Source: Gallionellaceae bacterium (GTDB lineage Bacteria; Pseudomonadota; Gammaproteobacteria; Burkholderiales; Gallionellaceae). From it: 64,000 nucleotides of DNA. Of the stretch, positions 1-64,000 are shown one piece after another. Each line of letters starts with the position of its first letter. Positions within the stretch are counted from its first letter, which is position 1. Where the stretch lies: assembly GCA_030823955.1 (NCBI GenBank), contig JAVBYO010000007.1, forward strand, positions 1 through 64,000, given 5' to 3'. A model generated the notes under the pieces. The model had not been told where the DNA came from. It made no database searches and worked only from the letters and a program-made list of their open reading frames with translations. A program made the translations under genes and the position numbers.

Positions 1-104
1 GCGACAGGCTCCGGGGTGGTGGCGCAGCCGCTCACCAGCACCAGTGCGACGAAGGTCGAAAAGCACTTGATTGCGACTGAAGCGTTGCTGGGCGTATGCG
101 GCAC
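1..104 (-). CDS. N-terminus of a putative lipoprotein (truncated by window edge)
   Basis: GTG start on minus strand gives MPHTPSNASVAIKCFSTFVALVLVSGC-ATTPEPV with signal peptide and lipobox VSGC. Confidence 0.5.
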   Translation of the reverse strand, partial: MPHTPSNASVAIKCFSTFVALVLVSGCATTPEPV

Positions 105-241
105 GGCTATCCAGTGGTAGTGTCTCGGTGGCGCGATTCTACTTGAAAACAATGCGGTATATCGTGTGACGAACTGGCATAGACGAGCGATTCCCTTTAC
201 CATTCGCCGCCGTTGATAACCGGATCGGGGAGAATTGAAAC

Positions 242-595
242 ATGGGCATGATCTCGCAACCATTGCTGGTGACCGCGCTGATGCTCATCGTCTCCAATCT
301 GTTCATGACTTTTGCCTGGTACGGGCATCTGAAGAATTTCGCGCAATCGCCTTGGTATGTGGCAGCGTTGCTGAGCTGGGGAATCGCGCTGTTCGAATAT
401 CTGCTGCAAGTCCCGGCCAATCGCATCGGCTACACGACGATGGACCTCGGCCAGTTGAAGATATTGCAGGAGGTCATCACCCTGTCGGTGTTCGTGCCGT
501 TCGCGGTGTTGTACATGGGGCAACCGTTGAAGATGGATTATCTGTACGCGGCGTTATGCATGATGGGCGCGGTGTATTTTATTTTTAGAGCGTAA
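242..595 (+). CDS. DMT-family small membrane protein (DUF486-like)
   Basis: 117 aa hydrophobic protein, NLFMTFAWYGHLK...NRIGY...QLKILQEVITL pattern typical of DUF486. Confidence 0.85.
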   Translation: MGMISQPLLVTALMLIVSNLFMTFAWYGHLKNFAQSPWYVAALLSWGIALFEYLLQVPANRIGYTTMDLGQLKILQEVITLSVFVPFAVLYMGQPLKMDYLYAALCMMGAVYFIFRA

Positions 596-599
596 ACAA

Positions 600-1940
600 A
601 TGAGCAAACCAAAACATATTCACATCCTCGGTATCTGCGGCACATTCATGGGGGGTATCGCGGCCATCGCCAAGCAGGCGGGCTATCGCGTCACCGGTTG
701 CGACGCCAACGTCTATCCGCCGATGAGCACACAACTCGAAGCACAGGGCATCGAACTCATCGAAGGTTTCGGTGTGGAGCAACTCGAATTGAAGCCGGAC
801 GTGTTCGTCATCGGCAACGTGGTATCGCGCGGTAATCCGCTGATGGAAGAGATATTGAACCGCAACCTGGCCTACGCATCCGGCCCGCAATGGCTGGCGG
901 ATACCTTGCTGCGCGACAAGTGGGTGCTGGGTGTGGCGGGTACACACGGCAAGACCACCACTACCTCGATGCTGGCGTGGATACTGGAACATGCGGGACT
1001 GAATCCCGGCTTCCTCATCGGCGGCGTGCCGCAGAATTTCGGCATCTCGGCGCGTATCACCGACTCGGCGTTCTTCGTCATCGAAGCGGACGAATATGAC
1101 ACCGCGTTCTTCGACAAACGTTCCAAATTCGTGCACTACCATCCGCGTACCGCGATCTTGAACAACCTCGAATTCGACCACGCCGACATCTTCCCCGACC
1201 TCGCCGCCATCGAGACGCAGTTCCATCATCTGGTGCGCACTGTGCCGGGCAACGGTTTGGTGGTGAGCAACGGACGCGAGGATTCGTTGGTGCGTGTCAT
1301 TCAGCGCGGCTGCTGGTCGCCGGTGGAGAAGTTCGGCAGCAATGACGGCTGGAACATCGATGACAACGAGCAAGTGACGTTCAACGGCAAAGCGCAGGGC
1401 AAGCTGCAATGGGACTTGATGGGCGAACACAACCGCATGAACGCACTGGCGGCTTTGTCCGCCGCGCGCCATGCCGGGGTGCCCGTGGCGCTGGGATTGG
1501 AAGCCTTGTCCGGATTCAAGAACGTGAAGCGCCGCATGGAAGTGCGCGGCACGGTCAACGGCATCACCGTGTATGACGACTTCGCGCACCACCCCACCGC
1601 CATCGACACCACTGTTGCCGGGCTGCGCCGCAAGGTGGGTAAGGTGCGTATCCTCGCCGTGCTGGAGCCGCGCTCCAACACCATGAAGTTGGGGGTGATG
1701 AAAGATGCGCTGCCCGGCAGCCTGAAAGATGCCGACCTGACTTTCTGTTATGCCGGAAACCTGGGCTGGGATGCGCGCGGCGCACTGGCTCCGCTGGGTG
1801 ACAAGGCGGTGGTGAAAGACGATCTCGGCGAACTCATTGAAGCCATCGCCAGCGTGGCGAAGTCGGGTGACCAGATCCTGGTGATGAGCAACGGCGGCTT
1901 CGGCGGCATACACGAGAAATTGTTGAAGCGTCTTGCCTAG
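600..1940 (+). CDS. mpl: UDP-N-acetylmuramate:L-alanyl-gamma-D-glutamyl-meso-diaminopimelate ligase
   Basis: MKxxHIHILGICGTFMGG N-terminus, GTHGKTTTTSM ATP-binding motif, full-length Mur ligase. Confidence 0.95.
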   Translation: MSKPKHIHILGICGTFMGGIAAIAKQAGYRVTGCDANVYPPMSTQLEAQGIELIEGFGVEQLELKPDVFVIGNVVSRGNPLMEEILNRNLAYASGPQWLADTLLRDKWVLGVAGTHGKTTTTSMLAWILEHAGLNPGFLIGGVPQNFGISARITDSAFFVIEADEYDTAFFDKRSKFVHYHPRTAILNNLEFDHADIFPDLAAIETQFHHLVRTVPGNGLVVSNGREDSLVRVIQRGCWSPVEKFGSNDGWNIDDNEQVTFNGKAQGKLQWDLMGEHNRMNALAALSAARHAGVPVALGLEALSGFKNVKRRMEVRGTVNGITVYDDFAHHPTAIDTTVAGLRRKVGKVRILAVLEPRSNTMKLGVMKDALPGSLKDADLTFCYAGNLGWDARGALAPLGDKAVVKDDLGELIEAIASVAKSGDQILVMSNGGFGGIHEKLLKRLA

Positions 1941-2013
1941 AGCGTAGCCATGTCCGGTTGAGTAGTCGGGGTTGTTCCATAGATGCAATTTAATTTGCTT
2001 AGGGGAGATACAC

Positions 2014-2838
2014 ATGGCAGGTCAACCGGAAATCACCAACATGGCATTGTTCTGCGATTTTGAGAACGTGGCGCTGGGCGTGCGCGACGCCAAATACGCG
2101 CAGTTCGACATCAAGAAAGTGCTGGAACGCCTGTTGCTCAAGGGCAGCATCGTGGTCAAGAAAGCCTATTGCGACTGGGACCGCTACAAGGAATTCAAGG
2201 CCACCATGCACGAGGCCGCCTTCGAGCTGATCGAGATCCCGCATGTGCGACAAAGCGGCAAGAACTCCGCCGACATCCGTATGGTCGTCGATGCCCTCGA
2301 TCTCTGCTACACCAAAGCCCACGTCGATACCTTCGTCATCATCAGCGGCGATTCCGATTTTTCGCCGCTGGTGTCCAAGCTGCGCGAGAACAACAAATAT
2401 GTCATCGGCATCGGCGTGAAAGATTCGACCTCGGACTTGCTGAGTGCCAACTGCGACGAATTCATCTTCTACGACGACCTTGTGCGCGTGCAGGAAGCCA
2501 AGAAGAAACAAGCTGCGAAAAAAGCACCGGCCAAGAAAAAGGCGGAAGCAACCAAGCCTGCGGAAGACAAAGGCGACGAAGACAAGAAACAGGAAGCGAT
2601 GGACTTTTTGGTCGAAACCGTCGAGGGACTCATCTCCGAACGCGGATCCGACGAAAAGCTCTGGGGTTCCATGGTCAAACCCACCATGCAACGCCGCCGC
2701 CCCGGCTTCAATGAAACCTACTACGGCTACCGCTCATTCAAAGAGCTGATCGAGGACGCGCAGAAGCACAAGCTGGTCGTGCTGGTGAAGGATGAGAAGT
2801 CGGGGCAATACACGATTCGGTTGCCTGCGGCGGATTGA
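2014..2838 (+). CDS. NYN-domain protein with Lys/Ala-rich linker and C-terminal OST-HTH/LOTUS-like domain
   Basis: ALFCDFENVALG, SGDSDFSPLV and DLVRVQ motifs (NYN/LabA-like); C-terminal GSMVKPTMQRRRPGFNETYYGYRSFKELIEDA LOTUS-like; start chosen after ggggaga RBS. Confidence 0.85.
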   Translation: MAGQPEITNMALFCDFENVALGVRDAKYAQFDIKKVLERLLLKGSIVVKKAYCDWDRYKEFKATMHEAAFELIEIPHVRQSGKNSADIRMVVDALDLCYTKAHVDTFVIISGDSDFSPLVSKLRENNKYVIGIGVKDSTSDLLSANCDEFIFYDDLVRVQEAKKKQAAKKAPAKKKAEATKPAEDKGDEDKKQEAMDFLVETVEGLISERGSDEKLWGSMVKPTMQRRRPGFNETYYGYRSFKELIEDAQKHKLVVLVKDEKSGQYTIRLPAAD

Positions 2839-2883
2839 CGAAATACAGCAACTAAATTTTTAACGAATTAAGGATTAAAAACG

Positions 2884-3843
2884 ATGTCAGAGCCTTGTCC
2901 TGTATGTCATTCACCACTTAAGGAGAAGCGTCCCTATATCGACGGTCGGGATGGAGCGTACTTCTCTTGCCCACTATGTGGCGAGTTTGTTCTTTCTGAA
3001 AGCCTTATTGCTACACTTCCATATACGCATCAAGAACATAAAGAGGCGGCAGCAAAAATTAGCCATGCACTTAGAACAATGCAACAGACAAATGAAGGAG
3101 CGGAGCTATATACAAATACAGTCCAAGAAATATTGAAAAGACCGCTGCCTCGACCAAAAGAACAAGCCGATTTGCTGATTCGGTGGCTAGCCGAAAACGT
3201 TGAGGGTCCAGGCAAGACGAAATGGATTGAACCTAGTACGCATAGCTCAATAATAGGGGCAAACTCGCCAGAGGGTTTTGCGATGATTGTTCGTCACCTA
3301 TTTGATATCGGATTGGTAACGGGGAATCTCTCTGAGGCTATGGGCGCTCCAGGAAGAGCGCACGCCACGCTGTCATTTGATGGCTGGGACTATTACGAAA
3401 GATTGCTACAAGGTGGTACTGGATACCGAAAGGCATTCATGGCAATGAAGTTCGGTGATGCTGTCTTAGATCAAGTTCTGGAAAATATTTTTAAGCCAAG
3501 TGCGAAACAAGCGGGCTTTGACCTGTATCGACTTGATGATCAGCCAAGGGCGGGGCTTATTGATGATCGTTTGCGAGTTGAAATTCAAGCATCAGACTTT
3601 TTAATTGCAGACTTAACTCATGACAATCTTGGTGCATATTGGGAGGCCGGATATGCAGAAGGACTAGGTAAACCCGTCATCTATACGTGTGAAAAGCATA
3701 AATTTGAAGAGCAAAAAACACACTTCGATACAAACCACCACCTGACGATAATCTGGAATAAAGATTCTCCTGAGGAGGCTGGTGAAAGATTGAAGGCAAC
3801 TATCCGAGCAACGCTTCCGCAATTCGCTAAGCAGGAAGATTAA
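2884..3843 (+). CDS. Zn-ribbon protein with C-terminal nucleoside 2-deoxyribosyltransferase/TIR-like domain
   Basis: CPVC...CPLCG N-terminal zinc ribbon; C-terminal KAFMAMKF...IDDRLRVEIQASDFLIADLTHDNLGAYWEAGYAEGLGKPVIYTC...HFDTNHHLTIIW. Confidence 0.7.
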   Translation: MSEPCPVCHSPLKEKRPYIDGRDGAYFSCPLCGEFVLSESLIATLPYTHQEHKEAAAKISHALRTMQQTNEGAELYTNTVQEILKRPLPRPKEQADLLIRWLAENVEGPGKTKWIEPSTHSSIIGANSPEGFAMIVRHLFDIGLVTGNLSEAMGAPGRAHATLSFDGWDYYERLLQGGTGYRKAFMAMKFGDAVLDQVLENIFKPSAKQAGFDLYRLDDQPRAGLIDDRLRVEIQASDFLIADLTHDNLGAYWEAGYAEGLGKPVIYTCEKHKFEEQKTHFDTNHHLTIIWNKDSPEEAGERLKATIRATLPQFAKQED

Positions 3844-3858
3844 TCAGTCTTCCTCAGA

Positions 3859-3867
3859 TGCTATAAT
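3859..3867 (+). promoter_or_regulatory. Extended -10 promoter element for argS
   Basis: TGcTATAAT located 28 nt upstream of the argS start. Confidence 0.5.
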
Positions 3868-3894
3868 CCGCGCCTCTTTTGAAGGCGTAAAGCA

Positions 3895-5571
3895 ATGTCC
3901 GCAGTCCTGAATTTCAAATCCCATTTATCTGATCTGTTCGCGCAGGCTTTGCGCGAGGTTGCGCCTGACCATGAAGGTGCGACCGTCCTCATCGAACGTC
4001 CCAAACAAGCCTCGCATGGCGATTACGCCTGTAATCTGGCGATGCAACTGGCCAAGCCCCTGCGCAAATCACCACGTGACATCGCCAATGCACTGATTGC
4101 GGCGCTGCCGAAATCCGAAGTGATCGAGAAAGTCGAGATCGCGGGGGCGGGTTTCATCAACGTGTTCATCACCACCGCTGCCAAGCAGGATGTGGTGCAT
4201 GGCGTGTTGCAGGCGGGCGCAGGTTACGGTCATGTGCATGTCGGGCAAGGGCGCAAGGTGGGGGTGGAGTTCGTCTCCGCCAACCCGACCGGGCCATTGC
4301 ATGTCGGCCACGGTCGCGGTGCGGCGGTGGGAGATTGTTTGTGCAATGTGTTGCACGCGGCGGGCTGGAACGTGACGCGCGAGTTTTACTACAACGATGC
4401 GGGTGCGCAGATCGACAACCTCACGCTGTCGGTGCAGTTGCGCTGCAAAGGCGTCACGCCGGACGATGCGTCCTGGCCGGAGTCCGGCTATCGCGGCGAT
4501 TACATCATGGATGTGGCGCGCAGCTACATGGCGAAAGAAACCGTGGAAGCGGACGATCAACATACGACGGGCAAAGGTGATGTGAACGACGCCGAAGCCA
4601 TCCGCCATTTCGCCGTGGCCTATCTGCGCCGCGAGCAGGACTTGGATTTGCGCGCGTTTCAGGTGGAGTTCGATGTGTTCTCGCTGGAGTCCGCGCTGTA
4701 CACCGAGGGCAAGGTGGAAGCGACAGTGCAGAAGCTCATCGCCAGCGGCCACACTTACGAGCAGGAAGGCGCGCTGTGGTTGCGCACCACCGATTTCGGC
4801 GATGACAAAGACCGCGTGATGCGCAAGAGCGACGGCGGCTACACCTATTTCGTGCCGGACGTGGCTTACCATCTGGAAAAATGGAAGCGCGGTTTTGTGC
4901 GTGTCATCAACGAGCAGGGTTCCGATCACCACAGCACCATTACCCGTGTGCGCGCCGGTTTGCAGGCGCTGGATGCGGGCATCCCCAAAGGCTGGCCGGA
5001 CTATGTGCTGCACCAGATGGTGACGGTGTTGAAGAACGGTGAAGAGGTGAAGATCTCCAAGCGCGCGGGCAGCTATGTCACGCTGCGCGATCTGATCGAC
5101 GAAGTAGGTTGCGACGCGACGCGTTATTTCCTCGCCGCGCGCCATCCCGATTCGCAACTAGTGTTCGATATCGATTTGGCAAAATCGCAGAGCAACGATA
5201 ATCCAGTGTATTACATCCAGTACGCCCACGCCCGTATCAGTACGGTACTGGCGCAATGGGGTGGGGAGCGGAACTCTTTGCTGGTTGCCGATGTCAGTGT
5301 GCTGGATAGCGAATACGAGACTGCGCTGTTGCAGCGCATGATCGATTATCCGCAGGTGATCGAAGCGGCGGCACAAGAGCTTGCGCCGCATCTGGTTGCT
5401 TTCTATCTCAAAGAATTGGCAGCAGATTTTCACAGCTACTATAATGCCTCGCGCTTTCTGGTCGAGGACGAGAAACTCAAGCTGGCACGGCTGGCATTGA
5501 TCGCCGCCGTGGCGCAGACGATCAAGAATGGTCTGGCGCTGCTCGGTGTGAGTGCGCCGGAGAAGATGTAG
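3895..5571 (+). CDS. argS: Arginyl-tRNA synthetase
   Basis: [16 protein letters not shown] signature, KMSKR-like [14 protein letters not shown], 558 aa. Confidence 0.96.
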
Positions 5572-5618
5572 GCGTTACAGGTTTGGGCTGTAGGCGCGTT
5601 TAACTTGAAGGATGGTCA

Positions 5619-6236
5619 ATGAGCAAGAGCACTAAAGGCGGTGGAGGTTCGGGCAAGGGCGGTTCATTGTTCGCCGGCATCGTGCTGGGCATGGTGCTTG
5701 GTCTGATGGTGGCGGGTGCGGTGGCGTGGTACATCACCGCCAAGAATCCCGCCTCGTTCGCGGATAAAGGGGTGCCAGAGGCGGGCAAGCCGGAGGTGAA
5801 GGGCGAACCGCTGCCGGCGCAGGCCAAATCCGTATCGGCCAGTGCGCCGGTGGCGGCTTCCGGGGTGAGAGAACAACCCAAACAGCATTTCGAGTTTTAC
5901 AAAGTGTTGACCGATAACAGGGCGGACGGCGGTGTGCCGCGCAGCGCGGAGAAGGCGCCTGTTGCGGCCAAAGAACCGGCCAAGGCAGCCGTGAGCAAAG
6001 AGACGTTCTATGTGCAGGCGGGATCGTTCAGCAATGTGAGCGATGCCGAAAAGTTGAAAGCGAAGCTGGCATTGCTGGGGCTGGAGGCGAGTCTGCGTTC
6101 GGTTGAACTGCCCGACAAGGGTACGTATCACCGTGTGCGTCTGGGGCCGTTCAAAGGCGGCGACGAGCTGGACAAGGCGATGGCATTGTTGAAACAGAAT
6201 GGTGTGGCGAATGCCACGCCGATGAAGGCACAATAA
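5619..6236 (+). CDS. SPOR-domain membrane protein
   Basis: N-terminal TM, C-terminal FYVQAGSFSNVSDAEKLKAKLALLGLEA...YHRVRLGPF SPOR domain. Confidence 0.9.
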   Translation: MSKSTKGGGGSGKGGSLFAGIVLGMVLGLMVAGAVAWYITAKNPASFADKGVPEAGKPEVKGEPLPAQAKSVSASAPVAASGVREQPKQHFEFYKVLTDNRADGGVPRSAEKAPVAAKEPAKAAVSKETFYVQAGSFSNVSDAEKLKAKLALLGLEASLRSVELPDKGTYHRVRLGPFKGGDELDKAMALLKQNGVANATPMKAQ

Positions 6237-6252
6237 ACCCCAAGGAGATGAT

Positions 6253-6876
6253 ATGAAACTCTTGCAACGATTGTTCGCAGTGGCACTGTTGGTGTTGTCC
6301 GCGCAGGCTTTGGCCGAGGCGCAACTGGGACGTGACTACAAGGAACTCAGTCCCGGACAGCCCACGCGCAGCGGGGACAAGATCGAAGTGCTGGAATTCT
6401 TCTTCTACGGCTGTTCACATTGTTACCATCTGCATCCGCAGTTGAGCGCATGGGAGAAGAAGATGCCCAAAGATGTCGATCTGCAATATGTGCCGGTCAT
6501 CTTCCGCGATTCTTGGGAGCCAATGGCGCGAACGTTCTACGCGATGGAAGCGCTGGGTCAGCCGTTGCGTCTGCACGACGAGCTGTTCAGCGCCTGGAAC
6601 GTGAGCAACATCGTGCTGGATAAAGAAGCGGATATTCTGGACTTCGTCGCGCAGCGCGGTATCGATCGCGCCAAGTTCTCGGCAGCCTACAATTCGTTCG
6701 CCTTGAGCAGCAAGATCAACCGTAGCAAGCAGATGCTGCAGGATTATGGCATCCGTGGCACTCCCACACTGGTGGTGGGCGGCAAATATGTCATCACTGG
6801 TCTGACGCCTGAAGTCACCATCCAGGTGCTGAACGATGTGATCGCCAAAGTGCGCAAGGAACGCAGCAAGCACTGA
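6253..6876 (+). CDS. dsbA: Thiol:disulfide interchange protein, DsbA family
   Basis: Signal peptide, FFFYGCSHCYHLHP active site, cis-Pro motif GTPTLVV. Confidence 0.88.
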   Translation: MKLLQRLFAVALLVLSAQALAEAQLGRDYKELSPGQPTRSGDKIEVLEFFFYGCSHCYHLHPQLSAWEKKMPKDVDLQYVPVIFRDSWEPMARTFYAMEALGQPLRLHDELFSAWNVSNIVLDKEADILDFVAQRGIDRAKFSAAYNSFALSSKINRSKQMLQDYGIRGTPTLVVGGKYVITGLTPEVTIQVLNDVIAKVRKERSKH

Positions 6877-7727
6877 TGAAGGTCGTCATCACTGGCGCGT
6901 CGAGTGGCCTCGGTCTGGCCCTCGCGCGCCATTATCTTGAGCGCGGCGCAACCGTCGCCGCCTGTGCCCGCCGCTCCGAATTGCTGCAAAGCCTGGCGGC
7001 GGAATTTCCCGGAAAAGTTTTTTGTTACGCGCTGGATGTGCGCGATATCGCCGCCCTCCAACATGCGGCGGAAGATTTCATGGCGCGCGTCGGTGTACCG
7101 GACATCGTTATCGCCAACGCGGGCGTGAGCCGCGGTACGCTCACCGAATATGCCGAAGACCTCGACGCCTTTCAGCAAGTGATAGACATCAATGTGCTGG
7201 GTATGGTGAAGACCTTCCAACCGTTTCTGGCAGCGATGCGTGCGGCAGCCCTCACCCCCAGCCCCTCTGATGAAACTATTAGCCATTCGACTAAGCCCGC
7301 AAGCGGGCAAGTCGCTGGTTATCCCAGAGGGCGAGGGGGGCACTTCACGCTGGTGGGCATCGCCAGCGTGGCGGGCTTTCGCGGCCTGCCCGGTTCGGGC
7401 GCTTACTCCGCTTCCAAGGCGGCCGCGATCTCGTATCTCGAATCGTTGCGTGTGGAGTTGCATGGCAGCGGGGTGAACGTGGTGACGCTGTGCCCCGGCT
7501 ACATCAAGACGCCGATGACCGATGTGAACACCTATCCGATGCCGTTCATTCTGGAAGCCGATGAAGCCGCACGCCGCATGGCGCGTGTCATCGAATCCGG
7601 CAAGTCGTTCGCCGTGGTGCCTTGGCAGATGGGAATGGTGGGATGGTTGCTGAAGTGCTTGCCGAACTGGCTGTATGACTTTGCCTTCAGCAAAGCGCCG
7701 CATAAATCGAGAAAAACCAGTATCTAA
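6876..7727 (+). CDS. SDR-family oxidoreductase carrying an in-frame repeat-derived insertion
   Basis: TGASSGLG, NAGVSRG, YSASK SDR motifs; ATGA overlap with dsbA; extra ~31 aa before the catalytic Ser strand. Confidence 0.9.
   Translation: MKVVITGASSGLGLALARHYLERGATVAACARRSELLQSLAAEFPGKVFCYALDVRDIAALQHAAEDFMARVGVPDIVIANAGVSRGTLTEYAEDLDAFQQVIDINVLGMVKTFQPFLAAMRAAALTPSPSDETISHSTKPASGQVAGYPRGRGGHFTLVGIASVAGFRGLPGSGAYSASKAAAISYLESLRVELHGSGVNVVTLCPGYIKTPMTDVNTYPMPFILEADEAARRMARVIESGKSFAVVPWQMGMVGWLLKCLPNWLYDFAFSKAPHKSRKTSI
7250..7341. repeat. Palindromic repeat element inserted in frame in the SDR gene
   Basis: ccctcacccccagcccctctg...cccgcaagcggg...cagagggcgagggg imperfect nested inverted repeat; related copy at 56892. 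Confidence 0.7.
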
Positions 7728-7747
7728 GACCGTGCGGAACAAGTCCT

Positions 7748-7809
7748 CCGTTCGTGGTGAGCTTGTCGAACCATGAATGAATGTGCTTCGACAGACTCAG
7801 GACGAACGG
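7748..7809. repeat. Intergenic imperfect palindromic repeat of the GTTCGACAGNCTCAnnACGAACGG type
   Basis: ccgttcgtggtgagcttgtcgaacc / gcttcgacagactcaggacgaacgg arms flanking a short spacer, between convergent genes. Confidence 0.75.
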
Positions 7810-7814
7810 TTGCC

Positions 7815-9266
<1,452 letters not shown>

Positions 9267-9275
9267 GTGATTTCC

Positions 9276-10730
9276 TTACAGCCCTTGTGGCGCGCGGCTG
9301 TGCCAGTCGGTCGCCAGTTGATATTGGTGCGCCACGTTCAGCATGCGCGCTTCGTCGAAATAATTGCCGATGATCTGCAAGCCTACCGGCATATCGTTGT
9401 CGCCGAAACCGCAGGGGATGGACATGCCGGGCAGTCCCGCCAGGTTCACCGCGATGGTGTAGATGTCGGACAGATACATCTGCACCGGATCGTCGCCTTT
9501 TTCGCCGAGCTTGAATGCGGTGGAAGGCGAGGTCGGTCCCATGATGACATCGCACTGTTTATAGGCTTCGGTGAAGTCCTGCGCGATGAGGCGGCGGATC
9601 TTCTGCGCCTGCAAATAATAGGCGTCGTAATAACCGTGGCTCAACACATAGGTGCCGATCATGATGCGGCGTTTCACTTCCGCACCGAAGCCCTGCGCGC
9701 GGCTCTTCTCGTACATGTCGGCGAGGTCGCTGTACTCGGGGGCGCGGTAGCCGTAGCGCACGCCGTCGAAGCGCGACAGGTTACTCGACGCTTCGGCTGG
9801 GGCCAGCACGTAATACACCGGCACGGACAGCTTGGAATTGGGCAGGCTGATGTCGACGATGGTCGCGCCGAGTTTCTTGTATTCGGCGATGGCGGCTTCG
9901 ACCGCTTTGGCCACATCCGCGCCCATGCCGGCGGCGAAAAACTCTTTCGGCAGGCCGATACGCAAGCCGTTCAGCGGCTTGCTCAAGTCGCGCGCGTAGT
10001 CTTCCTTTTCGCGTTGCAGCGAAGTGGAGTCGCGTTCGTCGAACCCGGCCATCACGTTCATCATCAGCGCCAGGTCTTCCGCGCTGCGCCCCATCGGCCC
10101 AGCCTGATCGAGGCTGGAGGCGAAGGCGATCATGCCGTAGCGCGACACCACGCCGTAGGTCGGCTTCAAACCGGAGATGCCGCATAACGCGGCGGGTTGG
10201 CGGATGGAGCCGCCGGTGTCGGTGCCGGTAGCGGCTGCACACAGGCGTGCCGCCACCGCAGCAGCGGTGCCGCCGGAAGAGCCGCCGGGTACACGCGTCG
10301 TATCCCACGGATTTTTTACCGTGCCGTAGTAAGAAGTTTCGTTCGACGAGCCCATGGCGAACTCGTCCATGTTGGTCTTGCCCAGATTGACCGCTCCGGC
10401 GCTGTTGAATTGCGAGATGACGTGAGCATCGTAGGGTGAGGCGAAATTGTGCAGCATCTTCGAGCCGCAGGTGGTGAGCCAGCCCTGGGCGCAGAAGATG
10501 TCTTTCTGCGCGAACGGGATGCCGGTGAGTGCTTCGGCTTTGCCTGCGGCGATGCGGGCATCGGCGGCGCGCGCCTGCGCCAGCGACATCTCCGGATTCA
10601 GCGTGATGTAGGCGTTGAGTTGCGGGTTGAGCCGAGTGATGCGGTCAAGATAACTTTGGGTCAGTTCGACGCTGGATATTCTTTTGGCGCGCAGGGCGTC
10701 GCCGAGTTGTTTGAGGCTGGATTCGAACAT
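9276..10730 (-). CDS. gatA: Aspartyl/glutamyl-tRNA(Asn/Gln) amidotransferase subunit A
   Basis: Amidase signature [45 protein letters not shown]. Confidence 0.96.
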
Positions 10731-10736
10731 GGCGGT

Positions 10737-11024
10737 TTACTCTATGACCTGCGGAACCAGATACAATCCGCCTTCGGTTTGTGGCGCGATGGCCTGAAAT
10801 GCCGCGCGCTGGTCTGTTGCAGTCACTTTGTCTTCGCGCAGGCGCTGGGCCAGATCTTGGCTGTGTGACATCGGTTCGATACCACGGGTATCGACGGCCT
10901 GCATCTCGGCGATCAGCCCGAAGATGTTCGAAAGCTGGGCTTGGGCGGCTTGCATCTCCTGCTCGGTCATCGCCAGGCGGGCGAGGCGGGCGACTTTTTC
11001 TACATCGGCTAGGCTCAAAGACAT
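10737..11024 (-). CDS. gatC: Aspartyl/glutamyl-tRNA(Asn/Gln) amidotransferase subunit C
   Basis: MSLSLADVEKVARLARLAMTEQE, 95 aa, operon with gatAB. Confidence 0.94.
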   Translation of the reverse strand: MSLSLADVEKVARLARLAMTEQEMQAAQAQLSNIFGLIAEMQAVDTRGIEPMSHSQDLAQRLREDKVTATDQRAAFQAIAPQTEGGLYLVPQVIE

Positions 11025-11101
11025 GGTGTGTAACGCTTTATCAAAACGAGCTTAATAGGTTATCATAAACACCTTTAGAGGCGCACCCCTTCTACACTTG
11101 A

Positions 11102-12154
<1,053 letters not shown>

Positions 12155-12169
12155 TCAGTAGTTCCCCCT

Positions 12170-13075
12170 TTGGACAGCAATCCTTCTTTCCGCTTCTTTA
12201 ATCGCGGCCCAAGCGCGGCTGTGCGCTTGGTGTTCTTCGTTGTTCTCTCGCTGCTGCTGCTGTTCATCGATGCGCGTTTCAAATATCTGGAGTCCACGCG
12301 CACGGTCATCTCCATCATCGTCTATCCCTTTCAGCGCCTGACTACCCTTCCGGGTATGGTGTGGCAGGAGGTCAGCGTTCATTTTGAGACGCAGAGCCAT
12401 CTGCTCGGCGAGAACACGCGTTTGCGCGAGCAACACAGTGTGGATGCGGCCCAGCTCAACCAGTTGCAGGTGTTGCAGGTGGAGAACGCGCAGTTGCTAC
12501 GTTTGTCCGAAATGCCGCAGCGTGTGGGTTATCCGATGCAGATGGCGGAAGTCATCTATGTGGAGCGGGACATCTTCAAGCGCAAGGTCATCATCAACAA
12601 GGGCGCACAGGCCAATGTCCAGATGGGGCAGGTGGTGATCGATGATGTCGGCGTGGTCGGGCAGGTCACCCGTGTCTATCCGTGGCTGTCGGAAGTCACC
12701 CTGTTGACCGACAAGGATCATGCCGTGCCGGTGCAGGTCCTGCGCAACGGCATCCGCTCGGTGGTATTCGGTTCCGGGGATATCGGCCAGTTGGCACTGC
12801 GTTATATGCCGATCAGTTCCGATATCCAGAGCGGCGATGTGCTGGTCACTTCGGGTATCGACGGCACCTATCCGGCCGGTCTGCCGGTGGCCAGGGTCAT
12901 CAAGATCGAGCGCGATCCGGCCTATCCGTTCGCGCGCATCACGTGTGAGCCGATGGCCGGTGCGGACAGGCACCGTTATCTGTTGATCGTGTCGGGGCTG
13001 CCGCAATTGCCGCCGCGTCCGGAAGCGGAAAGCAATGAAAAAACCAAAGCTGCGGGCAAGCCGGAGAAGCCATGA
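12170..13075 (+). CDS. mreC: Rod shape-determining protein MreC (TTG start)
   Basis: Downstream of mreB; TM segment plus coiled coil, VIDDVGVVGQVTRVYPWLSEVTLLTD. Confidence 0.93.
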   Translation: MDSNPSFRFFNRGPSAAVRLVFFVVLSLLLLFIDARFKYLESTRTVISIIVYPFQRLTTLPGMVWQEVSVHFETQSHLLGENTRLREQHSVDAAQLNQLQVLQVENAQLLRLSEMPQRVGYPMQMAEVIYVERDIFKRKVIINKGAQANVQMGQVVIDDVGVVGQVTRVYPWLSEVTLLTDKDHAVPVQVLRNGIRSVVFGSGDIGQLALRYMPISSDIQSGDVLVTSGIDGTYPAGLPVARVIKIERDPAYPFARITCEPMAGADRHRYLLIVSGLPQLPPRPEAESNEKTKAAGKPEKP

Positions 13076-13590
13076 GTAACGACTTTCCCAAAGATCGGGA
13101 GTTCCTGTTGCCGGCCAGCGGCCTGTTCATCACGTTCAGTCTGTTCGTCGCGATCCTGCTGGAGTGGTTGCCCTGGCAGGGATGGGGCCTGATCCTGAAG
13201 CCGGATTTTGTGGCACTGGTGTTGTTGTACTGGTGTACGCACAAGCCGTATCACGTCGGCATCGGTATCGCCTGGACAGTGGGCATTTTCGCCGACGTGG
13301 CAGATGCCAGTCTGTTCGGCCAGCACGCGCTGGCCTATGCAGTGCTGGCGTTCGGCGGAACGGTGTTGCACCGCCGTATCCAGATGTTCGATCTGCGCCA
13401 GCAGACCATGCAGATATTCCCGCTGTTGCTGATCAGTTACGCCGTCTATGCGGCTGTGCATTGGCAGGTGCGCGGTGTCGTGATGTGGGAATACTTTCTG
13501 GGTTGTGTGGTCTCCGCCGTGTTGTGGATACCGCTGACCATCCTGTTGCAGACATTGCGCCGCCCCCGATCTGACCCGAACGAGTTATGA
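13072..13590 (+). CDS. mreD: Rod shape-determining protein MreD
   Basis: Small polytopic protein between mreC and mrdA, 4-nt overlaps. Confidence 0.9.
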   Translation: MSNDFPKDREFLLPASGLFITFSLFVAILLEWLPWQGWGLILKPDFVALVLLYWCTHKPYHVGIGIAWTVGIFADVADASLFGQHALAYAVLAFGGTVLHRRIQMFDLRQQTMQIFPLLLISYAVYAAVHWQVRGVVMWEYFLGCVVSAVLWIPLTILLQTLRRPRSDPNEL

Positions 13591-15482
13591 GCCGCCGCGT
13601 CGAGCTGAAGAACCATCAGCGCGAAATCTATTATTTCCGTTTACGCCTGATGCTGAGCCTGGGCTTGGTGTTGGTTATGCTCGTCATTCTACTGCTGCGT
13701 TTCACCTACCTGCAGCTAATCAAACACGATCATTTCGAGACCATGGCGGAGAGCAACCGCATCGCGGTGGTGCCTATCGTACCCAACCGCGGTCTGATCC
13801 TGGACCGCAACGGTGTGGTGCTGGCGCGCAACTATTCCGGCTATACGCTGGAGATCGCTTCGCGCAAAGTGGCCAATCTGGAAGCGACCATCAATGAGCT
13901 GTCCACACTGGTCGATATCCAGCCCAAGGATCGCAAACGTTTCAAGAAGCTGCTGGCGGAGAGCCGCAACTTCGATACCTTGCCGATCCGCAACCGCCTG
14001 AGCGACGAGGAGGTGGCGCGTTTTGCGGCACAGCGCTACCGCTTTCCGGGGGTGGAGATCAAGGCGCGCTTGTTCCGTGAATATCCTTACGGCCAGGGCA
14101 CTTCGCATCTGATCGGTTATATCGGCCGTATCAACGAGAAAGACGTCGATCAGTTGAAAGAGGACGACATCGCGTCCAACTATCTGGGTTCCGACTATAT
14201 CGGCAAGACCGGACTGGAGCAGAGCTACGAGAAAGAGCTGCACGGCACTACCGGCTTCGAGCAAGTCGAGGTGGATGCGGGCGGACGTGCGGTGCGCGCG
14301 CTGTCGCGCAGTGCGCCAAAATCCGGCAATACGCTCGTGCTGACGCTGGATGCCAAGTTGCAGGAAGTGGCGGAGCAGGCTTTCGGCGCTTACCGCGGCG
14401 CGCTGGTGGCGATCGATCCGAACAACGGCGATATCCTCGCTTTTGTCAGCAAGCCCGGTTACGACCCCAACCTGTTCATCGACGGTATCGATACCGAGAA
14501 CTGGGAAGCATTGAACAGTTCGCTGGATGTCCCGCTCAACAACCGCGCTTTGCGCGGCCAGTATCCGCCGGGTTCGACCATCAAGCCGTTCATGGCCCTT
14601 GCGGGTCTGTATAACAAGCGCTCGCCGAGCTACACCATCGGTGATCCGGGTTATTACACTTTGCCCGGCAACCGGCACCAGTACCGCGACTGGAAGAAAG
14701 GCGGACACGGCAGCGTGGATATGTTCAAGTCCATCGTCATCTCCTGCGATACCTACTACTACGGGCTGGCGACCGAGCTGGGCATAGACAAGATACACGG
14801 TTACCTGTCGCAATTCGGTTTCGGCAAAAAAACCGGCGTGGACATGGAGGGTGAAGTTTCCGGCTTGCTTCCGTCGCAGCAATGGAAGATGAATCGGCAC
14901 AAACAGATCTGGTATCCCGGTGATACCGTGTCGGTGGGGATCGGGCAGGGATACAACCTGGTCACGCCGCTGCAACTGGCTTCGGCGACCGCGACGCTGG
15001 CGAACGGCGGTGTGGGTTACAAGCCGCATTTTGTGAAGCATATCGAGCGGCCTTCCGGCAATGCTTCCGAGCGGGAAAATGCGCCTTCGATCGACATCCA
15101 TATCGATCCGCAACATATCGATCTGGTCAAGCGCGCGATGGAGGCGGTCACCAAACCGGGCGGAACGGCGGCGGGAGCGGGTTCCGGCGCTCCTTACCGC
15201 ATGGCTGGCAAGACCGGGACGGCGCAGGTGATCGGCATGAAGCAGGGGGAGAAATACGATGAGAAGAAGATCTCGGAATATTTCCGCGACCATGCCTGGT
15301 TCATCGCTTTTGCGCCGGTAGAAAAGCCGACCATCGCGCTGGCGGTGTTGGCCGAGAACGGCGGTCACGGTGGCTCGACCGCCGCGCCGATCGCGCGCAA
15401 GGTGCTGGATTATTATCTGCTGGGCAAGCTTCCCCTGCCGTTGCAGACCGTGGTGGAAAAAGAGGGGGCTGAAGATGACTGA
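13587..15482 (+). CDS. mrdA: Penicillin-binding protein 2
   Basis: PPGSTIKPF active site, KTGTAQVIG, PBP2 N-terminal pedestal region. Confidence 0.96.
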   Translation: MSRRVELKNHQREIYYFRLRLMLSLGLVLVMLVILLLRFTYLQLIKHDHFETMAESNRIAVVPIVPNRGLILDRNGVVLARNYSGYTLEIASRKVANLEATINELSTLVDIQPKDRKRFKKLLAESRNFDTLPIRNRLSDEEVARFAAQRYRFPGVEIKARLFREYPYGQGTSHLIGYIGRINEKDVDQLKEDDIASNYLGSDYIGKTGLEQSYEKELHGTTGFEQVEVDAGGRAVRALSRSAPKSGNTLVLTLDAKLQEVAEQAFGAYRGALVAIDPNNGDILAFVSKPGYDPNLFIDGIDTENWEALNSSLDVPLNNRALRGQYPPGSTIKPFMALAGLYNKRSPSYTIGDPGYYTLPGNRHQYRDWKKGGHGSVDMFKSIVISCDTYYYGLATELGIDKIHGYLSQFGFGKKTGVDMEGEVSGLLPSQQWKMNRHKQIWYPGDTVSVGIGQGYNLVTPLQLASATATLANGGVGYKPHFVKHIERPSGNASERENAPSIDIHIDPQHIDLVKRAMEAVTKPGGTAAGAGSGAPYRMAGKTGTAQVIGMKQGEKYDEKKISEYFRDHAWFIAFAPVEKPTIALAVLAENGGHGGSTAAPIARKVLDYYLLGKLPLPLQTVVEKEGAEDD

Positions 15483-15539
15483 GCGTCGGCATCGAACCAT
15501 CGCGGCCTGGCAGGTTGTCGCAGCGGAGGAGATTGAGTG

Positions 15540-16637
15540 ATGAACAGAAAAGAACTGCAGCGCCGTTTCATGGCGCATCTCGATCCGGTGTTGTTATTGG
15601 CGCTCGGCCTGCTGTTGCTGGTGAGTCTGGTGCTGATATACAGCGCCAGCGACGGTGACTGGATGCGTGTCTCCGGCCAGTTCGTCAATATCCTAGTTGC
15701 ATTCGCCGCCTTGTGGCTGGTCGCCAATATGCCATTGCATTATCTGATCCGCAGTGCGGTGCCGATCTATATCTTCGGCATGGTTTTGCTGATCTGTGTG
15801 GCCCTGTTCGGCGAGATCAGCCACGGCGCGCGGCGCTGGCTGAACATCGGTGTTGCCACCATCCAGCCTTCGGAGCTGATGAAGATCGCGGTGCCGCTGA
15901 TGATGGCTTGGTACTTTGAGAAACACGAAGCGACACTGACGCTGAAGAATTATTTTGTCGCGGCATTGCTGCTGCTGTTGCCGGTGGCGCTGATCGCGCG
16001 CCAGCCCGATCTGGGAACCTCCATCCTGATCGGGGCGAGCGGGTTCTATGTGTTGTTTCTGGCCGGTCTTAGTTGGCGCATCATGCTGGGCATGTTGTTG
16101 ATGGCCATCGCCAGTGCCCCGTTCCTGTGGTCCATGCTGCACGAGTACCAGCGTCACCGTATCCTTATGCTGTTCGATCCCTCGCAGGATGCGCTGGGCA
16201 AGGGTTATCACACCATCCAGGGCATGATCGCGGTTGGCTCGGGCGGGTTCCTCGGCAAGGGTTATCTGAACGGCACGCAGACCCATCTGGACTTCCTGCC
16301 GGAACGGACCACCGATTTCATCTTCGCGGTCTGGTCGGAGGAGTTCGGATTCATTGGCAATCTGATCCTGCTCGGCCTGTTTATCTTTGTCATCGGGCGC
16401 GGGTTCGTCATCACAGCCAACGCTTCGACCTATTTCACGCGGCTGATGGCCGGTAGTATCACGCTCACCTTCTTTACCTATGCCTTCGTCAATATGGGTA
16501 TGGTCAGCGGCATCCTGCCGGTGGTTGGCGTGCCATTGCCGCTGGTGAGTTACGGCGGTACGTCGATGCTTACCTTGTTGCTCGGATTTGGTATGCTGAT
16601 GAGTATTCACACCCACAAGCAGTTGGTCAAAACCTAA
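15540..16637 (+). CDS. rodA: Rod shape-determining protein RodA (SEDS glycosyltransferase)
   Basis: SEDS motifs, LPERTTDFIFAVWSEEFGFIG, LPLVSYGGTSM. Confidence 0.96.
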   Translation: MNRKELQRRFMAHLDPVLLLALGLLLLVSLVLIYSASDGDWMRVSGQFVNILVAFAALWLVANMPLHYLIRSAVPIYIFGMVLLICVALFGEISHGARRWLNIGVATIQPSELMKIAVPLMMAWYFEKHEATLTLKNYFVAALLLLLPVALIARQPDLGTSILIGASGFYVLFLAGLSWRIMLGMLLMAIASAPFLWSMLHEYQRHRILMLFDPSQDALGKGYHTIQGMIAVGSGGFLGKGYLNGTQTHLDFLPERTTDFIFAVWSEEFGFIGNLILLGLFIFVIGRGFVITANASTYFTRLMAGSITLTFFTYAFVNMGMVSGILPVVGVPLPLVSYGGTSMLTLLLGFGMLMSIHTHKQLVKT

Positions 16638-16648
16638 GGAGTTCACCG

Positions 16649-17722
16649 ATGAACAAGCAGATCGCTTTGCTATTAATTGCAATCTTCAGTCTGGCAGGAT
16701 GTGCAGGCGGAGCCAAACAGAGAGCGGGAAAGAGCAGGGCCCCGGTAGAGGATTTGGCTTCCGGCCCGGGAGGCAGCGTGATCGCGCCGGCACCGGAGCC
16801 TGCCACGGGATCGGTCTATCAGGCCGATCCTGCCCCTGCGCCAGCAGCGGCTGCGGAGCCCCGTTCTGAAGCTGCGGCTGCAGTTATACCGGCTCAAACG
16901 GGTTCGGGGGGTTATCTGGCTGGCGACGGCCCCGGCGCGGAGACACCTGTCAATCTGGATGAGGTTCCCGATGCCGTGCCCAAAGCGGAGCCCCTGCATC
17001 GTTATGCCAACCGCGAATACACCGCATTGGGCAAGACCTACAAACCACTGGATAGTACCGGTACCTATAAAGAGAGAGGTGTCGCATCCTGGTACGGCAA
17101 GAAATTCCACGGGCAACGCACTTCCATCGGCGAGACATACGACATGTATGCCATGACGGCGGCCCATCCCACTTTACCCATTCCGAGTTATGCGCGCGTC
17201 ACCAATGTCGCCACCCAAAAGTCTGTGGTGGTGCGGGTGAATGACCGCGGGCCGTTCCTGCATAATCGCATCATCGACCTTTCCTACACGGCGGCCCATA
17301 AACTCGGGATCGTGAATAGCGGCAGCGCCGAAGTCGAGGTGGAGAGCATCGCAGTGGACGGGTCTTCCACGCTTACTGTTTCGACGGAGCTGAGTGTGCC
17401 GGGCAAGGCGGCTGCGCCCATTATCGAACCGGCACTGATTGCCGCGGCATCCGCGCCTGTTCCGGCTGCGGCACCTGTCGCGTCGGTGACAGGCAAAGTG
17501 TATCTGCAACTTGGCGCATTCAAATCGCCGCAGGGGGCGGAAAGTTTTCTGGCCAAGATGCGCGCCACTCTCGGCGAGGGCGGGAGGCCGCTCAGCCTGA
17601 TCGAGAAGGACGGACTGCAAAGGGTGCATCTCGGCCCCTATGCCACCCAGAGCGAGGCCCGTGCCGCCAGTGAAAAGCTGAAGTCCCGCTTGGGATTCAA
17701 ACCCTATGTCAGCGTGCGCTGA
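16649..17722 (+). CDS. rlpA: Septal ring lytic transglycosylase RlpA family lipoprotein with SPOR domain
   Basis: Lipobox LAGC, GVASWYGKKFHGQRTSIGETYDMYAMTAAHPTLP, C-terminal SPOR. Confidence 0.94.
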   Translation: MNKQIALLLIAIFSLAGCAGGAKQRAGKSRAPVEDLASGPGGSVIAPAPEPATGSVYQADPAPAPAAAAEPRSEAAAAVIPAQTGSGGYLAGDGPGAETPVNLDEVPDAVPKAEPLHRYANREYTALGKTYKPLDSTGTYKERGVASWYGKKFHGQRTSIGETYDMYAMTAAHPTLPIPSYARVTNVATQKSVVVRVNDRGPFLHNRIIDLSYTAAHKLGIVNSGSAEVEVESIAVDGSSTLTVSTELSVPGKAAAPIIEPALIAAASAPVPAAAPVASVTGKVYLQLGAFKSPQGAESFLAKMRATLGEGGRPLSLIEKDGLQRVHLGPYATQSEARAASEKLKSRLGFKPYVSVR

Positions 17723-17743
17723 GCTGATCCAGATAAAGACAAG

Positions 17744-18142
17744 ATGAAAAAAAGAAACCTGTTGCGCGTTCCCGTTACGGCCGGCCTGAAGGACATCTAC
17801 GCGATGGACATGCATTCGGCCTATCAGGCCGCGTGCCTCGGTCAGTTCAACGTCACTTTGTTCGGGCGTCTGGCGGCTGCGGTCTCTGTGGTGCGTACCG
17901 CGCTCGTACGACATCAGACCAGGATCGAGAATGCGGTCGAAATACTCGATGCGGCCATTCTCGTCCTGCAGCGGGTGCGGGCAAAAGGTGATGAGACCGG
18001 CATCTGGGAGATTCCCGAGGCTGACCGTGCAGCGGTGTCGGACGGCATCGAAGTGGCCGAGCAATGTATCGGTACGCTCGATGTCGCGCTACTGGCTGAG
18101 ACGGCGGAACAGTTATTGCGCGACATCAGCGACGAAAGCTGA
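17744..18142 (+). CDS. Hypothetical protein
   Basis: 132 aa ORF with RBS-like upstream sequence and no strong competing ORF; no family recognised. Confidence 0.65.
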   Translation: MKKRNLLRVPVTAGLKDIYAMDMHSAYQAACLGQFNVTLFGRLAAAVSVVRTALVRHQTRIENAVEILDAAILVLQRVRAKGDETGIWEIPEADRAAVSDGIEVAEQCIGTLDVALLAETAEQLLRDISDES

Positions 18143-18315
18143 TCATTGCGGGGGCCAACCCCGGTAGGTCTCATAGTGTTCCGATCAGACACAAATCATC
18201 GGTTCATCACTCAAGTTTTTCGATGTACGGTCGATAGACAGTTAAATAAACAGTGTCGGCAGCGGAAGTCGCCAAGCCGACCCAAGGGCGTGTCGCCGGA
18301 ATAAAGGGGGAAGAG

Positions 18316-19956
18316 ATGAAGCATTGGTGGAGTAATCTGTCGTTAAAAAACAAGTTGCAGGTTCCGGTGCAACTGGTTCTGATGCTGATCCTGCTGACCG
18401 GGCAGCATTTTGCTTTCCTCTGGCTGGAAGGGCGGATGGTGGACGATGCGAAGCAGAAAGCGGTGATCTCCGGTGAGATGGCGTTGCGCACGATGAATGC
18501 GCTGATGCTCAACGGCGAGATCGGCAATCCGGAGCGCCGCAAAAAAGCGCTCGAACATCTGGTGCAACAAAAAGAACTCAATCTGGCGGATGTGCGCATC
18601 ATCCGCGGCAATCCGGTGATCGATCAGTTCGGCGCGGGGATGCAAAGCGAACAGGCACAAGACGACGCCGAGAAAGCCGTGTTGTCGGGAGGCGGGGTGA
18701 GCGTCGGTGAGCCCGAGCACGATACGCAAGGCCGCGTGACCCTGCGCACGATCGTGCCGTTCGTGGCGACTTCCGGCGAGCATAGTGTGATCAACTGTAT
18801 GCAATGCCATACAGTCTCGGAAGGTGCGATCATGGGGGCGGCGATCGTCATTTCGGATGTGAGCAAAGAAGACGCTTTTCTCGATAATGCCAACCGTATG
18901 TTGTGGGTCGCGCAGATATTCATCCAGATCGCCTTGTTCTTCGTGGTCGGCGGGGTGATCAACCGGATCGTCGAGCCGGTCCGGGATCTGCAACAGACGA
19001 TGATGTCGATCCAGGCCAGCGGAGATCTGACCAAGCGCACCAGGGCCGGCAACAACGACGAGATCGGACAGGCATCGTTAGCGTTCAACGGCTTGATGGA
19101 TAGTATGTGTCAAGCCTTGCGACAGGTTCATGCCAGCGCGAATGAGGTGTCGAATACGGCAGCTTTGTTGTCCTCGACTTCCGCGCAGGTGATCAGCAGT
19201 TCAGATGCGCAGAGCGGATCGGCGACATCGACCGCAGCGGCGGTGGAAGAGTTGGCGGTCAGCATCACCTCCGTTGCGGACAATACCGAAGACGTGCGCA
19301 AACTCTCCCAACTCAGCCTTGAGCGAACCCGGGAAGGCAATGCCAGTGCCGTCGAGATGGTGAGCGAGATGCGCAGCATCGAAGCCACGGTCCGGCAGAT
19401 CGCCGAGTCCGTGCAGGAGTTCGTCCAGAGTACACACACTATCGCCAGCATGACGCAACAGGTGAGAGACATCGCTGACCAGACGAATCTGCTGGCGCTG
19501 AACGCAGCCATTGAGGCGGCCCGTGCCGGCGAACAGGGGCGAGGTTTTGCGGTGGTGGCCGATGAAGTGCGCAAACTGGCGGAAAAGTCGGCGGTTTCAG
19601 CCAGCGAGATCGACCGTGTCACTTCGACGTTGAGCAGCAGGTCTGAGTTCGCGGAAACGTCCATCGAAACCGGACTGGCGTCGTTGCAAGTCGCGATGGG
19701 GCATATCGATCGCGTGATCGGCGTGCTGGACGAGGCCGGTAAGACGGTCACCGCAGCGACTAGCGGTGTGGCGGATATCTCTTCTTCCGTCAAAGAGCAG
19801 CAGCTGGCCAGTACTGATGTGGCGCGCCATGTCGAGCATATCGCCCAGATGGCAGAGGAGAGCAGAAAGGCAATCGAGCAGACCGTGGCGAGCGTCCATC
19901 ATCTCGGTGAACTCGCCGGTGCCTTGGAAGGTGCGGTGGCTCGTTTCCGTGTGTAA
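18316..19956 (+). CDS. Methyl-accepting chemotaxis protein with CxxCH motif in the predicted periplasmic sensor region
   Basis: Two TM segments, HAMP, signalling tip [45 protein letters not shown] in the sensor; start chosen after ggggaagag. Confidence 0.9.
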
Positions 19957-20053
19957 GTCCGGAATGGGGGCGCTATTGTATGTGTTCAGTTCCGCTGGCG
20001 TCTGAGCAAAACACTTCCGGCAGAGCCAGTGCGGAGAGTTCTCAACAGAGGTA

Positions 20054-20440
20054 TCACGGCCCGGCTTTTTTAGGAGGCTCGGGTGGCGGTGCAGCAGCGG
20101 CAGCGGGTTTCGGTGCGCTGCCGGGCTTTTCCTGCGTTTGTGCCTGAGGTTTGTCGTTCTTCTTCGAGGAAGCTGTTTTTGTCTTCGTTTTCGTTCTGAG
20201 GGACCGTTTGGCGGTCGCAGTGGCGGGCGTTTCCATCATCTTGAGGAATTTGGCAGTGGCGGTGGGTTCGGAGATATCGTTCACTTCGGATTCCTGCCGC
20301 ATCGTTTTCCATTGATCCCTGAGGGTTGCGGGAGCGGAATCATGGGTGATGAACTTCGTGGGTGGTTCGTCCAGCGGCTGTTCCGCCGGGACGATGATAC
20401 ATCCGGCGAGAAGGAGAAGGGGAAAGAGACGGATCTTCAT
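20054..20440 (-). CDS. Putative lipoprotein with Ala/Pro/Lys-rich tail
   Basis: MKIRLFPLLLLAGC lipobox; low-complexity C-terminus. Confidence 0.65.
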   Translation of the reverse strand: MKIRLFPLLLLAGCIIVPAEQPLDEPPTKFITHDSAPATLRDQWKTMRQESEVNDISEPTATAKFLKMMETPATATAKRSLRTKTKTKTASSKKNDKPQAQTQEKPGSAPKPAAAAAPPPEPPKKAGP

Positions 20441-20508
20441 ACGACACTCCATTCGCGCGGGGATGCGGTCAATTGTAGTCAGCCACGCATAAATGCGCCA
20501 TTTATTGT

Positions 20509-21855
20509 TCATGCCCCAGTGTCTTGCACACGCAAGACCAGACCTTTCAGATAGGCCCCTTCGGGGAAACTTAGCAGCACCGGATGATCCGCTGCCGCAT
20601 GTAATTTTTTCACGATCTGCACATCCACGCCCGCGTCCAGTGCCGCACCCGCGATGATCTTCTGGAACAACTCGTCGCTGATGCCTCCGGAGCAGGAGTA
20701 GGTGAATAACAGTCCGCCCGGGCGCAACAGTTTGAAGCCCAGCAGGTTGATATCTTTGTAGGCGCGCGCGGCTTTTTCAGCAAAGGCTGCGGTGGGGGCG
20801 AACTTGGGCGGATCCAAAACAATCAAATCGAACTTGCGGTTCTGGTCACGCAGCTTGCGCAGCGCGTCGAACACATCGGCGCATTGCCATTCTGCTTTGG
20901 AGGCGTCGAGGCCGTTCAACTCGACATTGCGTTTGGCCAATTCCAGCGCACTTTCTGAAGCATCAATGGACAGTACCGACTGCGCACCTCCGCGCAGCGC
21001 GTAGAGCGAGAAGCCGCCGGTGTAGCAAAAACAGTTGAGCACATCACGCCCAGCAGAGAGTTTGCCGGTGAGTGCGCGGTTGTCGCGTTGGTCGAGGTAA
21101 TAGCCGGTCTTTTGTCCCGCAGCGACATCTACTGCGAAGCGCAGTCCGTGTTCTGTCACTTCGGTATTTTCCGGCAATTGGCCGTGCACCACGCCGCAGC
21201 GCTTGGGCAGGCCTTCCAGTTCACGCCCATCCGAATCGGAACGTTCATAGATGCAAATCGGAGTGCAGAGTTGTCGCAGGATGTCGGCGATAGTATCGCG
21301 CCAGTGTTCTGTCCCCGCGCTGCCCAGCTGCATCACCAGTACATCACCGTATCTGTCCACGATCAGACCAGGCAATCCGTCCGACTCGCCGTGGATGATG
21401 CGCATGCCGTTGCTGTCATGCTCCAGGTCGAGCATGCGGCGCGCGGCCAGTGCGCGCACGATGCGATTGCGGAAGAACCTGCTGTCGATGGATTCCTGTT
21501 CGCTCCATGACCACACTCGTGCGGTGATCTGGGAGGCGGGATTATAGGCGGCCCATGCCAGAAAGGCCCCGGTCTCGTCCCGCACCGGCACAGTGTCGCC
21601 GCTGCACGGTGCGCCGTCGATGCACTCGACCGCTCCCGAGAATATCCACGGGTGGCGGCGTTGCAATGATTTCTCGCGTCCGGCTTTGAGGATGATGGCC
21701 GCTTTGGCGCCCGGATTTCCGCTGCGTGGAGGTTTTCCTTGCTGTGCTGCGGCAGTGTTGGTCGCTTTGCCGTGCTGCATGCGTTTACGGAAGTCCTTGC
21801 CGCCTTGTGATTGGCGGTGTGGGGTCGAGGGTGATCTGGGTTTGCTTGGGCTCAT
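20509..21855 (-). CDS. rlmI: Class I SAM-dependent rRNA methyltransferase, RlmI family, with basic N-terminal extension
   Basis: PUA-like N-terminus (RRHPWIFSGAVE), YLDQRDNR, NCFCYTGGFSLYA, LDPPKFAP. Confidence 0.88.
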   Translation of the reverse strand: MSPSKPRSPSTPHRQSQGGKDFRKRMQHGKATNTAAAQQGKPPRSGNPGAKAAIILKAGREKSLQRRHPWIFSGAVECIDGAPCSGDTVPVRDETGAFLAWAAYNPASQITARVWSWSEQESIDSRFFRNRIVRALAARRMLDLEHDSNGMRIIHGESDGLPGLIVDRYGDVLVMQLGSAGTEHWRDTIADILRQLCTPICIYERSDSDGRELEGLPKRCGVVHGQLPENTEVTEHGLRFAVDVAAGQKTGYYLDQRDNRALTGKLSAGRDVLNCFCYTGGFSLYALRGGAQSVLSIDASESALELAKRNVELNGLDASKAEWQCADVFDALRKLRDQNRKFDLIVLDPPKFAPTAAFAEKAARAYKDINLLGFKLLRPGGLLFTYSCSGGISDELFQKIIAGAALDAGVDVQIVKKLHAAADHPVLLSFPEGAYLKGLVLRVQDTGA

Positions 21856-22754
21856 GGTTTCTTCTTGGCGCGCGGGTGTGCGCTGTCATAGATCTTGGCG
21901 AGGTACTGGAAATCGAGATGGGTGTAGACCTGTGTGGTCGAGATGCTGGCGTGGCCGAGCATCTCCTGTACCGCGCGCAGGTCGCCGGAGGATTGCAGCA
22001 CATGTGTGGCGAAGGAATGGCGCAGCATGTGCGGGTGCACGCCGGTATTGAGGCCCTGTTTAAGCGCCCATTTATCCAGTTGCAATTCCACTGTGCGTGG
22101 CGAAATGCGCGCACCTCGTGTGCCCACGAACAATGCGCTCTCATTCGGCTTGGCGATCTGTTCGCGTACCGCGAGCCATGCCTGCAATGCGGCGATGGCG
22201 TGGCTGCCCAGAGGCACGATGCGAGTCTTGTTGCCTTTGCCGGTGACACGCACCGAAGCATCGGCGAAATCCATATCGATGGGATCGAGGCTCACCAGTT
22301 CGGCCAGACGCAGGCCGGAAGAATAGAGCAGCTCGAACATCGCCTTGTCGCGCGCATCCAACGGTGTCTCCACCTTCATCTCCACCAGCTTCACCGCCTC
22401 GTCCGGCGACAGCGCGTGCGGCAAAGTCTTGGGGGCTTTCGGCGCGCGCAGGCCGATACAGGGATTGCTCTGGCAGCCGTGATCGCGCATCAGATAGGCA
22501 AAGAATCCGCGCCATGCCGACAGGGTTCGCGCCAACGAGCGGCCACTCAAGCCATTGCTGTGCAACTGTGCGATATAACGGCGGATATGGTGGCTCTTGA
22601 GGTCGGCGAGGGGCGTGGCATTGGCCAGTTCAAACAGGCGGCGGATGTCGCGCGTATAGTTCTCCGAGGTTAGCGGGGAGTAGTTGCGCTCATGATGCAG
22701 ATAGGCGAGATAGCCTTGCAGGGTCGGAGGGGCATCATGAGTGGCCGCAGGCAT
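21852..22754 (-). CDS. xerC: Tyrosine recombinase XerC
   Basis: Catalytic [12 protein letters not shown] and [15 protein letters not shown]; next to DUF484 and dapF. Confidence 0.93.
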
Positions 22755-23407
22755 CAGGAGCGGGGGCTGAGGGCAGCGCTCGCGAGGTCGGCGATATGCT
22801 GCAAGAACACCGTTCCCATTCCGGGATAAAAGCGCTGGGTGTCTTCGCTGGCGAGGATGAGCAGGCCTATGGTCTGTTTGTTCGCGCGCAAGGGCAGGTA
22901 GGCGAAAGAGCGCAGATGCGGAGCGGCTTCACCGAACCATTGTGCGGTATCTGCGCTAGCCTCATGCAGACACACCGGCTGGGTATGGCTGTCGGCGAAG
23001 GCCAGCACCTCGGCGCTTGGTGCCTGTTCTTTCCACAGATGCAGGGCGGCATGCGGGATGGCAAAGACCTCGCGCAGGTTGTGCACGACGGCATCCTGCA
23101 GGCCGGATGCCGTGCCTGTGCCGAACAGGGTCAGCGTGAATTGATGCAACTTACTTTGCAGGCCGTCATTCTCTTTGGCGAATTCGAGCAGGTCATGCAG
23201 TTTCTTTTCGAGCTCTTTCACGCGTTCACGCAGGGTGAGCATCTGGCGCTCGCTCAGTGAAATGGTGCGTCCACCATAGGGATGGGGGATGACGATATCG
23301 GCCAGCATCTGGGCGTGGGCCTCGAAAAAATCGGGATTGTTCTGTAAATAGTTTGCGACGTCTTCTGCTTTCATATCTGTCCTGTTAAATGATGATCTCA
23401 CCTTCAA
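22754..23407 (-). CDS. DUF484 family protein
   Basis: [41 protein letters not shown]. Confidence 0.93.
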
Positions 23408-24215
23408 ATACGCTGATCGCCGGGCCGGTCATCGATACCGGTGCCGCTCCTCCCGCCCAACTGATGCTGAGTGTGCCGCCGCGCGTGGAGACATGTACCG
23501 TCTCGTCCAGCAGGCCGCGGCGTATGCCGGCGACAACGGCGGCACATGCTCCCGAACCGCAGGACAGTGTCTCGCCCGAGCCGCGTTCGAACACGCGCAG
23601 TCTGACGTGACTGCGGTCGAGTATTTGCATGAAGCCGGCATTGACCCGCTTCGGAAAACGGGAGTGTTGCTCGATCAGGGGCCCCTGTGTGCCGACGGGG
23701 GCGGTCTCGATATTATCGACCACCTGCACCGCATGCGGATTGCCCATCGATACGGCGCTGATCTCGACCAGCGTGTTACCGACCATCAGGGGCTGGACCG
23801 GTGCATCGGTGTCGCTGATGAAGGGGATGCGTGCAGGATCGAATACCGGCGCCCCCATGTTCACGGTGACGCGCCCATCGTCGGCCAAACGCGGCGAGAT
23901 CAGACCGCTCTTGGTCTCCACCATGATCTCGCGCTTGGTAGTGAGTTTGTGGTCATGCACATAACGCACGAAACAGCGCGCGCCGTTGCCGCATTGTTCG
24001 ACCTCGCCGCCGTCGGCATTAAAGATACGGTAACGGAAATCGACTTCGGGGTTCTGTGAACGTTCGACCAACAGGATCTGGTCGCAGCCCACGCCGAAAT
24101 GCCGGTCCGCTAGCAGACGCAGTTGCTCGGGGGTGAGGTGCAACGATTGGCGTACACCGTCCAACACGACGAAGTCATTACCGGCACCGTGCATTTTGGT
24201 GAATTTGAGCAGCAT
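23385..24215 (-). CDS. dapF: Diaminopimelate epimerase
   Basis: [37 protein letters not shown]. Confidence 0.97.
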
Positions 24216-24232
24216 GTCCTAGATCCATTCGA

Positions 24233-24682
24233 TCAACGGGAGGGGATTATACGTGCTTGGCCCCCATCGTTGCATAACTGGGTATGATCGCGGAACATGC
24301 AGCGATCCATGATGACCGTTATGCCTGCCTGTTGTGCACGCAACGCGGCTTCCTCGTGTATCACGCCGTCCTGTAACCAGAGATGTTTGATCCCCAGCCG
24401 GATGCAGCTATCCACGATGGCCGGTACATGTTCTGCGGCGCGAAATACATCGACGATATCGGGTCGTTCGGGCAGGCTCTCCAGATCGGGGTAGGCTCTT
24501 TCCCCCAGCACCTCCTCTATCAGCGGCCGTACCGGGATGATGTGGTAGCCGAATCCCTGCAAGGCTTGCGCCACACGGAAGCTGGGGCGGTTCGTTTGGG
24601 GCGACAGTCCGACCACGGCGATGCTGCGCACTTCGCGCAACAGTCGGCAGATTTCTGCTGGGGATGGATTGGAGAAGCTCAT
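24233..24682 (-). CDS. CoA-binding domain protein (YccU-like)
   Basis: IAVVGLSPQTNRPSFRVAQALQGFGYHIIPVRP...LWLQDGVIHEEA. Confidence 0.9.
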   Translation of the reverse strand: MSFSNPSPAEICRLLREVRSIAVVGLSPQTNRPSFRVAQALQGFGYHIIPVRPLIEEVLGERAYPDLESLPERPDIVDVFRAAEHVPAIVDSCIRLGIKHLWLQDGVIHEEAALRAQQAGITVIMDRCMFRDHTQLCNDGGQARIIPSR

Positions 24683-24761
24683 AAGACGCAAGATAACATT
24701 ATTTCGCTAGCGGACGCATGGGCGAGATAGAGGAAAAACGCTATACTGCACGCCGTTCAAA

Positions 24762-24838
24762 GCGCTCGTAGCTCAGCTGGATAGAGTATTGGTTTCCGAA
24801 GCCAAGGGTCGTGGGTTCGACTCCCGCCGAGCGCACCA
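24762..24838 (+). tRNA. tRNA-Arg (anticodon CCG), CCA encoded
   Basis: Cloverleaf: gcgctcg/cgagcgc acceptor, ttggt-TTCCGAA-gccaa anticodon arm, gtgggttcgactcccgc T arm, genomic CCA. Confidence 0.95.
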
Positions 24839-24891
24839 GTTTATCTCCCGCATCCGGGTACGGATGCATTCTCACACCGGAACGCCAAGGT

Positions 24892-25773
24892 TCATAACGT
24901 GTGGTCGATCACGAGTTCGGCTGTGCGACAGCAATTCTTGCCGCTTTGTTTTGCGCTGTACATCGCTGAATCGGCGATCTTCACCAGTTGATCCGGCGTT
25001 TCTCCGTGGTTCGGGTAGAAGGAGATGCCGATACTGACGCTGACCGAGCAGCTCTTGCCATCCAGCAGGAACGGGCTGTCGATGGCATCGATGATTTTTC
25101 TGGCGACGCGGTCGATGTGTTCCGGTGTGCGTCCGTTGCATAGGATCACGGTGAATTCGTCTCCGCCCATGCGTGCCACCGTGTCCGAATCGCGGATACA
25201 TTCCATGATGCGTTTGGAGGCTTCGCGCAGTAGCGCGTCGCCGATATTGTGCCCCATTGTGTCGTTGACGAGCTTGAAGCCGTCGAGGTCGAGATAGAGG
25301 ATGCCGATCAATTCGTTGTCGCGGCGGGCTCTGGCGATTGCCTGGGTGAGGCGGTCATAGAACAGGATGCGGTTGGGCAGGCCGGTCAGTGCGTCGTGGT
25401 GGGCCAGATGCAGTACCTGCTCGTTGGTCTTCTTGAGCCGGGTGACCAGTTTCCAGAGGAAGCGAGCCTGAAAACCGCCGATCACATTCTTGCTGCCCAA
25501 TTTCGATTCGACATAGGTCGTCACGTTCTCATCGGCAGAAAGATTGAGTGCCATACAGGAGCCGCACTTTGCCAAGGCATCATTCACATCGGTGAAGGTG
25601 GGGATGTTGTTGTTCCTGGCGATCTCCATGCCGGGCGCTTCCGGATTAACATCGACGATTCCCACGATCATGATCATCGGGTCTTTGATGAACAGGTCGA
25701 TCATTGCGACACCGCCCCGTCCGGCGCCGATCACCAGGATTCTCTGGACACTTGTGGTCATTTCCATCATCAA
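24892..25773 (-). CDS. Diguanylate cyclase with N-terminal Rossmann-like (GAGRGG) domain
   Basis: RILVIGAGRGGVAMIDLF nucleotide-binding motif; DALTGLPNR...MGGDEFTVIL GGDEF domain. Confidence 0.88.
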   Translation of the reverse strand: MMMEMTTSVQRILVIGAGRGGVAMIDLFIKDPMIMIVGIVDVNPEAPGMEIARNNNIPTFTDVNDALAKCGSCMALNLSADENVTTYVESKLGSKNVIGGFQARFLWKLVTRLKKTNEQVLHLAHHDALTGLPNRILFYDRLTQAIARARRDNELIGILYLDLDGFKLVNDTMGHNIGDALLREASKRIMECIRDSDTVARMGGDEFTVILCNGRTPEHIDRVARKIIDAIDSPFLLDGKSCSVSVSIGISFYPNHGETPDQLVKIADSAMYSAKQSGKNCCRTAELVIDHTL

Positions 25774-25874
25774 ATCGGCTCCTCTGAGTGAACGTTGTGA
25801 TTATCAGCCTGCAACCCGGTGTTGGGCAATGGTCCTGGCGTTTGGCTCGACTGAAATTTCATTGGTCTTCGGGA

Positions 25875-26843
25875 TTATTTCAGACCGGCCTGCTCTGCCT
25901 GTTCGTCCGCAAAATAGCTCGATCTCACCATCGGTGCGCAGGCGGCATGTGAATAGCCCATCGCTTTTGCGGCATCCTCGAACATCTTGAACGTTTCCGG
26001 CGGTACATAACGCAATACCGGCAGGTGGCCATCGGAAGGTTGCAGGTATTGTCCCAGTGTAAGCATCTCGACATCGTGGTCGCGTAAATCCTGCATCACT
26101 TGCAGGACTTCGTCATCGGTCTCGCCCAGCCCTAGCATCAGGCCGGATTTAGTCGTCACCTGCGGGAAACGGGCCTTGAATTCTTTGAGCAACAGGAGGG
26201 AGTGCGCATAATCGGCTCCCGGGCGTGCCATCGGGTACAGGCGTGGCACCGTTTCCAGATTGTGGTTGAGTACGTCGGGTAGTTCGACGGCCATCGCGTC
26301 GAGTGCCACGTCGAGACGGCCGCGAAAGTCGGGCACCAGTGTTTCCAGCCGGGTGTCGGGCGAGGATGCGCGAATCGCGCGCAGACAAGCGGCAAAATGC
26401 TGCGCACCGCCATCGCGCAGATCGTCCCGGTCCACGCTAGTGATGACGACATAACGTAATTTTAACAGGCCGATGGAATGAGCCAGATTCTTCGGCTCAT
26501 CGGCATCCGGCGGCAGCGGTTTGCCGTGAGCCACGTCGCAAAAAGGACAGCGGCGCGTACAGACGTCACCGAGGATCATGAAGCTGGCAGTGCCTTTGCC
26601 GAAGCATTCGCCGATATTGGGGCATGACGCCTCCTCGCAGACGGTATGCAAGCCGTGTTCGCGCAACATGCGCTTCACTTCGTTGTAGCCTGCACCGCTG
26701 CCGGATTTGACGCGTATCCATTGCGGTTTGCGCAAGCGTTCCTGTAAGGGCACTATTTTGATGGGATTTCTGGAGGTCTTTGATTTTCCTGTTTGTTTTT
26801 CTGAAATTGGCATGGTTTTCGGCACGTCTGGCAAGATTGTCAT
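25875..26843 (-). CDS. lipA: Lipoyl synthase
   Basis: [36 protein letters not shown]. Confidence 0.96.
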
Positions 26844-26947
26844 GAAGAATATCTTAATCAAAGTGCTTAGTTTGAGGTAAATTTACGGAATTGTATCGGC
26901 GCATACGCTTGTTTCGCTGAAAAAATTCGTGGGTAGGAAAGATCGTA

Positions 26948-27817
26948 ATGACTGAAAGCTCCTCAGAACTAACCAAAAAACTATCGGAAGCCGTTGAAAA
27001 GATGCCCGCCTTTCCCAAGAGCGTGCAGCGCATCCTTGAGTTGTCGCGAGAGATAAATTGTCCCCCGAAAGAGCTGGTCATGGTCATCGAGAAAGACCCG
27101 GTGATGACTATGAAGTTGTTGCGCATCCTGAATTCCGCCTATTACAGTTTTCCCAAGCAGATCACTTCGGTCAACCAGTCGGTGGTTTATCTGGGCTTGA
27201 ATACAATCAAGAATATGGCTTTGTCCTTTGCCGCGATGGGGTCTTTGCCGCAGCAGAATGCAGCGGGGTTCGATGTGCAGAAATATCTGATGCATTCACT
27301 CACCACGGCAAGTTTTGCGCGCGCCTTATGCCTGAAATACGGCCACGACGATACCGATCCGGCGGATTGTTATATCGCCGGGTTGCTGCATGATTTTGGT
27401 AAGGTCGTATTCGCGCAGTTCATGGCGGAGGAATTCAAGGAAGCGCTGGCGCGCAGCGCCGAGCAATCGATACCGTTACATGTGGCGGAACAGCAGATCA
27501 TCGGCACCGACCACACGGTGGTGGGCGGGATGCTGGTCGAAAAATGGCAGTTCCCCAAACAGCTCACCGAGAACATCCGCAACCATCACGGCGCTGCTTC
27601 GCCGAGCAATACCGTGCAATGTTGCCTGTTTGCCGCGAATCAGATCAGCAAGAAACTGGGGCTGGGCAATGGCGGCAATCCGGTGGTGGCGGCTCTGCCT
27701 TCCGCTTTGGTGGAATATTTTGAAGGGGACCTGGATGCGGTCATTGCCGGCTTGGGGGATATCTCCAAGTTGGCGAGCGAGGCGCAGGTCTTCGCTCAGG
27801 TCAGTAAGGAGTCCTGA
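26948..27817 (+). CDS. HDOD domain protein
   Basis: MPAFPKSVQRILEL...DPVMTMKLLRILNSAYY...YIAGLLHDFGKVV. Confidence 0.9.
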   Translation: MTESSSELTKKLSEAVEKMPAFPKSVQRILELSREINCPPKELVMVIEKDPVMTMKLLRILNSAYYSFPKQITSVNQSVVYLGLNTIKNMALSFAAMGSLPQQNAAGFDVQKYLMHSLTTASFARALCLKYGHDDTDPADCYIAGLLHDFGKVVFAQFMAEEFKEALARSAEQSIPLHVAEQQIIGTDHTVVGGMLVEKWQFPKQLTENIRNHHGAASPSNTVQCCLFAANQISKKLGLGNGGNPVVAALPSALVEYFEGDLDAVIAGLGDISKLASEAQVFAQVSKES

Positions 27818-27819
27818 GC

Positions 27820-28707
27820 ATGAAACTGAAATTCTGGGGAGTGCGAGGTTCGATCCCTTCGCCCGGCGAAAAGACCGTACGTTATGGCGGCAATACCACC
27901 TGTATCGAGATTCGCACCGATGCCAACGAGCTGATCATTCTGGACGGCGGTACGGGTATATTCCCGTTGGCACAAACGCTGCTCAAAGAGCTGCCGGTGA
28001 AGGCGCATATCTTCAATACCCACAGTCACTGGGACCATATCCAGGGTCTGCCATTCTTCATTCCCATCTTCATCCCGGGAAACACCATCAGGTTATACGC
28101 CGCATTCGACCCGATCTCGGGCGAGGGTGCCGAACGCATCATGAATGTGCAGTTGCAGTACAGCTTTTTTCCGGTGCGCGAAGCGGAGATGAAGTCGCGT
28201 TTCGAATATGTTGCGCTGATGCCGAACGAGGCCGTAGAGGTGGGTGCGGCAAAGATCACACCGATCCTGCTCAGCCATCCGGTGGTGAATCTCGGTTATC
28301 GCATCGACTGTAACGGCAAGTCGGTTTTCTTCACCGGAGACCATGAGCCGCATTTCAATATCTATGATGCCGGTGACGATGAATATGCCGAATATCAGGC
28401 TTTGATCGAGGAGCAGCGGCAGTCGATTTTGGATGCGATCCGCGGGGTGGATGTGATCGTCGCGGACTGTGCCTATACCATCGAAGAGTATCCGGCGAAG
28501 AAGGGTTGGGGGCACGGTACATTCGACAGCAGCATCCAGTTGGCAAAAGATGCCGGCGCGAAGATCCTGTATTGCACCCATCACGAACCCACCCGTAGCG
28601 ATGACGATCTGGAGCGGGTATTTGCCGAGGCTCTGGCCCGTCAGGCTGGCATCAGCGAGGGGCTCGATATCCGGCTGGCAAAAGAAGGCGCGGAACTCGT
28701 CCTCTGA
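27820..28707 (+). CDS. MBL-fold metallohydrolase (cyclic-nucleotide phosphodiesterase-like)
   Basis: FWGVRGSIPSPG...YGGNTTC, THSHWDHIQGLPFF, GDHEP, CTHHEP. Confidence 0.9.
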   Translation: MKLKFWGVRGSIPSPGEKTVRYGGNTTCIEIRTDANELIILDGGTGIFPLAQTLLKELPVKAHIFNTHSHWDHIQGLPFFIPIFIPGNTIRLYAAFDPISGEGAERIMNVQLQYSFFPVREAEMKSRFEYVALMPNEAVEVGAAKITPILLSHPVVNLGYRIDCNGKSVFFTGDHEPHFNIYDAGDDEYAEYQALIEEQRQSILDAIRGVDVIVADCAYTIEEYPAKKGWGHGTFDSSIQLAKDAGAKILYCTHHEPTRSDDDLERVFAEALARQAGISEGLDIRLAKEGAELVL

Positions 28708-28716
28708 GTGGCGGCG

Positions 28717-29400
28717 TCATCTGCTGGCCAGATGCTGTTGCAGTAAAACTACCAATCTGTTTGCGAGTTTTGGCCCGATCTCGGCGGGTTGCGCGGTACT
28801 TCCCTGCGCTTTCATCTGTGTGACACGCAAGCCCCGATACCCGCATGGGTTGATGTGAGAGAACGGGGTCAAGTCCATGTCTACGTTCAGCGACAGCCCG
28901 TGATAACAGCAACTGTTGCGGATCTTCAAGCCTAGCGCCGCGATCTTGGCCTCGTTCACATAGACACCCGGCGCATCCTCGCGGCCTTGTGCCGTGATGC
29001 CGTACTCCGCCAGCACATCAATCACCGTTTGTTCCATCAGGCGCACCAGTTCGCGCACATTGATTTTCCAGTGACGCAAATCCAGCAGTAGATAAGCGAC
29101 GATCTGTCCGGGGCCGTGATAGGTGATCTGTCCGCCGCGGTCGATCTGTATCACCTGGATGCCGTGTGCATCAAGCAGATGTTCCGGTTTGCCTGCCTGG
29201 CCCTGGGTGAATGTGGGTGGGTGTTGCAATACCCATATCTCATCGCGTGTTGCGGGGGTACGCTGAGCGGTGAAGGTCTTCATCGCTTCCAGAGTGGGCT
29301 GGTAGTCGACCAGGCCCAGATACTTAGTTGCGGGAGGCAGGGGCGACACGGGGGCGGAAGATTTTGTCCCATTTTTCGGGTCTTCTCCTTCCCCCTTCAT
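28717..29400 (-). CDS. lipB: Octanoyltransferase
   Basis: GGQITYHGPGQIVAYLLLDL, KIAALGLKIRNSCCYHGLSLNV. Confidence 0.96.
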   Translation of the reverse strand: MKGEGEDPKNGTKSSAPVSPLPPATKYLGLVDYQPTLEAMKTFTAQRTPATRDEIWVLQHPPTFTQGQAGKPEHLLDAHGIQVIQIDRGGQITYHGPGQIVAYLLLDLRHWKINVRELVRLMEQTVIDVLAEYGITAQGREDAPGVYVNEAKIAALGLKIRNSCCYHGLSLNVDMDLTPFSHINPCGYRGLRVTQMKAQGSTAQPAEIGPKLANRLVVLLQQHLASR

Positions 29401-29663
29401 AGCACCATCTTGACCATCGGGTGCGAGGTCAAGTCACGGTAAAGTGCATCAAGCTGTTCGCGCGAAGTGGCGCGTACGGTACAGGTCAGGCTGATATAGC
29501 GCGAGGTCTTGCTGTTGCGCAGCTCGATGGATGCGGCCTGGAAGCCGGCATCGTGCCCCTGGACAACGGTTGCGATGGTTTGTGCGAAATCGGGATGGGC
29601 CGCACCAAAGACCTTGATCGGGAAGTCGCAGGGATATTCGATGAGGCTGGGCTCTGTCGTCAT
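29397..29663 (-). CDS. ybeD: DUF493 family protein (YbeD)
   Basis: PCDFPIKVFG...LTCTVRATSREQLDALYRDLTSHPMVKMVL. Confidence 0.92.
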   Translation of the reverse strand: MTTEPSLIEYPCDFPIKVFGAAHPDFAQTIATVVQGHDAGFQAASIELRNSKTSRYISLTCTVRATSREQLDALYRDLTSHPMVKMVL

Positions 29664-30523
29664 GCGCGCATCACCTCCCGTTTGAAGTCCTGATAAAGCC
29701 CGTGCAGCTGGGTAAACATCGGGCCGGGGCGGCCAGCGCCGACCGGTTTCCCGTCCAGCAGGGTGATTGCAAGCACCTCTTTGGTAGAGGAGGTCAGCAG
29801 CAGTTCGTCCGCGTCGAATACTTCATGCGCCGCGATTTTGCGCACCTGATGCGGGATGCCGTTCGCCGCAGCGAGTTCGAGTATCACGTCGTAAGTGATG
29901 CCGGGCAGCATCAGATGGTCTTTGGGAGGGGTGAGCAGTATTCCATTTTTCACCACGAAGATATTGCTGGCCGCACCTTCGGTCATGAAGGCGTTGTCAC
30001 GGATCATGATGGTTTCGGCGCAGCCTGCGTCTATCGCCATCTGGCGCAGCAACACGTTGGGCAATAGTGAGATGGCTTTGATATCGCAACGCAGCCAGCG
30101 GTTGTCCGGCGCGCTGATGGCACTGATACCGCTGTGCAGCAATGATGCAGGCGGCGTATTGAGCGGATTGCTTAGCAGGAATACGGTGGGAGGCACCGGC
30201 GGGTTGGGGAATGCATGATCGCGTTTCGCTGCGCCGCGCGTGATATGCAGGTAGAGATACTGGTCTTCCGGTGTGTTGCGCGCGATGAGCTCCAGGATGA
30301 TGTCTGTCCATTCTGTATCGCTGTGCGGATTGGCAAGTTTGATGCTGTCGAGGCTATGGCGCAGACGCTGAAGATGTTCACCGAGGCGGAAAGCATGGCG
30401 CGAATATACCGGGATGACTTCGTAGACGCCATCACCGAAGATGAAGCCGCGATCCAGCACCGAGACCTTGGCTTCGGTGATGGGCATAAACTGTCCGTTC
30501 AGATAGACCGTCATCGGATTCAA
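29660..30523 (-). CDS. dat: D-amino-acid aminotransferase
   Basis: Class IV PLP aminotransferase: FIFGDGVYEVIPVY, YLHITRGAAKRDHAFP, SSTKEVLAIT. Confidence 0.92.
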   Translation of the reverse strand: MNPMTVYLNGQFMPITEAKVSVLDRGFIFGDGVYEVIPVYSRHAFRLGEHLQRLRHSLDSIKLANPHSDTEWTDIILELIARNTPEDQYLYLHITRGAAKRDHAFPNPPVPPTVFLLSNPLNTPPASLLHSGISAISAPDNRWLRCDIKAISLLPNVLLRQMAIDAGCAETIMIRDNAFMTEGAASNIFVVKNGILLTPPKDHLMLPGITYDVILELAAANGIPHQVRKIAAHEVFDADELLLTSSTKEVLAITLLDGKPVGAGRPGPMFTQLHGLYQDFKREVMRA

Positions 30524-31659
30524 TGGAACAGCAAACGTATCGTATCCACCCCGCGCGAGAACACATTGGCCAGTGCTACGTTGTCCAGTGCCACCAGGGG
30601 AAGGTCGAGATAAGGCACGCCGTTCAGAGTGAGTTTCAGCGTGCCGAGATATTGCCCTTTGTCGATCGGCGCAATAAGCGGCTGTTTCGACTCCAGCACC
30701 GCCTTGAGCTGCTCGCGCTGCCCGAGCGGGATGGTCACGAACAGATCATTGCGGAAGCCGATGTCGACCTGGCTTTCCGTGCCTTTCCACGTGCGTATCG
30801 AGCTGACAGCCTGATTTTTTTTATACAACTGGAGCAGTTCGAAATTCTGGAAGCCGTAGTTCAGCAGCCGCTGGCTTTCGCTGCTGCGCATGTTCTCCGA
30901 AGTCGTACCGAGTACCACCGAGATGAGGCGATGGTTGTCCCGCTTGGCAGAGGCCACAAGGCAGAAGCCGGCGGTCTCGGTGTGTCCGGTCTTCAGGCCG
31001 TCGACATGAGGATCAAGCCAGAGCAACTGGTTGCGGTTGAACTGTTTGACGTTGTTGTATTGGAACTCGCGCATCGAGTAGATGGAATAGAACTCGGGAA
31101 AGTCGCGCACGATCGCTGCCGCGAGCAGCGCCAGATCATAGGCGCTGCTGTAGTGCTGTTCCTCGGGCAGGCCGGTGGCATTGACGAAATGGGTGTTTTT
31201 CATGCCGAGGCGCAGGGCCTCCTTGTTCATCAAGTCCGTGGCAAAGGCCAGTTCATGGTTGGCAATGGTTTCGGCCAGTACCCGTGCCGCATCATTGCCC
31301 GACTGCACGATCAGGCCGCGCAGCAGGTCTTCGATCTTGACCGGTTTTCCGGGTTCGAGAAACATGCGCGACTCTTCTGTCATGACCCGCAGCGCGTAGG
31401 GCGATGGGGTGACCGAGTGGTTGAGCGACAGTTTTCCCTGCCGAATCGCGGCAAAGGTTACGTAAGCAGTCATCAGCTTGGTCAGTGAGGCAGGCTGAAT
31501 GCGTTCATGGGGATTCCGGCTGACCAGAGGCTGGTTGCTGGTGTAGTCGTAGAGTACATAGGCCTTGGCCGCCAATACCGGAGCGTTGGCGTCGGACGGC
31601 CCGGCGGCATGAGACAGCAGAGGCAGGAGGGTGATCAGGAAAGTCAGTGCGAACTTCAT
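30520..31659 (-). CDS. dacA: D-alanyl-D-alanine carboxypeptidase (PBP5/6)
   Basis: PASLTKLMTAYVTF, SGNDAARVLAE, KTGHTETAGFCLVASA. Confidence 0.95.
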   Translation of the reverse strand: MKFALTFLITLLPLLSHAAGPSDANAPVLAAKAYVLYDYTSNQPLVSRNPHERIQPASLTKLMTAYVTFAAIRQGKLSLNHSVTPSPYALRVMTEESRMFLEPGKPVKIEDLLRGLIVQSGNDAARVLAETIANHELAFATDLMNKEALRLGMKNTHFVNATGLPEEQHYSSAYDLALLAAAIVRDFPEFYSIYSMREFQYNNVKQFNRNQLLWLDPHVDGLKTGHTETAGFCLVASAKRDNHRLISVVLGTTSENMRSSESQRLLNYGFQNFELLQLYKKNQAVSSIRTWKGTESQVDIGFRNDLFVTIPLGQREQLKAVLESKQPLIAPIDKGQYLGTLKLTLNGVPYLDLPLVALDNVALANVFSRGVDTIRLLFH

Positions 31660-31686
31660 AATGAATGGCTGAAAAGTCGAGTGCTG

Positions 31687-31695
31687 ATTATAACA
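31687..31695 (-). promoter_or_regulatory. Extended -10 promoter upstream of dacA
   Basis: Minus-strand TGTTATAAT about 28 nt upstream of the dacA start. Confidence 0.5.
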
Positions 31696-31742
31696 AGGCT
31701 AGCGTTATTAAGCGTTATTGCCGGGTGGCGGTCTGTGCGGAG

Positions 31743-31782
31743 GTCTAGTCCTAGGGCGCCAATATCTAGATAGGGACTAGAC
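31743..31782. promoter_or_regulatory. CTAG-rich inverted repeat (operator-like) between dacA and the CZB gene
   Basis: GTCTAGTCC-N22-GGACTAGAC perfect 9-bp arms plus internal palindrome TATCTAGATA. Confidence 0.5.
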
Positions 31783-31793
31783 TGTTTAGCCTA

Positions 31794-31822
31794 TTGTTTC
31801 AATTGAATTTGTGACCTATAAA
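31794..31822 (+). promoter_or_regulatory. Putative sigma70-type promoter for the CZB gene
   Basis: TTGTTT-N17-TATAAA. Confidence 0.4.
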
Positions 31823-31857
31823 GGTGTCCGGAAAACAGTCGCAGGGGAAGGGACATC

Positions 31858-32274
31858 ATGTTGATCGGACACACAAACAAAACAGTTGCTGAGATGTTGC
31901 CACGTGATCATGGCATCGATTTCGTCGAGGCGGCGGTAGCGCATATCGAGTGGCGCAGCAAATTGCGTGCGCACATTGACGGTGATGCTGCCGAGGAGTG
32001 GGTTCCCAGTAGTGCCGGCACGGATGATGATTGCGGTCTGGGGCGCTGGTTGAGAGGCCTAGGCAGGATTAAGTTCGGTCATTTTTCCGCATTCCGCCGC
32101 CTGGAGGCTGGGCATTCGGACTTTCATTATTTTGCAGGCCTGATTTTGACCAAGGTTCTGGAGGGGCACGCCAAAGAAGCCGAGGCATTGCTGAGAAACG
32201 AATTTGCGCAAGCCACACGCCGCATACTCATCGCTATCAACGAGATGAAGGAGGCGATGCAGGCTGCTGAATAG
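31858..32274 (+). CDS. Stand-alone CZB (chemoreceptor zinc-binding) domain protein
   Basis: AAVAHIEWRSKLRAHI...DDCGLGRWLRGLG...LEAGHSDFHYFAGLIL pattern of CZB domains. Confidence 0.8.
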   Translation: MLIGHTNKTVAEMLPRDHGIDFVEAAVAHIEWRSKLRAHIDGDAAEEWVPSSAGTDDDCGLGRWLRGLGRIKFGHFSAFRRLEAGHSDFHYFAGLILTKVLEGHAKEAEALLRNEFAQATRRILIAINEMKEAMQAAE

Positions 32275-32279
32275 AGCTG

Positions 32280-34898
32280 CTACTCGGTTGCAGTTTTTAT
32301 TTTTTTAGCCGCAGGTTTCTTTGCCGCAGTCTTGGATGTGGGTTTTTTGGCCGCAGTTTTTGATGTGCCGGTCTTTGCCTTGCTCGTCTTTGTATCCGCC
32401 TTGGTTTTTGTGGCGGGGGTCTTTTTGGCGGCGGTTTTTTTAGCCGCCTTCACTTTCCCGGTTCCGCCCTTGGCCGCTTTGGCGGCGATCAATTCCAGTG
32501 CCTCTTCCAGAGTCACTTCTTCCGGCGAGATATCTTTGGGTAGCGTGGCATTGATTTTGCCGTGGCGGGCATACGGGCCATAACGACCGCTACAGATCTC
32601 TACCGGGGCTTTGTCCTCGGGGTGTTCTCCCAGTGTGCGCAACACGGTGTTGCCCGCTTTGGCTTGCGCCAGTAGCTCCACAGCTCTATCCAGCGCGATG
32701 TCGAAGATGCTATCGGTGCGCGGAATCGATTTGAACTTGCCGTCGTGGCCGATATACGGGCCGAAGCGGCCGATGTTCACGATCACTTTTTTGCCGCTCT
32801 CGGGATGTGCGCCGAGTTCGCGCGGCAGTGATAACAGTTTCAGGGCGGTGGCCAGGTCGGCTTGTTCCAGCGGCAATTCTTTCGGCCAGGACACCCGTTT
32901 CGGTTTGGCTTTTTCGCCTTCGATCACTTCGCCGAGTTGTACGTAATAGCCATAGGGGCCGCGCAACAGCAGCACGGTTTGTTTGCTCTCGGGATGTGTC
33001 CCCAGTTCTTTGCGCGCTTCGCCGGTGTCTTCTTCGCCGCCGAGGCTGCGTGTGTAATCACATTCCGGATAGGCCGTGCAGCCGATGAAGCTGCCGCGTT
33101 TGCCCAGCCGTTTGGACAAGGGTTTGCCGCACTTCGGACAGGCTTCCTCCAGCACTTCGGTGCCGGGGCGATCAACATCCTTTTTGTCGACGAGGAGTTT
33201 GTTGAAGCCTTTCCAGAAGGCATCCAATACCGGTATCCAGTCGCGCTTGCCTTCGGATATCTCGTCCAGCTCATCTTCCAGATTGGCGGTGAAGCCATAG
33301 TCCACATAACGCGTGAAATGCTCGTTGAGGAACTTGATGACCACCCGGCCCACATCGGTGGGCATGAAACGTTTCTTGTCCAGCGTGGCGTATTCGCGCG
33401 CCTGTAACGTGGAGATGATGGCGGCGTAAGTGGAGGGGCGACCGATGCCGTATTCTTCCAGAGTCTTCACCAGACTGGCTTCAGAATAGCGCGGCGGCGG
33501 TTGGGTGAAGTGCTGTTCGCCGTAGAGTTTGTCCACGGGCAACACATCTCCCTCCGCCAGTGGCGGCAATTTGGCACTGTCTTCTTCTTCGGCATCGTCC
33601 ACGTCTTCCATGTACACACCGATGAATCCGGGGAACACCAGAGTCTGACCGGAGGCGCGGAGCAGGGTGTCATCACTGGAGAGGCGGATATCCACACTCA
33701 CGGTGTCGAAGCGCGCGGGCGCCATCTGCGATGCAAGCGTACGCTTCCAGATCATCTCGTACAGGCGCATCTGGTCGATGTTGAGATGCTCGCGCATGCT
33801 GTCGGGGGTGCGCGAGACGGAAGTCGGACGGATCGCTTCGTGCGCTTCCTGTGCGTTCTTGGATTTACTCTTGTAGACCGGCTGCTTGCCTGGCAGATAC
33901 TCGGAGGTGAAGTTGTCGCCGATATAGCCGCGTATCTCAGCCACTGCCTCGTTCGCCAGATTGAGCGAGTCGGTACGCATATAGGTGATCAGGCCGACGG
34001 TCTGACCGCCGATATCGACGCCTTCGTACAAGGACTGCGCGGTGCGCATGGTGCGGTCGGACGTCATGCCCAGTTTGCGCACGGCTTCCTGTTGCAGCGT
34101 GGAAGTGGTGAACGGTGCGGCGGGGTTGCGCTGTTTGCCTTTTTTCTCGACACGTACAACTTTCGGCGGAAGTTTGGCATCGTTCAGCTTTGCATGAATG
34201 GCATCGTATTCCGCCTGGCTGCTTATGCTGAGTTGCTCCAGCTTCTTGCCCTGGTACTGGAACAGTTTGGCGCTGAACGGGATGCTGTTCTTCTGGCTGT
34301 CCAGATGCACCGACCAGTATTCCTGGCTCTTGAACTTCTCGATCTCCAGTTCGCGCTCGACGATGAGGCGCAGCGCGGGACTTTGCACGCGACCGGCGGA
34401 CAGGCCGGGCCGGATCTTGCGCCACAGCAGCGGCGACAGATTGAAACCGACCAGATAGTCCAATGCACGGCGTGCCTGTTGGGCATTCACCAGTGGCATG
34501 GCGATCTCGCGCGGATGGGCTACTGCCTCCTGTACGGCAGTCTGGGTGATCTCGTAGAACACCACGCGCTTCATTGCTTTGCCTTTGAGTGCGCGCTTGC
34601 CTTTGAGCAGTTCGGAGATGTGCCAGGCGATGGCCTCCCCTTCTCTGTCCGGGTCGGGTGCCAGCAGGATGGTGTCGGCATCCGCCGCCGCCTTGGCGAT
34701 GGCATCCACATGTTTACTGTTGCGCGCGATGGTCTCGTAATTCATCGCGTAATTGTTCTCGGTGTCCACTGCGCCGTTTTTCGGCACAAGGTCGCGCACG
34801 TGTCCGTATGAAGCCAGCACCTCGAAGTCTTTGCCCAGATATTTCTTCAGCGTCTTGGCTTTGGCCGGAGATTCGACGATTAACAGGTTTTTTGCCAT
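32280..34898 (-). CDS. topA: DNA topoisomerase I with Lys/Ala-rich C-terminal tail
   Basis: LLIVESPAKAKTLKKYLG, GRVQSPALRLIVERE, zinc ribbon CPKCGKPLSKRLGKRGSFIGCTAYPEC. Confidence 0.97.
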   Translation of the reverse strand: MAKNLLIVESPAKAKTLKKYLGKDFEVLASYGHVRDLVPKNGAVDTENNYAMNYETIARNSKHVDAIAKAAADADTILLAPDPDREGEAIAWHISELLKGKRALKGKAMKRVVFYEITQTAVQEAVAHPREIAMPLVNAQQARRALDYLVGFNLSPLLWRKIRPGLSAGRVQSPALRLIVERELEIEKFKSQEYWSVHLDSQKNSIPFSAKLFQYQGKKLEQLSISSQAEYDAIHAKLNDAKLPPKVVRVEKKGKQRNPAAPFTTSTLQQEAVRKLGMTSDRTMRTAQSLYEGVDIGGQTVGLITYMRTDSLNLANEAVAEIRGYIGDNFTSEYLPGKQPVYKSKSKNAQEAHEAIRPTSVSRTPDSMREHLNIDQMRLYEMIWKRTLASQMAPARFDTVSVDIRLSSDDTLLRASGQTLVFPGFIGVYMEDVDDAEEEDSAKLPPLAEGDVLPVDKLYGEQHFTQPPPRYSEASLVKTLEEYGIGRPSTYAAIISTLQAREYATLDKKRFMPTDVGRVVIKFLNEHFTRYVDYGFTANLEDELDEISEGKRDWIPVLDAFWKGFNKLLVDKKDVDRPGTEVLEEACPKCGKPLSKRLGKRGSFIGCTAYPECDYTRSLGGEEDTGEARKELGTHPESKQTVLLLRGPYGYYVQLGEVIEGEKAKPKRVSWPKELPLEQADLATALKLLSLPRELGAHPESGKKVIVNIGRFGPYIGHDGKFKSIPRTDSIFDIALDRAVELLAQAKAGNTVLRTLGEHPEDKAPVEICSGRYGPYARHGKINATLPKDISPEEVTLEEALELIAAKAAKGGTGKVKAAKKTAAKKTPATKTKADTKTSKAKTGTSKTAAKKPTSKTAAKKPAAKKIKTATE

Positions 34899-34922
34899 GC
34901 TGGACTGAGTGCCCTGATAGAT

Positions 34923-35378
34923 TTAATGTAATTGAGCCGAATCGGTCGGCGTCAGCAGATCCTCGATGATCATGGGATCCAGATCTTCGTGCTGGTTCCA
35001 GAGCACCATCAGAGCGATCAGCTTGATCTTGTCCAGTGACAGATTTTCGCGCCCCAACGCGATGGCGCGGTCGATGATCATCTCGCGCTCGACCGGTTGG
35101 ATCATTTTGCTTTGCTCCCAGAAGGAGATGAAGTGCAATCCCTCCAGACTGATCCGTTGCCGCTCCAAGTCGGCGAAGCAGCGCAATCCGCCCTGGTTGA
35201 TACTGGCAGGATAGTCGGCCTGGGATAACTGGCGCAGACCAGAAAGCCAAGCCACGGCTTGGGTGATGTCTTCTTCTTCAAAACCCGCCGCGCTGAGTTT
35301 GACTGCAAGCTTATCCGCGTCTGGATAGCTGCCTGCATCGAAATAACTTTCGAACAAATAAATCAGAATATCGAACAT
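34923..35378 (-). CDS. smg: Smg family protein (DUF494)
   Basis: MFDILIYLFESYFDAGSYPD...; between topA and dprA. Confidence 0.92.
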   Translation of the reverse strand: MFDILIYLFESYFDAGSYPDADKLAVKLSAAGFEEEDITQAVAWLSGLRQLSQADYPASINQGGLRCFADLERQRISLEGLHFISFWEQSKMIQPVEREMIIDRAIALGRENLSLDKIKLIALMVLWNQHEDLDPMIIEDLLTPTDSAQLH

Positions 35379-35397
35379 GTGGCCTTAATTATCTTTA

Positions 35398-36471
35398 TTA
35401 AACAATACGTTGATAAAGGCCGCCGGGTAAAGCCGTGATCTGCCCATCCAATTCAAGTTGCAACAGAATGGCGGATAGCGAGGCTACCGTCAAGCCGCTG
35501 CGTTGCGACAGGGTATCCAGATCGACCGGATCGAAACCCAGATGGTCGGACAAAGAGTGTCGCGGAGAGGGCGCTGCGGATGTGCTGGCGCCGACGAGAC
35601 CGTTGCCCAGCTCTTCAAGGACATCCTGAGCGCTTTCAACCAGTTTGGCCCCTTGTTTGATCAGTGCGTGGCAACCTTTGGACTGGGGAGAGTGGATGGA
35701 GCCGGGGATGGCGAAGATCTCGCGCCCCTGTTCCAGCGCCATCCGCGCCGTGATGAGCGAACCGCTTTGCAGGGAGGCTTCAACCACGAGACAGCCCAGA
35801 CTCAAGCCGCTGATGATGCGATTGCGCCGTGGAAAGTTGGCGGGCAATGGGGGCGTCCCGAGCGGAAACTCGGAAACGATGAGGCCGTCTTGTGCCAGCC
35901 GATGGGCCAGTTCGCGGTGAGCCGAGGGATAGACCTTGTCGAGTCCGGTGCCCACGATAGCGATGCTGCTGCTTTTGCCGCTCAGGCCGCCCAGATGGGC
36001 GGCCGCATCGATGCCGTGCGCCATTCCACTGACGATACTCAATCCGGCGTCGCTTGCGGCCAGTGCAAAAGCCTCAGCGTTGCGCAATCCCTGCGGGGAG
36101 GCATTGCGGCTGCCGACGATGGCGAGGGCCGGGGCATTGAGTAGTTCGGTGCGGCCTTTGATATACAGCAGGAGCGGCGGGTCGGCGATGTTGAGCAGAG
36201 CCTGGGGATAGGCAGCATCGGCGACCGTCACGATCCGGTTGAGCGGGTCGCTCAGCCAAGCTTCGGTGGCGGCAAGCGTGGCGTCGTCAAACCCCCTTGT
36301 GATGCTGCTGCTAATCGCCGGTTTGACGATACGATTGAGTTCCGCGGAGGAGGCGAGAAATATTGCTTCGGGTGAGCCAAAAGCCTGCAACAGCTTTCTC
36401 TGTCCCTCGTTGCCGAGGCCCGGAATCTGGCTCAGAGTGAGCCATGACGCTAATGTCGCGTCGAGTGGCAT
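35398..36471 (-). CDS. dprA: DNA-processing protein DprA
   Basis: AIVGSRNASPQGLRNAEAFA, SGMAHGIDAAAHLGGL, FPRRNRIISGLS, C-terminal winged helix. Confidence 0.95.
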   Translation of the reverse strand: MPLDATLASWLTLSQIPGLGNEGQRKLLQAFGSPEAIFLASSAELNRIVKPAISSSITRGFDDATLAATEAWLSDPLNRIVTVADAAYPQALLNIADPPLLLYIKGRTELLNAPALAIVGSRNASPQGLRNAEAFALAASDAGLSIVSGMAHGIDAAAHLGGLSGKSSSIAIVGTGLDKVYPSAHRELAHRLAQDGLIVSEFPLGTPPLPANFPRRNRIISGLSLGCLVVEASLQSGSLITARMALEQGREIFAIPGSIHSPQSKGCHALIKQGAKLVESAQDVLEELGNGLVGASTSAAPSPRHSLSDHLGFDPVDLDTLSQRSGLTVASLSAILLQLELDGQITALPGGLYQRIV

Positions 36472-36475
36472 CGGC

Positions 36476-37585
36476 TCAGGGGGTCTGTGCGGTGTCTAGC
36501 AGTTGGACTGGCAAGCGCGTTTGCAGAACCAGCGCGTAGGAGACCTTGTGGAAGGTGCGGAATACGAACAGCAAGCCGTAACGCACATCGGGAAGGACGG
36601 TATCGTTGCGTTTAAAAATGCGCCCGCCCTTCAGGACTTCGCCTTTTTGATAAAGTGCTAGGACATGTCCGTTTTCCAGTCCGTCACGCTTGCCCTTGTT
36701 GATGGTGACGACGGTATTTTGGGCGGCTTGCTCCATGCCGCCGTAAATGGAGATCACTTTGGCAACGATCTGTGTGTCGGGCGCGCGGGGTTCGTAGTTC
36801 TTGGGAAAGGTTTCCGCAGACTGGGCAAAGTGGTCTCCTTTGCTGATTTCGGCAACCGAGCGGGTGATTCTGACTTCACTGAGAGGGCCGAATTTTTCCA
36901 CCACCGCATCACCTAGGTAGATGGCTTCGTACCCCAGTTGTTCATCGGTCTCTGGATCGACGAATGTTTTGCCGGGGCGATAGATTTGCCATTGGGTGCC
37001 TTTGTCGGTGGGCAGATTCTTGACGTAGGCGATATCCTCGCTACCCAGAATTTCGCGCTGTTCATAGGTCGCCGCCAATGTCGGAGTCACCGCCGGATCG
37101 ATTTCGTCGATCACCAGCGGCTTGGAAAGAAATGGCGCAATCGCGCTCAGCGGGATGACGGGGATCGAATTGCGGTCACTGGGGACTTCACGGATACGTG
37201 GTGAGAGTTTTACGATATTGCTGTCCGAGGGGGGCGGTGGCGCTGTTATTGATGCGGCAACTGACTGCGGAGCCTCGCCGATGCGCAGCGTGCCAGTCGT
37301 GCGATCCAGTATCACGACATCGCCGGGATAAATCCAGTGGGGGTCTTTGATGGTGTCTTTGTTCAAGCCCCAGATCTGTTGCCATTTCCACGGATCCTTG
37401 AAGAACTTGGCCGAAATGTCCCACAGGGTGTCGCCTTTGACCACGACATGGCGGTCGGGGGCATTCTCACGTATCTCCAGCTGGTCAGCATAGGTATGGA
37501 TGGGCAACAGAAGACAAATCAGCGATATAATCTTGCGCATGAGAAACCCTAGCAGAGTAAATAAAATGCGGTGCATAGCTGGCAC
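36476..37585 (-). CDS. LysM peptidoglycan-binding protein
   Basis: HVVVKGDTLWDISAKFFKDPWKWQQIWGLNKDTIKDPHWIYPGDVVIL. Confidence 0.92.
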   Translation of the reverse strand: MPAMHRILFTLLGFLMRKIISLICLLLPIHTYADQLEIRENAPDRHVVVKGDTLWDISAKFFKDPWKWQQIWGLNKDTIKDPHWIYPGDVVILDRTTGTLRIGEAPQSVAASITAPPPPSDSNIVKLSPRIREVPSDRNSIPVIPLSAIAPFLSKPLVIDEIDPAVTPTLAATYEQREILGSEDIAYVKNLPTDKGTQWQIYRPGKTFVDPETDEQLGYEAIYLGDAVVEKFGPLSEVRITRSVAEISKGDHFAQSAETFPKNYEPRAPDTQIVAKVISIYGGMEQAAQNTVVTINKGKRDGLENGHVLALYQKGEVLKGGRIFKRNDTVLPDVRYGLLFVFRTFHKVSYALVLQTRLPVQLLDTAQTP

Positions 37586-37630
37586 TCGCGTTTAAATTCT
37601 GCATCTAGTCACTTAAATTAGCAAGCTTTT

Positions 37631-38134
37631 ATGGCGATCCTTCCAATACTTCAATACCCCGATGAGCGTTTGCACAAGGTTGCAAAAAAAGTCGAGTCGA
37701 TCACAGCAGCGACGCGCAGACTGATCGAGGATATGGCCGCAACGATGTATGCCGCTCCCGGGGTGGGATTGGCAGCGACCCAGGTGGATGTGCATCAGCG
37801 TATCGTTGTGATCGATGTGTCGGAGACACATGACGATCTGCTGGTGTTGATCAATCCCGAATTGATCGCAAGCAGTGGCGAGAGCAAATGTGAAGAAGGA
37901 TGTCTGTCGGTGCCGGGAATCTACGACAAGGTGCAACGCGCGGAACGGGTCACGGTGCGGGCGTTGAATGTCAAAGGCGAACTGTTCACCTTGGATGCAG
38001 AAGGCCTATTGGCGGTGTGTATCCAGCACGAAATGGATCATTTGATGGGCAAGGTGTTCGTCGAGCACCTGTCCCATCTCAAGCAGGTGCGTATCCGCAA
38101 CAAGCTGAAAAAACGCCTGCGCGAAACTATGTAA
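37631..38134 (+). CDS. def: Peptide deformylase
   Basis: [29 protein letters not shown]. Confidence 0.97.
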
Positions 38135-39075
38135 TGAAAACTTTGAAAATCATCTTTGCAGGAACCCCTCATTTCGCCGAACAGGCGCTACAGGCCCTGT
38201 TGACACAAGGGGTTGAAGTGGCTGCGGTGCTGACACAGCCAGACCGACCGGCCGGGCGCGGCATGCAACTCAGGCCCAGCCCGGTAAAACAATTGGCTTT
38301 GCAGCATGGACTGGTCGTTTTGCAGCCCGTGTCACTCAAGGATGCGGAGGTTCAGCAGCAATTGGCGGCGTATCAGGCCGATGTGATGGTGGTCGCGGCC
38401 TATGGGCTGATCTTGCCCAAGGCGGTATTGCAGATTCCGCGTCTGGGTTGTCTGAACATCCATGCCTCGCTATTGCCGCGCTGGCGTGGTGCCGCGCCGA
38501 TACAACGCGCAATTCTGGCCGGTGATGCCGAGACCGGCATCACGGTCATGCAGATGGATGCCGGTCTGGATACCGGAGCCATGTTGCTCAAGCGAGCCTG
38601 CGTGATCAAGAGCCGCGACACGGCTGATACCCTGCATGACAAATTGGCTATGCTGGGTGCGCAGGCCATCATCGAGGCTTTGGTGTTGCTGGGGCAGGGA
38701 CGCTTGAATCCTGTTGTGCAGGACGAGCGGGATGCGACTTATGCCGCCAAGTTGACCAAAGAAGAAGCGTTGCTGGACTGGGCAGGTGAGGCGCGGCAAT
38801 TGGAGCGGGCGATCCGTGCGTACAATCCTTTTCCGGGCGCAAATTTCAGGAGCGGTGATTCGTCTATCAAGGTTTGGCAGGCGAGCGTTCGTGACGGTCT
38901 TTACGGCGAACCGGGAGTGGTGCTGGCCGTGGAAAAAGATGCGCTGGTGGTGGCGTGCGGTAATGGGGCGCTGGCGCTGGAGGTATTGCAGAAGCCCAAC
39001 GCGAAAGCCATGTCGGCCGCACAATTCTTGCAGGGCTTTCCGATCGGGACGGGCGACCGTCTTGGGGGCGGCTGA
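38134..39075 (+). CDS. fmt: Methionyl-tRNA formyltransferase
   Basis: KIIFAGTPHFAEQALQALL, NIHASLLPRWRGAAPIQRAIL; TAATG overlap with def. Confidence 0.96.
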   Translation: MKTLKIIFAGTPHFAEQALQALLTQGVEVAAVLTQPDRPAGRGMQLRPSPVKQLALQHGLVVLQPVSLKDAEVQQQLAAYQADVMVVAAYGLILPKAVLQIPRLGCLNIHASLLPRWRGAAPIQRAILAGDAETGITVMQMDAGLDTGAMLLKRACVIKSRDTADTLHDKLAMLGAQAIIEALVLLGQGRLNPVVQDERDATYAAKLTKEEALLDWAGEARQLERAIRAYNPFPGANFRSGDSSIKVWQASVRDGLYGEPGVVLAVEKDALVVACGNGALALEVLQKPNAKAMSAAQFLQGFPIGTGDRLGGG

Positions 39076-40346
39076 TGCAAGCCGTTCAACAGCTTGCGGC
39101 AGACATCGTCGGTCAGGTGCTGGCGGGACGCAATCTGAATCAGATCCTGGGCGAGACATTGCGCAGACATGCCGCGCTCCTGCCGCAGGAGCGGGGTGCG
39201 TTGCAGGACTTGTGTTACGGCACACTCCGTTTCTACGGGCAGCTCAACAGGATATTGGATGCCCTGTTGAATAAGCCGCTGCAAGATAACCGATTGCGTG
39301 ATTTGTTACTGGTCGCCTTATATCAGTTGCAATACAGCAAGGCGGCGAGTCATGCCGTGGTCGATCACGCGGTGCGTGCAACCAAGAGGATCAATGCGGC
39401 GGCAGGCGGCTTGGTCAACGCGGTGTTGCGAAACTTTCTGCGCAGGCAGGCCGAGTTGCTACAGTTCGCGGCGGAGACGGAGGAGGGGCGTTATTCATAC
39501 CCGCAGTGGTGGATCGCGGCACTCAAGGCCCAATATGGCACATCGGCGGTGGCCGTGCTAGAGGCCGGAAATCTGCATCCCCCGATGAGTTTGCGGGTGA
39601 ACCGGCGCAGTGCGGCCCCTGAGCAATATCTGGCGCAATTGGCGGCGGCGGGTGTGGCCGCACATCTGATTGAGCCGCAGGCGATCTATCTGGAGAGTCC
39701 GCTGTCTGTGGATCGGTTGCCGGGGTTTTTCGAGGGGGCGGTATCGGTGCAGGATGCCGGGGCGCAATACGCGGCGCTATTGCTGGATGTGCAAGACGGG
39801 ATGCGCGTGTTGGATGCCTGTGCTGCGCCGGGGGGGAAATGCGCTCATGTGCTGGAATCCCGTGATGTCGATTTGCTGGCTCTGGACAAAGATGCGCAAC
39901 GCCTGGAAAAGGTGCGGGAGAATCTGCAACGGTTGAAGCTGTCGGCGACGCTGGTCTGTGGTGATGCCGCTGTGCCGCAGAAGTGGTGGGACGGCAGGTT
40001 ATTCGACAGGATACTGGCCGATGTGCCTTGTTCGGCATCCGGGGTGGTGCGTCGCCATCCCGATATCAAATGGCTGCGCAGGCCTTCTGATATCGAGAGT
40101 TTTGCGCAGCAACAAGAGGACATATTGCATGCTTTATGGCCGTTGTTGGCCGGAGGTGGTAAATTGCTCTATGCGACCTGTTCTGTCTTTGCGCGCGAAA
40201 ACCAGCAAGTCATCAGGTCATTCCTGGAGCGGCATAAAGAAGCACGGCAGATCGTTATCGCCGGGCATGGGATGGAGGACGGGCAGCTCTTGCCCAATGA
40301 TAGGCACGACGGTTTTTTTTATGCGTTGCTGCAAAAAGATGCTTGA
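39075..40346 (+). CDS. rsmB: 16S rRNA (cytosine-967-C5)-methyltransferase
   Basis: VLDACAAPGGKCAHVLE, DVPCSASGVVRRHPDIKWLR, YATCSVF. Confidence 0.96.
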   Translation: MQAVQQLAADIVGQVLAGRNLNQILGETLRRHAALLPQERGALQDLCYGTLRFYGQLNRILDALLNKPLQDNRLRDLLLVALYQLQYSKAASHAVVDHAVRATKRINAAAGGLVNAVLRNFLRRQAELLQFAAETEEGRYSYPQWWIAALKAQYGTSAVAVLEAGNLHPPMSLRVNRRSAAPEQYLAQLAAAGVAAHLIEPQAIYLESPLSVDRLPGFFEGAVSVQDAGAQYAALLLDVQDGMRVLDACAAPGGKCAHVLESRDVDLLALDKDAQRLEKVRENLQRLKLSATLVCGDAAVPQKWWDGRLFDRILADVPCSASGVVRRHPDIKWLRRPSDIESFAQQQEDILHALWPLLAGGGKLLYATCSVFARENQQVIRSFLERHKEARQIVIAGHGMEDGQLLPNDRHDGFFYALLQKDA

Positions 40347-40953
40347 CCCCCTTTTCAGGCTGGCACTGGCACTGGCACTGGGTCTGTGTGTGTCGTTCGC
40401 GAACGCGGAAGGGATATCCGTAGTCAAAGCCGAAGCGCGCGCAGTCGACGAGGGGTATGAAATCGTCGCGGATTTCAAGATCGTATTGCCCCCCTCCGTC
40501 TCCGAAGCGCTGAAGCGCGGAGTCGTGCTGAATTTCATCAGCGAGCTGGCGATTACGCGATCACGCTGGTATTGGCTGGATACCGATGTCATGTCGCATG
40601 AACAGAGCACCAAGTTGTCCTACAACGCGCTGACCCGGCAGTATCGGATATCGCGGGGTACCCTGTTTCAGGGGTTCTCGAGTCTGGAAAGTGCCTTGCG
40701 TGTGTTGGGACACCAGTCCGCTCCTCCGGTGCCGGCCGTCGCGCTGAGTGGTAGCGACGGATATGTGGCGCAATTGATCCAGGGGGAGATCCGGTATACC
40801 GCGTTTGCCCAGATGCGCCTGGATGTCTCCCAGTTGCCCAAACCGTTACAGGTTAGCGCGTTGACCAATCCCGATTGGAATCTCGATTCGGAAAGATACG
40901 GCTGGTCGATCGTGTTTGACGCGCCAGCTCCAGATGGAGCGATCAAGCCGTGA
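40339..40953 (+). CDS. DUF4390 family periplasmic protein
   Basis: Signal peptide LALALALGLCVSFANA; location between rsmB and the ntrY-like kinase. Confidence 0.85.
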   Translation: MLDPLFRLALALALGLCVSFANAEGISVVKAEARAVDEGYEIVADFKIVLPPSVSEALKRGVVLNFISELAITRSRWYWLDTDVMSHEQSTKLSYNALTRQYRISRGTLFQGFSSLESALRVLGHQSAPPVPAVALSGSDGYVAQLIQGEIRYTAFAQMRLDVSQLPKPLQVSALTNPDWNLDSERYGWSIVFDAPAPDGAIKP

Positions 40954-43079
40954 AATATCTGATCATCCTTTGTGGCATCGCGGGCAGCGCGTTGCTCTAT
41001 CTGCTGTCCAGTGCCAGCGCCAATACAGCACTCTTTTCGCACAATTATTCCAGTCTGTTGATATTGGTCGGTGTGTTGGCATTGGGGCTGTGTGTGTTGG
41101 TTGGATATCAGTTGTTGCAATTGCGCATCAAATTGAAGCAGCGGGTATTCGGTGCGAAGTTGATGTTGCGCCTGACGATATTCTTTTCTTTGATCGCCAT
41201 TTTGCCGGGAGTGCTGGTATATGCCGTGTCGGTACAGTTCCTCGGGAAAAGTATCGAATCCTGGTTCGACATCCGCGTCGAGAAAGCACTGGAGGGCGGC
41301 TTAAATCTGGGGCGCAACTCCCTCGAATCGGGACTCAAGGAGTTGGGCAAGAAAGGCCGCTTGTTGTCATTGATCCTGGCCGAACAAGCACCGGGGAGAT
41401 ACGAGGCAACCTTGGTGCGCCTGGTCGACAAGGTTGAAGCGCAGGAGGCGGCGGTGTTCGATGCTGAAGGGCGCGTGCTTGCTGCCAGCTTCCGGAATGG
41501 TCGCTCTTCGCACGCGGCCCCCGATCAGCAAATGTTGCGGGAGGCACTGCAGCAGGGCATGTTCAGTCTGGTGGATGCGCTCCCTGACGATCATCTGATC
41601 CTGCGTGTGCTGGTGCCGATCAATGCCGAATCGGGACAGGGGCAGCGGCGGATATTGCAACTGGTACAGCCGGTGCCCAAACAATTTTCCGATGATGCGG
41701 AGACCGTTCAGGCGGTCTATCGCGATTATCAGGAGCTCACTTTGTCGCGCTCGGGGTTGAAACGGCTGTACGGGATCACGCTGACCTTGTCGTTGCTGGT
41801 GGTGTTGCTGAGTGCGGTGTCGGCGGCGTTCTTTCTGAGCGTGCGCTTGAGTTCGCCCCTGGCGGCGCTGGCGGAAGGAACGCGTGCCGTGGCACAGGGG
41901 AATTTCTCCGGCAACTATCCGGTGCGGAGCAGCGATGAACTGGGTGCGCTGACAGGGCTGTTCAATCAGATGACGGCGCAATTGGCGGATGCGAAAAAAT
42001 TCAGCGAGCAGCAACAGAGCCAGGTGAAAAATGCGAAGGGTTATCTGGAAAGCATCTTGACCCATCTGTCCTCCGGTGTCGTGGTGCTGGACGAGCAGCT
42101 CCGGTTGCGTCTAGCCAATACCTGCGCCGAACAGATATTGGGCGTGCCGTTGCGAGGTATGGATGGGAGGCTGTTGTCCGAGATCGTTGCCGAACATCTA
42201 TTGCTGCGTTCGTTTGTGGATGCGGTGTCGGTTGCGATCACGGAATCTGCGGAAGGCGAGTGGCAACGCCAGGTCGAGCGACTGAGCAAGAACGGTCAGC
42301 AGGTACTATTTTTGCACGGCACCCGTTTGACGACGGCGATGGATCGCGGCTACGTCATCGTGTTCGATGACATCACCCATCTGTTGCAGGCCGAACGACA
42401 GGCGGCGTGGGGCGAGGTGGCGCGCAGGCTGGCGCATGAGATTAAAAATCCGCTCACGCCTATCCAGCTGTCGGCGGAGCGGATGCAGCATAAATTAAGC
42501 GAGAAACTGGACGAGCAGGATGCCCAGTTGTTGCAGCGTGCCACCCGCACCATCGTCAGTCAGGTGGACGCACTCAAGAACATGGTCGCCGATTTTGCCG
42601 ACTACGCGCGTGCGCCGGCCCCGCAATTGGCGCTGCTGGACATGCATCAGTTGCTGAACGAGGTCATGGGGCTGTATGAGGCAAACAGCAGTCCGATCGT
42701 TTTGCAGCTGGGCGCGGCCCGTACGTGGCTGCACGGCGATGCGACACGGTTGCGTCAGATCGTCCATAACCTGTTGCACAACGCGCATGACGCGCTGCAG
42801 CAGGCGGTCAATCCGCAGATCATCCTGTCCACGGCAAGTACTCACAGCGAATTCCACCTGATGGTGAGTGATAACGGCAGCGGCATTCAGGAGCAGGTGC
42901 TGGCGCGGATATTCGAGCCTTACATGACGACCAAGACCAAGGGAACCGGGCTGGGGTTGCCGATCGTGAAAAAGATCGTCGAAGAACACGGCGGCAGGAT
43001 ATCCATAGAGAACAAGCCGGCGGGCGGCACACAGGTGATTGTGAGCCTGCCGCTGGCGCAGGAAATGGAGGTGGCATAG
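40950..43079 (+). CDS. NtrY-like sensor histidine kinase
   Basis: TM segments, HAMP, PAS, RRLAHEIKNPLTPIQLSAERM H-box, GTGLGLPIVKKIVEEHGG. Confidence 0.92.
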   Translation: MKYLIILCGIAGSALLYLLSSASANTALFSHNYSSLLILVGVLALGLCVLVGYQLLQLRIKLKQRVFGAKLMLRLTIFFSLIAILPGVLVYAVSVQFLGKSIESWFDIRVEKALEGGLNLGRNSLESGLKELGKKGRLLSLILAEQAPGRYEATLVRLVDKVEAQEAAVFDAEGRVLAASFRNGRSSHAAPDQQMLREALQQGMFSLVDALPDDHLILRVLVPINAESGQGQRRILQLVQPVPKQFSDDAETVQAVYRDYQELTLSRSGLKRLYGITLTLSLLVVLLSAVSAAFFLSVRLSSPLAALAEGTRAVAQGNFSGNYPVRSSDELGALTGLFNQMTAQLADAKKFSEQQQSQVKNAKGYLESILTHLSSGVVVLDEQLRLRLANTCAEQILGVPLRGMDGRLLSEIVAEHLLLRSFVDAVSVAITESAEGEWQRQVERLSKNGQQVLFLHGTRLTTAMDRGYVIVFDDITHLLQAERQAAWGEVARRLAHEIKNPLTPIQLSAERMQHKLSEKLDEQDAQLLQRATRTIVSQVDALKNMVADFADYARAPAPQLALLDMHQLLNEVMGLYEANSSPIVLQLGAARTWLHGDATRLRQIVHNLLHNAHDALQQAVNPQIILSTASTHSEFHLMVSDNGSGIQEQVLARIFEPYMTTKTKGTGLGLPIVKKIVEEHGGRISIENKPAGGTQVIVSLPLAQEMEVA

Positions 43080-43711
43080 TGGCGATAAAAGAGATACTCG
43101 TGGTGGATGACGAGGTCGGGATACGGGAATTGCTGTCCGAGATCCTGTTTGACGAGGGTTATCGGGTACATCTGGCGGAGAACGCCGCACAGGCACGCGC
43201 ATTCCGTTTGAAACAGGTGCCGGACTTGGTGCTGCTGGATATCTGGATGCCGGACACGGATGGTCTCGTCCTGCTCAAGGAGTGGGCGGCGCAGCAATTG
43301 CTTACCATGCCGGTGGTCATGATGTCGGGCCATGGCACGATAGAAACGGCACTGGAGGCGACGCGGGTGGGGGCGATGGATTTTCTGGAGAAGCCGATCG
43401 CGTTGCAAAAATTGCTCAGGACGGTCGAGAAGGCCTTGCAGCAGGAGATGCCGGCATTGCTCCCGTACGCTGAAGAGCCGGCCGTCGAGAGAGAGGGGAT
43501 GGTGATGGTCCCTTTGCCGCTGGATCTGCCGTTGCGGGAGGCGCGCGAGCATTTTGACAGCGCGTATTTCAATTACCAGATCGAGAAAGAAAATGGCAAT
43601 ATCACTCGGCTGGCGGAAAAGATCGGCATCGAACGCACGCATCTGTACCGGAAGTTGAAACAATTGGGGATTAAGGTGGGTAAAAAGACGGCTGATGGTT
43701 CAGTGCGATGA
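43079..43711 (+). CDS. NtrX-like response regulator: receiver plus Fis-type HTH, no AAA+ domain
   Basis: ILVVDDEVGIREL receiver; LAEKIGIERTHLYRKLKQLGI Fis HTH; 210 aa only. Confidence 0.9.
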   Translation: MAIKEILVVDDEVGIRELLSEILFDEGYRVHLAENAAQARAFRLKQVPDLVLLDIWMPDTDGLVLLKEWAAQQLLTMPVVMMSGHGTIETALEATRVGAMDFLEKPIALQKLLRTVEKALQQEMPALLPYAEEPAVEREGMVMVPLPLDLPLREAREHFDSAYFNYQIEKENGNITRLAEKIGIERTHLYRKLKQLGIKVGKKTADGSVR

Positions 43712-43734
43712 TTTTATTGTCCATTGTCACTCTG

Positions 43735-43763
43735 TTGCCCTAAACAGGGCACTGCGGCATAAT
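43735..43763 (+). promoter_or_regulatory. Putative sigma70-type promoter for tkt
   Basis: TTGCCC-N17-CATAAT, -10 overlapping palindrome CGGCATAATTGCCG. Confidence 0.4.
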
Positions 43764-43823
43764 TGCCGTCCTTTGGCATAGAAACCCAACCCGATTTCAG
43801 GATGTTATTTTAGGAGGCTGTAA

Positions 43824-45839
43824 ATGGCTGTGGCGCGTAATGTAAAACCCCCGAAATTCAACGATGTGACTGGTGCGATTCGCGCACTTGCGATGGACGC
43901 AGTGCAAAAAGCCAATTCCGGTCACCCGGGCGCGCCTATGGGCATGGCGGAGATCGCTGAGGTCTTGTGGAACCATCATCTGCGCCACAATCCGGCCAAT
44001 CCGAAATGGGCTGATCGCGATCGTTTCGTGCAGTCGAATGGCCACGGCTCCATGCTGATCTACGCCTTGTTGCATTTGTCCGGCTACGATCTACCGATGG
44101 ACGAATTGAAGCGCTTCCGCCAGATGCATTCCAAGACTCCGGGCCATCCCGAATACGGTTACACCGTCGGTGTCGAGACCACCACCGGCCCGCTGGGCCA
44201 AGGGATCACCAACGCGGTCGGTATGGCGATGGCCGAAAAGCTGCTGGCCAATGAATTCAACAAGCCCGGTCATGAGATCGTCGATCACCGCACCTGGGTG
44301 TTCTTGGGCGATGGCTGCATGATGGAAGGCATCTCGCACGAAGCTTGCGCGCTGGCCGGCACCTGGGGACTGGGCAAGCTGACCGCGTTCTGGGATGACA
44401 ACAACATCTCCATCGACGGCCATATCGACGGCTGGTATACCGATGACACTGCCAAGCGTTTCGAAGCTTACGGCTGGCACGTGGTGCGTGATGTCGAAGG
44501 CCACGATGCTGCAGAGATCAACGCCGCGATCGAAGAGGCCAAAAAAGTCACCGACAAGCCCACGCTGATCTGTTGCAAGACCATCATCGGTGCCGGCTCC
44601 CCAAACAAAGAAGGTACCCACGATGTACACGGTGCCGCATTGGGTGACGCGGAGATCGCCGCGACCCGCGCACACATCGGCTGGAACTACCCGCCGTTTG
44701 AGATCCCCAAGCATGTTTATGAGGCTTGGGATGCACGCACCAAAGGTGCCGGTCTGGAAAAGCTGTGGAACAACAAGTTCGCCGAGTACAAAAAAGAGTT
44801 CCCTGAATTGGCGGCTGAATTCGAGCGTCGTATGAAGGGTGATCTGCGTGCAGATTGGACTAAGTTTTCCGCAGCAGCGTTGGAGCAGGTCAATGCCAAG
44901 GCGGAAACCATCGCTACCCGTAAGGCTTCGCAGAACGCCATCAATGCGTTGCAGCCCGGTTTGCCGGAGTTCTTGGGAGGTTCTGCTGACCTGACGGGTT
45001 CCAACCTGACCAACTGGACGGGTGCACACCACGTTTCCGGCAAAAAGCCAGGCAACTACATCAGCTATGGTGTGCGCGAGTTCGGTATGTCGCACATCAT
45101 GAACGGTATGTGTCTGCACGGTGGCTTGCTGCCGTTCGGCGGCACCTTCCTGATGTTCTCGGAATATGCCCGCAACGCATTGCGTATGTCGGCATTGATG
45201 AAACAGCGTGTGATCTATGTGTTCACCCACGACTCCATCGGTCTGGGCGAAGACGGCCCGACTCACCAGCCGGTCGAGCAGACCACCACGCTGCGCTACA
45301 TCCCGAACATGGATACATGGCGTCCTTGCGACACGGTCGAGTCGATGTCTTGCTGGATCAATGCGGTAGAGCGCAGGGATGGCCCGTCTGCGCTGATCTT
45401 CAGTCGCCAGAACCTGACGTTCCAAAAACGCGATGCCGCGCAGATCGCCAATGTCCGCAAGGGTGGTTACGTGTTGTCCGAGGCTGCCAATGGCAAGCCG
45501 CAAGCGATCATCATTGCCACCGGTTCCGAGGTGGATCTGGCCATGAAGGCACAAGTAGCGCTGGCCGCTGAGAACATCAATGTGCGCGTGGTGTCCATGC
45601 CTTCGACCAATGTGTTTGATCGCCAAGACCAGGCTTACAAAGACAGCGTGCTGCTCAAGGGAGTCAAGCGTGTGGCGGTCGAAGCCGGTGTAACGGGCTT
45701 CTGGTATAAATATGTCGGTTTGGAAGGTGCGGTGATCGGTATGGATTGTTTCGGTGAATCCGCTCCGGCACCAGAGTTGTTCAAGCACTTCGGTTTTACC
45801 GTGGAAAATGTCGTCAAAACAGTCAAAGGCGTACTGTAA
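43824..45839 (+). CDS. tkt: Transketolase
   Basis: [51 protein letters not shown]. Confidence 0.97.
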
Positions 45840-45939
45840 CGATTGCAGGCTAGGATATCGGCAAATTAGGGCGAATGAATGCCCGGGGCACAGACCCAGC
45901 CGCTATCCTGGGTTAAGAGCCGGGTGCGCGAGTTGTTAA

Positions 45940-46971
<1,032 letters not shown>

Positions 46972-46985
46972 TTCTCAAGCATACG

Positions 46986-47004
46986 GGGCTGGCGTTGCCA
47001 GCCC
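46986..47004 (+). other. Perfect 8-bp hairpin between gap and pgk
   Basis: gggctggc-gtt-gccagccc, followed by no run of T; possible processing or attenuation hairpin. Confidence 0.5.
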
Positions 47005-47028
47005 TTGTAGCCTGTCAAAGGAAAAATC

Positions 47029-48213
47029 ATGCCCGTAATCAAAATGACCGATCTGGCCCTTAAGGGCAAGCGCGTTTTAATCCGTTCCGATCTCAATGTT
47101 CCCGTCAAAGACGGTAAAGTCACTTCCGATGCACGTATCACCGCGTCGATGGCGACCATCAATGCTGCACTTAAAGCGGGTGCCAAAGTGATGGTGACCT
47201 CCCATCTGGGACGCCCCGAAGAAGGCGTTTATTCCGAAGAAAACTCGCTCAAGCCGGTGGCCGATGTGATTGGTCAAAAGTTGGGCAAGCCGGTGCGTCT
47301 GATCAAGGATTGGGTGGATGGCGGTTTCGATGTTGCCGAAGGCGAATTGGTACTGCTGGAAAATTGCCGTTTCAACAAGGGCGAGAAAAAGAGTCTGGAT
47401 GAAACGTCCAAGAAATATGCCGCCCTGTGCGACGTGTTCGTGATGGATGCATTCGGTACCGCGCACCGTGCCGAGGCTTCCACACACGGCGTGGCGAAGT
47501 TCGCGCCTGTCGCGGCTGCCGGTATCCTGTTGACCGAAGAGCTGGAGGCCTTGACCAAGGCATTGCTCAGCCCGGCGCGCCCGATGGTCGCTATCGTCGG
47601 CGGCTCCAAGGTATCCACCAAGCTGACCGTGCTGGAATCGTTATCCGAGAAATGCGAACAACTCGTGGTCGGCGGTGGTATCGCCAACACCTTCCTCAAG
47701 GCGGCTGGCAAGAAGGTGGGCAAGTCGCTGTGTGAAGATGATCTGGTGCCGACAGCCCAGGCGCTGATGGCCAAAATGTCTGCGCGCGGCGCGACCATCC
47801 CCATCGCGGTGGACGTGGTGTGCGGCAAGAAATTCGATGCTAACGAGCCTGCCGTGCTGAAGGATGCGGGAGCGGTGGCTGATGATGACATGATCTTCGA
47901 TATCGGTCCCAAGAGCGCCAAAGAACTGGCCGACATCATCATGAAGGCCGGTACCGTGGTGTGGAATGGCCCGGTCGGCGTGTTCGAATTCGATCAGTTC
48001 GGTGAGGGCACCAAGACTATCGCCAAGGCGATCGCCGAAACTAAGGCATTCACTCTGGCTGGTGGTGGTGACACCATCGCGGCGATCCAAAAATACGACA
48101 TCTACGACAAAGTGTCTTACATCTCCACGGCCGGTGGTGCGTTCCTTGAGTTCCTTGAAGGCAAGACTTTGCCCGCAGTGGAGATCCTGGAACAACGTGC
48201 GGCAAAACAATAA
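47029..48213 (+). CDS. pgk: Phosphoglycerate kinase
   Basis: [48 protein letters not shown]. Confidence 0.97.
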
Positions 48214-48227
48214 ACCAATAGGAAATC

Positions 48228-49667
48228 ATGCTGCGTAGAACGAAAATAGTAGCAACACTGGGACCCGCAACCAACGACAAAGAGTCACTGGAAGCCATCA
48301 TCCGCGCTGGTGTGGATGTGGTGCGGATGAACTTCTCGCACGGTAGCGCTGAGGATCATATGAAGCGTGCCGAGATTGTGCGCGCCGCCGCCGCTTCGGC
48401 CGGACGCACGGTGGGTATCCTTGCCGATTTGCAAGGCCCCAAGATCCGGGTACGCAAGTTCGAGAACGACAAGATTGTCCTGAATCCCGGAGACAAGTTC
48501 ATTCTGGATGCCGAGTGGAGTGCGCTGGGCAATCAGGAGCGTGTCGGTCTTGACTACAAAGAGTTGCCCAACGATGTGGTCAAAGGGGATGTACTGCTAT
48601 TGAACGACGGTATGCTGGAGTTTGATGTCGTTGAGGTCAAAGGTTCTCAGGTCGTCTGCAAGGTCGTGCGCGGCGGTGTGTTGTCCAATAACAAGGGTAT
48701 CAACCGCAAAGGCGGCGGACTGACTGCCCCGGCATTGACGGACAAAGACAAAGAGGACATCAAGACGGCGGCACTGATCCATGCCGACTATCTGGCCGTA
48801 TCTTTCCCGCGCTCTGCCGATGACATGAAACTGGCGCGCGAATTGATGCATGCGGCGGGCGGCAAGAGTCTGCTGATGGCCAAGATCGAGCGCGCGGAAG
48901 CGATCCCGGTGCTGGGCGAGATCATCGACGCATCCGATGCCATCATGGTGGCGCGAGGAGATTTGTCGGTGGAGGTCGGCGATGCCGCTGTTCCGGGTCT
49001 GCAAAAGCGCATGATTAAGATGGCGCGTGCCCGTAACAAGCTGGTGATCACCGCCACCCAGATGATGGAGTCGATGATCAACAATCCGATTCCCACCCGT
49101 GCAGAAGTGTCGGACGTGGCCAATGCCGTGCTGGATGGCACGGACGCGGTGATGCTGTCGGCGGAAACGGCGGTCGGCGACTATCCCGTGGAAACCATCG
49201 AAGCCATGGTGCGTATCTGTATCCAAGCCGAGAGTGAACTGGAGAGCAGTGCTGCGGATCACCGCTTGGAACACAGCAAATTCAACCGTGTCGACCAGTC
49301 TATCGCCATGTCGGCCTTGTATGCGGCCTCGCATTTCAAGGTCAAGGCGATCGTTGCGCTGACGCAATCCGGTTCGACCGCATTGTGGATGTCGCGCGTG
49401 AATGCGGGAGCCCCGATCTTTGCCTTGACGCCCACCAAGGGCACCTTGAGTAAAGTGACCCTGTTCAGCGGCGTACATCCAATCTCGTTCCACCCGACCT
49501 CCAAGGATCCGTCGGCAACCCTGATCGAGGCGGAGAACGAATTGCTAAAGAAGGGCGCGGTCCAAGACGGTGATCTGATCGTCATGACCATCGGTGAGGC
49601 GGTCGGCAAGGCGGGTCATACCAACACTATGAAGATCGTGCGTGTCGGAGACCACCGTAAAGACTGA
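48228..49667 (+). CDS. pyk: Pyruvate kinase
   Basis: RRTKIVATLGPATND, LMAKIERAEAIPVLGEII, MVARGDLSVEVG. Confidence 0.97.
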   Translation: MLRRTKIVATLGPATNDKESLEAIIRAGVDVVRMNFSHGSAEDHMKRAEIVRAAAASAGRTVGILADLQGPKIRVRKFENDKIVLNPGDKFILDAEWSALGNQERVGLDYKELPNDVVKGDVLLLNDGMLEFDVVEVKGSQVVCKVVRGGVLSNNKGINRKGGGLTAPALTDKDKEDIKTAALIHADYLAVSFPRSADDMKLARELMHAAGGKSLLMAKIERAEAIPVLGEIIDASDAIMVARGDLSVEVGDAAVPGLQKRMIKMARARNKLVITATQMMESMINNPIPTRAEVSDVANAVLDGTDAVMLSAETAVGDYPVETIEAMVRICIQAESELESSAADHRLEHSKFNRVDQSIAMSALYAASHFKVKAIVALTQSGSTALWMSRVNAGAPIFALTPTKGTLSKVTLFSGVHPISFHPTSKDPSATLIEAENELLKKGAVQDGDLIVMTIGEAVGKAGHTNTMKIVRVGDHRKD

Positions 49668-49731
49668 AAATGCGGGCATGATATGTCCGCCTTAGCTACC
49701 AATTTTTTGATTTATCAGTGAGGAGAAAAAA

Positions 49732-50796
49732 ATGGCACTCGTATCATTGCGTCAACTACTCGACCACGCCGCAGAACACAGCTATGGTCTGCCCGCGTTC
49801 AACGTCAACAATCTGGAACAGGTCAAGGCCATCATGGAAGCGGCTGACGAAACCAACAGCCCAGTCATCATGCAAGGTTCCGCCGGTGCACGTAAATATG
49901 CGGGCGAACCATTCCTGCGTCACCTGATCGAAGCTGCGGTCGAAATGTACCCGCATATCCCCGTCGTTATGCACCAGGATCACGGCGCATCGCCAGCCGT
50001 ATGCATCAACGCTATCAAATCCGGCTTTTCCAGTGTGATGATGGACGGCTCGCTGATGACCGACGGCAAGACACCTTCCAGCTTTGAATACAACGTCAAC
50101 GTGACCAAGAACGTGGTGGAAATGTCCCACGCGGTTGGCGTTTCCGTTGAAGGCGAACTGGGCTGCCTGGGTTCTCTCGAATCCGGCCACGGCGAAAAAG
50201 AAGACGGCCACGGCGCTGAAGGCGTGCTGAGCCACGACCAACTGCTGACCGACCCGAACGAAGCTGCTGAGTTCGTCAAGCTGACACAAGTTGATGCTTT
50301 GGCCATCGCTATCGGCACCAGCCACGGCGCGTACAAATTCACCAAGCCGCCCACAGGCGACACTTTGGCGATCAGTCGCATCAAGGAGATCCATGCACGT
50401 ATCCCCAACACCCACTTGGTGATGCACGGTTCGTCTTCCGTGCCGCAAGAATGGCTCAAGATCATCAACGAATTCGGCGGCCAAATGCCACAGACTTACG
50501 GCGTACCGGTTGAAGAGATCGTTGAAGGCATCAAGCACGGCGTACGTAAAGTGAACATCGACACCGACTTGCGCATGGCCTCTACAGGTGCTACCCGCCG
50601 TTACTTGGCGGGCAATCCTAAGGACTTCGATCCGCGCAAGTTCCTGGCCGAAACCACCAAGGCGATGAAGGCGATCTGCAAGGCACGTTACGAAGCCTTC
50701 GGTTCCGCAGGCCAAGCCGGCAAGATCAAACCGATCGCACTGGATGCAATGGCGATGCGTTACATCAAGGGTGAACTGAACGCGATTGTGAAATAA
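49732..50796 (+). CDS. fba: Class II fructose-1,6-bisphosphate aldolase
   Basis: [48 protein letters not shown]. Confidence 0.96.
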
Positions 50797-50815
50797 GGAT
50801 CGCAACAGGCTGTGT

Positions 50816-50841
50816 AAAAAGCGACCTTCGGGTCGCTTTTT
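50816..50841 (+). terminator. Rho-independent terminator after fba
   Basis: aaaaa-gcgacc-ttcg-ggtcgc-ttttt. Confidence 0.9.
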
Positions 50842-50925
50842 ATTTGGTCGCGCTCCGATATAACCCTCTGCCCAGCTCCGAGCATGGACTAGAATACGCA
50901 TCTGATGGAATTGGAACGATAAAAT

Positions 50926-51711
50926 ATGGATTGGATGTATACCTTGTCCGGCTTTCTGGTCGGATTGATCGTCGGAGTGACGGGAGTGGGTGGGGGCTCG
51001 CTGATGACCCCGTTGCTGGTGTTGTTCTTCGGAGTTTCCCCCGCCACCGCAGTCGGCACCGACCTGCTGTACGCATCGCTTACCAAGACCGTGGGCGGAT
51101 GGGTGCACAGCAAACACGGTACGGTGGACTGGAAGGTGTTCGGTCTGCTGGCGATGGGCAGTCTGCCGGCTGCGGTGATCATGATTGTGCTGTTGAAATA
51201 TCTTGCACTCGAAGAGAAGACCTTGCGTAGTTTGGTGACCGGAGTGTTGAGCGTGGCGTTGCTGGCGACTGCGGCGGCTTTGCTGCTCAAAGACGCAATC
51301 AAGAACCTGGCACGGCGCAAAGACGGCACGGTCTATGAACTGCATCACCGTTACCTGCCCGCCGCGACCATCGCCACCGGTGTTGTGGTCGGGGCGCTGG
51401 TGACAGTCTCCTCCATCGGTGCCGGGGTGCTGGGCACGGTCGCATTGCTGTTCCTGTATCCGCGTATGCCCGCGGTGAAAGTGGTCGGGACAGATATCGT
51501 GCATGCGGTGCCACTCACCGCGCTGGCCGGTATGGGGCACATGGCTCTGGGGACAGTGGATATCGTGCTACTTGGCAGCCTGTTATTGGGCTCCTTGCCC
51601 GGCATCTATCTCGGCAGCCATTTGAGCGCCAAAGTACCGGAGCGACTGTTGCGCAACATTCTGGCGGTGATGTTGTTGATCATCGGATTGAAGATGGTGT
51701 TTTACAAATAG
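50926..51711 (+). CDS. TauE/SafE family sulfite exporter-like permease
   Basis: GFLVGLIVGVTGVGGGSLMTPLLVLFFGVSPATAVGTDLLYAS. Confidence 0.92.
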   Translation: MDWMYTLSGFLVGLIVGVTGVGGGSLMTPLLVLFFGVSPATAVGTDLLYASLTKTVGGWVHSKHGTVDWKVFGLLAMGSLPAAVIMIVLLKYLALEEKTLRSLVTGVLSVALLATAAALLLKDAIKNLARRKDGTVYELHHRYLPAATIATGVVVGALVTVSSIGAGVLGTVALLFLYPRMPAVKVVGTDIVHAVPLTALAGMGHMALGTVDIVLLGSLLLGSLPGIYLGSHLSAKVPERLLRNILAVMLLIIGLKMVFYK

Positions 51712-51783
51712 ATCGTGCTTGAATTTATTCCTTATACCAGATATATTAGAATATGATAATTTAGCGGTTAATGGAGTGCGCAG

Positions 51784-52167
51784 ATGTATCGGCTTGAACT
51801 TAACGACAGCAATCAGCTCCACGTCCACTATAAAAACCATGTCATCAGTTACGGTCTGGACGGGAGTTTGCCGAATCCGCTGGAGGCCACCTATGCCGCC
51901 CTTGCAGGCTGTGCCGGTGTGTATTCAAAGAAAGCCTGCAAAGCACTGGAGATCAGCGCGGAAGGTATCGGCATCAACTGCAAGCCGATGGTGCGCAGCG
52001 GCACACTCGTACCAAAGCGTTTCGTCACCGAGGTCAGCTTCCCGGAGCGATTCAGCCAAACAGAGCGCCAGCGCATACTGGAAGAAATCAGTCACTGTGC
52101 GGTCAAGCAGATAATCGCCGAAGGGGCAGACATCGAGTTTGTCAGTAACGAGGTGACCGCGGTGTGA
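51784..52167 (+). CDS. OsmC-like protein
   Basis: LEATYAALAGCAGVYSKKACKALEI...ILEEISHCAVKQII; two conserved Cys. Confidence 0.85.
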   Translation: MYRLELNDSNQLHVHYKNHVISYGLDGSLPNPLEATYAALAGCAGVYSKKACKALEISAEGIGINCKPMVRSGTLVPKRFVTEVSFPERFSQTERQRILEEISHCAVKQIIAEGADIEFVSNEVTAV

Positions 52168-52234
52168 GTTTCGTAGCAGCAGTATGGCAAGTCGTTCGTG
52201 ATGAAGCACTATTAACCCAGCGAAGGAGAAGAAG

Positions 52235-52426
52235 ATGAAATGTAATTCAGGCGGTGTGGATCGTATTCTGCGTGTGGTGGTCGGTTTGATTCTGGTGGCG
52301 CTGGCGGCCACCGGTACGGTGGGTGCGTGGGGATGGATAGGGCTGTTGCCATTGGTGACCGGAGCGTTCGGATTCTGTCCAGCCTATACCCTGCTGGGAA
52401 TCAATACCTGCGCAATAAAGAAATAA
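52235..52426 (+). CDS. DUF2892 (YgaP-like) membrane protein
   Basis: DRILRVVVGLILVALA...GLLPLVTGAFGFCPAYTLLGINTC. Confidence 0.9.
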   Translation: MKCNSGGVDRILRVVVGLILVALAATGTVGAWGWIGLLPLVTGAFGFCPAYTLLGINTCAIKK

Positions 52427-52444
52427 ACACGCAGCTTGCTAAAA

Positions 52445-52478
52445 TTAAAAGGCCCGATATCACTATCGGGCTTTTTAG
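52445..52478 (+). terminator. Rho-independent terminator after the DUF2892 gene
   Basis: gcccgata-tcac-tatcgggc-ttttt. Confidence 0.9.
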
Positions 52479-52513
52479 TTTTAGCCCCCGTGGACGAAGA
52501 AAATATTCGCAGA

Positions 52514-53416
52514 TTATTGCACCAGATATTCGATCACTTCCGCCGGATCTTCACTGAACGGTTGCCCAAGACTGATGGCGCCGGCACCGTGCAGCATGAC
52601 CTCTTGGCGTGCGAGGTGGATCACCTGGCTGTCGCTGAAACGGATATAGGTACCGTTGGCGCTGTGGTCGGAGATGACGAATTTGCCGAAATTGAGTTCG
52701 ATGCGGGCATGTTGTCGGGAAGCAAAGGTACTTTGAATGACCAGATCACAGCTGTCCTCTCGTCCAAGCACGATGCTCTTGCGTTGCTCGTCGATGGTGA
52801 GTATCCGCTGGCGGTGTCGCAGCATCAGTTCATGACGTGCTTCGGTGGGCTTGCGGAATTGCGGCAGACCGATACGTGTACTCAGGGTGTCGTCGAGTTC
52901 CCAATTGACCAGAAAGACATCGAGCGCCTCCTCTTTGCCGCGGAATTCGGCGCGGGTGATCTTGCGTGTCCTGCGCGACAATTCAGGGGGTAGGGCGTCG
53001 ACTGCCGCCTGGGTGGTCATGATCTGGCGCGCCCGCGTGATGGCAGTGACGCGGGCGGCAACGTTGACGGCATCGCCGAATACATCGTTACCTTCACAGA
53101 TGACATCACCGTAGTGGAAGCCGATACGGATGTAGAGTGGCTGACCTTCCGCTGGGCGTGTCCGTGCGATCGCTGTCTGCATGGCACAAGCAGCTTCAAA
53201 TGCCGCTGCGGCAGTAGGGAAGGTGCACAGGATCTCGTCGCCTATGGTCTTGATGAGCACCCCCTGATGCGGCGCCAGTTCGGCGATCATCACTTCCATA
53301 TGAAGAGTGATCAGTTCGAGTGCCTTTACATCCCCCAGCTTGTCGTACAGGGCGGTACTGCCGCTGATATCCGCGAAAAGAATGGCACGTTTCTGTTGTT
53401 GCGGCGAGATCGTCAT
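52514..53416 (-). CDS. Class III adenylate/guanylate cyclase-like domain fused to FHA domain
   Basis: ILFADISGSTALYDKLGD...IKTIGDEILCTFP...GDAVNVAARV; FHA VLGREDSCDLVI...SRQHARIELNFGKFVISDHSANGTYI. Confidence 0.9.
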   Translation of the reverse strand: MTISPQQQKRAILFADISGSTALYDKLGDVKALELITLHMEVMIAELAPHQGVLIKTIGDEILCTFPTAAAAFEAACAMQTAIARTRPAEGQPLYIRIGFHYGDVICEGNDVFGDAVNVAARVTAITRARQIMTTQAAVDALPPELSRRTRKITRAEFRGKEEALDVFLVNWELDDTLSTRIGLPQFRKPTEARHELMLRHRQRILTIDEQRKSIVLGREDSCDLVIQSTFASRQHARIELNFGKFVISDHSANGTYIRFSDSQVIHLARQEVMLHGAGAISLGQPFSEDPAEVIEYLVQ

Positions 53417-53417
53417 A

Positions 53418-54575
53418 TCAACCGTTAGCTCCAAACATCATGCGTTTTGCCACGAAATGTTTTGCCAGTGGCAGGTGGTTCAGGAAAGAGAGCGACCAAC
53501 CTCGCCCGCTACTGAGCAAAGGCAGATCGTTGGAAAAAATGCGTACCAGACTGTCGGTGAATCCGATACCCGCGTTGCGGTCTACGCAGCGGGCGCCGCG
53601 ATACTCCGCCAGCATCGCGGCGGAACCGAGCGCGGCTGGCGGCGTGCGCAGGATGATGCGCGCCAGCTCCCATGCGTCGCGCACGCCCATATTGAATCCT
53701 TGTCCGGCAACGGGATGCAGTGTCTGGGCGGCATTGCCTATGAGTACTGTATGCGGGAACGTGGTGTCCGGTGCACGCTTGAGACGCAGCGGGAAGCTGC
53801 TGCGTTTGCCGACGCTGGTGAATACACCCACGGCATCACCGAAGTGGGCATGCAGCTCGGTGAAGAAGGTGGTGTCATCCCATTGCAGCATGTCTTGCGC
53901 TTGTTCGTGTGAACCGGTCCATACGATCTCGTAACCGTCCCGGTACGGCAGCAGCGCCACCGGGCCTTGTGCGGTGAAACGCTCGAACGCGGTGTTGTCT
54001 TGCGGCTGGGTACAGGTGACGTGGGCGATGACAGCACTCTGATCGTACTCGCTAACTTTGGGCGGATGACTCACTTCAAGCAACTTTCCGCCATCCGCCA
54101 CCACCGCGAGGCGTGCAGCTAGCCGATGCTCGCGACCTTCATGCTGATAGGTGAGGGTCGCTCCGTCTGTCGCATTCTCCAGATGGCTCGCTGGGGCGCA
54201 CTCCAGAAATGTGGTATTTGTTTGCAGCAAAGCTTGATGCAGTGCGTTTTGCAATGCGGGATACGGCAGCACATAACCAAGCTCCGGAACCTTCATTTCA
54301 GCGGCATGTAATAGCGTAGTGCCGGAGGTGTTCTTTTGCGATACATGGATGGTCTTGATGCCGGAGATTTGTGGTATGTGTTTCCACACGCCGAGTTTGT
54401 CGAGCAGTAATCGGCTGCCGTAAGACAGCGCCAGTGCGCGCGGATCGGTGTTCTGCTCTGCGGTTTTGCGCGCCTCCAGTATCACGATGCTCAAGCCGCT
54501 TTCGCGCAAGGCGAGCGCGAAAGCGGTGCCCACGGGGCCGCCGCCGATAATGGCGATGTCGCAGTGATTATTCAT
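53418..54575 (-). CDS. UbiH/Coq6-family FAD-dependent hydroxylase
   Basis: DIAIIGGGPVGTAFALALRESGL, LIGNAAQTLHPVAGQGFNMGVRDAWELA. Confidence 0.92.
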   Translation of the reverse strand: MNNHCDIAIIGGGPVGTAFALALRESGLSIVILEARKTAEQNTDPRALALSYGSRLLLDKLGVWKHIPQISGIKTIHVSQKNTSGTTLLHAAEMKVPELGYVLPYPALQNALHQALLQTNTTFLECAPASHLENATDGATLTYQHEGREHRLAARLAVVADGGKLLEVSHPPKVSEYDQSAVIAHVTCTQPQDNTAFERFTAQGPVALLPYRDGYEIVWTGSHEQAQDMLQWDDTTFFTELHAHFGDAVGVFTSVGKRSSFPLRLKRAPDTTFPHTVLIGNAAQTLHPVAGQGFNMGVRDAWELARIILRTPPAALGSAAMLAEYRGARCVDRNAGIGFTDSLVRIFSNDLPLLSSGRGWSLSFLNHLPLAKHFVAKRMMFGANG

Positions 54576-55869
54576 GGCGCATGAGCTCCTCGATGTCGTT
54601 AACCGTTTTCGGTGCATCCTGTGTCAGCACTTCGTTACCGCTCGCAGTGATGAGTGCATCGTCCTCAATGCGGATGCCGATGTTCCAGAGTTCGCGCGGC
54701 ACATTGTCGGCGGGGCGGATGTAGCAGCCGGGCTCGATGGTGAGCGTCATGCCGGGTTCAAGCTTGCGCCATTGTCCGCCGATTTTGTATTCGCCCACGT
54801 CGTGCACGTCCATGCCTAGCCAGTGGCCGGTGCGGTGCATGTAGAACTGTTTGTAGCTTTCGCTTTCCAGCACCGAATCGACGCTGCCTTGGCATAGTTT
54901 AAGGTCGATGAAGCCCTGTGCCAAGATGCGCAACGCGGCATCGTGCGGGTCGTTCCAGTGCCTGCCCGGCCGTGCGGCGGCGATGGCGGCATATTGGGCG
55001 GCAAGCACGATTTCGTATACGTCTTTCTGTGCGGCATTAAAACTGCCGCTCACCGGAAAGGTGCGCGTGATGTCGGAAGCGTAGCCGTCCAGTTCGCAGC
55101 CCGCATCGATGAGCAGCAGGTCGCCGTCGCGGAGCGGTGCATCGTTACCGACGTAATGCAATGTGCAGGCGTTTGCGCCGCCGGCAACGATGCTGGTGTA
55201 TGCGGGATGGCGCGCGCCGTGGCGGCAGAACTCGTGCAGCAATTCTGCTTCTACTTCGTATTCGTGTTGTCCAGCACGGGTGAAGCGCATGGCGCGGCGA
55301 TGGGCGGCACAGGAGATGTGTGCCGCGCGGCGCATGATATCGAGTTCGTGTGTGTCCTTGATCAGGCGCATTTCGCCAAGTGCATCGCATATGTCGCGTA
55401 TCTCGTGCGGTGCGCGGATGCCGTTGCGGGAACGCGCTTTTACCGCTTCGCGCAGGCGCAGGAGGCGGGCATCCCATGTCGCATTACGGCCCACCGGGTA
55501 GAACAAAACGGGCTGGTTGCCCATCAGCTCGATGAGCTTCTCGTCCAGTTGGGCGATGGGGTACGCGGCATCAAATCCGAATTCATCACGCGCGGCGGCG
55601 ACACCAAAACGGAAGCCGTCCCAGATTTCGCGCTCGGCATTCTTTTCGCGGCAGAACAGCAGGCTTTGCGGTTTGTCTCCCGCCACGAGGATCAGCACCG
55701 CTTCTGGTTCGGCGAATCCGGTAAGGTAATAGAAATGACTGTCATAGCGATAGTCGTAGTGTGCATCCGCATTCCGCACGACTTCAGGCGCCGAGGGGAT
55801 GACGGCGATGCCGTGCTGCATCTTGGTTCGCAGGTGTTCGCGGCGCGAGGCGTAGGGAGCGGGGTTCAT
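54568..55869 (-). CDS. pepP: Xaa-Pro aminopeptidase
   Basis: DAGCELDGYASDITRTFPVSG, HRTGHWLGMDVHDVG, GMTLTIEPGCYI. Confidence 0.95.
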   Translation of the reverse strand: MNPAPYASRREHLRTKMQHGIAVIPSAPEVVRNADAHYDYRYDSHFYYLTGFAEPEAVLILVAGDKPQSLLFCREKNAEREIWDGFRFGVAAARDEFGFDAAYPIAQLDEKLIELMGNQPVLFYPVGRNATWDARLLRLREAVKARSRNGIRAPHEIRDICDALGEMRLIKDTHELDIMRRAAHISCAAHRRAMRFTRAGQHEYEVEAELLHEFCRHGARHPAYTSIVAGGANACTLHYVGNDAPLRDGDLLLIDAGCELDGYASDITRTFPVSGSFNAAQKDVYEIVLAAQYAAIAAARPGRHWNDPHDAALRILAQGFIDLKLCQGSVDSVLESESYKQFYMHRTGHWLGMDVHDVGEYKIGGQWRKLEPGMTLTIEPGCYIRPADNVPRELWNIGIRIEDDALITASGNEVLTQDAPKTVNDIEELMRHE

Positions 55870-55903
55870 GGATGGATGATAAACCGATTCGGCATGGGGC
55901 GGG

Positions 55904-56176
55904 TCAATGCAACCAGTCGCCGGCCCGCAGGATGCCGACGAGGCCGACCAGAACCCAGAAGACGTTCAGCATGGTGTAGGCGGCATCTTTCTTGAGCAGC
56001 GCGCACCAGGACAGCATCACCGCGTCAATGGTGTTGAACACCCAGACGAACATGAACGGGCTGGCCGGTCCCATCCAGCTGACCAGCGAGAAGCTGAAGA
56101 TGCGCATGAGCACCCCGGTCATCTCGATATGTTTGATGTGTTTTAGGACAAAGCGGTTGGCTCGGGTGATGGGCAT
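55904..56176 (-). CDS. Small hypothetical membrane protein
   Basis: 90 aa with hydrophobic segments; no family recognised. Confidence 0.65.
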   Translation of the reverse strand: MPITRANRFVLKHIKHIEMTGVLMRIFSFSLVSWMGPASPFMFVWVFNTIDAVMLSWCALLKKDAAYTMLNVFWVLVGLVGILRAGDWLH

Positions 56177-56188
56177 GGTGTCGTTAGC

Positions 56189-56869
56189 TCAATGGGAGCG
56201 CAGTTGTTGGTCCAGCTCTTGCAGGCGTTGCGGCGTACCCACATCGACCCATACACCACGATGGCGTTCGCCGCTGACGCGGCTTAGCGCGATCTGTTCA
56301 CGCAGCAACGGGGCAAGCGGAGCCTTGCTGCCGCGCACGATGCCGGTGAATAGCTCGGGTTTATACAGGCCGATGCCGCTGAAGGTGAGCTTGGGTGGGG
56401 TGTCGATGATGCGCCCGTCGTGCAAGCCAAAATCGCCCTTGAGGTTGTGCTCGGGGTTATTTACCAGCATCAGATGAGCCGTGTCGGTGCTGGTGGCAAG
56501 CTCGGCGGCACGATGCGGCAAGTGCGTGAAGTCATAGTCGCAGTACACGTCACCATTCACCACGGCGAAGGGCTGCTCGCCCAGCAAGTGCAACGCAAAG
56601 GTGATACCTCCCGCTGTTTCCAATGCCGTGCCTTCGTCGGAATAACGGATGTGCGCACCGAACTGGCTTCCGTCGCCGAGTGCCTGTTCGATCTGTATGC
56701 CGAGGTGGGCGTGGTTGATCACCAGGTCGGTGATGCCGGCGCGCACCAGCCGCTCGATGTGCCAAACGATCAGCGGCTTGCCGCCCGCTTGCAACAACGG
56801 CTTGGGGGTGTGGTCGGTGAGCGGGCGCATACGTTCGCCGCGTCCGGCGGCAAGGATCATCGCCAGCAT
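56189..56869 (-). CDS. murU: Sugar-1-phosphate nucleotidyltransferase, MurU-like (N-acetylmuramate recycling)
   Basis: MLAMILAAGRGERMRPLTDHTPKPLLQAGGKPLIVWHIERL; paired with AmgK-like kinase. Confidence 0.85.
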   Translation of the reverse strand: MLAMILAAGRGERMRPLTDHTPKPLLQAGGKPLIVWHIERLVRAGITDLVINHAHLGIQIEQALGDGSQFGAHIRYSDEGTALETAGGITFALHLLGEQPFAVVNGDVYCDYDFTHLPHRAAELATSTDTAHLMLVNNPEHNLKGDFGLHDGRIIDTPPKLTFSGIGLYKPELFTGIVRGSKAPLAPLLREQIALSRVSGERHRGVWVDVGTPQRLQELDQQLRSH

Positions 56870-56891
56870 CTAAGATTGCCTTTCTCGTTTG

Positions 56892-56935
56892 CCCCCTCTC
56901 CCGCAAGCGGGAGAGGGGTGGGGTGAGGGAATGTG
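56892..56935. repeat. Intergenic palindromic repeat CCCCTCTCCCGC-AA-GCGGGAGAGGGG plus tail
   Basis: Perfect 12-bp arms 56893-56904/56907-56918 followed by tggggtgaggga; same family as 7250-7341. Confidence 0.8.
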
Positions 56936-56943
56936 CCGCATCA

Positions 56944-57936
56944 TTAGAAGGTGTAGCCTTCCTGTATCGCCTGCGGCTGCAACTCTTCTAGCAGCACTTG
57001 CAGCGGCTTGAGGTCGATGTAGCGCACGCTGGCACGGTACAGATATTCAAATACCAGCGGAATGTCTTTCAGATAGCCGTCTTTGCCGTCTCGGTGATAC
57101 AGGCGGGCGAAGATGCCCAGCACCTTGATATGGCGCTGCACGCCCATCATCTCGTAGTCGCGGTAAAATTCGCCGAAGTCCTCGCGTACCGGCAGTCCGG
57201 CTTTGCGCGCTTTTTCCCAGTAGCGGATGAGCCAATCCATGATCTCTTCCTCTTCCCACTTGATGTAGGCGTCCTTGAACAACGAGGCAAGGTCGTAGGT
57301 GATGGGGCCGTAGACGGCGTCCTGAAAATCGAGGATGCCTGGGTTCGGTTCGGAGACCATCAGGTTGCGCGAATGGTAGTCGCGGTGCACGTAAACGCAG
57401 GGCTGGGCGAGATTGTTGGCAAGGATGCGTTTGAACACTTCTTCTAGTTTGGCGCTTTGTTTTGCACTAAGGGTGGCACCCAGATGTTTGGCGATATACC
57501 ACTCTGGGAACAGGTTGAGCTCACGGCGCAGCAGCGCTTCGTCATAACGCGGCAGCTCGTTCTCTTTTGAGGCGAGCTGTATCTTGATCAGGGCGTCGGT
57601 CGCTGCCCCATACAGTTGGCGTGTATTGTCGGCGGTTAATGCTTGTAGATACGTCGTATTGCCAAGATCCGACAGCAGCAGGAAGCCTTGGGTCAGGTCC
57701 TGTGCATAGACGTGGGGGACATGTGTCCCGGCACTTTCAAATAGTTCGCCCACATGCAAGAATGGTCTACAATCCTCTCGTTGCGGTGGCGCATCCATTA
57801 CGATCAGCACGCGATTGGCAAACGTGGCACGAAAATAGCGCCGGAAGCTGGCATCCGCCGACGCGGGGGCAATAGTGAAGCTCTCGTTGGGATAAAGGCC
57901 GGAAAGCCACTGGGTCAAAAGTTCTTTACGCTGCAT
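56944..57936 (-). CDS. amgK: Aminoglycoside phosphotransferase-fold kinase, AmgK-like
   Basis: VYVHRDYHSRNLM, ILDFQDAVYGPITYDLASLFKD. Confidence 0.87.
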   Translation of the reverse strand: MQRKELLTQWLSGLYPNESFTIAPASADASFRRYFRATFANRVLIVMDAPPQREDCRPFLHVGELFESAGTHVPHVYAQDLTQGFLLLSDLGNTTYLQALTADNTRQLYGAATDALIKIQLASKENELPRYDEALLRRELNLFPEWYIAKHLGATLSAKQSAKLEEVFKRILANNLAQPCVYVHRDYHSRNLMVSEPNPGILDFQDAVYGPITYDLASLFKDAYIKWEEEEIMDWLIRYWEKARKAGLPVREDFGEFYRDYEMMGVQRHIKVLGIFARLYHRDGKDGYLKDIPLVFEYLYRASVRYIDLKPLQVLLEELQPQAIQEGYTF

Positions 57937-57996
57937 GAGTTTGCCTTAATAGTGTTTTTGTGCGATTTTAGCACCTTAATTTATCAGCTCCGCATC

Positions 57997-60195
57997 ATGC
58001 ATTTTCGTTTTTTCCCTGTTGTGCTTCTCGGACTCGTCTTGTTTCCGCCGCAAAGCTCTGCGGCACAGCCCCTGTTGGCAGCTGCTTCCGCCGTTGCCGC
58101 CGTGCCGGTTGCTTCCGCGACGGACAGGGCTGTCTATATCGAGGCTGAGCAGATCCAGGGGAAGAAAGACGAGCGTATGGAGGCGCACGGCAACGTCGAA
58201 TTACAGCAAGGTGACCAAAAGGTGTACGCCGACCATATGTTCTATGAGCCGGATAGCGGCGATCTATCCGCGCAGGGCTCGGTGCGGGTGGTGCAGCCCG
58301 GTGGAACGGTCTCCGGCCCTGATTTGGAAATGAATCTTGAAAGTAACATCGGTGAAATGAATAAACCGGCATTCACGTTTAAAGAGAATAACGCGCGCGG
58401 CTCGGCGGAGATGATGCACCGCCGGGGAGAATTGAATTATGAGTTCGATAAGGCCGTCTACACCACTTGTCCGGCAGGGAACGACGATTGGTTTTTGAAT
58501 ATGAACTACCTGGAGATTGATAAAGTATCCCAGACTGGAACCGGCCACAATGCTTGGGTCGAATTCAAGGGGGTGCCGTTGTTGTATACGCCATGGATCG
58601 ACTTTCCGCTTGACGGGCGGCGTCGGTCGGGTTTCTTGGGGCCATCGTACGGAAATACCGGGTCGGGAGGGCCGGAATTCACTTTACCCTATTATTGGAA
58701 CATCGCCCCAAATTATGACGCGACGGTCGAAGTGCGCAGAATTTCGGAACGAGGAACTCTGGTCAATGACGAGTTTCGATACATGGGCGCTAGTTATCAG
58801 GGGCAGGTTAATTACAATACATTGCCCGATGATCATAAAGCGGGCATGCGCCGAACACATGCTACTGTTCGGCATGGGCAAAATCTCGGGGGCGGATTGC
58901 AAGCCACTTTGAATCTTAATCGCGTGTCGGACGATAAGTATTTCATAGATTTATCAAATACGGTGGCGGCAGCGACGCAAACTCAATTGGCGAATGAGGG
59001 GGGGCTTTCATATGGCGGGGGCTGGTGGTCAACCTCGATAACAGCACAAACCTATCAGACGTTGCAAAATCCTCTTGCGCCAGTCGCGGTGCCTTACTTT
59101 CGGCTGCCGCAAATTAACCTCAATGCGCAGAAAACGGTATCTGGCGCACAGCTCAGCGTAACTAACGAATATACGAGCTTTCGTCATGACAATCCCGGAT
59201 ACGTTAACGGACAGCGCTTGGTGGTTTATCCTTCGGCGAGCTACGCGTTGTTGACGGACCCGGGCTATTATCTGACTCCCAAGCTGGGTATTCATAACAC
59301 GCGTTATGTGATGGGGTATAACAATAGCGGCAATATCCCGGACGCTTCAAGATCTGTGCCTATCTTTAGTTTGGATGGCGGAATGGTGTTTGAGCGAGAT
59401 ACCAAGCTGGCGGGGATGAATTATATTCAGACGCTGGAGCCGCGGATGTTTTACGTCAAGGTGCCTTATGTCAATCAGGATGCCTTGCCCATCTACGATA
59501 CGTCCCCTGCGGGATTCAGTTTTGCCCAGATGTTTATGGAAAATCGCTTCTATGGAAATGATCGCGTCAGTGATGCGAATACGGTTACGGCGGCTTTATC
59601 TTCTAGCCTGATTGACGATTTCAATGGGGTCGAGCGCCTGCGTGTTGCCCTTGCTGAGAGATTTAGTTTCCAAGTGCCGCGCGTGGGGGCGGCAGATGCC
59701 GAGGGGAGATCTGATGTCCTGCTTGAATTAAGTGGGCGCCCGGTTGATGCTTTAACTATGACGGGATTCCTTCAGTACAGTCCGGTGCTTGATCGGACGC
59801 TGTCATACAACGCATCTTCAGCATACAAGCCGGAGGCGGGGAAGGTGCTCAATCTTGGTTATCGTTACACATACGTCGACGGAGATGCTGAACATGACGT
59901 GCGCCAAGGCGACTTTTCTACGCAGTGGCATTTGTTCGGACGGTGGCATATGGTTTCCCGCTGGACATTTTCATTTAATGAACGCAGAGTGTTGGAGCAG
60001 TTGGCCGGAGTTGAATACAATAAAGACTGCTGGATGTTGCGTATAGTTGCGCAGAAATTTCCGCTGCCTGGACAGCGCGTTTCCACCGGGATATTCGTTC
60101 AGCTAGAGCTAAACGACTTGGTCGCTTTTGGGGCGAATCCGCTGGATGCATTGCAAACAAGTGTGCCTGGATATACCAAATTGAACGCTCGTTAA
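57997..60195 (+). CDS. lptD: LPS-assembly protein LptD
   Basis: Signal peptide, N-terminal LptA-like domain (AEQIQGKKDERMEAHGNVELQQGDQKVYAD), OstA beta-barrel; followed by surA. Confidence 0.94.
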   Translation: MHFRFFPVVLLGLVLFPPQSSAAQPLLAAASAVAAVPVASATDRAVYIEAEQIQGKKDERMEAHGNVELQQGDQKVYADHMFYEPDSGDLSAQGSVRVVQPGGTVSGPDLEMNLESNIGEMNKPAFTFKENNARGSAEMMHRRGELNYEFDKAVYTTCPAGNDDWFLNMNYLEIDKVSQTGTGHNAWVEFKGVPLLYTPWIDFPLDGRRRSGFLGPSYGNTGSGGPEFTLPYYWNIAPNYDATVEVRRISERGTLVNDEFRYMGASYQGQVNYNTLPDDHKAGMRRTHATVRHGQNLGGGLQATLNLNRVSDDKYFIDLSNTVAAATQTQLANEGGLSYGGGWWSTSITAQTYQTLQNPLAPVAVPYFRLPQINLNAQKTVSGAQLSVTNEYTSFRHDNPGYVNGQRLVVYPSASYALLTDPGYYLTPKLGIHNTRYVMGYNNSGNIPDASRSVPIFSLDGGMVFERDTKLAGMNYIQTLEPRMFYVKVPYVNQDALPIYDTSPAGFSFAQMFMENRFYGNDRVSDANTVTAALSSSLIDDFNGVERLRVALAERFSFQVPRVGAADAEGRSDVLLELSGRPVDALTMTGFLQYSPVLDRTLSYNASSAYKPEAGKVLNLGYRYTYVDGDAEHDVRQGDFSTQWHLFGRWHMVSRWTFSFNERRVLEQLAGVEYNKDCWMLRIVAQKFPLPGQRVSTGIFVQLELNDLVAFGANPLDALQTSVPGYTKLNAR

Positions 60196-60246
60196 TGTTG
60201 CGTCCCAGTGGAAAAAACCGTTAATTTAATCAGATCGAGAGAAGTT

Positions 60247-61554
60247 ATGTTGAGTAGAAATGTGGGACGAGTTCTGTTGTGCCTCTGGTGCGCGCTGGCT
60301 CCGGCGGCCCATGCCGCTGAAACGGCAGTCCGCCCCATTGATTCCATCCTGGTGGTGGTCAATGACGATGTCATCACCCGTCATGAGTTGGAGATGCGCC
60401 TTGCCGTGGTCGAGAAGCAATTGAAGCGGCAGGGCACACCTTTGCCGGAATCGGCAGTGCTGGAAAAGCAGATATTGGAACGTATGATCGGAGACCTGTT
60501 GCAAGTACAGTTCGCCAAGGAGACTGGTCTGCGCATCGACGATGCGATGCTGGACAAGACGCTGGGGCGGATCGCGCAGCAGAACAAATTGGCTTCGCTG
60601 GCAGAGTTCAGGGGCAAACTCGAGCAGGAGGGGATAGATTTCAACAAGTTCCGCGAGGAGATCCGCGGCGAGATACTGACGACGCGTTTGCGTGAGCGCG
60701 AAGTCGACAGTAAATTGATCATCAGCGAGAACGAGATCGACAACTATCTGCTCAATCAGTCGAAACAAGTTGGCAAAGGCGAGGAATTGCAGTTGGCACA
60801 TATCATGGTGGTGGTTCCCGAGCAGGCCAGCGCGGAAAAGATCCAAGTGTTCCGTCTGCGTGCCGAACAGGCCTTGGCAAAGTTGCGTGGTGGAGCCCCT
60901 TTTGCGCAGGTGGCAGCCGGATATTCCGATGCAAGCGACGCGCTACAAGGTGGCGGGCTGGGCTGGCGTGCTGCGGACCGTATTCCGGCGATGTTCGTCG
61001 AGGCGGTGCAGAAGTTGCAGCCGGGGGAGGTGACCGAGATCCTGCGCAGTCCGAACGGTTTTCATATCCTCAAGCTGCTGGACAAACGCAGCAAGGATGG
61101 ACCGGTCATGGTCACGCAGACCCGTGCGCGTCACATCCTGATCAAGATCAGCGAACTGGTTCCCGAATATGAGGCCAAGAACCGCCTGTCTGAAATCAAG
61201 CAACGCCTCGATAAAGGGGCGGATTTCGCGGCGCAGGCGAAATTGTATTCCGAGGATGGCAGTGCGGCGCAGGGGGGGGATCTGGGCTGGCTCTCTCCGG
61301 GCGAGACCGTGCCGGAGTTCGAAACGGCTATGGACGCTCTGAAGGCGAAGCAGGTCAGTGGTCTGGTGCAGAGCGGATTTGGTTGGCACCTGATCCAGGT
61401 GTTGGAACGGCGGACTACGGATGTGAGCACGGAACAAAAGAGATTGCAGGCGCGTAATGCCATCCGTGCTTTCCGCTCGGAAGAGTCCTTTCAAGACTGG
61501 TTGCGCCAATTGCGCGACCGCGCCTTTATCGAATATCGCACCGCGAACAATTGA
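60247..61554 (+). CDS. surA: Periplasmic chaperone/peptidyl-prolyl isomerase SurA
   Basis: SurA N-terminal domain, two parvulin domains ([13 protein letters not shown]..., [14 protein letters not shown]). Confidence 0.95.
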
Positions 61555-62573
61555 TGCTGCCAGTAGCGCCTCTTGTCGTCACGTCGGGGGAGCCTGCGGG
61601 CATCGGCCCGGACCTTTGCCTGCAACTCGTGCGGCATGAAACGCCGCTGGTGGTGATCGCGGACAAGACATTGTTGCAGCAGCGTGCCGCACAGCTCGGC
61701 ATTTCACCGCTGCTCTTCCATGGCTACACGACCTCGCAGCCGTGTATGCCGGGCAAGTTGAGTGTGTTGCATGTCCCGTTGGCGTGCCCCGTGCAAGCCG
61801 GAGTGCTCCAGCCCGAAAATGCATCGTATGTGCTGGAGGTCTTGCGCCGTGCCGTGTCGGGTTGTGCCAGCGGAGAGTTTGCCGGCATGGTCACCGCACC
61901 CGTGCACAAAGGCGTCATCAATGAAGCGGGTATCCCGTTCACCGGCCACACCGAATATCTTGCCGAGCAGACGCACACCCCCTTGGTGGTGATGATGCTT
62001 GCGGGCGGGGGCATGCGCGTGGCGCTAGCGACCACCCACCTGCCGCTGCGCGAGGTGGCCGATGCCATCACGCAACCCCTGCTGGAAGACATCCTGCGTA
62101 TCCTGCAACTCGACCTGCAACGCCGCTTCGGTATAACCAAACCGCGCATTTTGGTCGCAGGCCTGAACCCGCATGCGGGCGAAGGCGGCCACCTCGGGCG
62201 TGAAGAGATTGAAGTGATGATTCCCGTGCTGGACAAGCTGCGCGCCGAAGGTATGGACATGAGTGCCCCCCTTCCTGCCGACACTCTGTTCGCCGCGCAC
62301 CGCCTGCGCGAGTGTGACGCCGTGCTGGCGATGTATCACGACCAAGGCTTGCCGGTGCTCAAACATGCCAGCTTCGGTGAAGGCGTCAACATCACATTGG
62401 GCTTGCCGTTTATTCGCACCTCGGTCGATCACGGCACCGCGCTGGAATTGGCAGGCACGGGCAAGGCCAATGTCGGCAGCCTGCTGGAAGCGATCAAGGT
62501 TGCGACTGGAATGGCACAGTGCGAAAAAACTTTCACCACAGAGACACAGAGACACAGAGGAAAACAAGAATGA
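61551..62573 (+). CDS. pdxA: 4-hydroxythreonine-4-phosphate dehydrogenase with repeat-derived C-terminus
   Basis: [49 protein letters not shown]; last residues [14 protein letters not shown] encoded by the repeat. Confidence 0.95.
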
Positions 62574-62642
62574 ACTGCCGGGCAAATATTCAGGACAAGG
62601 GTTTGATTTTGCCTTTCTCTGTGTCTCTGTGTCTCCGTGGTG
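62534..62642. repeat. Inverted repeat element of the CACAGAGACACAGAG type
   Basis: Arms caccacagagacacagagacacagag / ctctgtgtctctgtgtctccgtggtg (26 bp, 1 mismatch), ~56 nt spacer. Confidence 0.85.
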
Positions 62643-62654
62643 GGTTTTGCTTTT

Positions 62655-63440
62655 ATGCATAAAGCCAAAAAGCAATTTGGCCAGAACTTCCTGGTCGACC
62701 AGAACATCATCGCCGACATCGTGCGCGCCATTCGCCCCGAAGCGAATGACAATATGGTGGAGATCGGCCCCGGCTTGGGAGCGCTCACGCGTCCGCTGCT
62801 GAGTCATCTGGACAGATTGCATGTGGTGGAGATCGACCGCGACATCATCGCGCGGCTGAAGGCCGATTATCCGCAAGACAAGATCGTCATCCATGAGGGC
62901 GACGCACTGAAATTCGACTTCGCCACGCTGGGAACGCCGTTACGTGTCGTCGGCAACCTGCCTTACAACATCTCCTCGCCGCTGCTGTTCCACTTTGCCA
63001 CTTATGCGGCACGCATCACCGATATGCATTTCATGTTGCAGAATGAAGTGGTGGAACGCATGGTGGCGGAGCCTTCCACGCCGGAATACGGGCGCCTGTC
63101 GGTGATGTTGCAATATCGCTTCCATATGGAAAAGCTGATCGATGTACCGCCGCAGTCGTTCCGCCCGGCACCCAAGGTGGATTCTGCAATCGTGCGCATG
63201 ATTCCCGTGTCGACGGCAGACATTCCGGTGAAAGACGAGAGGTTGTTCGCGGAGCTGGTCATGGCGGCCTTTGGTCAGCGCCGCAAGACGCTGCGTAATA
63301 CCTTGCGCGGATACTTGGATGAGCAGGCTTTTGCGCAACTGGGCATCGATGCGCAGTTGCGTGCGGAGAACCTCGGCCATCGTGAATACGCCAGAATGAG
63401 CAATTGGCTGGCGGCGCTGAGAAATAAAGCGGAAAGCTAA
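62655..63440 (+). CDS. rsmA: 16S rRNA (adenine1518/1519-N6)-dimethyltransferase
   Basis: [44 protein letters not shown]. Confidence 0.96.
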
Positions 63441-63536
63441 GTGGCCGTCGTTGCGATAGACGGCGGTAAACTTGCAGGCCCAAGGATGATTTAAGTTAGA
63501 ATCTCGCCTCACACTTAACCCCATTTCCCTCGTGCC

Positions 63537-64000
63537 ATGTCAGATACCCCGCCTATTGTCATGACCTTCGCGGCGACCGACCCGAGCGGCGGCGCCGGCC
63601 TGCAGGCCGATATGCTCACCATCGCCAGCATGGGTTGCCATCCGCTGTCCGTGGTCACCGCCATCACGGTGCAAGATACCAGCGGTGTGGATGATGTGCT
63701 GCCTATGGACGCCGAATGGGTGGTCGATCAGGCGCGCACCGTGCTGGAGGATATGCCGGTCGCCGCTTTTAAGATCGGCTTGCTCGGCAGCGTGGATAAC
63801 ATCACCGCCATCGCCGAAGTGATTTCCGACTATCCCGATGTGCCGCTGGTGTTCGATCCCGTCCTGGCTTCCGGTCGCGGTGATGAGTTGGCGAACGAGG
63901 ATATGCTTTCCGCCCTGCGCGAGTTGTTGTTGCCGCAGACGACCATCCTCACGCCGAACAGCATGGAGGCGCGCCGCTTGATCGTGGATGAGGACAACGA
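63537..64000 (+). CDS. thiD: Hydroxymethylpyrimidine/phosphomethylpyrimidine kinase (truncated by window edge)
   Basis: MSDTPPIVMTFAATDPSGGAGLQADMLTIASMGCHPLSVVTAITVQDTSGV; open to window end. Confidence 0.9.
   Translation, partial: MSDTPPIVMTFAATDPSGGAGLQADMLTIASMGCHPLSVVTAITVQDTSGVDDVLPMDAEWVVDQARTVLEDMPVAAFKIGLLGSVDNITAIAEVISDYPDVPLVFDPVLASGRGDELANEDMLSALRELLLPQTTILTPNSMEARRLIVDEDN

Follow-up and report, generated by a model that had tools for sequence, protein, structure and literature searches.

The stretch of Gallionellaceae DNA analysed here (the window; 64,000 nucleotides) carries a short-chain dehydrogenase/reductase (SDR) gene with a palindromic insert in its reading frame (Table 1). 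The encoded protein has the TGxxxGxG motif, the catalytic Ser, Tyr and Lys residues of SDR proteins and a match to Pfam adh_short that falls in two stretches, one on either side of the insert. A preliminary description of this locus reported nested inverted repeats that are read through in the SDR frame, with the flanking motifs undisturbed. These observations hold, as the frame 6876-7727 is open throughout the insert and the TGASSGLG and YSASK motifs are intact. The inverted arms (7255-7269 and 7325-7339) are 15 nucleotides long and 80% complementary, and the insert segment folds better than shuffled sequences both as DNA (z -3.4, 2 of 200 shuffles as good) and as RNA (z -3.6, 0 of 200). For the central hairpin, the number expected in shuffles is 0.

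Table 1. Features of the SDR gene, its insert and the neighbouring repeat, in window positions.
Feature	Position	Strand	Basis
SDR gene carrying insertions	6876..7727	+	ORF, 283 aa; Pfam adh_short E 2e-41
Outer palindrome, left part CCCTCACCCCCAGCCCCTCT	7249..7268	+	Same place in the G004 ortholog without inner element; dispersed in genus
Inner 54-bp hairpin element, encodes DETISHSTKPASGQVAGY	7268..7321	+	Covariance model R1; absent in G004; empty-site test
Central hairpin of inner element (second stem and variable apical stem), GACTAAGCCCGCAAGCGGGCAAGTC	7289..7313	+	Shuffles; compensatory changes
Outer palindrome, right part CCCAGAGGGCGAGGGGG	7323..7339	+	Arm pairing; ortholog comparison
Unoccupied palindromic repeat CCGTTCGTGGTGAGCTTGTCGAA...TTCGACAGACTCAGGACGAACGG	7748..7809	.	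Sequence; neighbour of SDR gene

The insert had been described as one palindromic block of about 31 amino acids. Although an in-frame palindromic insertion is indeed present, positions 7249-7339 are a composite of two nested dispersed palindromic repeats of different families, with a net gain of 30 amino acids. The boundaries of the inner element are ambiguous by one position, such that 7269-7322 is equally possible with a T flanking both sides, and the match to covariance model R1 spans 7267-7323 (88 bits). The insert sits between a helix ending in FLAAMR and the strand FTLVGIAS, where about 6 residues are present in the solved SDR structure 2nwq versus 35 here. In SDR folds, this position corresponds to the N-terminal end of the catalytic-serine strand, away from the active-site face. 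A single-sequence AlphaFold prediction of low confidence (mean pLDDT 41) renders the insert as coil flanked by helix 96-125 and strand 157-164. Judging from a pairwise dN/dS of ~0.16 between the genome of the window (G000) and its relative G004, the SDR gene is still under purifying selection. A separate repeat of the TTCGAC/GAACGG type, located between the SDR gene and gatB, is unoccupied; this repeat type is occupied by the inner element at four other loci (L117, L120, L195 and L206).

SDR orthologs from eight genomes of the genus were compared, as the preliminary description had suggested, and loop-free orthologs were found. Specifically, the SDR genes of G003, G005, G006 and G007 have no insert and encode the run MRxAxxGxxVGIAS at this location. 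The G004 gene carries only the outer palindrome (CCCTCACCCCCAGCCCCTCTCCCAGAGGGCGAGGGGG) at the same site, with a net gain of 12 amino acids and the uninterrupted sequence CCCCTCT^CCCAGAGG. In G000, the outer palindrome is split by a further 54 bp that add 18 amino acids, which together account for the gain of 30 over the uninserted orthologs. Inserts are present at the SDR site in three of the seven other genus members, and those of G001 and G002 (L033 and L034) are other, unrelated palindromes. Because two unrelated palindromic repeats occupy the same site in these relatives, the SDR loop is an insertion hotspot that tolerates inserts without needing the one found in G000.

Identity between G000 and G004 is 96-100% across the outer repeat and immediately downstream of it (window 7249-7420 versus L032), but 69-91% elsewhere in the gene. 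This pattern suggests that a short patch around the outer repeat was recently exchanged or homogenised between the two genomes. The inner element is present at the SDR site only in G000 and therefore, together with the probable recent exchange of the outer-repeat patch, indicates that the loop is young. Repeats of the outer palindrome type are scattered through the genus, with the clearest cases in G002 and G000, although the pattern is of low complexity and a reversed-pattern control also matches in G000.

The inner element consists of a 12-nucleotide unpaired tail followed by a hairpin. The hairpin starts with a stem of 6 bp, in which a G.T pair is near-invariant; an internal loop separates it from a second stem of 5 bp, and the apical stem is variable. 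Sixteen pairs are kept over 92 copies; compensatory changes affect nine of these pairs, and one G.U pair is retained in 91 of the 92 copies. The asymmetry of this pair suggests recognition of one particular strand. Searches with R1 (57 positions) found 12 copies in the genome of the window, where BLAST with the core yields 11 near-complete matches including the SDR copy, and some of these copies lie in other ORFs. These results agree with the earlier proposal that a dispersed repeat had been inserted; neither a loop conserved in all close orthologs nor a repeat confined to this gene was encountered.

Other members of the genus carry 11-141 copies each by R1, with the maximum in G002. At least one copy is present in 140 of 158 genomes and 14 of 15 genera of the iron-oxidiser family, which was placed as Gallionellaceae via named records; the genomes surveyed are mostly MAGs. 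Across the order, 30 of 399 sampled genomes contain the element, and 11 of these 30 are from Gallionellaceae. Repeated shorter matches that cover only model positions 14-55 (~41-48 nucleotides) and lack the 5' tail occur in G025 and G347, and possibly represent a related hairpin family. Rfam searches with nine loci and the window returned only sub-threshold chance matches, and our literature search on Gallionellaceae palindromes found nothing relevant. As far as the searched databases and papers go, the 54-base hairpin repeat is new.

Net element lengths are 54 (117 copies), 60 (47), 59 (9), 57 (8) and 87 bp (4), with a few others, such that 178 of 193 distinct sampled copies have a length divisible by three. 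This divisibility is suggestive but partly inherited, because 54 and 60 represent two main subfamilies, and the divisible share does not differ significantly between copies in ORFs and the rest (Fisher p 0.07). Each copy usually offers three stop-free frames of the six.

The element resides within several types of dispersed palindromes, including CCCTC..GAGGG, dRS3/CGTC-like CGTCAT^TCCSG, TTCGTCCTGAGC^TTGTCGAA and CTCTGTG types, and has also been inserted in itself (L101, L103 and L220). To establish the precision of insertion, the flanks of 151 sites were joined and compared with unoccupied repeat copies. Matches were obtained for 101 sites when one T was kept, for 33 when none was kept and for 37 when two were kept, whereas mismatched partners gave 19. 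Net insertion is therefore precise, and one T at most is duplicated. The base preceding the target T is C in 120 of 150 sites and T in the other 30. At the SDR gene, insertion occurred at the T of CTCT^CCC with a net gain of exactly 54 bp (18 codons); at most this single T was duplicated. Copies at contig ends in G002 were considered as signs of an IS, but these are self-nested copies. No solo half-elements, as might derive from a long autonomous element with the same ends, were present among the loci searched.

Of the 193 distinct copies, 52 lie in ORFs of at least 250 amino acids with at least 60 on each side. Fifty of the proteins were scanned with Pfam and judged by eye, and in ~32 of them domains are present on both sides of the element in the same frame. 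ORF calls were verified by Pfam, since ORF length alone favoured an antisense frame at the SDR copy. Named from their Pfam domains, the hosts include PurL (three copies), CysRS (two genomes), ValRS, LeuRS (two copies), MetRS, GluRS, MutL (two), RecG, HrpA-like helicases, MoeA, MiaA, RND transporters, HsdR and a P-type ATPase, among others. The frame encoding the hydrophilic peptide DETTSHSTKPASGQVAGY is used in 23 of 32 cases (p 9e-6 versus 1/3). The peptides in SDR and these other hosts are predicted from the reading frame, and are more likely to be tolerated than useful.

The PurL gene of G002 (L101, G002:C99:5000-11500) holds four in-frame inserts, three of which contain the element, and in two of them a copy is nested in another copy. 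Relative to G000 and G003, these inserts measure 83, 39, ~67 and 18 amino acids, and the proteins are otherwise 89% identical. This is the single PurL found in the genome, which is 99% complete. In both G000 and G004, a HI0933-like flavoprotein (L006 and L062) has the element at an identical position, and this copy was therefore probably inherited from their common ancestor. At L075:721-2241, a single open frame includes an EPSP synthase domain and a cytidylate kinase domain on either side of the element, which looks as though it had fused two neighbouring genes.

Rickettsia RPEs are dispersed palindromes found in frame in many unrelated genes (Ogata 2000, 2002, in the summary of PMC10969869). 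The Gallionellaceae element likewise is a dispersed palindrome in frame inside unrelated, often essential protein genes, with a conserved encoded peptide. However, it is only 54-60 bp long compared with ~150 bp for RPEs, which it resembles by behaviour. Also unlike RPEs, it occurs in free-living bacteria and inserts inside other palindromes. GTAG and CGTC REPs are short dispersed hairpins, some of which lie inside known proteins, repair genes included, and CGTC families are without a known transposase (PMC3733652). The same paper reports in-frame intragenic REPs in several other bacteria, and so the statement in the preliminary description that coding palindromes are uncommon outside Rickettsia was too strong.

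The element shares with intragenic REPs its short dispersed hairpin and the location of some copies inside proteins, but it has neither a GTAG nor a CGTC tag 5' of the stem, a longer tail and a three-part stem. It is not a GTAG REP, as its tail is TGATGAAACNAC and no GTAG is present on the structured strand, nor a CGTC REP (CGTC tag, 8-9 bp stem, 4-5 nucleotide loop), given its different tail and 16-pair, three-part stem. Rather, CGTC-1 (dRS3-like) repeats are among its insertion targets. As with Neisseria dRS3, the palindromes CGTCATTCCCGCG..GCGGGAATCCAG receive insertions, but what enters them here is a hairpin of 54-60 bp and not a phage or IS. A classical MITE was rejected because the ends lack a terminal inverted repeat and the duplication is at most one T. 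The folded strand, two conserved stems, asymmetric unpaired part and variable terminal stem recall integron attC sites; nevertheless, RYYYAAC/GTTRRRY boxes are absent and the junctions fall outside the stems instead of within an R box. A resemblance to the hammerhead ribozyme (CTGATGA...GAAAC) was likewise dismissed, since there is no Rfam match at E <=5 (nine loci) or <=1 (window) and stem II is missing. By analogy, the element is best regarded as a protein-coding palindromic element like RPEs and intragenic REPs, with insertion into palindromes as its new aspect.

We consider it very probable that an outer palindrome entered the SDR gene in frame, that a mobile 54-bp hairpin was later inserted inside it, and that the resulting peptide is tolerated. 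The first step placed CCCTCACCCC..GAGGGG in the gene, and the second placed the hairpin element within this palindrome. The element itself would be mobile but non-autonomous, akin to REPs, RPEs and MITEs, and some enzyme would carry it as a folded single strand into YT sites of other palindromes. Its survival in genes would depend on a length that is a multiple of three, on one of three stop-free frames, above all that encoding DETTSHSTKPASGQVAGY, and on a tolerant loop, which in SDR is the loop holding the insert. Because no mobilising enzyme was found, we infer mobility from dispersal and empty sites. The element may have been active in the past through an enzyme that has since been lost.

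Two alternatives for how the element spreads are comparably unlikely. One is that RAYT/IS200-type Y1 HUH transposases move it, as they do GTAG REPs. This fits the strand-specific imperfect hairpin with bulges, insertion without a long target duplication and the presence of Y1 genes in 122 of 158 family genomes. However, PF01797 has no match in the closed genome G025, which holds 32 copies, or in G004 and G007, which also carry copies, and the element is mostly absent from genus g12, which has up to 14 Y1 genes. Moreover, the GTAG tag is absent and no pair of copies flanks any of the 14 Y1 loci of the genus, with a single weak match in L264, so RAYT flanking does not identify the element as a GTAG REP. 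The other alternative is that no dedicated enzyme is involved and that template switching during replication, or gene conversion from one palindrome to another, spreads the hairpins; this is improbable as well. The location of most copies within other palindromes and the homogenised outer-repeat patch favour this possibility, but exact 54-, 57- and 60-bp units with constant ends, found in unrelated palindromes and in the element itself, argue for recognition of the ends.

Movement by an IS110/DEDD transposase or a reverse transcriptase is much less plausible. REP palindromes are known targets of IS110 elements, one of which has a CT core similar to the YT target observed here. Nevertheless, PF01548 is absent from G000, G004, G007, G025, G123 and G060, and PF00078 from G000, G002, G004, G007, G025, G096 and G060, all of which have copies. 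G025 has no match for Y1, IS110 or reverse transcriptase. Copy-rich genomes lacking these enzymes therefore weaken each of them as a required partner. Least likely of all is the preliminary proposal that the insert was exapted as a surface loop that is useful and maintained by selection, for although it is in frame in a constrained gene and three relatives also have inserts there, the loop is young, four orthologs lack it, inserts at the site include unrelated sequences of differing lengths, the inner element is confined to one genome, the outer repeat lies in a homogenised patch and dozens of unrelated proteins share the peptide.

Returning to a mobile hairpin that is tolerated in its hosts, we tentatively propose a broader possibility. 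A hairpin family with unit lengths of 54, 57, 60 and 87 and stop-free frames might spread through coding DNA by nesting in palindromes and in itself, moved by an undescribed enzyme, so that many core proteins of the family would carry element-encoded peptides. The Rickettsia RPEs first raised the question of how palindromic elements end up in frame within essential genes, and the Gallionellaceae element carries this question to free-living bacteria, with more than 100 copies per genome in places. Because empty sites, stepwise orthologs and exact ends are available, both the target rule and the tolerance of the proteins are directly testable. Annotators should treat peptides such as DETTSHSTKPASGQVAGY as repeat-derived when they appear in Gallionellaceae proteins.
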